Below are positions 1 through 37,745 of a DNA stretch of 37,745 nucleotides, piece by piece. Numbering within the stretch: the first letter of the stretch is position 1; each line of letters starts with the position of its first letter. The translations under genes were made by a program, and so were the position numbers. The notes beneath the pieces are model-generated. The model had not been told where the DNA came from. It was given only the letters and a program-made list of their open reading frames with translations, and searched no databases. The DNA lies in contig JAKAZT010000007.1 in NCBI GenBank assembly GCA_021815695.1, positions 1 to 37,745 of the forward strand, given 5' to 3'. The DNA comes from Pseudomonadota bacterium. GTDB taxonomy: Bacteria > Pseudomonadota > Gammaproteobacteria > Xanthomonadales > Rhodanobacteraceae.

Positions 1-383
1 CCGGCCGCCCTCAGGGGCGCGGCCAGCCGCGGCAACAGCACGCCGTTGGTGGTCAGCGCCAGGTCCTCGATACCGGGAATGGCAGCGAGCTTGGCGACGA
101 GCACGGGCAGGTCGCGACGCAGCAGCGGCTCGCCCCCGGTCAGGCGCAGCTTGCGCACGCCCAGCCCGGCGAACACGCGCGCCAGGCGTTCGACTTCCTC
201 GAACGACAGCAGATCCTGCCGCTGCAGAAAGGGATGGTGCTCGGGATACTGGTCCGCGGGCATGCAGTACGGACAGCGAAAGTTGCAGCGATCGAGCACC
301 GAGATACGCAGATCCCGCAACGAACGACGGTGCGCATCGACGGTGGTGCGGATCTGCAGCGGCGTCGGCAGCGGCGCACCCAT
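1..383 (-). CDS. moaA: GTP 3',8-cyclase MoaA (5' part, runs off the left edge)
   Basis: This is a radical-SAM enzyme that converts GTP to 3',8-cyclo-H2-GTP in the first step of molybdenum cofactor synthesis. Only the first 127 codons are in the window. The N-terminal cluster motif CNFRCPYC is visible, with cysteines at residues 33, 37 and 40, in the MoaA-typical context [18 protein letters not shown]. It is followed by the SAM-binding stretch [14 protein letters not shown] and by LTTNGVLL. The start ATG (383-381) shares one base with the TGA of the upstream MBL gene, which implies translational coupling. The C-terminal second cluster lies outside the window and cannot be checked. Confidence 0.93.
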
Positions 384-1141
384 CAGCCGGCCTCCGGCGA
401 TGCGGGCAGCGGGTCGGGCAATGGCAGACGCTGTCCCGGCACCAGCACGCGCGCGCCGTGTGCTCGCAGTGCCGCGGCTTCCGTGGCGCTGCCGTAGTGA
501 TAGAGCCACAACCGCTCGCGCAGCATCGGCGGATATTCGCGCTCGATGTCGTCAAGACCGGCATGCGAGGGGTTGCCGACCAGTCCGGCGTCATGCGCGA
601 CCGGCTCGCCATGCCCGGCATGGATGGCCAGCACTTCGGGAATCGGACGGGTGTCGCCGGTCCACGCCAGCGCGCCGCGCAGCACCAGACCGAACGAGGT
701 GCCCGGGCGATGGTGCCGGGTCGGCATCAGGTCAAACCAGAGTCCGTCGAGCCAGAAGCCGCGCGTGCACGGCAGCAACCGGAAGGCTTCCCAGAAGTTG
801 GCGCCGCCCTCGGCCAAAACTCCGGGATAATCGGCGACACGCCCTTGCAGCAGCGGCACCAGCGCGGCATGCACGAACACCCGCGTGCGCCCGCGCCAGG
901 CGGCATCGAACCACAGCCGGTAGAAAAGCCCCTCGATGCCAGCCACATGGTCCATGTGCAAATGCGTGATGTACAACGCCTCCGGCGGCTCGCCGTAAGC
1001 ATCCAGATAGCGGCCGAGCGTATCGGGGCCGCAATCGATCAGCAGCAGCGGACGGCCGTCGCGCTCGATCACCGCGGCGGATGCACCCAGATCGCGCGCG
1101 TTCGCGGAGCCCGCTCCCAGCACATGCAGGGCATAACTCAT
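383..1141 (-). CDS. MBL-fold metallo-hydrolase, RNase Z-like
   Basis: This 252-aa protein has the metallo-beta-lactamase fold. The zinc motif THLHMDH places H60, H62, D64 and H65. Further ligands are likely in PTRHHRPG, in [10 protein letters not shown] (bridging Asp) and in the late LYHYG. The layout resembles the RNase Z/phosphodiesterase branch rather than beta-lactamases or glyoxalase II. It lacks the inserted exosite arm expected of a true tRNase Z, so the substrate is unknown. An upstream in-frame start exists, but the ATG at 1141 overlaps the kdkA stop (ATGA) and begins directly at the first beta-strand ([11 protein letters not shown]), so it is preferred. The gene lies between kdkA and moaA with overlapping ends. 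Confidence 0.8.
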
Positions 1142-1863
1142 GCGGCGGCGCTCCCGGCGGCGTAGGCCGCCAGCAACGGGGACCACAGGTCGCGTTCGAA
1201 ACCGGCCGCGCCATCACTGATTTTCAGCAGCGATCGCCTCAACCTGGCGAGGTTGGCCTGCTGCCAGGCGCGCGCGGGGCGGCGCAGGCGGCCGCGGTCG
1301 AAATCGAGCAGATGCATGCCTTCGTCGGACCATACGATGTTGTGCGCATTGAGATCGGCATGGTACACGCCGGCCGCGTGGAACCGCGCCAGCAGGGCAC
1401 CCACCGCGGCGAAGTCATCGCGCAGCGCCTGGCCCGCGCGGATCCGCTCGGCAAGGGTCACGGCAGCCGGCAGTTCGCGTGTGAGCAAATCAGCCGTGTA
1501 GCTGACCGCGCCGCGCCGCAGGCACCGTGCAGCCACCGGTACCGGCACCGGCAAGCCGCGCGCTCGAAGCGCGGCCAGCAGGCGAAACTCGCGAAAGCCG
1601 CGCGAGCGCTCGAATCCCAGCCACAGGTAGCGATCGCCGAGCAGCCGCGCCAGCGCACCGCCGCGGCGGAAATGGCGCAACACCAGCCGACCGGCGGGGG
1701 TATCGAGGAATCCGATCGCGGCACGACCGCCCTGCCGCATGTGCAGACGCCCTGCCGCCCGCCACCAATCCGGTTCGAACCAGCACGTCTCGACTTGTGG
1801 AAATGCACCGGCGTCGAACAGAATCGATGCATCGCCCTGCCGGCGCATGCGCGCATCGACCAT
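1138..1863 (-). CDS. kdkA: 3-deoxy-D-manno-octulosonic acid (Kdo) kinase
   Basis: This 241-aa protein belongs to the WaaP/KdkA lipopolysaccharide kinase family. KdkA phosphorylates Kdo on the lipid A-Kdo inner core on the cytoplasmic face of the inner membrane. Kinase motifs are visible: HADLNAHN (catalytic loop, H168, D170, N175) and LLDFDRG (metal-binding Asp at 187 or 189). The N-terminal stretch TCWFEPDWWRAAGRL and the RGG-rich loop near residues 66-70 also fit the family. The ATG at 1863 sits 7 bases after GGAGG; a GTG three bases further upstream is possible but too close to it. It diverges from a heptosyltransferase, and the pairing with another LPS-core enzyme supports the call. Confidence 0.88.
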   Translation of the reverse strand: MVDARMRRQGDASILFDAGAFPQVETCWFEPDWWRAAGRLHMRQGGRAAIGFLDTPAGRLVLRHFRRGGALARLLGDRYLWLGFERSRGFREFRLLAALRARGLPVPVPVAARCLRRGAVSYTADLLTRELPAAVTLAERIRAGQALRDDFAAVGALLARFHAAGVYHADLNAHNIVWSDEGMHLLDFDRGRLRRPARAWQQANLARLRRSLLKISDGAAGFERDLWSPLLAAYAAGSAAA

Positions 1864-1935
1864 CACATCGCCTCCGTCCGCCGCGCGCGCGGCATCAAGC
1901 CCGTCATTCGCATCCCCGGAGTCTAATCAAGCGCC

Positions 1936-2994
1936 ATGCCGGCCGCATCGTCTCCCGCCTCGCTCTGCCTGCTGCGCACTTCGGCGCTGGGTGATGTCAC
2001 CCACGTCGTGCCGCTGGTGCGCACACTGCAGGGCGCGTTGCCCGGGGCGCGCCTCACCTGGATCGTCGGCAAGCTCGAACATCGGCTGGTGGGCGACCTG
2101 ACCGGGGTCGAGTTCGTGGTGTTCGACAAGTCGCGGGGACTGGCCGGGATCACCGCCGTGCGCCGCGTGCTGAACGGACGCCGCTTCGATGCCCTGCTGC
2201 ACATGCAGGTCGCGCTGCGCGCCAACCTGCTCAGCCTGGCGGTAAGCGCGCACCGCCGCATCGGCTACGACCGGGCCCGCGCCAAGGATCTGCATGGCCT
2301 GGTCGTGCGTGAGCGCATCCCTGCACGCAGCGGCGAGCACGTGCTGGACGCGATCGGCAGTTTCGCCGAGCCGCTGGGCCTGCATCAGACCACGGTGCGC
2401 TGGGATATTCCCGTTGCCGAGACCGACCGCGCCTGGGCCGCGCAGCAGCTTGGCTCTGGCGCGCCGTGGCTGCTGATCAGCGCCAACTCCAGCCACGCGG
2501 TGCGCAACTGGCGGCCCGAGCGCTATGCGGCGGTCGCCGATCATGCCGCGCGCTCGCTGGGCATGCGCGTTGCGCTGAGCGGCGGCCCCGGCGCCGCCGA
2601 GCGCGCACTGGCCGACGCAGTGGTCGCGCACATGCGCACGCCGCCATTGGACCTGGTCGGCAAGGACACGCTCAAGCGTGCGCTGGCGCTGTACGCACGC
2701 GCCGCCGTCGTGCTGACGCCGGACTCGGGCGCGATGCACATGGCCAACGCCGTCGGCGCACCGGTGCTGGGCCTGCACGCCGCCAGCAATCCGGCGCGCT
2801 CCGGCCCCTACTCCGACCGCCGCTGGTGCGTGGACCGCTACGACGCCGCGGCGCGACTGTTTCTCGGCCGTCCGGCCGCCGAGATCCCGTGGGGCAGCAA
2901 GATCGAGCATCCCGGCGTGATGGACCTGATCGCGATCGACGACGTCATCGAGCGCCTGGAGGCGCTGGCCGCGGCGCGCGGGTTCGCGCGCTGA
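1936..2994 (+). CDS. Glycosyltransferase family 9, LPS heptosyltransferase
   Basis: This 352-aa GT9 protein is expected to transfer heptose from ADP-heptose to the inner core of lipopolysaccharide at the inner membrane. The N-terminal segment LLRTSALGDVTHVVPLVRTL matches the heptosyltransferase start (RxSxLGD). The C-terminal nucleotide-sugar pocket shows VVLTPDSGAMHMANAVGAP followed by LGLHAASNP. I cannot decide between heptosyltransferase I, II and related GT9 enzymes by eye, so no symbol is given. It diverges from kdkA (72 bp between start codons), consistent with a shared LPS-core function. Its TGA directly abuts the stop codon of the convergent DUF6165 gene. Confidence 0.85.
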   Translation: MPAASSPASLCLLRTSALGDVTHVVPLVRTLQGALPGARLTWIVGKLEHRLVGDLTGVEFVVFDKSRGLAGITAVRRVLNGRRFDALLHMQVALRANLLSLAVSAHRRIGYDRARAKDLHGLVVRERIPARSGEHVLDAIGSFAEPLGLHQTTVRWDIPVAETDRAWAAQQLGSGAPWLLISANSSHAVRNWRPERYAAVADHAARSLGMRVALSGGPGAAERALADAVVAHMRTPPLDLVGKDTLKRALALYARAAVVLTPDSGAMHMANAVGAPVLGLHAASNPARSGPYSDRRWCVDRYDAAARLFLGRPAAEIPWGSKIEHPGVMDLIAIDDVIERLEALAAARGFAR

Positions 2995-3393
2995 TCAGCC
3001 CGGCTTATAGTCCTGGTACGACTTTTCCTCGACCAGACGCGAGCCCAGCTTGAGATTGATCGCACGCTTGATCGCCGCGCGCTCGTCGTTGCGGAAATAC
3101 ACCGCGCGCGCCAGCTCGATGAACTCGGCGCCGAAATCCTGCGCTTTCTCCCGCACGCGGATGCGGTCCTCGATATCCCACAGCACCGCGTTGACCGCCT
3201 TCAGCGCTGCGCGCTCGCTGGTGATGTCGATCGCGGCGGCCGGGTGTGTGGCCCAGGTTGCGCTGAGCAGGTCCAGCTCGTCGCGCACATTGGCGAGCCT
3301 GGCCGGATCGGCGATGCGCGCGGCCTTGATCTCGAGGATGGTGATCTTGTCCAGCAGTTCGCCGTAAGACACCGGCACAGCGAGCAGGCTCAT
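2995..3393 (-). CDS. DUF6165 family protein
   Basis: This 132-aa cytoplasmic protein starts MSLLAVPVSYGELLDKITILEIK, the typical opening of the DUF6165 family, whose function I do not know. It is predicted to be mostly helical and charged, with no signal peptide or membrane segment. A start at 3429 is possible, but it would overlap the orn 3' end and add residues that do not look like family sequence. The ATG at 3393 follows the orn stop by 25 bases, so the gene is probably the second gene of an orn transcript. Its stop codon touches the stop of the opposite heptosyltransferase gene with no spacer. Confidence 0.8.
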   Translation of the reverse strand: MSLLAVPVSYGELLDKITILEIKAARIADPARLANVRDELDLLSATWATHPAAAIDITSERAALKAVNAVLWDIEDRIRVREKAQDFGAEFIELARAVYFRNDERAAIKRAINLKLGSRLVEEKSYQDYKPG

Positions 3394-3418
3394 GATGGGA
3401 TCGTCGGGCAGGTGGAAA

Positions 3419-3988
3419 TCATGGCGCATCGACGGCGCGCACGAAGGCGGCCATGTGCGCGCGGTAGTGGCGCAGTTCGCCGATCGAGTCGTGGATGTCG
3501 CTCAGCGCGGTGTGGGTGGAGGCCTTGGTCACGCCCTTGAGCACGTCCGGCGCCCAGCGCCGCGCCAGTTCCTTGAGGGTGGACACGTCGAGGTTGCGGT
3601 AATGGAAATGGCGCTCCAGGCGCGGCATCTGCCGATACAGAAAGCGGCGGTCCTGACAGATCGAGTTGCCGCACATCGGTGACTTGCCGGCCGCCACCCA
3701 GCGCCCGAGAAAATCGAGGGTCGCGGTCTCGGCGGCGGCGTGATCAACGGCGGACCCGAGCACGCGTTCCCAGAGGCCGGTCTTGCGGTGCTGGTGGCGA
3801 TTCCAGTCATCCATCGCCTCCAGCCGCTCCGGGGCATGCCGGATCGCGATGACCGGACCCTCGGCCAGCACGGCCAGATCGCGGTCGGTGACCACGGTGG
3901 CGATCTCGATGATGGAATCAGCACCCGGGTCGAGCCCGGTCATCTCGAGATCGATCCAGATCAGATGATCGTCACTGGCTCTGGGCAT
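3419..3988 (-). CDS. orn: Oligoribonuclease
   Basis: This 189-aa DEDDh 3'-5' exoribonuclease degrades RNA dinucleotides, including pGpG from cyclic-di-GMP turnover. The catalytic residues are all present: D13 and E15 in [11 protein letters not shown]113 in CQDRRFL, and H159 and D164 in [10 protein letters not shown]. These are each offset by one from the E. coli enzyme, and the length is normal. Translation is placed at the ATG at 3988 because a GGAGA lies just upstream and the sequence before it is not family-like. It diverges from sbcB, another exonuclease, across 97 bp. Orn is the essential last step of RNA decay in many gammaproteobacteria. Confidence 0.97.
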
Positions 3989-4085
3989 GGCGTCTCCTTC
4001 GCGGCGCGAGTTTATCAGGCGATCGGCATTTGCCGGACGGAGCCGGCCGCGACTACGCTCGCCGCACTCCCAACGGCGGCAGTTC

Positions 4086-5531
4086 ATGCAGCAGCCCAGC
4101 CTGTTCTGGCACGACTACGAGACCTTCGGCGCCGATCCGCGCCGCGATCGGCCGGCGCAATTCGCGGGCCTGCGTACCGATCCCGATCTCAACCCGATCG
4201 GGTCGCCGGTGTGTTTTTTTTGCCGGCCGGCGAGCGACGTGTTGCCGCATCCCGATGCCTGCCTGCTGACCGGGATCACGCCGCAGCAGGCCACGCGCGA
4301 GGGCATTGCAGAACCCGAATTCGCCGCACGCGTGCACGAGCAACTGGCGGCACCGGGCACCTGTGGCGTCGGCTGGAACTCGATCCGCTTCGACGACGAG
4401 TTCACCCGCCAGCTGCTGTACCGCAATTTCCATGATCCGTACGCGCGCGAGTGGCGCAACGGCAACAGCCGCTGGGATCTGATCGACCTCGCGCGCATGG
4501 CCTACGCGTTGCGCCCGCAGGGCCTGGAATGGCCGCGCCGCGAGGACGGCGCGCCCAGCTTCAAGCTGGAACATCTGGCGCGCGCCAACGGATTCGAGCC
4601 GCGACAGGCCCACGACGCGCTGTCGGACGTCGAATCGCTGCTCGGGCTGGCGCGCCGGCTCAAGGCCGCGCAGCCCCGGCTCTGGGACTGGTATTACACG
4701 CTGCGCAACAAACGCACGGTGCTGGGGCTGCTGGACGTGGCGCAGATGACGCCCTTGCTGCACATTTCGCAGCGTTATCCCGCCGAACGCGGCTGCCTGG
4801 CGGTGGTGGCGCCGATCGCAATGCATCCGAGCCAGCCCAACGCCGTGATCGTCGCCGATCTCGATCCCGATCCGGAGACCTGGAGCGGACTCGGCGCGGA
4901 CGAGTTGGCCGACCGCCTGTTCACCGCGCGGGCCGATCTGCCCGAGGGCATCGAGCGCGCGCCACTGAAGCTGGTCCATGCCAACCGTTCGCCGGCACTG
5001 GCGCCGCTGTCGGCGTTGCAGAATGTCGACTGCGCACGCATCGGCCTCGATCCCGATCGCGCGCTGATGCATGGAGAGCGACTGCGCGGCGTGGCCGGCC
5101 TGGCCGAGCGCGTGCGTGACCTCTACGCACACAACGCGCATCCCGCCGCCGAGGATCCCGAACTGGCGCTTTACGCCGGCTTTCTCGATGACCGCGACCG
5201 ACCGCAGCGGGACGCCGTGCGCACGGCGCCGCCGCAGGCGCTGGCCGCGCTCGCCGCGGGTTTCCACGACCCGCGCTACCACGAACTGCTGTTCCGCTAT
5301 CGCGCACGCCACTACCCGGAAACGCTCGACGACGCCGAGCGCGTGCGCTGGGAACGCTTCCGTCACGCGCGCCTGACCCGCGTCACGCCGCTGACCACGC
5401 TGACCCTCGACGACTACTTTGCCCTGATCGCCGCACGCCGAGCCGTGCCGGAACCCCGGCCAGCCGCGCTGGGCGTGCTCGATCAACTGGAGGCCTGGGG
5501 GCGCCAGATGGCTGCCGCCACCGCCGCCTGA
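4086..5531 (+). CDS. sbcB: Exodeoxyribonuclease I
   Basis: This 481-aa protein is a 3'-5' single-strand DNA exonuclease involved in recombination and mismatch repair. The DEDDh exonuclease domain occupies roughly residues 5-190: FWHDYETFG gives D10 and E12, NSIRFDDEF follows, and HDALSDVES gives the late His and Asp. The ExoI C-terminal SH3-like and helical domains follow, with recognisable family sequence ([36 protein letters not shown]). Length agrees with the family (about 475 aa). The ATG at 4086 is chosen because the catalytic domain starts immediately after it. The residues encoded further upstream are arginine-rich and look like non-coding frame extension. Confidence 0.95.
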
Positions 5532-5602
5532 TGCGGCCGCCCGGGCGGCACGCTGCAGCGACCGGCGGTAACCTGCCCTCCCCGATCCACCGTGATGCCG
5601 CC

Positions 5603-6292
5603 ATGACCGTCGCGCCCCATTTCAGCCCATCCACGTTCCGCTTCCTGCGAGCGCTCGCGGCACACAACGACCGCATCTGGTTCAAGGCCAATCAGGCGCG
5701 CTATGAGAGCGACGTGCGCGAACCGTTCCTTGCGGTGATCGAAGCACTCGCGCCGGCGCTGGCGAAGATCAGTCCTCACCTGCGCGCGGACCCGCGCAAG
5801 GTCGGCGGCTCGCTGTTTCGCATCCAGCGCGACACGCGCTTCTCCGGCGACAAGCAGCCGTACAAGACCTGGGCCGGCGCACGCTTCTTCCACGAGCGTC
5901 ATCGCGAGCGGCCGGCGCCGTCGTTCTATCTGCACATCCAGCCCGGCGGCTGCTTCGTCGGTGGCGGGCTGTGGCATCCGGAACCGGCGGTGCTGCGGCA
6001 AATACGCGCCTTCATCGCCGACAATCCGGCCGCGTGGCGGCGCGCGGTGCACGGCAAGGCGTTCGCGCAGCGCTTCGAGTTCTGGGGCGAGTCGCTGACG
6101 CGGCCGCCACGCGGCTTCGACCCGGGCCATCCGCTGATCGAGGACCTCAAGCGCAAGAACTTCGCGGCCGGCGAGGGCCTCGGTGACGCCGTCGCCTGCA
6201 GCGCGGCGCTGCTGCCCGCGGTGACCGCGGCATTCCGCGCCCTGGCGCCCCTGCTCGACTACCTCTGCGCCGCGCTCGATCTGGAGTTCTGA
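5603..6292 (+). CDS. DUF2461 domain protein (TIGR02453-like)
   Basis: This 229-aa protein matches the DUF2461 family, whose biochemical role is not established. Characteristic stretches are FLRALAAHNDRIWFKANQARYE near the N-terminus, then RIQRDTRFSGDKQPYKTW, then SFYLHIQPGGCFVGGGLW, then DLKRKNFAAGEGL. No signal peptide or membrane segment is seen. The ATG at 5603 is preferred over an ATG at 5531, because the extra residues are not family-like. It stands 71 bp after sbcB in the same direction and 37 bp before an MFS permease, so it may be co-transcribed with either. Confidence 0.85.
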   Translation: MTVAPHFSPSTFRFLRALAAHNDRIWFKANQARYESDVREPFLAVIEALAPALAKISPHLRADPRKVGGSLFRIQRDTRFSGDKQPYKTWAGARFFHERHRERPAPSFYLHIQPGGCFVGGGLWHPEPAVLRQIRAFIADNPAAWRRAVHGKAFAQRFEFWGESLTRPPRGFDPGHPLIEDLKRKNFAAGEGLGDAVACSAALLPAVTAAFRALAPLLDYLCAALDLEF

Positions 6293-6329
6293 CCGCCATC
6301 GTGCGCGGCCGCTGTGGCAGGCTGCGGTC

Positions 6330-7475
6330 ATGGACCGCGTGCCCGCCACCCGCCTCGCCGGCTTCTATTTCGCCTACTACGCCGCGCTCGGCGCCTATAC
6401 GCCTTACTTCAGCGTGTATCTGCACGCGCGCGGCCTGAATGCGGTCGCCATCAGCACGGTGATGAGCCTGTGGTACGCAACGCGCGTGCTGGCGCCCACG
6501 ACCTGGAGCTGGGCGGCCGGGCGTTCGCCGCGACCGGTACGCTGGCTGCGCGGCGGCGCGTTGCTGATGCTGGCCGGCTTCATGCCCTTCCTGTGGCCGC
6601 TGCCCTATGCCGGCCTGGCGCTGGCGATGCTGGTGTATGCGTTTTTCGCCAACGCGATCATCCCGCAGTTCGAGGCGCTGACGCTGTCGCATCTGCCGGG
6701 GCGCAGCGAGCGTTACGGCAGCATCCGCGTCTGGGGCTCGATCGGCTTCATCGCCGTCGTGCTGCTGTACGGTCAGCTGTTCGATCACCTCGACGTGCGC
6801 TGGCTGCCGGCGCTGATGCTGCCGTGGCTGGCGCTTGTGCTGGCCTTGAGTCTGGGCAACGACTACGGTCCCGGACATCATGACGCGCCGGCCGCCGTCG
6901 AGGGCATCGGCGCGATCCTGCGTCGACGCGAGGTGATCGCATTCTTCGTCATCGCGCTGCTGATGCAGATGGCCTTCGGCCCGTACCACACGCTGTTTTC
7001 GCTCTACCTGCGTCATCACGGCTACAGTTCCGGTGCGGTCGGTGCGCTGTGGGCGATCGGCGTCGGCGTCGAGATCCTGGTGTTCTTTCTGGCCGCGCGT
7101 TTCCTGCTGCGCTTCGCGCCGCGCACGGTGATGCTGGCCGGACTGCTCAGCGCCGCCGCGCGCTGGACCGCCACCGCACTGCTGCCGCAGCACGCCTGGG
7201 TACTGGTACTGGCGCAACTGGTGCATGCGCTCAACTTCGCTGCGTTCTATGCCGCCGCCATGCGCCTGCTGACGCGCTATTTTCCCGGTCGCCTGCTCGG
7301 CCACGGACAGGGCGTCTATTACGGTTTTTCCTCGGGCGTGGGCGGCGTGCTCGGGGCTCTGCTGACCGGCCGGCTGTGGGCGCTGGACGATGGCCGCAGC
7401 GCCTTCCTGATGGCGGCCGCGCTGTGCCTGCTGGGCGCCTGGGTGGCGCTGCGCGTGCTGCCCGTCGAATCCTGA
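6330..7475 (+). CDS. MFS permease, HcaT/MFS_1-like
   Basis: This 381-aa inner-membrane protein has about 12 hydrophobic segments and resembles the HcaT (3-phenylpropionate permease) branch of the major facilitator superfamily. The opening GFYFAYYAALGAYTPYFSVYLHARGL and the mid-protein YGSIRVWGSIGFIAVVLLYG (residues about 130-150) are typical of that group. The C-terminal half contains YYGFSSGVGGVLGALLTGRLW. HcaT homologues are widely annotated by similarity, so the substrate here is unknown. A strong stem-loop at 7487-7518 lies directly after the stop and may end transcription. Confidence 0.85.
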   Translation: MDRVPATRLAGFYFAYYAALGAYTPYFSVYLHARGLNAVAISTVMSLWYATRVLAPTTWSWAAGRSPRPVRWLRGGALLMLAGFMPFLWPLPYAGLALAMLVYAFFANAIIPQFEALTLSHLPGRSERYGSIRVWGSIGFIAVVLLYGQLFDHLDVRWLPALMLPWLALVLALSLGNDYGPGHHDAPAAVEGIGAILRRREVIAFFVIALLMQMAFGPYHTLFSLYLRHHGYSSGAVGALWAIGVGVEILVFFLAARFLLRFAPRTVMLAGLLSAAARWTATALLPQHAWVLVLAQLVHALNFAAFYAAAMRLLTRYFPGRLLGHGQGVYYGFSSGVGGVLGALLTGRLWALDDGRSAFLMAAALCLLGAWVALRVLPVES

Positions 7476-7486
7476 TCGATCCGCGT

Positions 7487-7518
7487 GGATGGACGCCCGG
7501 AGTCCGGGTCGTCCATCC
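7487..7518. terminator. Stem-loop between convergent genes
   Basis: A 9-bp perfect stem (GGATGGACG with CGTCCATCC) encloses a further 5-bp stem (CCCGG with CCGGG) around a small loop and one bulged T. It fills the gap between the MFS gene stop (7475) and the convergent secreted-protein stop (7530). Neither side has a clean T run (plus side CGGTTCTTCG), so it may work as a weak bidirectional terminator or as a 3'-end stabiliser. Confidence 0.6.
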
Positions 7519-7529
7519 CGGTTCTTCGA

Positions 7530-8303
7530 TTACTTGGCGGGAATGTAGCTCAACTCCTTGTCGTAGCTGTAAATACTCGACCACGAGTGCTCGATGGCAT
7601 CGAGGTACTGCTTGCGATTCGCGGCCGCACCGGCTTTGCCGTAGGCACTCTCCATCATGGCTTTCGCGGATGGATTCGGATCCTGGCCGATCTCGGCCCA
7701 TGACTTGTTGGGCCAGACCATGTTGTAGTCGGGCGCGCCATGACCGCCGGCGACGACCTGCTGCGTGAACCAGTAGCCATCCCACTTGATCTTGTTGGCG
7801 GCGGCGGCGAACTTGCCGAGGGCTTCCTCGAAAGCCGGCCCGTGCCCCGGTTTCAGCTTGATATTGGCCACGAAAACATAGGCCGGTATCCCGCCCTTGG
7901 CATCGACATGGCTCAGCTTGGGCATGTCCTGGGCCACCCAGCTCATCGCCTTGCTGATGTGCGGCATGATGCCGGTGTTGAAATCGCCGCTGCAGGCCTT
8001 GCCTGCGGGGTTGCGCTCGTCGATGCCGGCCCAGGTCTTGGTATCGCTCTCGAAGACATAGCGCCCGAGGTCGCCGGTTTCGGCGCTCCAGGCCCACAGG
8101 CTGCGCGTATCCGCATGTTCGTGCAGGCATTTCAGCCAGGTTTTCATGCCGGCCTGAAACGCCTGATCCTGGGCCGGCGCAACTTCGACCAGGTAAAAGC
8201 GCGACACCGGCCCCGCCTCCGCCGCATGTGCCTGTACCCCTCCCGCCGCGACCGCCACCACTGCCACCGCCAGCATCCGCCGTACTGCGTTCTTCTTGTT
8301 CAT
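7530..8303 (-). CDS. Secreted protein with two ferredoxin-like (NIPSNAP/ABM-type) repeats
   Basis: I do not recognise a named family for this 257-aa protein. Residues 1-28 form a clear signal peptide (MNKKNAVRRM, then a hydrophobic AVAVVAVAAGGVQA core, with likely cleavage near AHA-AE), so it is periplasmic or secreted. The mature part seems to hold two similar halves: FYLVEVAPAQDQAFQAGMKTW near residue 36, and YVFVANIKLKPGHGPAFEEALGKF near residue 142. This pattern of a beta-strand, then a helix starting with a P-G/Q-x-x-x-F turn, recalls dimeric alpha-beta barrel proteins of the NIPSNAP/ABM type, but that is inference. It stands alone between terminator and promoter regions. A CRP/Clp-like palindrome lies about 120 bp upstream. 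Confidence 0.75.
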   Translation of the reverse strand: MNKKNAVRRMLAVAVVAVAAGGVQAHAAEAGPVSRFYLVEVAPAQDQAFQAGMKTWLKCLHEHADTRSLWAWSAETGDLGRYVFESDTKTWAGIDERNPAGKACSGDFNTGIMPHISKAMSWVAQDMPKLSHVDAKGGIPAYVFVANIKLKPGHGPAFEEALGKFAAAANKIKWDGYWFTQQVVAGGHGAPDYNMVWPNKSWAEIGQDPNPSAKAMMESAYGKAGAAANRKQYLDAIEHSWSSIYSYDKELSYIPAK

Positions 8304-8377
8304 CGCACGATTCCTCGCTGGAGCAGCGTGGCCCGGACACGGGCATGCGTCCGGATCGAACGCTGCAGCCGGCGACG

Positions 8378-8404
8378 GTTATCACCAATGGCATACGGCG
8401 TCAA
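8378..8404 (-). promoter_or_regulatory. Candidate promoter of the secreted-protein gene
   Basis: On the minus strand a TTGACG (8404-8399) precedes GATAAC (8383-8378) with a 15-bp spacer, slightly short for a sigma-70 promoter. The surrounding stretch is AT-richer than the window. The leader to the start codon at 8303 would be about 65-70 bases. Confidence 0.35.
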
Positions 8405-8419
8405 TACGATTTGTAACAA

Positions 8420-8435
8420 TGTGATCCGGATCATG
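8420..8435 (-). promoter_or_regulatory. CRP/Clp-like site (TGTGA-N6-TCATG)
   Basis: The plus strand reads TGTGATCCGGATCATG, containing a perfect 12-bp palindrome TGATCCGGATCA (8422-8433). The left half AATGTGATC matches the CRP consensus exactly and the right half matches three of five core bases. Lysobacterales use the CRP homologue Clp, which recognises CRP-like sites. It lies just upstream of the candidate promoter at 8378-8404. Confidence 0.45.
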
Positions 8436-8484
8436 CCGACACGGTCGATTTCGTGCTGGCAAAAATGCCGGCGACGACGCGCTT

Positions 8485-9444
8485 TCAAGCCTGATCGAAT
8501 GCGAAAGCCAGCACGTCGGCGATGGTCTCGCTGCCGAGCATCGCCATCAGCAGGCGTTCGATGCCCAGCGCGACGCCGGCGCAATCGGGCAATCCATCGA
8601 GCACCGCCAGCAGACGCTCGTCGGGCGGCAGCTCGCGTTGCCCGCGCGCACGGCGGCGCGCGTTGTCGTGCTCGAAGCGCGCGCGCTGCTCGGCGGCGTC
8701 ATCGAGCTCGTGGTAACCGTTGGCCAGTTCCTCGGTGCCCAGATACACCTCGAAGCGTTCGGCCAGCGACGGATGGCCGGCGCGGATGCGCGCCAGCGCG
8801 CACTGGCTGGCCGGGTAGTCGTGGATCACGGTGATGCGATCGGCCGCAAACGTCGGCTGGATGCGGTGGGTCAACAGCAGATCCAGCCAGTCGTCGCGGG
8901 TGAGCCCGGCCGGGTCGATGGCGATATCCGCCAACGGCGCGCGCAGATCGGCGATGTCGGCCCGGTGCGGATCGAGGCCCAGGCTTTCAAGGAACAGCGC
9001 GGCGTAACTGCGTTCGATCACCACGGCGCGTCGTCCCGCCAGCGCGAGCGCCTCCTGCACCAGCGCAACGGTTTCGGCGGCCAGTCGGCGATGATCGAAA
9101 CCGACGCGATACCACTCGAGCAGGGTGAACTCGGGGTTGTGGCGGCGTCCGGCCTCGCCATCGCGGAACACGCGCCCCAGTTCATAGCAGTCGCCGATAC
9201 CCGCCGCCAGCAGACGCTTCAGCGGAAACTCCGGCGAGGTACGCAGCCAGCGCTCGCGCGGACCGGCATCGGCATGACCCGAAAAGCGCGTCGCGAAACT
9301 CTCGATGTTGGGCTCGGTATTGGCCGCCGCGGACAACATCGGCGTTTCCACCTCGAGCACACCGCGCGCGGCGAAAAAAGCGCGGATCACGGCATACAGC
9401 CGCGCGCGCAACAGCAGGGCCTCGTGGACCGCGTGGCCCTTCAT
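8485..9444 (-). CDS. epmA: EF-P--(R)-beta-lysine ligase
   Basis: This 319-aa protein is a truncated class II lysyl-tRNA synthetase paralogue (also PoxA/GenX) that attaches beta-lysine to a conserved lysine of elongation factor P. It consists of the catalytic domain only and lacks the OB-fold anticodon domain. Class II motifs are visible: GVLEVETPMLS (motif 1), WLRTSPEFPLKRLL then GRVFRDGEAGRRHNPEFTLLEWYR (motif 2), and GVALGIERLLMAML (motif 3). It lies 12 bp downstream of ligA and is probably co-transcribed. EpmB and EF-P are not in this window. Confidence 0.95.
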   Translation of the reverse strand: MKGHAVHEALLLRARLYAVIRAFFAARGVLEVETPMLSAAANTEPNIESFATRFSGHADAGPRERWLRTSPEFPLKRLLAAGIGDCYELGRVFRDGEAGRRHNPEFTLLEWYRVGFDHRRLAAETVALVQEALALAGRRAVVIERSYAALFLESLGLDPHRADIADLRAPLADIAIDPAGLTRDDWLDLLLTHRIQPTFAADRITVIHDYPASQCALARIRAGHPSLAERFEVYLGTEELANGYHELDDAAEQRARFEHDNARRRARGQRELPPDERLLAVLDGLPDCAGVALGIERLLMAMLGSETIADVLAFAFDQA

Positions 9445-9456
9445 GCCCGATCGCGC

Positions 9457-11868
<2,412 letters not shown>

Positions 11869-11933
11869 TTAGCGGCTTGCCGCCTGCCCTCGCGCGGCGC
11901 AGGATGCCCGCATCCGCATTCCGGAGATCGGCC

Positions 11934-12776
11934 ATGGCCGGCAAGAAATGGAGCGCCTTTCCGCACCCCGACAAAGCCTACGACCATGCCGGCGACCGTT
12001 TGGCCAAGGCGTGGAAAACCCTGCACGCCGGTGATCTCGAGCCCTGGCCCGATACGGTGCGAATCGCCGCGCTGCTGAAGAAAAACCCGAAACTCGGCAA
12101 GGACCCCGCGACACTGTCCGCCGCGCTGCAGGAGGCCTGGCGCGCCTACCATCGCGGCGATTTCCAGCACGCGTGGGAATCCGGCGTCGCACTTGGCGCG
12201 CTGGGTGCCTCGGTCGCGGTCAAGGCCGCCGGCATCCACGCCACCTACCTGGTCGACGACGCCCGGCTCAAGGCCGCGCGCTTCCAGGAGGCCGCCGAGT
12301 TTGCCGCCGAGGCGGTCCGGGCCCTGCCCGGCGAAGCCAACAGTCACTACCGCCATGCTTTCGCCCTGGGCCGCTACAGCCAGTGCATCTCGATCGCCAA
12401 GGCCCTGGCCGAAGGCCACGCCGGCAAGGTCAGGGACGCTCTCGATACCACCTTGAAAATCGCGCCCGGACATGCGGAAGCGCACCTGGCGATGGGCGTC
12501 TATCACGCCGAAATCGTGGCCAAGGTGGGAACGATGCTGGCCAGGCTCACCTACGGCGCCAGTGCCGCGGCCGCCGAAAAACACCTCGCCACGGCCCGCG
12601 AACTCACGCCCGGGGCACCGATCGCCTGGGTCGAGACCGGCAACGCCCTGCTCAAACTCGATGCCGAGCGCCGCGGCGACGAGGCCGCCGAAGCCTACGA
12701 CCACGCGATGCGACTCAAGCCGCACGATGCGATGGAGGCGCTGGACGCGGCGTTTGCGCGCGGGCAACTGGCCTAG
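11934..12776 (+). CDS. TPR-like cytoplasmic protein
   Basis: This 280-aa protein has no signal peptide or membrane segment. Its middle and C-terminal parts carry alanine-rich helical repeats of the tetratricopeptide type, for instance FQEAAEFAAEAVRALPGEANSHYRHAFALGRY, LDTTLKIAPGHAEAHLAMGVYHAEI and AAEKHLATARELTPGAPIAWVETGNALLKL. TPR proteins serve as protein-binding scaffolds; the partner is not evident. The ATG at 11934 is chosen because CCGGAGAT lies at Shine-Dalgarno distance and the sequence upstream is arginine-rich, non-family coding extension. It stands alone, divergent from ligA. Confidence 0.75.
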   Translation: MAGKKWSAFPHPDKAYDHAGDRLAKAWKTLHAGDLEPWPDTVRIAALLKKNPKLGKDPATLSAALQEAWRAYHRGDFQHAWESGVALGALGASVAVKAAGIHATYLVDDARLKAARFQEAAEFAAEAVRALPGEANSHYRHAFALGRYSQCISIAKALAEGHAGKVRDALDTTLKIAPGHAEAHLAMGVYHAEIVAKVGTMLARLTYGASAAAAEKHLATARELTPGAPIAWVETGNALLKLDAERRGDEAAEAYDHAMRLKPHDAMEALDAAFARGQLA

Positions 12777-12912
12777 CAACCGAATCGAGTCACCTGCAAC
12801 AGCGTCGCGGCAGACTGCACGCCGCGCTTACGCCACCGATACAAAACGCTGAATGAGCGTTGCGCGCCGGCGCGGCGGGTGCATGCTGGGCCGGGTTGTC
12901 CGGAGAGCCGCC

Positions 12913-13521
12913 ATGCGCCGCCACCTTGTCCTCCTCACATTCGCCCTGCTGCCGACACTGGCCCATGCCGGCGGCGGCCCGCTGGGCATCGACACCCGCT
13001 TGCACTACGACAACGCCGGCATCTGGAAGCGCAGCTATCAGAAAGATGTGGCGTGGGGCGTGGCGCTGGGCACGCTCGGCGCGGCCTCGTGGACGGGCAG
13101 CCAGAGTCGCTTCGGGCGCACGCTGTGGGAGTCGGTGGACGCGATGGCGTTCTCGGGCCTGGCCTCGCAGGGCCTGAAGTGGACCTTCGGCCGCCAGCGT
13201 CCCAGCGCCGGCCCTGATCCCAGCAACTGGTTCAGCGGCGGTCAGAGCTTCCCCAGCGGCGAGGTCACCGAGATGACCAGCTTCGTCACCCCGATCATTG
13301 CCGAGTACCACAGCGACCACCCGGCAGTCTGGGCGCTGGCCCTGCTGCCGGCCTACGACGCCGAAGCACGCATGAAGACCTGGGGCCATTGGCAAACCGA
13401 TGTTCTGGCCGGCGCGGCGCTGGGCGTGGGCTTCGGCATCTGGGCGCACGAGCGCCAGCAACCGCTGATCGTGTCCTGGCTGCCGGGCGGTTTCATGGTG
13501 GGTTACTCGAAGCGGTTCTGA
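12913..13521 (+). CDS. PAP2-family phosphatase-like protein with altered motif 2
   Basis: This 202-aa protein has a signal peptide (MRRHLVLLTFALLPTLAHA) and then a PAP2 domain, so it likely acts in the periplasm or at the membrane on lipid phosphates. Motif 1 is K89-x6-R96-P97, and motif 3 is R153-x5-H159-x3-D163 (nucleophilic His and its Asp are present). Motif 2, normally PSGH, reads PSGE (114-117), so the usual acid/base His is replaced by Glu. Activity is therefore uncertain. The ATG at 12913 follows CCGGAGAGCC and begins the signal peptide; an in-frame start at 12853 would bury it. Convergent with dnaJ. Confidence 0.8.
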   Translation: MRRHLVLLTFALLPTLAHAGGGPLGIDTRLHYDNAGIWKRSYQKDVAWGVALGTLGAASWTGSQSRFGRTLWESVDAMAFSGLASQGLKWTFGRQRPSAGPDPSNWFSGGQSFPSGEVTEMTSFVTPIIAEYHSDHPAVWALALLPAYDAEARMKTWGHWQTDVLAGAALGVGFGIWAHERQQPLIVSWLPGGFMVGYSKRF

Positions 13522-13549
13522 AAGGCAGTCCGGCGCAACCGCGGCGCCA

Positions 13550-14674
13550 TCAGGACGTCACCCGTGACCAGAACTGCTTGACGCCGTCGAGAAAGGAGTG
13601 GGCGCGCGGCGTGTGCTGGGCGCCGCCATCGTCGTCGAAGCTGGCCTCGAACGCCTGCAGCAGTTCGCGCTGGGTCTTGGTCAGGCGCACCGGGGTCTCG
13701 ACCACGACGCGGCAGATCAGATCGCCGGAACGCCCGTTGCGAACGGATTTGACGCCGCGACCGCGCAGCCGGAATACCTGGCCGGTCTGGGTTTCCGGCG
13801 GCACGCTGAGTTCGACCTCGCCCTCCAGGGTCGGCACCGGGATCGTCGCTCCCAGCGTGGCCTGGCCGATGCGCACCGGCACCTCGCAGTGCAAGTCGTT
13901 GCCGTCGCGCTGGAAGATCGGATGCTCGCGCAGCCGCACCTCGACGTAGAGATCGCCGGCCGGCGTGCCGGCGGGCCCGGCCTCGCCCTGGCCGGAAAGG
14001 CGGATGCGATCGCCCGCATCGACCCCGGCCGGAATGCGCACTGAAAGCGTGCGCGTATCCTGGACGCGGCCCTCGCCGCGGCAACGCTTGCAGGGTTTTT
14101 CGATCACGCGACCGGCACCGCCGCAGTGCGGGCAAGGCTGCTGCACCGAGAAGATGCCGTTTTGCATGCGCACCCGGCCATGACCGCGGCAGGTGCCGCA
14201 GGTGGCGCTGCGGCCATCCTCGGAGCCACTGCCCTTGCAGGCGGTGCAGGCGACCGCGGTCGGCACCTCGATCTGGCGCTCGCAACCGAACACCGCGTCC
14301 TCGAGGTCGAGATCGAGCAGGTAGCGCAGATCCGATCCGCGCGCCGCGCGCCCGCGGCCGCCCATGCCGAAGATGTCGCCGAACAGGTCACCGAAGATGT
14401 CGCCGACATCGCCGAAGCCGGCACCCGCTCCGGCACGACCGGCACCGCCCTCGAAGGCAGCGTGGCCGTGACGGTCGTAAAGCGCGCGCCGCTCGGCGTC
14501 GCACAGCACCTCGTAGGCCTCCTTGGCCTCCTTGAACTTGTCCTGCGCCTGCGGATCGTCCGGGCAGCGATCGGGATGGCACTTCATCGCCAGGCGCCGG
14601 AAGGCCTTCTTGAGCTCCTCGTCGGTCGCACCGCGCTCGACACCGAGGACTTCGTAGTAATCGCGCTTGCTCAT
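13550..14674 (-). CDS. dnaJ: Chaperone DnaJ (Hsp40)
   Basis: This 374-aa co-chaperone delivers substrates to DnaK and stimulates its ATPase. The J domain has HPD at residues 33-35; a Gly/Phe-rich linker follows (about 70-115). Four zinc repeats are visible: [24 protein letters not shown] and CKRCRGEG. The C-terminal substrate-binding domains are complete. The ATG at 14674 overlaps the TGA of the upstream TMEM175-like gene (ATGA), and [12 protein letters not shown] is the canonical start, so the longer in-frame alternative is rejected. It is the last gene of the heat-shock cluster. Confidence 0.97.
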
Positions 14675-15246
14675 TCTTTCAGCCTGGATTCGATGCGCCG
14701 GTCGGGGATGAACCACTGCAGCGCGACAGTCACGTAGAGCACACCCGCCAGCGCCGGCTGCACCAGAGCCAGCGGAATGGCCAGCAGGTAGAGCACCACC
14801 GACAACCTGCCCTTGCGGTCACGCCCGAGCGCCTGCGCCAGCATCGAGTCGCGGCCATTGCAGGCGACGATCTCGTGCTGCAGCAGCGGCCAGGCCAGCG
14901 CCGCCATCAGCAGCACGCCGCCATAGACCGCGACCGGCACCGGTGCGAAGTGATTCTCGCCCATCCACGCGGTCACGAACGGAAACAACGACAGCCAGAA
15001 CAGCAGGTGCAGGTTGGCCCACAGCACGCGACCGTTGACGTGCTGGGTCGCATGCAGCATGTGGTGATGATTGTTCCAGTAGATGCCGACGTTGACGAAG
15101 CTCAGCATGTAACTCAGGACCACCGGCCACAGTGGCTGCAACGCGGCAAGACTTGCCGATTGCGGCACCTTCAGCTCCAGCACCATGATCGTGATGATGA
15201 TCGCGATCACGCCGTCGCTGAACGCTTCGAGCCTCCCCTTGCCCAT
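14671..15246 (-). CDS. TMEM175-family (DUF1211) putative potassium channel
   Basis: This 191-aa membrane protein has about six hydrophobic segments. The N-terminal signature [22 protein letters not shown] contains the FSD motif (residues 9-11) that marks the prokaryotic TMEM175 family, some members of which are K+ channels. The first helix continues into [10 protein letters not shown]. It sits between dnaK (110 bp downstream of the dnaK stop) and dnaJ, with a 4-base overlap with the dnaJ start. It is therefore almost certainly co-transcribed and translationally coupled with dnaJ. Its ion selectivity here is inferred from the family only. The ATG at 15246 follows GCGGAA; an ATG ten codons upstream is an alternative. 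Confidence 0.85.
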
Positions 15247-15356
15247 ACGCAAATTCCGCTCGTGGGGCGCAACCATCCATGACGCATCGCTCCCGCCCGG
15301 ACATCCGCGGCAGGCACTCGCCAGGCGCGATCGCGCCGCGCCCGGCATGACTGGCG

Positions 15357-17288
<1,932 letters not shown>

Positions 17289-17360
17289 GGCTTCAGCTCC
17301 GGAATGCGATGCGGCACAACGGCCGCGCTGGGGTGGGAATGGGGTTGCGCGTGCGGCGAT

Positions 17361-17891
17361 TCAAGCGTCCGCGGGCGCACGCGCGACAGCGACCAGCGCC
17401 GGTCGCAGCAGGCGATCATTGAGCAGATAACCCTTCTGCAACACGCTGACCACGCTGTCGGGCGCGTGCTCGCTGCTCTCGACCATGCTCATCGCCTGGT
17501 GTCGCTCGGCATCGAAGGGCTGCCCCAGCGGATCGATCGCGGCAAGGCCGGCCGACTCGGTCACCTTGGCCAGCGCCTTCAGGGTCAGCTCCATGCCGGC
17601 GCGCAGGCTCGCGGCATCGGCGTTGGCGATGCCGAGGCCGCGCTCGAGACTGTCGCGCACCGGCAGCAGATCGGCCAGCAGTTTCTCGTTGGCGTAGCGA
17701 CGCGCCTGCTCCAGATCGCGCTGCAGCCGGCGGCGCTGATTCTCCAGCTCGGCGCGCTCGCGCAGCAGGGTCTCGCGCATCTCGGCCACGGCAGCCTCGG
17801 CCGCGGTCAGGCGCGCGGCCAGTTCGGTCACATCGGCCGGCGTGCCCGGTTGCGCCGGATCCGGCGCGGAGGGATTGCTGTCGTGCATCAT
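17361..17891 (-). CDS. grpE: Nucleotide exchange factor GrpE
   Basis: This protein of about 176 aa releases ADP from DnaK. It has an acidic, proline-rich N-terminus, then a long coiled-coil (AARLTAAEAAVAEMRETLL through ELENQRRRLQRDLEQARRYA), then the conserved LLPVRDSLERGL and a C-terminal beta-domain with HQAMSMVESSEHAPDSVVSVLQKGYLLNDRLLRPALVAVA. The start is one of two adjacent ATGs (17891 or 17888), preceded by GGGAAT; longer in-frame starts exist but lack family similarity. A possible heat-shock promoter lies just upstream, after hrcA. Confidence 0.96.
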   Translation of the reverse strand: MMHDSNPSAPDPAQPGTPADVTELAARLTAAEAAVAEMRETLLRERAELENQRRRLQRDLEQARRYANEKLLADLLPVRDSLERGLGIANADAASLRAGMELTLKALAKVTESAGLAAIDPLGQPFDAERHQAMSMVESSEHAPDSVVSVLQKGYLLNDRLLRPALVAVARAPADA

Positions 17892-17938
17892 CGGATTCCC
17901 ACAGTCGGTCGGCACACCCGGCAAGGGCCGGGGCGCGG

Positions 17939-17968
17939 ATGATCGGGCGAAACGCCCTTGTGGGGAAG
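17939..17968 (-). promoter_or_regulatory. Possible sigma-32 heat-shock promoter before grpE
   Basis: On the minus strand CTTCCCC (17968-17962) is followed after 14 bases by CCCGATCAT (17947-17939). The -10-like part matches CCCCAT at five of six positions and the spacing fits sigma-32; the -35 matches only CTT. The spacer holds a small hairpin, GGGCGTTTCGCCC. It would start a grpE-dnaK-dnaJ transcript independent of hrcA. Confidence 0.35.
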
Positions 17969-17970
17969 GG

Positions 17971-19035
17971 TTATGAGGCCGTGACGACGCGATTCAAGGC
18001 ATCGCTCAGCAGATGCGCACTGGCCTGCACCACCGGAATCACCCGGTCGTAGGCCATGCGCGTCGGCCCGATCACGCCGATCGCGCCCAGCACGCGACCG
18101 CCGGCGCCATAGGGCGCGGTGACCACCGAGCAGCCATCCAGCGCGGCGAAACCCGACTCCTGGCCGATGAACAGGCGCACGCCGGGCGCGCGCGCGCAGG
18201 TTTCCAGCAGCGCCAGCAGTCCGCGCTTCTGCTGGAACGCCTCGAACAGGTCGCGCAGACGGTCGAGATCGGCCAGGCCCTGCTGGCCCATCAGGTTGGT
18301 CTGCCCCGACACCAGCATGTCGAGGCCCTCGTGCGGCGGCGGCGCGAAGGCACCGGCGGCCATGTCCACCGCCGCGCCCAGCGCGCGATGCAGATCGCCG
18401 CCGGCGGCGCGCAGTTCGGCCAGCAGGCGCGCGCGGATATCGTCCAGGCGCAGCCCTGCGAACTGGGCGTTGAGCACCGCCGCGGCGTGTTCCAGCTCGG
18501 CCGGATGCGGACGCCGGGTCATCTGCAGCACGCGGTTCTGCACCTGCTGGTCGGCGAATACCAGTACCGCCAACACGCGGTTGTCCGGCAACGCCACGAA
18601 ATCGATGTGCTTGAGCGGCATGTCGCCCTCGCGCGGCACCGTGACCACGCCGACGAAGTGGGTCACCGCCGACAGCAGGGTGGAGACGTTGCTCAGCAAC
18701 TCGCGACCATTGGTCGCATCGCGCGGCACCTCCCGTTCGAGGCGATCCATCTCGATGCGCGGCAGCGGCTTGAGTTCGATCAGACTGTCGACGAACACGC
18801 GCAGACCCTGCGCGGTCGGGATCCGCCCCGCCGAGGTGTGCGGCGACGCCAGCAGACCGGCTTCCTCGAGGTCGGACATGATGTTGCGGATGGTCGCCGC
18901 GCTGACATCAAGACCGGACGCGCGCGACAGCGTGCGCGAACCAACCGGCTCGCCGTCGACCAGGTACTGGGCGATCAGGGTGCGCAACAACTGGCGTGCG
19001 CGGGCATCGAGCATCGGGCCGGACTCGCGGATCAT
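17971..19035 (-). CDS. hrcA: Heat-inducible transcription repressor HrcA
   Basis: This 354-aa repressor binds CIRCE elements and its activity depends on GroEL. The N-terminal winged helix (residues about 8-90) shows LDARARQLLRTLIAQYLVDGEPVGSRTLSR and ATIRNIMSDLEEAGLLASPHTSAGRIPT, both typical. The dimerisation and inserted domains follow (PLKHIDFVALPDNRVLAVLVFADQQVQNR). Length agrees with the family. It lies first in the hrcA-grpE-dnaK-dnaJ order and diverges from recN across 200 bp. No CIRCE element (TTAGCACTC-N9-GAGTGCTAA) was found in that region or elsewhere in the window, so its target (probably groESL) lies outside. Confidence 0.96.
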   Translation of the reverse strand: MIRESGPMLDARARQLLRTLIAQYLVDGEPVGSRTLSRASGLDVSAATIRNIMSDLEEAGLLASPHTSAGRIPTAQGLRVFVDSLIELKPLPRIEMDRLEREVPRDATNGRELLSNVSTLLSAVTHFVGVVTVPREGDMPLKHIDFVALPDNRVLAVLVFADQQVQNRVLQMTRRPHPAELEHAAAVLNAQFAGLRLDDIRARLLAELRAAGGDLHRALGAAVDMAAGAFAPPPHEGLDMLVSGQTNLMGQQGLADLDRLRDLFEAFQQKRGLLALLETCARAPGVRLFIGQESGFAALDGCSVVTAPYGAGGRVLGAIGVIGPTRMAYDRVIPVVQASAHLLSDALNRVVTAS

Positions 19036-19235
19036 GACTCGGACACCGGCTCTGGGCGATCAAACCGGCTCCGCATGGATAAGGCCTGACGCCCCGCGAT
19101 GCAAGCCCCGCGACGGCTGCCGGAGCCGCGACCGCTGCCGAACGCGGCTCCGGCCGACAGCCCGCTCGGCCAGAGTCCACTAGAATCCGGATCCGGCGCG
19201 GTGCCCGGATCGTCAACCTGCACGATGCCTCTCTC

Positions 19236-20927
19236 ATGCTGAAACAGCTCTATGTGCGCCAGTTCGCGGTGGTCGAGGAAGCCGAGATCCGCTTCGGCCC
19301 CGGCCTGACCGTGGTCACCGGCGAGACCGGCGCCGGCAAATCCCTGCTGGTCGACGCGCTGGCCCTGCTCGCCGGCGCGCGTGCCGATGCCGGCCAGGTC
19401 CGCAGCGGCGCCGCACGTGCCGAGCTTGCCGCCGAGTTCGACATCAGCGCTCTGCCCGCCGCGCGTGCCTGGCTGCAGGACGAGGCGCTCGACGACGACG
19501 ATGCCTGCCGGCTGCGCCGCGTCATCGCCGCCGAGGGCGGCTCGCGCGCCTGGATCAACGGCCGGCCGGCCAGCCTGGCCCAGCTCGATGCGCTCGCCGA
19601 TCGGCTGCTGGAGATCCACGGCCAGCACGAGCATCAGGCGCTGCTGCAGCGCGAGCATCAGCTGGAGCTGCTGGACGCGTTCGGTCATCTGGAGGCAAAC
19701 CTCGCCGAGGTGCGCACGCAGGCGCTGCACTGGCGCGCGCTCGATGCCGAGATCCGCCGGCTGGCCGGCGACGGTGATCGCGACGCGCGCATCGAACGGC
19801 TGCGCCACGAGCTGGACGAGCTCGAGCGCTGGGCGCTCATGCCGGAGGCACTGGCCGAACTGGAGCAGCAGCACCGCCGCCTCGCCCACGCCGAACGTCT
19901 GGTCAGCGGCGCGGCGGCCCTGGTCGATCGCTGCGACGGCGACGGCGATCAGGCACTCGCGCGTCAGCTGGCGCGCGCGCAGGGTGAGCTGGCACGACTG
20001 GTCGAACTCGACCCCCAGCTGCAAGGCGCCGCCGAGCTGCTCGCGGGCGCCGCGATCCAGCTGGGCGAAGCCGGCGAGTTGCTGACGCGCTACGCCGAGC
20101 GCCAGGATCTTGATCCCGCCCGCTATGCCGAGGCGGACGCCCATCTGTCCCATCTGCACGAGCTGGGCCGCCGACACCGGCAGCCGATCACCGCGCTGGC
20201 CGCGCACGCGCAGACGCTGCGCGACGAACTGCAACGCCTCGATCATGCCGATGCGACACTGCAGCGGCTCGCCGGCGAACGCACCGCTGCGGCCACGGCC
20301 TGTGCCCGCGCCAGCGCAACGCTCGGCAGCGGACGCGCTGCAGCCGCCGAGCGCCTCGGCGCCGCAGTGGCCGCACTGATGGAGCAGTTGGGCATGGCCG
20401 GTGGCCGGTTCGCGGTCGAACTCGAGGCGCAAGGCGACGCCGAACCCGATCCGCAGGGCCGCGAACGCTGCGAGTTCATGGTCAGCGCCAATCCGGGCCT
20501 GCCGCTGCGCCCGTTGCGCCGGGTGGCCTCCGGAGGCGAGCTGGCGCGCATCGGTCTGGCGCTCGAGGTGGCCGCGCTGGGCCATGACGCCGTCGGCACC
20601 ATGGTGTTCGACGAGGTCGACAGCGGCATCGGCGGTGCCGTGGCCGAGGTGGTCGGACAGAAGCTGTGCGCGCTGGGCAGCGAACGGCAGGTCTTGTGCG
20701 TGACCCATCTGGCGCAGGTGGCGGCGCAGGGACATGCACACCTGCGCGTGCTCAAGGACAGCGACGGCAGCGCCACGCACACGCGCATCGAGATGCTCGC
20801 GGCCGAGGGCCGTCGCGAGGAACTGGCGCGCATGCTCGGCGGCGTCGAGATTACCCGCGAGACCCGCGCCCACGCGCGGCGCATGCTCGAGCAGGCCCAG
20901 GCGAACCGGGCAGCGGGCACCCGGTGA
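19236..20927 (+). CDS. recN: DNA repair protein RecN
   Basis: This 563-aa SMC-like ATPase helps to align DNA ends in double-strand break repair. The N-terminal half has the Walker A motif GETGAGKS (residues 29-36) after MLKQLYVRQFAVVEEAEIRF. A long coiled-coil region fills residues about 150-370. The C-terminal half has the ABC signature region LRRVASGGELARIGLALE and Walker B TMVFDEVDSGIGG. A TAGAAT at 19181-19186 could be its -10, but no convincing -35 was found. RecN is often LexA-controlled; no clear SOS box was seen by eye. Confidence 0.97.
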   Translation: MLKQLYVRQFAVVEEAEIRFGPGLTVVTGETGAGKSLLVDALALLAGARADAGQVRSGAARAELAAEFDISALPAARAWLQDEALDDDDACRLRRVIAAEGGSRAWINGRPASLAQLDALADRLLEIHGQHEHQALLQREHQLELLDAFGHLEANLAEVRTQALHWRALDAEIRRLAGDGDRDARIERLRHELDELERWALMPEALAELEQQHRRLAHAERLVSGAAALVDRCDGDGDQALARQLARAQGELARLVELDPQLQGAAELLAGAAIQLGEAGELLTRYAERQDLDPARYAEADAHLSHLHELGRRHRQPITALAAHAQTLRDELQRLDHADATLQRLAGERTAAATACARASATLGSGRAAAAERLGAAVAALMEQLGMAGGRFAVELEAQGDAEPDPQGRERCEFMVSANPGLPLRPLRRVASGGELARIGLALEVAALGHDAVGTMVFDEVDSGIGGAVAEVVGQKLCALGSERQVLCVTHLAQVAAQGHAHLRVLKDSDGSATHTRIEMLAAEGRREELARMLGGVEITRETRAHARRMLEQAQANRAAGTR

Positions 20928-20959
20928 CCGCACGAGGGTGATGTCGCCGGCCGCGAACG

Positions 20960-21589
20960 TCAGTCGCGCAGCAGCGCGCGCTCGCGCGCCAGCCGATAGA
21001 GGTCGAACTCGGAGCCGGCGCCCAGCTTGCCCATCAGGCTGGCGCGATGGATGTACAGCGTCTTCTGGCCGATGCCGAGCTCGACCGCGGCCTGCTTGGG
21101 CGTCAGGCCGCGCGCCAGCAGCAGGAACACCTCGCGCTCGCGCGCGGTCAGCCGGTTCAGCGGGTCGAGATCCTCGCGCGGGCGCTCCGCGCGACGCGAC
21201 ACGATGTCCGAGCTGAGAAAGTGCTCGCCGGCCAGCACCGCGCGTAGCCCGGCCACCAGTTCCTCCGGCGCCACGCCCTTGGTCACGTAGCCGCTGGCGC
21301 CGCGGCGCAGCGACTCCGAAACATACGGCTCGGTGTCGTGCATGCTCAGCACCACGATGCGGGTCGTCGACGCGACATTGTGCATGTGCTCGATCAGCGG
21401 CAAGCCGCCGCCGTCCGGCAGCGACAGATCCAGCACCACCAGATCCGGACGCTGCAGCACCACCGTCTCCAGCGCCTCGTCGGCGCTGCGGCATTCGGCG
21501 ATCACCTCGAGGCCCGGCTCCTGCTCGATCAGGCGCTTGAAACCTTCGCGCACGATGGCGTGATCATCGACCAGGACGATGCGACTCAT
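20960..21589 (-). CDS. NarL/LuxR-family response regulator
   Basis: This 209-aa two-component regulator has a receiver domain (residues 1-120) with the acidic pair DD at 8-9, phosphoacceptor D54 in VVLDLSL, a Ser at the conserved Ser/Thr position (LSMHD) and the Lys in GYVTKG. A C-terminal LuxR-type DNA-binding domain follows (about 146-200), with LTAREREVFLLLARGLTPKQAAVELGIGQKTLYIHRASLMGKL. It is UhpA-like. It diverges from a MASE1 histidine kinase gene across 202 bp, its probable partner. Its stop faces that of recN with 32 bases between. Confidence 0.92.
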   Translation of the reverse strand: MSRIVLVDDHAIVREGFKRLIEQEPGLEVIAECRSADEALETVVLQRPDLVVLDLSLPDGGGLPLIEHMHNVASTTRIVVLSMHDTEPYVSESLRRGASGYVTKGVAPEELVAGLRAVLAGEHFLSSDIVSRRAERPREDLDPLNRLTAREREVFLLLARGLTPKQAAVELGIGQKTLYIHRASLMGKLGAGSEFDLYRLARERALLRD

Positions 21590-21791
21590 CGTCCTAGTCT
21601 AGTGCGGTGCCCCGGAAATGCGCATCCGTCTTTCCCGCGTCCATCGACGCGATACGGCGTCGCGCCTCGTCGCCATGGCGCAGCCATGACGCCTCGTCGC
21701 GCCTGGTCCTGCAGCGAAATCCAGCGGCAATCGACGGCGCGCAGGTCCGGGACACCACACCCGTGGCGCACCCCCGCTGGCGCGCGACCGG

Positions 21792-23408
21792 ATGCTGTGC
21801 TATCCGAACCGCATGCGCATCCGTATCGCTCCGTTCTCGCGTGGACTGCCTGCAGGGCTGTCCTATGGCGCGCTCTGGCTGGGGCTCTGGCAAATCTCGC
21901 AGTCGTACTGGTTTCTGCCGGCGGGCCTGCGCTTCGGCGTGCTGCTGCTGGCACCGCTGGAACTGTGGCCCTGGCTGATCGGCGGCGAATGGGCGGCGGC
22001 GCTGCTGCTCAATACCGCGCTGCGACCGGTCCCCGGCGTGGCGCTGCTGCTGGTCAGCCTGCCGCCGCCGGTGGCCGTGGCGGCCGTGATCGCCCTGCTG
22101 CGCCGCTTCGGCCTGCGCGCATCGATCGACCTGCCCGAGGATCTGGCGCGCATCCTGACCGCGGCACTGCTGGCCGCAATCACGGTCACGGTCCTGAACG
22201 CGGGTTTCATCACCGTTCTGACGCCGAAGCCTTCTGCCAGTCTGCCCTACGCGCTGGCCAACCTGGTGCTCGGCGATTACGTCGGCATCCTGCTGATCGC
22301 GCCGCTGCTGGTGATGCTGCTGCGGGCACCGCCCGGGGAACAGGCCGGCCTGCGCATGCTGGCCGACATGCTGTGGTTCCTGCTGCCGGTCGTCGCCCTG
22401 CTGCTGCTGGCGATGGGCGGCAGCGAGCCACTTGCGCGCTATGCGCGGATCCTGGCGCTGGTGCCGGTGATGTTCTTCGCCTTCCGCCACGGCTGGCGCG
22501 GCGCCTGCATCGCCATGCTGGCGGCGAGCACCGCGGTGACTCTGCGCGCCGCGCAGGCACTGCACCCGCATGCACCCGCCGAAGCCCAACTGTTCATGGC
22601 GGTGGCCGGCACCGGTGCGCTGTTGCTGGGCGCCGCCACCGACGCCCTGCGCCGCAGCGGCGCGCGACTGGCCTTGCAGAATGCGCGCGTCGAGGGTGCC
22701 AACCGGCGCCTCGACCAGCTGGCCCAGCAACTGGCGTCGGCTGCGCGCCGCAACCTGCGCGAGGAGGAGGAGGAGCGCCGCCGCATCGCCGGCGAGCTGC
22801 ACGACGAACTGGGCCAGAACCTCACCGCCATCCAGACCCGCGTCAAGCTTGCACAGGGACGCCTGCAAGAGGCGGGGCTCGGCGACGTCGCTGCCGCCAT
22901 CAACGAGATCCTCGCCGGCATGCGCCGCAGCGTACGCGGCCTGCTCGAGTCGCTGCGCCCGGTCGCGCTGGATGAATTCGGCCTGGCGCGGGCGCTGGAG
23001 GACGGCCCGATCCGTGACCTGCTGCGCAGCGCCGGCATCCGCTACCGGCTGGAACTGCACGGCGACCTGCGCGCACTCGACGACGACACCGGCACCACCG
23101 TTTACCGCATCGCGCAGGAGGCCGCCACGAACACCGTGCGGCACGCCCAGGCACGGCAGTTCGAGTTGCGTCTGCGCGCCGGCCGTCACGGCGATGTCCT
23201 GCTGGTCCTGCTCGACCTGCGCGACGACGGCGTCGGCCTGCAGCCCGGACGCGGCGGCGGACGCGGTCTGCAGGGCATGCGTGATCGCGTGCTCGCACTC
23301 GGCGGCCTGTTCCGGCTGCGCCAGGAGCCGCGCGGCACGCGGCTGCGGGTCTTGCTGCGCCAACCGCTGGGCAACGGTGCCGGAGAGACGCCCGGCGGTC
23401 TCGGCTGA
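21792..23408 (+). CDS. MASE1-domain sensor histidine kinase (UhpB-like)
   Basis: This protein of about 538 aa has an N-terminal membrane sensor domain with about eight segments (residues 15-300) resembling MASE1, including SQSYWFLPAGLRFGVLLLAPLELWPWLIGGEW. A short coiled-coil follows, then a HisKA_3 dimerisation domain with RRIAGELHDELGQNLTAIQ (phosphoacceptor His about residue 337). The HATPase domain shows AQEAATNTVRHAQA, LRDDGVGL and GRGLQGMRDRV. MASE1 ligands are mostly unknown. A second start at 21813 (MRIRIAPF) is equally plausible. The divergent NarL-type regulator is the likely partner; no structural target gene lies next to them, so they are probably a free-standing pair. Confidence 0.88.
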   Translation: MLCYPNRMRIRIAPFSRGLPAGLSYGALWLGLWQISQSYWFLPAGLRFGVLLLAPLELWPWLIGGEWAAALLLNTALRPVPGVALLLVSLPPPVAVAAVIALLRRFGLRASIDLPEDLARILTAALLAAITVTVLNAGFITVLTPKPSASLPYALANLVLGDYVGILLIAPLLVMLLRAPPGEQAGLRMLADMLWFLLPVVALLLLAMGGSEPLARYARILALVPVMFFAFRHGWRGACIAMLAASTAVTLRAAQALHPHAPAEAQLFMAVAGTGALLLGAATDALRRSGARLALQNARVEGANRRLDQLAQQLASAARRNLREEEEERRRIAGELHDELGQNLTAIQTRVKLAQGRLQEAGLGDVAAAINEILAGMRRSVRGLLESLRPVALDEFGLARALEDGPIRDLLRSAGIRYRLELHGDLRALDDDTGTTVYRIAQEAATNTVRHAQARQFELRLRAGRHGDVLLVLLDLRDDGVGLQPGRGGGRGLQGMRDRVLALGGLFRLRQEPRGTRLRVLLRQPLGNGAGETPGGLG

Positions 23409-23597
23409 GACCGCATCGGCCTGGCGGGTCTGCTCGGAGCCTGCGAACACATCCACCCAGGATCACCGGTCAGCGGGCGCCAAACCCGGCACAGGCCCGG
23501 GCGCAACTGCTCCGCATCAAGCACTTGCGTGCCCGGTGCGCGACAAGCGTCCATGGATCGAGCGAGGTCGCAGCGGGTTCAGGACGTCGCCTAGGAA
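23409..23597. other. Intergenic stretch upstream of the sRNA candidate
   Basis: I see no gene, repeat or convincing regulatory site here. It is GC-rich like the coding regions, and the AT-richer promoter-like segment begins only at about 23598. Confidence 0.6.
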
Positions 23598-23645
23598 TCT
23601 TTCCGATACCGAGCTCTTAACAATGCGTTTACGCTTGATACAGCT
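23598..23645 (+). promoter_or_regulatory. AT-rich promoter-like segment before the sRNA candidate
   Basis: This stretch is clearly AT-richer than its surroundings. It contains TTAACA at 23617-23622 and a GATACA at 23637-23642, but the 14-base spacing is too short for a strict sigma-70 fit. It is the only promoter-like segment in the 432-bp gap between the kinase gene and fur. Confidence 0.35.
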
Positions 23646-23841
23646 TGGGGGCACCGCTGCCTGGGGGCAGCGGTCGCGGATAGGCCGTTTGGGGACGGCT
23701 GGTCCGCTCAGCGGGCAAGAGGCCTGCTTGCTGCGGCAGAGGGAGATGCCGTGCTCGCCATCGGCAGGATGCTGATGACGATGCCCGATCGATGGGATCG
23801 GGGGCACCGCGGACGGTCACGGATCACCGTCCGCGGTTTTT
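23645..23841 (+). ncRNA. Candidate structured small RNA with intrinsic terminator
   Basis: About 195 bases between the histidine kinase gene and fur form a chain of stem-loops on the plus strand: 9-bp stem with loop TGGG (23653-23674), 5-bp stem with loop TTGGGG (23684-23699), 6-bp stem (23702-23716, with a wobble pair), 5-bp stem (23747-23766), 7-bp stem (23784-23802), then the terminator at 23806-23841. No coding sequence of sensible length and composition was seen. Seven GGA triplets occur in it, including CACGGAT in the terminator loop, which recalls Csr/Rsm-sequestering RNAs. It does not look like 6S, SRP, RNase P or tmRNA. Transcription is inferred from the terminator and the AT-rich region upstream. 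Confidence 0.5.
23806..23841 (+). terminator. Intrinsic terminator, 12-bp perfect stem
   Basis: ACCGCGGACGGT (23806-23817) pairs perfectly with ACCGTCCGCGGT (23826-23837), with an 8-base loop CACGGATC and a run of T at 23837-23841. The T run is on the plus strand, so it ends a plus-strand transcript and not fur. It overlaps the fur stop codon by one base. Confidence 0.85.
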
Positions 23842-24263
23842 CATTTCCCGCGTTTCTTCGGCCGCACGTACAGCACAAGGCTGTGCTCTTCCAGCACGTA
23901 CCCGTGCTTGTCGGCGATCTCGCGCTGCAGCCGTTCGATCTGCTCGCTGACGAACTCGATCACCTTGCCGCTTTCGATGTCGATCATGTGATCGTGGTGG
24001 CGTCCGCGCTCCAGCTCGAACACCGCCTGCCCGCTCTCGAAGTTGTGCTTGACGACCATGCCCGCCGCCTCGAACTGCGTGAGCACGCGATAGACCGTGG
24101 CCAGGCCGATATCGTCCTGGTTGACCAGCAGTTGGCGATAGATGTCCTCGGCGGTCATGTGCCGCTGCGCCGACTCCTCGAGGATCTGCAGGATGCGCAT
24201 GCGCGGATGCGTGACCTTGAGGCCCGCCTTGCGCAATTCGTGGGACTCGGAATCCACCGCCAT
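23841..24263 (-). CDS. fur: Ferric uptake regulator Fur
   Basis: This 140-aa iron-responsive repressor has an N-terminal winged helix (ELRKAGLKVTHPRMRILQIL through YRQLLVNQDDIGLATVYRVLTQFEAAGMV) and a C-terminal metal-binding domain with FELERGRHHDHMIDIESGKVIEF. The His-rich HHDH motif is present, but the CxxC found in E. coli Fur is replaced by non-Cys residues (IDIES), as in Pseudomonas Fur. The ATG at 24263 is the family start; the longer in-frame reading is discarded. It diverges from bamE with 67 bp between the start codons. Confidence 0.96.
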   Translation of the reverse strand: MAVDSESHELRKAGLKVTHPRMRILQILEESAQRHMTAEDIYRQLLVNQDDIGLATVYRVLTQFEAAGMVVKHNFESGQAVFELERGRHHDHMIDIESGKVIEFVSEQIERLQREIADKHGYVLEEHSLVLYVRPKKRGK

Positions 24264-24330
24264 CTCCGGTGCCGCTGATCCAATCCGCCGCAGTGTATCA
24301 TCGGGGTTTGACCCCGCCGATGCCCGTCGC

Positions 24331-24744
24331 ATGCCCAAGTTCAATCGCCCTCTCGCCCTGCTGCTCGCCATCGCCTCGCTCGGCGGCTGCGGCATCATCT
24401 ACAAGCCGGACGTGCAGCAGGGCAACCTGCTGGAGAAGAAGAATGTCACCGAACTCAAGCCGGGAATGACCAAGCGTCAGGTGCTGGCACTGCTGGGTTC
24501 GCCGTCGGTGCAGAGTCCGTTCACCCAGGATCGCTGGGACTATGTCGCCAGCTACCAGCATCGCGGCGGCGCGGTGGATGTGCGCCGGTTCACCCTGTTC
24601 TTCAAGAACGATGCCCTGGTCCGCACCGAAGGCAACTTCTTCGCCGAGAACTCGAAGGATCTGCTCAAGCAGAGCGATGCCTACAAGGGCGAGTACATCC
24701 CCACGATCCCGAAGAAAAACGACCAGGGTGGCGGTGGCGGCTGA
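24331..24744 (+). CDS. bamE: Outer membrane assembly lipoprotein BamE
   Basis: This 137-aa lipoprotein (also SmpA/OmlA) is part of the BAM complex that inserts outer-membrane beta-barrels. The signal peptide ends in a lipobox LGGC with the modified Cys at residue 20. The SmpA/OmlA domain follows: QQGNLLEKKNVTELKPGMTKRQVLALLGSPSV, then DRWDYVASYQHRGGAVDVRRFTLFFKNDALVRTEGNFF. A glycine-rich tail (DQGGGGG) ends the protein. Start ATG 24331 gives the canonical signal peptide. Convergent with ratB; the two stop codons abut. Pairing with fur, ratB, ratA and smpB is a common gammaproteobacterial neighbourhood. Confidence 0.94.
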   Translation: MPKFNRPLALLLAIASLGGCGIIYKPDVQQGNLLEKKNVTELKPGMTKRQVLALLGSPSVQSPFTQDRWDYVASYQHRGGAVDVRRFTLFFKNDALVRTEGNFFAENSKDLLKQSDAYKGEYIPTIPKKNDQGGGGG

Positions 24745-25032
24745 TCAGCGCCGCGCGCGCCGGCGCCGCGCCTCGCGCGGATCCTGGGCCAGCGGCCGAT
24801 AGACTTCCACGCGATCGCCGTCGGCCAGCGGCGCATCCAAAGCGACCAGCCGCGCGTGAATGCCGACCCGACCCGCGACGCACGCCACCTCGGGATGCAC
24901 CAGCGCCAGGCCGCTGGCACGCAGGGCGTCAGCGACCCGTGCGTCCGCAGGCAGCGACACCATCGCGCCGAAGGCGGCGCCACGCGGCGGCGCGTATACC
25001 ACCTCGACGCGAATCGTCTCAGCCGTAGGCAC
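24745..25032 (-). CDS. ratB: RnfH family protein (RatB)
   Basis: This 95-aa protein of the RnfH/RatB (UPF0125) family has a ubiquitin-like beta-grasp fold: IRVEVVYAPPRGAAFGAMVSLPADARVADALRASGL, then VGIHARLVALDAPLADGDRVEVYRPLAQDPREARRRRARR. The VEVYRPLxxDPxxxRRxRA ending is diagnostic. Its exact function is not settled. It overlaps the 3' end of ratA by 14 bases, so the two are co-translated. Confidence 0.93.
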   Translation of the reverse strand: MPTAETIRVEVVYAPPRGAAFGAMVSLPADARVADALRASGLALVHPEVACVAGRVGIHARLVALDAPLADGDRVEVYRPLAQDPREARRRRARR

Positions 25033-25450
25033 GCCGCGCCTCGCTGCAGAAATCGTCCACCAGCCGATCGGCCAGGCCCTGGAACCCCAGTCGCAGCGCG
25101 CTCGCGGTCAGGCGTCCGGCGAACTCGAAGCCGAGGTCGAGTTCGACCTTGCAGCCGGCATCACCCAATGCGGTAAACAGCCACACGCCGTCCATCTGCT
25201 TCAGCGGCCCCTCGACCAGACGCACGGCGATGCGGTGCGGCGCATCCAGCTCGTTGCGCGTGGTGAAGGCCTGCACCATGCCGGCGATGCGCAGGCCGAG
25301 CCGCGCCACCAGATAACCGTCGCCGCGCTCCAGTACGCGCGCATCGGCGCACCACGGAAAACGCATCGGGTATCCTTCGACCTTGTTCACCAGATCGAAC
25401 ATCTGCGCGGGCGTATGACGCACCAGCGCGCTGCGGCGTATGCGGGTCAC
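25019..25450 (-). CDS. ratA: RatA, START/polyketide-cyclase-like protein
   Basis: This 143-aa START-superfamily protein is related to E. coli RatA, reported both as a 50S-binding toxin that blocks ribosome association and as a relative of mitochondrial Coq10 (ubiquinone binding). Family sequence: SALVRHTPAQMFDLVNKVEGYPMRFPWCADARVLER, then EGPLKQMDGVWLFTAL, then FEFAGRLTASALRLGFQGLADRLVDDFCSEARRAYG. No membrane segment is seen. It diverges from smpB across 55 bp. Confidence 0.94.
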   Translation of the reverse strand: MTRIRRSALVRHTPAQMFDLVNKVEGYPMRFPWCADARVLERGDGYLVARLGLRIAGMVQAFTTRNELDAPHRIAVRLVEGPLKQMDGVWLFTALGDAGCKVELDLGFEFAGRLTASALRLGFQGLADRLVDDFCSEARRAYG

Positions 25451-25505
25451 GGCGACTCGGGCAGTGGATGCGGTGTGGCGATTCTAACGGCAGCTCCAGG
25501 CGAAC

Positions 25506-25994
25506 ATGGCCAAGACCAGGGACAGCGGCAAGGGCTCGGGCACGATCGCGCTCAACAAGCGCGCGCGTCACGAGTACCACTTCGACGAGCGCTACGAGGC
25601 CGGCATCGCCCTGCAGGGCTGGGAGCTGAAGGCACTGCGCGCCGGGCGCATCAACATCAGCGAGGCCTACGCGCTGGTCAAGGGCAGCGAGCTGTACCTG
25701 TTCGGCGCATCGATCCCGCCGCTGATCCAGGCCTCCACCCACGTCGTCGCCGACGACCGCCGCACGCGCAAGCTGCTGCTGCATCGCGAGGAGATCGACC
25801 GTCTGATCGGCGCCGTCGAGCGCAAGGGCTACACCCTGATTCCGACCGCGCTGTACTGGAAGGGCCAGCGCGTCAAGCTGGAACTGGCACTGGCGCGCGG
25901 CAAGCAGGCGCACGACAAGCGCGCCGCCGAGAAGGAACGCGACTGGAATCGCGAGAAGCAGCGCACCCTGCGCGCGCACAACCCGCGCGCCTAG
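25506..25994 (+). CDS. smpB: SsrA-binding protein SmpB
   Basis: This 162-aa partner of tmRNA binds its tRNA-like domain and places it in the A site of stalled ribosomes. Conserved stretches are [55 protein letters not shown] and [52 protein letters not shown]. The basic C-terminal tail ([14 protein letters not shown]) is the part that mimics mRNA. It sits directly upstream of ssrA, its functional partner, and diverges from ratA. Confidence 0.98.
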
Positions 25995-26022
25995 CACGCA
26001 TCACGACGCTGCCCGTCGCGCC

Positions 26023-26051
26023 TTGTGATCGCCCGGCGCGGGCCGCATACT
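26023..26051 (+). promoter_or_regulatory. Promoter of ssrA
   Basis: TTGTGA (26023-26028) and CATACT (26046-26051) are separated by exactly 17 bases and lie between the smpB stop and the tmRNA. The start point would be near 26058, leaving about 17 bases of 5' leader to be removed by RNase P. Confidence 0.7.
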
Positions 26052-26074
26052 GGGATCAGAGCGGACGCTCTCCC

Positions 26075-26428
<354 letters not shown>

Positions 26429-26432
26429 ACAC

Positions 26433-26463
26433 AAGGGCTCGGACTCATCTCCGGGCCCTTTTT
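26433..26463 (+). terminator. Intrinsic terminator of ssrA
   Basis: AAGGGCTCGG pairs with CCGGGCCCTT over 10 bp (one G-U) around the loop ACTCATCT, followed by TTTTTC. It starts six bases after the tmRNA CCA end. Confidence 0.85.
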
Positions 26464-26637
26464 CTTTGGGCGAATCCGCGCGTGGCGCGGGATGCCCTGA
26501 CCTGCGGGCGGTACTCCGGCCGGAGACGCCGAAGCGGCCTGACCTCCGGCTGGTCCGGCCTCTGGCTGCCGGCAGCGTTCGGACGCAGGCGCGATCCGAT
26601 CCGGGCGCCGGCCGCCGCGACCTCGCAGCGCGCCGCC

Positions 26638-28053
26638 TCAGGCGGGGCGATCAGCATCCAGCAGGATCGGCTCGCCGGCGCCGGGCATCTGCCAGGAAAC
26701 GCCGTCGCGATCGAGCAGCGCCGCGAACGCCTGCATGCCGCGCTCGTAGTCGCCGTGCACGAGAAACACCCGGCGCGGCTCGCCGCAGCGCGCCAGCCAG
26801 GCGCGCAACTGGCTCTGCCCGGCATGCGCCGAGAAGCCATTGATGGTGTGGATCGCGGCCTGCACCTGCACCTCGTCGTTGAACAAGCGCACGCGTCGGG
26901 CGCCGTCGATGATCCGGCGCGCCAGCGTGCCCGCCGCGGCGTAGCCGACGAAGATCACGCTGCTGGCGGGATTCCACAGGTTGTGGCGCAGGTGGTGGCG
27001 CACGCGCCCGCCGGTGCACATGCCGGAACCGGCGAGGATCACCGCGCCGCCGCGGATCGTGTTGATCGCCATCGACTCGGCGGTTTCGCGGGTGAAGCGC
27101 AGTCCCGGCAGATCGAGCGGATGCTCGCGGTCGAACTCGGCGACCGCCGCCGCGCGCAGCGCCTCGGAATGATCGCGGAAGATCTCGGTCGCCGAGATCG
27201 CCATCGGCGAATCGAGGAACACCGGCAGATGCGCCGGCAGCGCACCGCGGGCAATGCCCCGATGCAATGCGTAAAGGATCTCCTGCGCGCGTTCCAGCGC
27301 GAAGGTCGGAATCACCACGTTGCCGCCGCGCCGATGGGTGGCGGCCACGGCCTCGACCAGTTCGGCCACCGAAGCGTCCCAGGGGCGATGGTCGCGGTCG
27401 CCATAGGTAGTCTCCATCACCACGTAGTCCGGCGCGCGCGGCGGCGGTGCGGGGTCGTCCAGCAGTGGCCGGCCGGGATTGCCGAGGTCGCCGGAGAACA
27501 GCACGCTGGTCTGTCTCGCACCATCGTCGATCTCGAGGAACACCGAGGCCGAGCCGAGAATATGCCCTGCGTTGACGAAGGTGGCGTGGCAACCGGGCGC
27601 GACTTCGCGGCGCTCGCCGCAGGCCAGCGACGCATCGAACAGATCCATCACCCGCAGCGCGTCGGTGATGCCGTACAGCGGCACCACCGCCGGCTCGCCG
27701 CTGCGACGGGTGCGGCGCTCGGCGCGCCGCGCGTCCTCTTCCTGCAGGCCGGCGGCATCAAGCAGCACCAGCCGGGCCAGCTCGCGGGTGGCTGCGGTGG
27801 CGACGATGCGACCGCGAAAACCGCGCTTGTAGAGCAGCGGCAGGCGACCGCAGTGATCCAGATGCGCGTGGGTCAGCAGGACCACGTCGATGGTGCTGGC
27901 ATCGAAGCCGAAGTCGGCGGCGTTCTCCTCCCCGAGCTCGCGGCCGCCCTGGAACAGGCCGCAGTCCACGAGCATGCGGGCGCGCTGCGTTTCGACCCGA
28001 TGGCAGGAGCCGGTCACCTGCTTGGCGGCGCCGTGGCTGCTGAAACGGATCAT
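26638..28053 (-). CDS. Beta-CASP metallo-beta-lactamase protein (RNA-processing exonuclease-like)
   Basis: This 471-aa protein resembles the Ysh1/CPSF-73 group of MBL-fold nucleases. The catalytic motif THAHLDH gives H62, H64, D66 and H67; further ligands are in VNAGHILGSA and FSGDLGNPG. Beta-CASP motifs follow: VIPTFALERAQEILY, AGSGMCTGGR and NGFSAHAGQSQL, then a final FLVHGD. Such bacterial proteins are often annotated as RNA-specificity exonucleases; the substrate is not known here. The ATG at 28053 follows GGAGG. It diverges from the usp operon and shares the intergenic region with two ANR/FNR-type boxes. Its position in a low-oxygen module suggests RNA turnover under oxygen limitation, which is inference. 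Confidence 0.88.
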   Translation of the reverse strand: MIRFSSHGAAKQVTGSCHRVETQRARMLVDCGLFQGGRELGEENAADFGFDASTIDVVLLTHAHLDHCGRLPLLYKRGFRGRIVATAATRELARLVLLDAAGLQEEDARRAERRTRRSGEPAVVPLYGITDALRVMDLFDASLACGERREVAPGCHATFVNAGHILGSASVFLEIDDGARQTSVLFSGDLGNPGRPLLDDPAPPPRAPDYVVMETTYGDRDHRPWDASVAELVEAVAATHRRGGNVVIPTFALERAQEILYALHRGIARGALPAHLPVFLDSPMAISATEIFRDHSEALRAAAVAEFDREHPLDLPGLRFTRETAESMAINTIRGGAVILAGSGMCTGGRVRHHLRHNLWNPASSVIFVGYAAAGTLARRIIDGARRVRLFNDEVQVQAAIHTINGFSAHAGQSQLRAWLARCGEPRRVFLVHGDYERGMQAFAALLDRDGVSWQMPGAGEPILLDADRPA

Positions 28054-28112
28054 GCGCGTGCCTCCGCGGCGTCCTTCCCCGGCAAACCTTACATCGCATG
28101 CACCCGCTGCGA

Positions 28113-28126
28113 TTGATCGCGGTCAA
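28113..28126 (-). promoter_or_regulatory. ANR/FNR box 1 (TTGAT-N4-GTCAA)
   Basis: TTGATCGCGGTCAA matches the ANR consensus TTGAT-N4-GTCAA at all fixed positions. Its centre (28119.5) lies about 41 bp from the start point implied by a TAAGGT (28091-28086, minus strand) in front of the beta-CASP gene, the class II activator position. Confidence 0.7.
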
Positions 28127-28180
28127 GACCGGCTGACGCGCCATGGCGCGGGGAACCGGCCGCAACATCGCTGCCGCGTG

Positions 28181-28194
28181 TTGATCCGTGTCAA
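28181..28194 (+). promoter_or_regulatory. ANR/FNR box 2 (TTGAT-N4-GTCAA)
   Basis: TTGATCCGTGTCAA matches the same consensus fully. Its centre (28187.5) would be at -41.5 of a start near 28229; a weak -10-like CACACT is at 28216-28221. It is positioned to activate the usp operon. The two boxes are 68 bp apart, centre to centre. Confidence 0.75.
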
Positions 28195-28285
28195 TGCGGC
28201 CGCGGACAGCGCGCCCACACTGGACGCGTGGACTTGTGCTGCTGCGCGAGTCCGACCCGCTCGCCCAACGGAACGAGGTGCTGCC

Positions 28286-28717
28286 ATGTCCGCCATGCAA
28301 GCCTCCGTCGCACCGATCCTGCTGGCGTTCGACAGCTCCGGACCCGCGCAGCGTGCGTTTGCCTATGCGCTCGACCTGGCGCACCGGACCCGGCGCCCGC
28401 TCCATGCGGTGACCGCGCTCGATTTCGCGCCGGAGTATGCGGCCGGCACCGGCGGCGCCGACGACGCGCTGGTGCGGGAGTCCGAAGACGCGCTCGAACA
28501 GTTGCGTCGACAGGCCGCGACCGCTGGCGTCTCGCTGACTTCGCGGGTCAGGGTCGGGCCGCCGGCGCTGCTGTTGCTGCAGGAATTGCAGGCGGTTGCC
28601 GCGGCGCAGGTCGTCATCGGCCACACCGAAAAGGGCGCGCTGATGCGCTGGCTGGCGGGATCGGTCTCGCGCTCGCTGCTCGATGAGGCGCGCGTGCCGG
28701 TGACCCTGGTGCCCTGA
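28286..28717 (+). CDS. Universal stress protein (UspA family)
   Basis: This 143-aa single-domain Usp has an N-terminal beta-strand (APILLAFDSSGPAQRAFAYALDLAHRTRRPLHAVTAL) and C-terminal VVIGHTEKGALMRWLAGSVSRSLLDEARVPVTLV. Compared with the ATP-binding loop GxxGx9GS, the second glycine is replaced by Glu (GHTEKG), so ATP binding is uncertain. A GAGGTG lies at Shine-Dalgarno distance from the ATG at 28286. It is the first gene of a five-gene operon and follows ANR/FNR box 2; Usp genes are common members of oxygen-limitation regulons. Confidence 0.9.
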   Translation: MSAMQASVAPILLAFDSSGPAQRAFAYALDLAHRTRRPLHAVTALDFAPEYAAGTGGADDALVRESEDALEQLRRQAATAGVSLTSRVRVGPPALLLLQELQAVAAAQVVIGHTEKGALMRWLAGSVSRSLLDEARVPVTLVP

Positions 28718-28775
28718 GCGGCGGCGGTGCGGCGGCACGCCCGCAGTATGCTCGCACCCTGCGCTGCTGCCGCGG

Positions 28776-30068
28776 ATGCCGCTGACGATGGATGCCGCCC
28801 TGCCCCCTCTGCTGCTGCAGTTCGCCACTACCGTGGTGCTGAGCTTCGTGCTGGGCCTGGAACTGCACAGCTATCGCCGCTCGCAGGATGCGGGCGTCGG
28901 CTTCGGCACTACGCGTACCCTGACCCTGGTCGGCGCAGCCGGTTTCGTGCTCTGGCTGCTCGACGGCGCGCTGCCGCGCGGACTGTATCTGGCCGGACTG
29001 GCGGCGCTGGCGCTGTGGCTGGCGGTGGATCAGTGGCAAGGCAAGCCGCCAAGCCGCGACGCCGGCGGCGCGTTGCTGCCTGCGCTGATCGCCCTGGTGG
29101 CCTACGCGCTGGGACCGCTGGTCCTGATCGAGCCCGACTGGCTGGTGGCGGCGGTGATGGTGGTGGCCATCCTGATGCTGGGCGAGATGCCGCTGATCCG
29201 GCGCCTTTCGGACGCCTTTCCCAGCACCGAAGGCGTGACCCTGGCGAAGTTCCTGATCATCGCCGGCCTGGTACTGCCGCTGATGCCGGATTCGGCGTTG
29301 CCGGGCCTGCCGACGCTGACTTACCAGAAGGTGTGGCTGGCGGTGGTGGCGATCTCGGGCCTGTCCTATCTTGGCTACGTCGCGCACCGCTACGTCTGGC
29401 CCAAGGCCGGCACCCTGGCCACCGGGCTGATCGGCGGCCTGTACTCGAGCACCGCCGCCAGCGTGGTCCTCGCGCGGCAGGCGCGCGCGGACGCGGACAT
29501 CGCCGCACAGGCACCCGCGGCCGTGGTCCTGGCGACACTGATGATGTACCTGCGTCTGCTGGTGCTGATCGGGGTGCTCGGCCACGCCAGCGCGGCGCAG
29601 GCGCTGGCGCTGCCGTTTGCGTTGCTGGTGCTGGGTTCCGCGCTGGTCGCCGCATGGCTGTGGCGGCGTGGCAGCAGGACGCCCACAGCGCCCGCGGTCA
29701 CGCCGCGGCTCGGCCCGCGCAATCCGCTCGACCTGCCGATCGCCCTGCTGTTTGCCACGCTGTTCGTGGCCTTCGCCGCGATCACCCGGTTCGTCCTCGC
29801 GCACTATGGCGCGGGCGGACTCAAGACCCTGAGCTTCCTGGTCGGCTTCACCGACATCGATCCGTTCATCCTGTCGCTGCTGGCCGATCACGGCGCCATC
29901 AGCCCGACACTGGTCATCGATGCCATTCTGATCGCTTCAGGCAGCAACAACCTGCTCAAGGCCGTCTACGCGCTGGCCCTCTCGCGCCAGCGGGCGATGG
30001 TGCCTGCGGCGATCTGGCTGACCTTCACCCTGCTGCTGTCGCTGGGCTGGGTCGCGTGGATCGCGTGA
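28776..30068 (+). CDS. MgtC/SapB-DUF4010 membrane protein
   Basis: This protein of about 430 aa has roughly a dozen hydrophobic segments. The N-terminal part (residues about 10-130) resembles MgtC/SapB: FATTVVLSFVLGLELHSYRRSQDAGVGFGTTRTLTLVGAAGFVLWLL. The C-terminal part matches DUF4010, with GLIGGLYSSTAASVVLARQA near residue 220 and FTDIDPFILSLLADHGAISPTLVIDAILIASGSNNLLKAVYALALS near the end. Such proteins are thought to affect ion homeostasis, but no activity is proven. ATG 28788 is an alternative start. It lies 58 bp after usp and 13 bp before the proton ATPase. Confidence 0.85.
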   Translation: MPLTMDAALPPLLLQFATTVVLSFVLGLELHSYRRSQDAGVGFGTTRTLTLVGAAGFVLWLLDGALPRGLYLAGLAALALWLAVDQWQGKPPSRDAGGALLPALIALVAYALGPLVLIEPDWLVAAVMVVAILMLGEMPLIRRLSDAFPSTEGVTLAKFLIIAGLVLPLMPDSALPGLPTLTYQKVWLAVVAISGLSYLGYVAHRYVWPKAGTLATGLIGGLYSSTAASVVLARQARADADIAAQAPAAVVLATLMMYLRLLVLIGVLGHASAAQALALPFALLVLGSALVAAWLWRRGSRTPTAPAVTPRLGPRNPLDLPIALLFATLFVAFAAITRFVLAHYGAGGLKTLSFLVGFTDIDPFILSLLADHGAISPTLVIDAILIASGSNNLLKAVYALALSRQRAMVPAAIWLTFTLLLSLGWVAWIA

Positions 30069-30081
30069 GACCGGAGCGCCG

Positions 30082-32439
30082 ATGACGCTGCCGCCTGCCG
30101 CATCCACGGCACCGCCCACCGATCGCGCGCGCGGGCTGAGTAGCGCCGAAGCGCAGCACCGGCTCGCGCAGTACGGGCCCAACGCCATCGCCCCCAAGAC
30201 GCTATCGGTCTGGCGGCAACTCGCGGCCCGGTTCTGGGCGCCGGTGCCGTGGATGCTGGAAGCGGTGATCGTGCTGCAGGTGCTGCTGCAGCGGCGGCTG
30301 GAGGCGCTGGTGATCGCCGTGCTGCTGGTATTCAACGCGATGATGGCCTTCGTGCAGGAACGGCGCGCCACGGACGCACTGGCGCTGCTGCGCCGGCAGT
30401 TGCATGTGAACGCACGCGTGCTGCGCGACGGAAAGTGGAGTCGGGTCCCGGCCGAACAGGTGGTACCGGGCGACATCGTGCACCTGCGCGCGGGCGATCT
30501 GGTGCCGGCGGACCTCACCCTGTTCGACGGCGCCGTGGCGCTGGATCAGGCGGCGCTCACCGGCGAGTCGCTGCCGGTCGACGTCGGGCCCGGCAAACCG
30601 GCCCGAACCGGCGCGGTCGTGCGCCAGGGCGAGGCCAGCGGCGAGGTGACCGCCACCGGCGCGCATACCTTTTTCGGCCGCACGGCGGAACTGGTGCGCA
30701 CATCCGGCGCGCCCAGCCACATGCAGCGCACCATCTTCGCCATCGTCAAACGTCTGGTGATCTTCGACGCCGTGCTGGTCGTGCTGGTGGTGGCCTATGC
30801 TCTGCTGCATCACCTGCCGCTGCTGGAGACGGCCGTATTCGCGCTGATGCTGCTGGTCGCCTCGGTGCCGGTCGCGCTGCCGGCCACCTATACGCTGGCC
30901 ACCGCGGTCAGCAGCCTCGAGCTCGCGCATCAGGGAGTGCTGGTCACGCGCCTGCCCGCGGTGGAAGAAGCTGCCGCGATGGACACCCTGGTGTCGGACA
31001 AGACCGGCACGCTGACACAGAACACGCTGACCCTGGCCGGCACGACCGCGCTCGCGGCGGACACCGACGAAAGCGCCGTGCTGCGCGCAGCCGCTCTGGC
31101 CAGCGACGACGCCACGCAGGACCCGCTCGATCTCGCCATCCTCGGCCCGGCGCGCGAACGCAAGCTGCTGCTCGATGCGCCGCCGCGCCGCGATTTCCAC
31201 CCCTTCGACCCGGCTACCCGCCGTAGCGAGGGCGTGTACAGCGTGGACGGTTGCGCATGGCACGCGGTCAAGGGCGCAGCCAACGTCATTGGCCCGCTGT
31301 GCAAGTTGACTGCCGATCGGCAAGCCGCCCTGGATGCCGCCGAACGCACGCTGGCCGGCAGCGGCGCGCGCGTGCTGGCGGTGGCGGCCGGCCCCGTCGA
31401 TGCGCTGCAACTGCTGGGCGTGGTGGGCCTGTCGGATCCGCCGCGGCCCGACGCAGCCGCACTGATCACCCAACTCGCGCTACTCGGCGTGCGGGTGTGC
31501 ATGGCCACCGGCGACGCGGAGGAAACCGCGCGCGCCATCGGCGCCAGACTGGGCCTGGGTAGCCGCGTGTGCGAAGCGCAGAACGCGGGTGCGCAAAACC
31601 CCGAAGACTGCGACCTTTACGCGCGCGTGCTGCCCGAGGACAAGCACCACATCGTCGCCGCGCTGCAAAAAGCCGGCCACGTCACCGGCATGACCGGCGA
31701 CGGCGTCAATGACGCGCCAGCGCTGCGTCAGGCCGAGCTGGGCATCGCCGTGGCCAGCGCCACCGATGTGGCCAAGGCCGCTGCCGGCGTGGTGCTCACG
31801 GATCCCGGTCTGGGCGGCGTGCTGACCGTGGTGCGCGCCGGGCGCGAGGTGCACCGGCGCATGCTGACCTACACACTCAACAAGATCCTTCGGGTATTCG
31901 AGATCGTCATCTTCCTGACCTTCGGCCTGCTGCTGACGGGCCGTTTCCTGATCTCGCCGCTGCTGATCGTGCTGATGCTGTTCGCCAACGACTTCGCCAC
32001 CATGAGCATCGCCAGTGACCCGGTGCGGCCCGCAGCGCGGCCGCAGCGCTGGCATGTGCGCAAGCTGATCGGCGCGGCAATGGTGCTGGCCGCGCTGTCG
32101 CTCGCGTTCGCGCTGGGCATGTACCTGGGCGCCACGGCCTTCGGCCTGAATGCCGCGCAGCTGCAGACAGTGGTGTTCCTGATCCTGGTATTCAGCAACC
32201 AGACCAGTCTGTACGCCCTGCGCAATGACGACCGTCTGTGGCAGATCGCACCATCGCGCTGGATGGTGCTGGCCAGTCTCGGCGACCTCGCGCTGGTCAG
32301 CGCGCTGGCAGGCGGTGGACTGCTGATGGCCGCGCTGCCGTGGCTCGTGGTGCTGGCGCTGCTGGGTGCGAGCGTCGCCTTCGCGCTGCTGCTGGATCAG
32401 GCCAAGCGTTTCATCTTTCCCCGCTTCGCCATCATCTGA
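30082..32439 (+). CDS. P3A-type (proton-exporting) P-type ATPase
   Basis: This 785-aa inner-membrane pump belongs to the plasma-membrane H+-ATPase group. Features: actuator segment VALDQAALTGESLPVDVG; helix M4 with PVALPAT; phosphorylated D306 in SDKTGTLTQN; hinge MTGDGVNDAPALRQAELGIAVASATDVAKAA; and M6 LMLFANDFATMSIASD, which holds the Asp expected for proton transport in this class. There is no N-terminal metal-binding domain, which argues against heavy-metal pumps. The enzyme would use ATP to export protons. It lies 13 bp after the DUF4010 gene, with GGAG before the ATG, and 26 bp before the MaoC-Pta gene, so it is in the acetate-forming operon. Confidence 0.92.
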   Translation: MTLPPAASTAPPTDRARGLSSAEAQHRLAQYGPNAIAPKTLSVWRQLAARFWAPVPWMLEAVIVLQVLLQRRLEALVIAVLLVFNAMMAFVQERRATDALALLRRQLHVNARVLRDGKWSRVPAEQVVPGDIVHLRAGDLVPADLTLFDGAVALDQAALTGESLPVDVGPGKPARTGAVVRQGEASGEVTATGAHTFFGRTAELVRTSGAPSHMQRTIFAIVKRLVIFDAVLVVLVVAYALLHHLPLLETAVFALMLLVASVPVALPATYTLATAVSSLELAHQGVLVTRLPAVEEAAAMDTLVSDKTGTLTQNTLTLAGTTALAADTDESAVLRAAALASDDATQDPLDLAILGPARERKLLLDAPPRRDFHPFDPATRRSEGVYSVDGCAWHAVKGAANVIGPLCKLTADRQAALDAAERTLAGSGARVLAVAAGPVDALQLLGVVGLSDPPRPDAAALITQLALLGVRVCMATGDAEETARAIGARLGLGSRVCEAQNAGAQNPEDCDLYARVLPEDKHHIVAALQKAGHVTGMTGDGVNDAPALRQAELGIAVASATDVAKAAAGVVLTDPGLGGVLTVVRAGREVHRRMLTYTLNKILRVFEIVIFLTFGLLLTGRFLISPLLIVLMLFANDFATMSIASDPVRPAARPQRWHVRKLIGAAMVLAALSLAFALGMYLGATAFGLNAAQLQTVVFLILVFSNQTSLYALRNDDRLWQIAPSRWMVLASLGDLALVSALAGGGLLMAALPWLVVLALLGASVAFALLLDQAKRFIFPRFAII

Positions 32440-32465
32440 CTGCCGCTTGCAAAGGCCACGCCCGC

Positions 32466-33926
32466 ATGTCCGATTCGATCGAGAACCGCCCGCTGAGTGA
32501 ACTGAAGGTGGGCGACAGCGCCAGCCTCACACGCAACTTCACCCAGGACGACGTGCAGATCTTCGCGCTGATGTCGGGTGACATGAATCCCGCGCATGTG
32601 GACGCCGAGTTCGCCGCCAGCGACCCGTTCCACAAGGTGGTGGCGCACGGCATGTGGACCGGCGCACTGATCTCCACCGTGCTGGGCACCCGACTGCCCG
32701 GACCGGGCACGGTGTATCTGAGTCAGAACCTGCAGTTCCGCAAGCCGGTGTTTCTCGGCGACACGGTGCGCGTCAGCGTGACCGTGGCCGCGATCGACAG
32801 CACTGCCGGCCACGCACCGCGCGCCACGCTGCGCTGCACCGTGGTCAACCAGCGCAACGAAACCGTGGTGGAAGGCGACGCGCTGGTACTGGTGCCCACC
32901 GACAAGATCAGCCGTCCGCGCATGCACCTGCCCAGACTGGAGCTGCGCGACCCCGGCGTAAAGCTGCGCGCGCTGATCGCGCAGGCGCAGGCCGCGTGCA
33001 AGGGTCAGCCGCCGTTGTCGATGGCCGTGGTGCACGCGGTGGATGCCGTCTCGCTGGGCGGCGCGGTGGATGCGGCGCAGGCCGGACTGATCGCACCCGT
33101 CTTCGTCGGTCCCGAGGCCAGGATCCGCGCTGCCGCGCAGGCCGCGGGCATCGATCTTTCGCCCTATCCGCTGGTCGCCACCGAGCACAGCCACGCCGCT
33201 GCCGAGACAGCGGTGGCGATGGCGTGCGCCGGCCAGGTGCGGGCGCTGATGAAGGGCTCGCTGCACACCGACGAGCTGATGCACGCCGTGGTCGCTGCAC
33301 AAAGCGGCCTGCGCACCGCGCGGCGCATCAGCCACGTTTTCGTGATCGACGCGGTGGGCCAATCACGCCTGCAACTGCTGACCGATGCGGCGGTGAACGT
33401 CACGCCGGATCTGGAGGCCAAGCGCGACATCGTGCAGAACGCGATCGATCTCGCGCAGGTGCTGGGCATCGCCCGGCCGAAAGTGGCCATTCTGGCCGCG
33501 GTCGAGACAGTCAGCTCCAGGATTCCCTCGACACTGGATGCCGCCGCGCTGTGCAAGATGGCCGATCGCGGCCAGATCAGCGGCGGCCTGCTCGATGGCC
33601 CGCTGGCTTTCGACACCGCGGTATCGCTGCGCGCGGCGCAGACCAAGGGCATCGTCTCGCCGGTGGCGGGAATGGCCGACATCCTGGTCGCACCGGATCT
33701 GGAGGCCGGCAACATGCTGGCCAAGCAGCTCGAATACCTGGCCGAGGCTACCATCGCCGGGATCGTGCTCGGCGCGCGCGTGCCGGTGGTGCTGACCAGC
33801 CGCGCCGACCTGCCGGACGCACGGCTGGCTTCGTGCGCGCTTGCCGTGCTGTGCATGGCGGCGGTGCCGGCGCGTCTTGCATCCGCATCCGCGAGCGCCG
33901 GTACCGACAACCCGCCGCCGCGATGA
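32466..33926 (+). CDS. Bifunctional MaoC-like hydratase / phosphate acetyltransferase
   Basis: This 486-aa fusion has an N-terminal MaoC (R-specific enoyl-CoA hydratase-like) domain, residues about 10-145. The catalytic-type motif is ALMSGDMNPAHVDAEF (D39, N41 and H44), followed by HGMWTGALISTVLGTRLPGPG. The C-terminal part (about 180-465) is a Pta/Ptb-type acyltransferase with LMKGSLHTDELMHAVV, LLTDAAVNVTPDLEAKRDIVQNA and GPLAFDTAVS. It would convert acyl-CoA plus phosphate to acyl phosphate; coupled to acetate kinase, this makes ATP. Known fusions of this design accompany AckA in low-oxygen clusters. Its stop overlaps the ackA start (ATGA). Confidence 0.92.
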   Translation: MSDSIENRPLSELKVGDSASLTRNFTQDDVQIFALMSGDMNPAHVDAEFAASDPFHKVVAHGMWTGALISTVLGTRLPGPGTVYLSQNLQFRKPVFLGDTVRVSVTVAAIDSTAGHAPRATLRCTVVNQRNETVVEGDALVLVPTDKISRPRMHLPRLELRDPGVKLRALIAQAQAACKGQPPLSMAVVHAVDAVSLGGAVDAAQAGLIAPVFVGPEARIRAAAQAAGIDLSPYPLVATEHSHAAAETAVAMACAGQVRALMKGSLHTDELMHAVVAAQSGLRTARRISHVFVIDAVGQSRLQLLTDAAVNVTPDLEAKRDIVQNAIDLAQVLGIARPKVAILAAVETVSSRIPSTLDAAALCKMADRGQISGGLLDGPLAFDTAVSLRAAQTKGIVSPVAGMADILVAPDLEAGNMLAKQLEYLAEATIAGIVLGARVPVVLTSRADLPDARLASCALAVLCMAAVPARLASASASAGTDNPPPR

Positions 33927-35116
33927 CTGCGACCCGCTTGCTGGCACTCAACGCCGGGTCGTCCAGCCTGAAGTTCGCGCTGTTCGACGCCGAGACGGCA
34001 AGGCATTCCGCCGACCTGCCGGCGGCCCTGCTGCGCGGAGAGATCGACGCACCCAACGGCGTGCCCGTGCTCACCTTCACCCGTGCCGGCGGGCCGTCGC
34101 AAACGCAGAAATCCGACGTGGTGCGCGGCGATATCGGCGCCGAGATAGCCTGGCTGATCGACTGGCTGGCGCGCGAGCACAGGGCGCCCGCGCCCACCGT
34201 GGTCGCGCACCGCATCGTGCACGGCGGCCTGCACTACATCGAAGCGACGCGCATCGTGCCTGCAGTACTCGATGATCTCTCGGCGCTGACCCGACTCGCG
34301 CCGCTGCATCAGGGCCCGGGCCTGGCCGGCGTGCGCGCGGCGCAATCCGCCCTGCCGCAAGCGGCACAGGTAGCCTGTTTCGATACCGCGTTTCACGCAA
34401 GCCACAGCGATACCGAACGCCGCTATGCCATTCCCCGCGTGTGGCACGAGCTCGGCTACCAGCGCTACGGCTTCCACGGGCTCTCGTTCGATGCGATCAG
34501 CCGGCGCTTGCCCGCGCTGCTGGGCGCGCGTGCGCATGGCGCGGTGCTGGTCGCACATCTGGGCAGCGGCGCCAGCCTGTGCGGCCTGCGCGAGCTCAAG
34601 AGCATCACCACGACCATGGGCTTCACCGCGCTGGACGGTCTGGTGATGGCCACGCGTTGCGGCGCGCTCGATCCCGGCCTCGTGCTGCAATGGTTTCAGC
34701 ATGATGGCCTGCAACCCGACGCGGTCAGCGATCTGCTCTACCGCCACAGCGGTCTGCTCGGTGTATCGGAGATCAGCGCCGATACGCGCGACCTGCTCGA
34801 CAAGCCGGACCCGCGCGCCCGACAGGCGATCGCCGTATTCGTGGCCGCCATCGTGCGCCAGATCGGCGCGGTCGCCGCCGCGATCGGCGGTCTGGATGCC
34901 CTGGTGTTCACCGGCGGCATCGGCACGCATCAGCCCGCGATCCGCACCCTGGTGATCGAACGTCTGGACTGGCTCGGCCTCGCGCTCGATGCCGAGGCCA
35001 ATGCCGCAGGGCTTCCGCAGATCGCGGCCAGCGCCAGCCGCATCCCGATCCTCTGCCTGCCCACCGACGAGGAAGCGGTGATGGCGGCGCAGGCGGCTGC
35101 CATGTCCGCACCCTGA
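33923..35116 (+). CDS. ackA: Acetate kinase
   Basis: This 397-aa enzyme of the acetokinase family interconverts acetyl phosphate plus ADP with acetate plus ATP. Family motifs: LALNAGSSSLKFALFD at the N-terminus, VVAHRIVHGG, QVACFDTAFHAS, RYGFHGLSFDAISRRLP, AHLGSGASLCGL, TMGFTALDGLVMATRCG, FTGGIG (usually followed by EN, here by TH) and LPTDEEAVMA at the end. It overlaps the MaoC-Pta gene by four bases, so the pair is translationally coupled and forms the Pta-AckA pathway. It ends the operon. Confidence 0.95.
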   Translation: MTATRLLALNAGSSSLKFALFDAETARHSADLPAALLRGEIDAPNGVPVLTFTRAGGPSQTQKSDVVRGDIGAEIAWLIDWLAREHRAPAPTVVAHRIVHGGLHYIEATRIVPAVLDDLSALTRLAPLHQGPGLAGVRAAQSALPQAAQVACFDTAFHASHSDTERRYAIPRVWHELGYQRYGFHGLSFDAISRRLPALLGARAHGAVLVAHLGSGASLCGLRELKSITTTMGFTALDGLVMATRCGALDPGLVLQWFQHDGLQPDAVSDLLYRHSGLLGVSEISADTRDLLDKPDPRARQAIAVFVAAIVRQIGAVAAAIGGLDALVFTGGIGTHQPAIRTLVIERLDWLGLALDAEANAAGLPQIAASASRIPILCLPTDEEAVMAAQAAAMSAP

Positions 35117-35154
35117 CGATGACGTGCCGACCGGCGCTCGCCCAACCGGGCGGC

Positions 35155-35186
35155 TTGACAGACTCTCTATGCTCCCGTAATCGAAT
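35155..35186 (+). promoter_or_regulatory. Candidate promoter before the NicO-like gene
   Basis: A perfect TTGACA (35155-35160) is followed after an unusually long 20-base spacer by TCGAAT (35181-35186). Long spacers occur at promoters activated by MerR-family metal regulators. A 17-base spacing would give a poor -10, TAATCG. No clear dyad was found in the spacer. Confidence 0.4.
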
Positions 35187-35231
35187 ACTGCCTCCGCGCA
35201 GCACCATGGGGCGTCTGCCCCGGAGCCACCG

Positions 35232-36116
35232 ATGCCATCGATCGATCTCTGGAATCCCTCCCATCCGGGCGTACTGGCGGCGCTGGTCACGGCCTGGCTG
35301 CTGGGCCTGGTGCACGGCGTGGTCCCCGACGAGCACACCTGGCCGATCACCTTCAGCTATGCGATCGGCAGCCATTCCGGTCGCAAGGGCCTGCGCGCCG
35401 GACTGCTGTTCTCGCTGAGCTTCACCGTGCAGCGCGCGATCGCCAGCGAGCTGGCCTGGCTGGGCCTGTCGCACTGGATGCAGAACCGCTGGCTGGAACA
35501 GGCGCTGTATGTGCCGATCGGACTGCTGATGGCCGCGGGCGGTTTGCTGATGCAGCGCCAGCACCGGGTACTGCATCTGCATCTCGTGGGGACCTGTCAC
35601 GAAAGCGGGCTGACCGAGCCCGCCGAGACGGCGCGCTGGGCACGGATGACCGGCTGGATGCCAGCCGTGCACGGCTTCGTCGCCGGCTGGGGATTCGGTG
35701 CTTTCGCGCTGATCCTGTACACCACGCTGGCCCCGGTCATGCCCGGCGCGGCCTGGGGCTGGCTGCCAGGGGCCCTGTTCGGCTTCGGCACCCTGATCGT
35801 GCAGGCACTGGCGGGCACCTTGTTCGGACGCCTCGCGGCCAGCCGCAAACTGTCACCGCAGGCAATCCACGATGTCGCGCTGCTGACCGCGGCGCGCACT
35901 CTGCTGTGGGGCGGACTGGCCTATGTGATCAGCGGCGTGCTCGCCACGCTGTTTCCGCAGCTGGCGCAGTGGCGTCTCGCCACCGGGCTGCGCGTGCATG
36001 GCTTGAGCTCGATCGACCTGCCGCTGCTGCTGGCGGTGGTCTGCGTGGCCGGCGTCGGCCTCGGCACCTTCGCCATCGAAGTGCATCGGCATCGCCGGCG
36101 CGAAGCGGCTCCCTGA
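35232..36116 (+). CDS. NicO-like integral membrane protein, possible metal transporter
   Basis: This 294-aa membrane protein has about six to seven hydrophobic segments. Near the N-terminus, GLVHGVVPDEHTWPITFSYAIG has an H-x4-D-E-H pattern reminiscent of the H-x4-D-H nickel/cobalt site of NicO/NiCoT/UreH-type proteins. A second VHGFVAGWGFGAFALILYTTLAP mirrors it in the second half. A His-rich cytosolic or periplasmic loop (HLHLVGTCHES) lies between the halves. I do not recognise a specific family and the transport role is inference. GGAG precedes the ATG. It is followed 77 bp later by an Nramp-type gene, which supports a metal theme. Confidence 0.6.
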   Translation: MPSIDLWNPSHPGVLAALVTAWLLGLVHGVVPDEHTWPITFSYAIGSHSGRKGLRAGLLFSLSFTVQRAIASELAWLGLSHWMQNRWLEQALYVPIGLLMAAGGLLMQRQHRVLHLHLVGTCHESGLTEPAETARWARMTGWMPAVHGFVAGWGFGAFALILYTTLAPVMPGAAWGWLPGALFGFGTLIVQALAGTLFGRLAASRKLSPQAIHDVALLTAARTLLWGGLAYVISGVLATLFPQLAQWRLATGLRVHGLSSIDLPLLLAVVCVAGVGLGTFAIEVHRHRRREAAP

Positions 36117-36121
36117 CGCGG

Positions 36122-36159
36122 CGCGTATGGCGTGGTCAAGCGCATACGCGAACGTGTAT
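36122..36159. promoter_or_regulatory. Candidate operator: three CGYGTAT half-sites
   Basis: CGCGTATG (36122-36129) and CATACGCG (36143-36150) form an 8-bp perfect inverted repeat 13 bases apart. CGTGTAT (36153-36159) adds a third half-site, making ATACGCG-AA-CGTGTAT (36144-36159, one mismatch). The sites cover the -35 and the start of the -10 of the Nramp promoter, which suggests repression. Confidence 0.55.
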
Positions 36160-36162
36160 CAT
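36133..36162 (+). promoter_or_regulatory. Candidate promoter of the Nramp-family gene
   Basis: TGGTCA (36133-36138) and TATCAT (36157-36162) are separated by 18 bases. The start point would be near 36169, about 25 bases before the GTG start codon. Confidence 0.5.
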
Positions 36163-36193
36163 TTGCAGAACAACCGTCGCGCCCTGTCACCCC

Positions 36194-37450
36194 GTGAGCA
36201 TTCCCATCACCGATCGACCATCCACGTCGCGGAGCACCTCGTCGTGGCGGCTCTTCCTGGCCGTGCTCGGCCCCGGGCTGGTGGTGATGCTCGCCGACAC
36301 CGACGTCGGCAGCGTGCTGACCGCCGCGCAGAGCGGCGCGCAGTGGGGCTACCAGTTGCTCGGCCTGCAACTGTTGCTGATCCCGGTCCTGTACGTGGTG
36401 CAGGAACTGACGGTGCGTCTGGGCATCTTCACCGGCAAGGGTCACGGTGAACTGATTCGTGAAACCTTCGGGCCGATCTGGGCCTGGGTCTCGGTAAGCG
36501 GCCTGGCGATCGCGACCATCGGTGCCCTGCTGACCGAGTTCTCCGGCGTCGCCGGGGTTGGCGAATTGTTCGGCGTGCCGCGTCTCTGGAGTCTTGCGCT
36601 GGCAGTCGGATTTCTGCTGGTGGTGGTGTGGAGCGGAAGCTACCGGCGCGTCGAACGCGTGGCCATCCTGCTGGGCCTGTTCGAGCTGGTCTTCATCGTC
36701 GTGGCGGTGCAGTCGCCGGTGCGCCTGCACGACGTGACGTCCGGGCTGCTGCACATGCCGCTGCACCGCGGCGATTTTGCCTATCTGGTCGCCGCCAACA
36801 TCGGCGCCGTGATCATGCCGTGGATGGTGTTCTACCAGCAATCCGCGGTGGCCGACAAAGGCCTGCAACCGGAGCAGTATGTCGCGGCGCGCTGGGATAC
36901 GGCGCTGGGCGCGGTGCTGACGCAGGTGGTGATGGCTGCCGTGCTGATGGTGACCGCGGCGACGCTGTGGGCCGGACACCGCAGCCCACCGCTGGATACC
37001 GTCGGACAGGTCGCGCAGGCGCTGACCCCGGCGCTGGGCGAGACGCTGGGTCGCACCGTTTTCGGGATCGGATTGCTCGGTGCCGCGATGGTGGCCTCCA
37101 TCGTGGTCAGCCTGGCCGCAGCCTGGGGTTTTGGCGAGGTCGCCGGCTATCGCCATTCGCTGGCGGACCATCCGCTCGAAGCGCCCTGGTTCTACGTCGT
37201 GTTCACGCTGGGCGTCGTGGGCGGCGCGCTGATCGTTGCGCTGGCTCCCGATCTGGTGGCGCTGTCGATCGGAGTCGAAGTGATGAACGCCCTGATGCTG
37301 CCGCTGGTGCTCGGGTTCCTGGTCGCGCTGGCGATCAAGGCGCTGCCCCCGGAGCATCGACTGCGCGGTGCCTATCGCTGGGTGGTCATCGTCATTGTCA
37401 CGCTGACCACGACGCTGGGTGTGTTCGGCGCGTTCGGCAGCATGCTTTGA
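36194..37450 (+). CDS. Nramp-family divalent cation transporter, divergent subgroup
   Basis: This protein of about 418 aa has about 11 membrane segments and Nramp-like order. In TM1, the usual DPGN motif is replaced by ADTDVGS (residues 34-40, context LGPGLVVMLADTDVGSVLTAA). In TM6, the usual MPH reads MPW (208-210, NIGAVIMPWMVFYQQ). The metal-binding Met of TM6 is kept, while the TM1 Asn is not in place. Substrate is therefore uncertain; manganese, iron or magnesium are options. There is no ATG at the expected start, so the GTG at 36194 (first residues SIPITDRPSTSR) is used. It has its own promoter and a probable operator. Confidence 0.85.
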   Translation: MSIPITDRPSTSRSTSSWRLFLAVLGPGLVVMLADTDVGSVLTAAQSGAQWGYQLLGLQLLLIPVLYVVQELTVRLGIFTGKGHGELIRETFGPIWAWVSVSGLAIATIGALLTEFSGVAGVGELFGVPRLWSLALAVGFLLVVVWSGSYRRVERVAILLGLFELVFIVVAVQSPVRLHDVTSGLLHMPLHRGDFAYLVAANIGAVIMPWMVFYQQSAVADKGLQPEQYVAARWDTALGAVLTQVVMAAVLMVTAATLWAGHRSPPLDTVGQVAQALTPALGETLGRTVFGIGLLGAAMVASIVVSLAAAWGFGEVAGYRHSLADHPLEAPWFYVVFTLGVVGGALIVALAPDLVALSIGVEVMNALMLPLVLGFLVALAIKALPPEHRLRGAYRWVVIVIVTLTTTLGVFGAFGSML

Positions 37451-37474
37451 GCGCCACCCGCGCGGGATCAGGGC

Positions 37475-37503
37475 TTGACGTTGGGTCAAGGCAACGGAAT
37501 AAT
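37475..37503 (+). promoter_or_regulatory. Promoter of tRNA-Arg
   Basis: TTGACG (37475-37480) and AATAAT (37498-37503) are exactly 17 bases apart, a near-consensus sigma-70 promoter. The discriminator after it (CCCCCGC) is GC-rich, as in stringently controlled stable-RNA promoters. The tRNA starts about 65 bases after the start point. Confidence 0.8.
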
Positions 37504-37575
37504 CCCCCGCTCGCCGCGCGACGCGCAACTCGCTCGCCGGTGAGCGGCACAGCTGCCGCGCCGCAGCTGTACCAC

Positions 37576-37652
37576 GCGCCCGTAGCTCAGTTGGATAGAG
37601 TACCAGGCTACGAACTTGGTGGTCGGGAGTTCGAATCTCTCCGGGCGCGCCA
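37576..37652 (+). tRNA. tRNA-Arg (anticodon ACG)
   Basis: This is a 77-base tRNA with acceptor GCGCCCG/CGGGCGC (7 bp), D-arm GCTC..GAGT, anticodon stem CCAGG/CTTGG (one G-U) with loop CTACGAA (anticodon ACG), T-arm GGGAG TTCGAAT CTCTC and encoded CCA. The A34 would be edited to inosine by TadA. It closely follows the E. coli tRNA-Arg(ACG) pattern. Confidence 0.97.
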
Positions 37653-37662
37653 TCTCCGGACG

Positions 37663-37697
37663 AAGGCCGGCGAGTGCACACTCGCCGGCCTTTTTCT
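37663..37697 (+). terminator. Intrinsic terminator of tRNA-Arg
   Basis: GGCCGGCGAGTG pairs perfectly with CACTCGCCGGCC over 12 bp around a two-base CA step (the end pairs open to make the loop), with AA before it and TTTTTCTT after. Nothing is recognisable between here and the window end at 37745. Confidence 0.88.
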
Positions 37698-37745
37698 TTG
37701 GCTGCCCGTTCGTCGTGCCTGCTGCCGCGCGACCCGCGCAGACCA

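Follow-up and report, generated by a model that had tools for sequence, protein, structure and literature searches.

Two sets of genes point away from each other across a gap of 232 bp in the window, by which we mean the whole stretch of 37,745 bases analysed here. How are they controlled, and does one oxygen-responsive regulator turn on both arms, as the preliminary description had proposed? The gap (28054-28285) is the entire space between the start of a beta-CASP gene on the minus strand (28053) and the ATG of usp on the plus strand (28286). The leftward gene (26638..28053, minus strand) encodes a 471-aa, RNase-like beta-CASP/RMMBL protein of the metallo-beta-lactamase (MBL) fold (Pfam Beta-Casp 2.8e-38, RMMBL 1.2e-14, Lactamase_B 8.5e-14). 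By sequence match, its best solved relative is the ribonuclease TTHA0252 (2dkf, 1.5e-88); searched against NCBIfam, it matched no model above that model's cut-off. The rightward set starts with usp, for a universal stress protein of 143 aa (28286..28717, plus strand; Pfam Usp 4.8e-22), followed on the same strand by genes for a DUF4010 protein (28776..30068; Pfam DUF4010 1.3e-52), a P-type cation ATPase of the proton-efflux (IIIA) type (30082..32439; Pfam E1-E2_ATPase; TIGR01647, 630.1 bits vs a cut-off of 615.5), a MaoC-like/phosphate acetyltransferase fusion (32487..33926; assigned by Pfam; NF006045, 671 bits vs a cut-off of 282) and an acetate/propionate kinase (33926..35116; Pfam Acetate_kinase 1.2e-89; TIGR00016, 298.9 vs a cut-off of 293.4). 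Judged from spacing and strand alone, the genes from usp to the acetate kinase gene may be carried on one transcript.

The gap contains two boxes of the FNR/ANR type. The one on the beta-CASP arm (28113..28126, minus strand; TTGATCGCGGTCAA, which reads TTGACCGCGATCAA toward the gene) lies at -73, and the one on the usp arm (28181..28194, plus strand) is TTGATCCGTGTCAA. That every fixed base is matched in both had been noted before, and a pattern search confirmed it: the two 14-mers agree with TTGAYN4RTCAA at 10/10 fixed positions, with intact half-sites. In the whole window, TTGATN4GTCAA was found at these two places only, and 100 dinucleotide-preserving shuffles of the window gave a mean of 0.00. 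When one mismatch was tolerated, no further site appeared across the window (shuffles, mean 0.46). Sites for CRP/Clp have the consensus TGTGA-N6-TCACA; compared with it, a reading of the boxes as CRP/Clp sites was rejected on sequence.

The assembly that holds the window comprises 2.18 Mb in 188 contigs and is 87.9% complete. Counted by a fixed-base pattern search rather than with a weight matrix, TTGAYN4RTCAA occurs in it 5 times vs once for the reversed control pattern, and the divergent pair makes up two of these five perfect sites. One of the others, on contig C86 (L004), lies inside an ORF, and another, on C48 (L003), is 8 bases before the start codon of an ORF that we named short-chain-dehydrogenase-like from reading it. 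A further perfect site, TTGATCCAGATCAA (L005:1501-1514; G000:C185:20925-20938), precedes a c-type-cytochrome-like ORF by about 100 bp; a second cytochrome-like ORF lies further upstream on the same strand as the first. The site on C185 is a plausible further target of FNR.

Each box in the gap is accompanied by a -10-like hexamer at a distance of 21 bp. On the beta-CASP arm, it is TAAGGT (28086..28091, minus strand), with a predicted start at about 28079; on the usp arm, it is CACACT (28216..28221, plus strand), with a predicted start at about 28228. Both hexamers are weak matches to TATAAT. With the hexamer set at -12 to -7, the box centres come to lie near -40.5 relative to these predicted starts, so that both sites are at the class II position (near -41.5) as far as the predictions hold. 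The preliminary description had placed each box about 41 bp from a plausible, opposite-facing start, and the hexamer-based predictions (28079 and 28228) reproduced its start points to within about 1 base. A generic sigma-70 promoter scan of the gap returned no promoter and no terminator. Such an outcome is compatible with a promoter that needs an activator and has no -35 element, but it does not count as evidence of one.

We then compared the locus with its close relatives. A scan of genome contigs with the beta-CASP protein yielded 26 loci, and L011, L012, L013 and L014 showed more than 90% identity. L013, whose contig begins 48 bases upstream, was left out, and duplicates were counted once (the window as L001/L002/L037, L011 as L038/L067, L012 as L039/L068 and L014 as L040/L069). 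Where the gene order is kept, the boxes are conserved: L012/L068, the sole other locus found with usp and the beta-CASP gene adjacent, retains this order and both boxes, at -142 and -73. In L011/L067, usp is gone and a DUF4010 remnant stands in its place; there the usp-side box is absent and the box at -73 is kept. In L014/L069, genes of the thymidine phosphorylase family and for PRPP synthase have been inserted between usp and the beta-CASP gene (L014:3540-6004; above the cut-offs of NF003338 and NF005537), and both boxes lie at the new divergent junction, the interval separating usp from the phosphorylase gene. Against the AMP-phosphorylase model, this phosphorylase scored 438.4, below the cut-off of 535. 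Among the other 22 of the 26 loci, one has a perfect box within 700 bp upstream, namely L034 (Aestuariibacter, 41% identity), at -92.

The hexamers follow the boxes. TAAGGT is present at 21 bp in the window, L011/L067 and L012/L068, and TAACGT occurs at the same spacing in L014/L069, where the hexamer spacing is kept on that arm although the gene behind it differs. CACACT is found at 21 bp in all three loci with usp (the window, L012/L068 and L014/L069). These observations bear on a reading in which a single box activates transcription and the other is a leftover, or an accessory or repressor site for the opposite arm. In the three loci with two boxes, the distance between box starts is only 68, 69 and 71 bp, which also puts each box about 109 bp upstream of the opposite arm's predicted start, an arrangement in which such a role could be imagined. 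Each box, however, has a separate conserved -10-like hexamer 21 bp away, and the presence or loss of each box goes with that of the arm it faces; we therefore think it quite unlikely that only one box activates. Apparently, one activating site would serve each arm.

How widely is the box associated with this gene? A beta-CASP homologue was detected at 1e-60 in 95 of the 148 genomes searched, and 37 loci with 57-100% identity (the window and L067-L102) were taken as orthologues. In 10/37 of them, the beta-CASP start has a perfect box no more than 160 bp away, compared with 0.028 expected from the genome-wide site density; the loci are related and not independent, so that the P value of this comparison serves as a guide only. 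A perfect box before the gene, or before a same-strand gene leading into it, was assigned by eye in 24/37, under a loose criterion: extra same-strand ORFs lie upstream of the box in L070, L073, L074, L076, L085, L090, L100 and L101, and the box overlaps a mechanically called ORF in L071, L089 and L099. No perfect box precedes the gene or operon in 13/37 (L072, L075, L079, L086, L087, L088, L091, L092 and L094-L098); L079, L086 and L087 have 9/10 sites upstream, and the box-free loci include every genome of the genera g4 and g14 in the set (four each), despite the FNR homologues there. Pooled over all 37 genomes, the pattern occurs 695 times vs 88 for the reversed pattern (the latter summed by hand).

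The spacing between box and hexamer was examined over the same orthologues. Toward the gene, 18 of 24 boxes carry A2 and T6 of a -10 hexamer at 21 or 22 bp, the values for comparison being 1.08 on average and 4 at most. Because these 24 had been picked by eye with their flanks already seen, the test was redone on 38 boxes, which are all the perfect ones located 20-5,100 bp ahead of the 37 orthologous genes, taken without choice. In 32/38, A2 and T6 are present at 21 or 22 bp on one or both sides, and the 26 other spacing pairs over the same 38 boxes gave 1 to 9.

Beyond the orthologues, the association becomes rare. Within about 600 bp upstream, a perfect box was found in 0/40 more distant homologues (41-50% identity) and in none of four further distant homologues (L103-L106); these 44 are the ones inspected of 74 lower-identity beta-CASP matches (our own count). 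A homologue was also present in 188 plasmid records, 19 of which, picked for genus diversity, were inspected. In three of the 19, a perfect box precedes the homologue by no more than 130 bp (Rhizobium L139, Sinorhizobium L140 and Cupriavidus L141), and two more have one before an adjoining operon (L192, before ppsA-MBL; L189, before phosphorylase genes). The other 14/19 show neither placement; among them, L138 and L191 carry a perfect box at a greater distance upstream, and L187 has a 9/10 site 93 bp before its phosphorylase gene. In L034, L139, L140 and L141, the box is within 130 bp, and A2 and T6 occur at 21 or 22 bp in all four. The phosphorylase/PRPP synthase/beta-CASP trio recurs in Thiomonas-type loci and on several alpha- and betaproteobacterial plasmids. 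Thiomonas-type loci contain no perfect box anywhere, and in L020 a 9/10 site precedes the phosphorylase match by about 190 bp.

Could the boxes in the window be chance palindromes, or an inverted repeat with no regulatory role? Such 14-mers do arise by chance, as the single reversed match in the genome indicates, and of the five perfect sites, two appear to be incidental. Against this stand the conservation of the boxes across genera, their absence upstream of all 40 more distant homologues and the sharp spacing of 21-22 bp, in view of which we regard a chance or non-regulatory origin as extremely improbable. The boxes are much better read as regulatory sites, and the question becomes which protein would bind them.

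In a whole-genome search for the Crp-like helix-turn-helix family, two proteins, L006 and L007, scored above the cut-off. L006 is a 288-aa ORF on contig C91 with CSTCAFSGAC (C-x2-C-x5-C), a later Cys in YPCDAV and a helix AETVSR. By reference to E. coli FNR, we take the four cysteines to be those of the cluster and the helix to carry the recognition residues of the FNR type. The NCBIfam Fnr model is the best match of L006, at 185.4 bits, below the cut-off of 228. L007 is without the cysteine cluster and looks like the Clp/CRP protein of Xanthomonas. A homologue of L006 was found at 1e-40 in 102/148 genomes, and an FNR match of at least 60% identity in 28/37 orthologue genomes (our own count); G022 and G057 have boxes at the locus but no FNR match at 1e-40. 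The cysteine triplet is present in 23/25 distinct L006 homologues inspected.

Three side observations concern FNR-family genes in relatives. In two relatives of the same genus (L111 and L118), Ser replaces the third N-terminal cluster Cys of the FNR homologue. In L051, L052 and L055, the beta-CASP gene is followed within about 0.6 kb by an FNR gene (71% identity) encoded on the other strand. In another relative, 19 of its 38 perfect FNR boxes fall within about 47 kb of one contig (G068:C60:11074-58277; L135-L137); a distant FNR-family gene lies inside this cluster, and a search there for the other module genes found none.

The boxes might also be read mainly by a regulator other than L006, namely an NO-responsive DNR/NNR-type protein or a second FNR paralogue. 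NO-responsive DNR-type proteins recognise the same box, second FNR-family proteins exist in relatives (57% in G007, 58% in G009 and 45-48% in others), and with the assembly 87.9% complete, one could be missing from it; L006 itself falls below the NCBIfam Fnr cut-off. On the other side, of the two family proteins in the genome, L006 is the only one that is FNR-like and has the cysteines, the other looking like Clp/CRP, and five homologues of the second type (L127-L131) also bear the N-terminal cysteine triplet. Control mainly by such a different regulator is thus unlikely in our view, and L006 stands as the candidate.

Taken together, we consider it highly probable that each arm is transcribed from an FNR-dependent class II promoter of its own and that the 232-bp gap forms a divergent promoter region holding both. 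This interpretation is well supported because the boxes, the spacing and the hexamers are kept in relatives, and the proposal that a single oxygen-responsive regulator turns on both arms gains support from the comparison of relatives and from the FNR-like protein of the genome. At low oxygen, an FNR/ANR-type protein with a 4Fe-4S cluster would dimerise, and the dimer would bind each box about 41 bp upstream of the start and recruit RNA polymerase to the weak -10. Transcription of one arm would then give the beta-CASP RNase-like enzyme, and that of the other the universal stress protein, probably along with the products of the ion-transport and acetyl-phosphate/acetate kinase genes downstream. 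Both gene sets would probably be switched on together when oxygen runs out, as the architecture of the sites in three loci suggests.

These findings add a well-supported candidate member of the FNR regulon for an uncultured lineage near Lysobacteraceae. An FNR-type box recurs before the beta-CASP RNase gene in 24/37 orthologues, in a few distant homologues (L034, L139-L141) and in 0/40 more distant homologues sampled from relatives. Should production of the RNase be specific to low oxygen, the survival of these bacteria under anoxia may involve RNA turnover. The more interesting point is the role of an apparently oxygen-controlled beta-CASP RNase and of its nucleotide-salvage neighbours.

The gene neighbourhood allows a further, speculative reading, in which the FNR-controlled set would be part of a low-oxygen pathway for RNA salvage. 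The beta-CASP RNase would degrade RNA to nucleotides; the phosphorylase/PRPP synthase pair, found beside the beta-CASP gene in relatives, would free pentose phosphates; phosphotransacetylase and acetate kinase, joined in some relatives by phosphoketolase, would turn these into acetate and ATP; and the stress protein and the proton ATPase would help the cell to wait. A gene of the thymidine phosphorylase family is found near the MBL gene in 6/15 annotated plasmid loci, and one locus has phosphoketolase and acetate kinase genes adjoining it. In Bradyrhizobium, deletion of fixK2 lowers the expression of the trio as well as that of a phosphoketolase-acetate kinase pair (PMC9104804). Against it, a search of the window's own genome (G000), an incomplete assembly, detected no phosphorylase gene, and the L014 phosphorylase falls below the cut-off of the AMP-phosphorylase model. 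We hold this pathway to be rather improbable.

How does the locus compare with known systems? TTHA0252 of Thermus (PDB 2dkf) matches the beta-CASP protein over residues 4-453 of 471 (E 1.5e-88), and we know of no oxygen link for it. In Herbaspirillum seropedicae, the site of fnr1 is centred at -42, and two usp genes are Fnr-activated (PMC5934665). The promoters proposed here resemble the class II promoter of fnr1 in the kind of box, in its similar position relative to the start and in having one box per start; unlike fnr1, the starts here are predicted, and the two promoters face away from each other.

A second comparison is with the low-oxygen-activated lxa locus of Burkholderia cenocepacia and B. 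contaminans (BCAM0275A-BCAM0323; PMC4981469, with further descriptions in PMC6127331 and PMC3759415), which is also expressed aerobically in B. contaminans (PMC4981469). The likeness is one of product names: the list in PMC4981469 includes usp, the acetate kinase BCAM0293, the phosphate acetyl/butyryl transferase BCAM0298, the metallo-beta-lactamase superfamily protein BCAM0300, the cation-transporting ATPase BCAM0318 and CRP-family regulators. As in that list, a cluster of usp, ackA, pta, MBL and cation ATPase genes is present in the window by family assignment. Unlike in lxa, the module here consists of six genes in another order, and the FNR-like gene is on another contig, not inside.

The third system is that of Bradyrhizobium, whose FixK2 is not an Fe-S FNR. 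In B. diazoefficiens, bll3117-bll3116-bll3115 encode a thymidine phosphorylase family protein, a ribose-phosphate pyrophosphokinase and an MBL fold metallo-hydrolase (PMC9104804 Table 2). According to the same source, bll3117 is down 6.6-fold and bll3115 30.6-fold in the fixK2 deletion, and the phosphoketolase-acetate kinase pair bll2518-bll2517 about 10-fold. The predicted box of the bll3117 operon, at -74 (PMC9104804), agrees with 9/10 of the fixed positions used here. In Table 2 of PMC6515984, the three proteins are microoxia-induced, but they carry a '-' in the FixK2-target column. The trio shares its three product names and their order with L014, and the window itself has the MBL gene only; a three-gene operon behind one FNR-type box is found in L014 and not in the window. 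A homologue from B. septentrionale, where the gene order is the same, matches at 44.8%, and the likeness to bll3115 and BCAM0300 is by product name.

A literature search that joined the names of the three gene products with Fnr returned nothing at the thresholds set; a link between such an MBL protein and FNR-type control is nevertheless already in print, in the tables cited above. Bradyrhizobium, which has an operon of like-named products already known to depend on FixK2, offers a system for a direct test. Set beside these examples, the arrangement in the window is very probably a well-known kind of switch, an FNR-family divergent promoter with a class II site per arm, placed on a little-understood set of genes.
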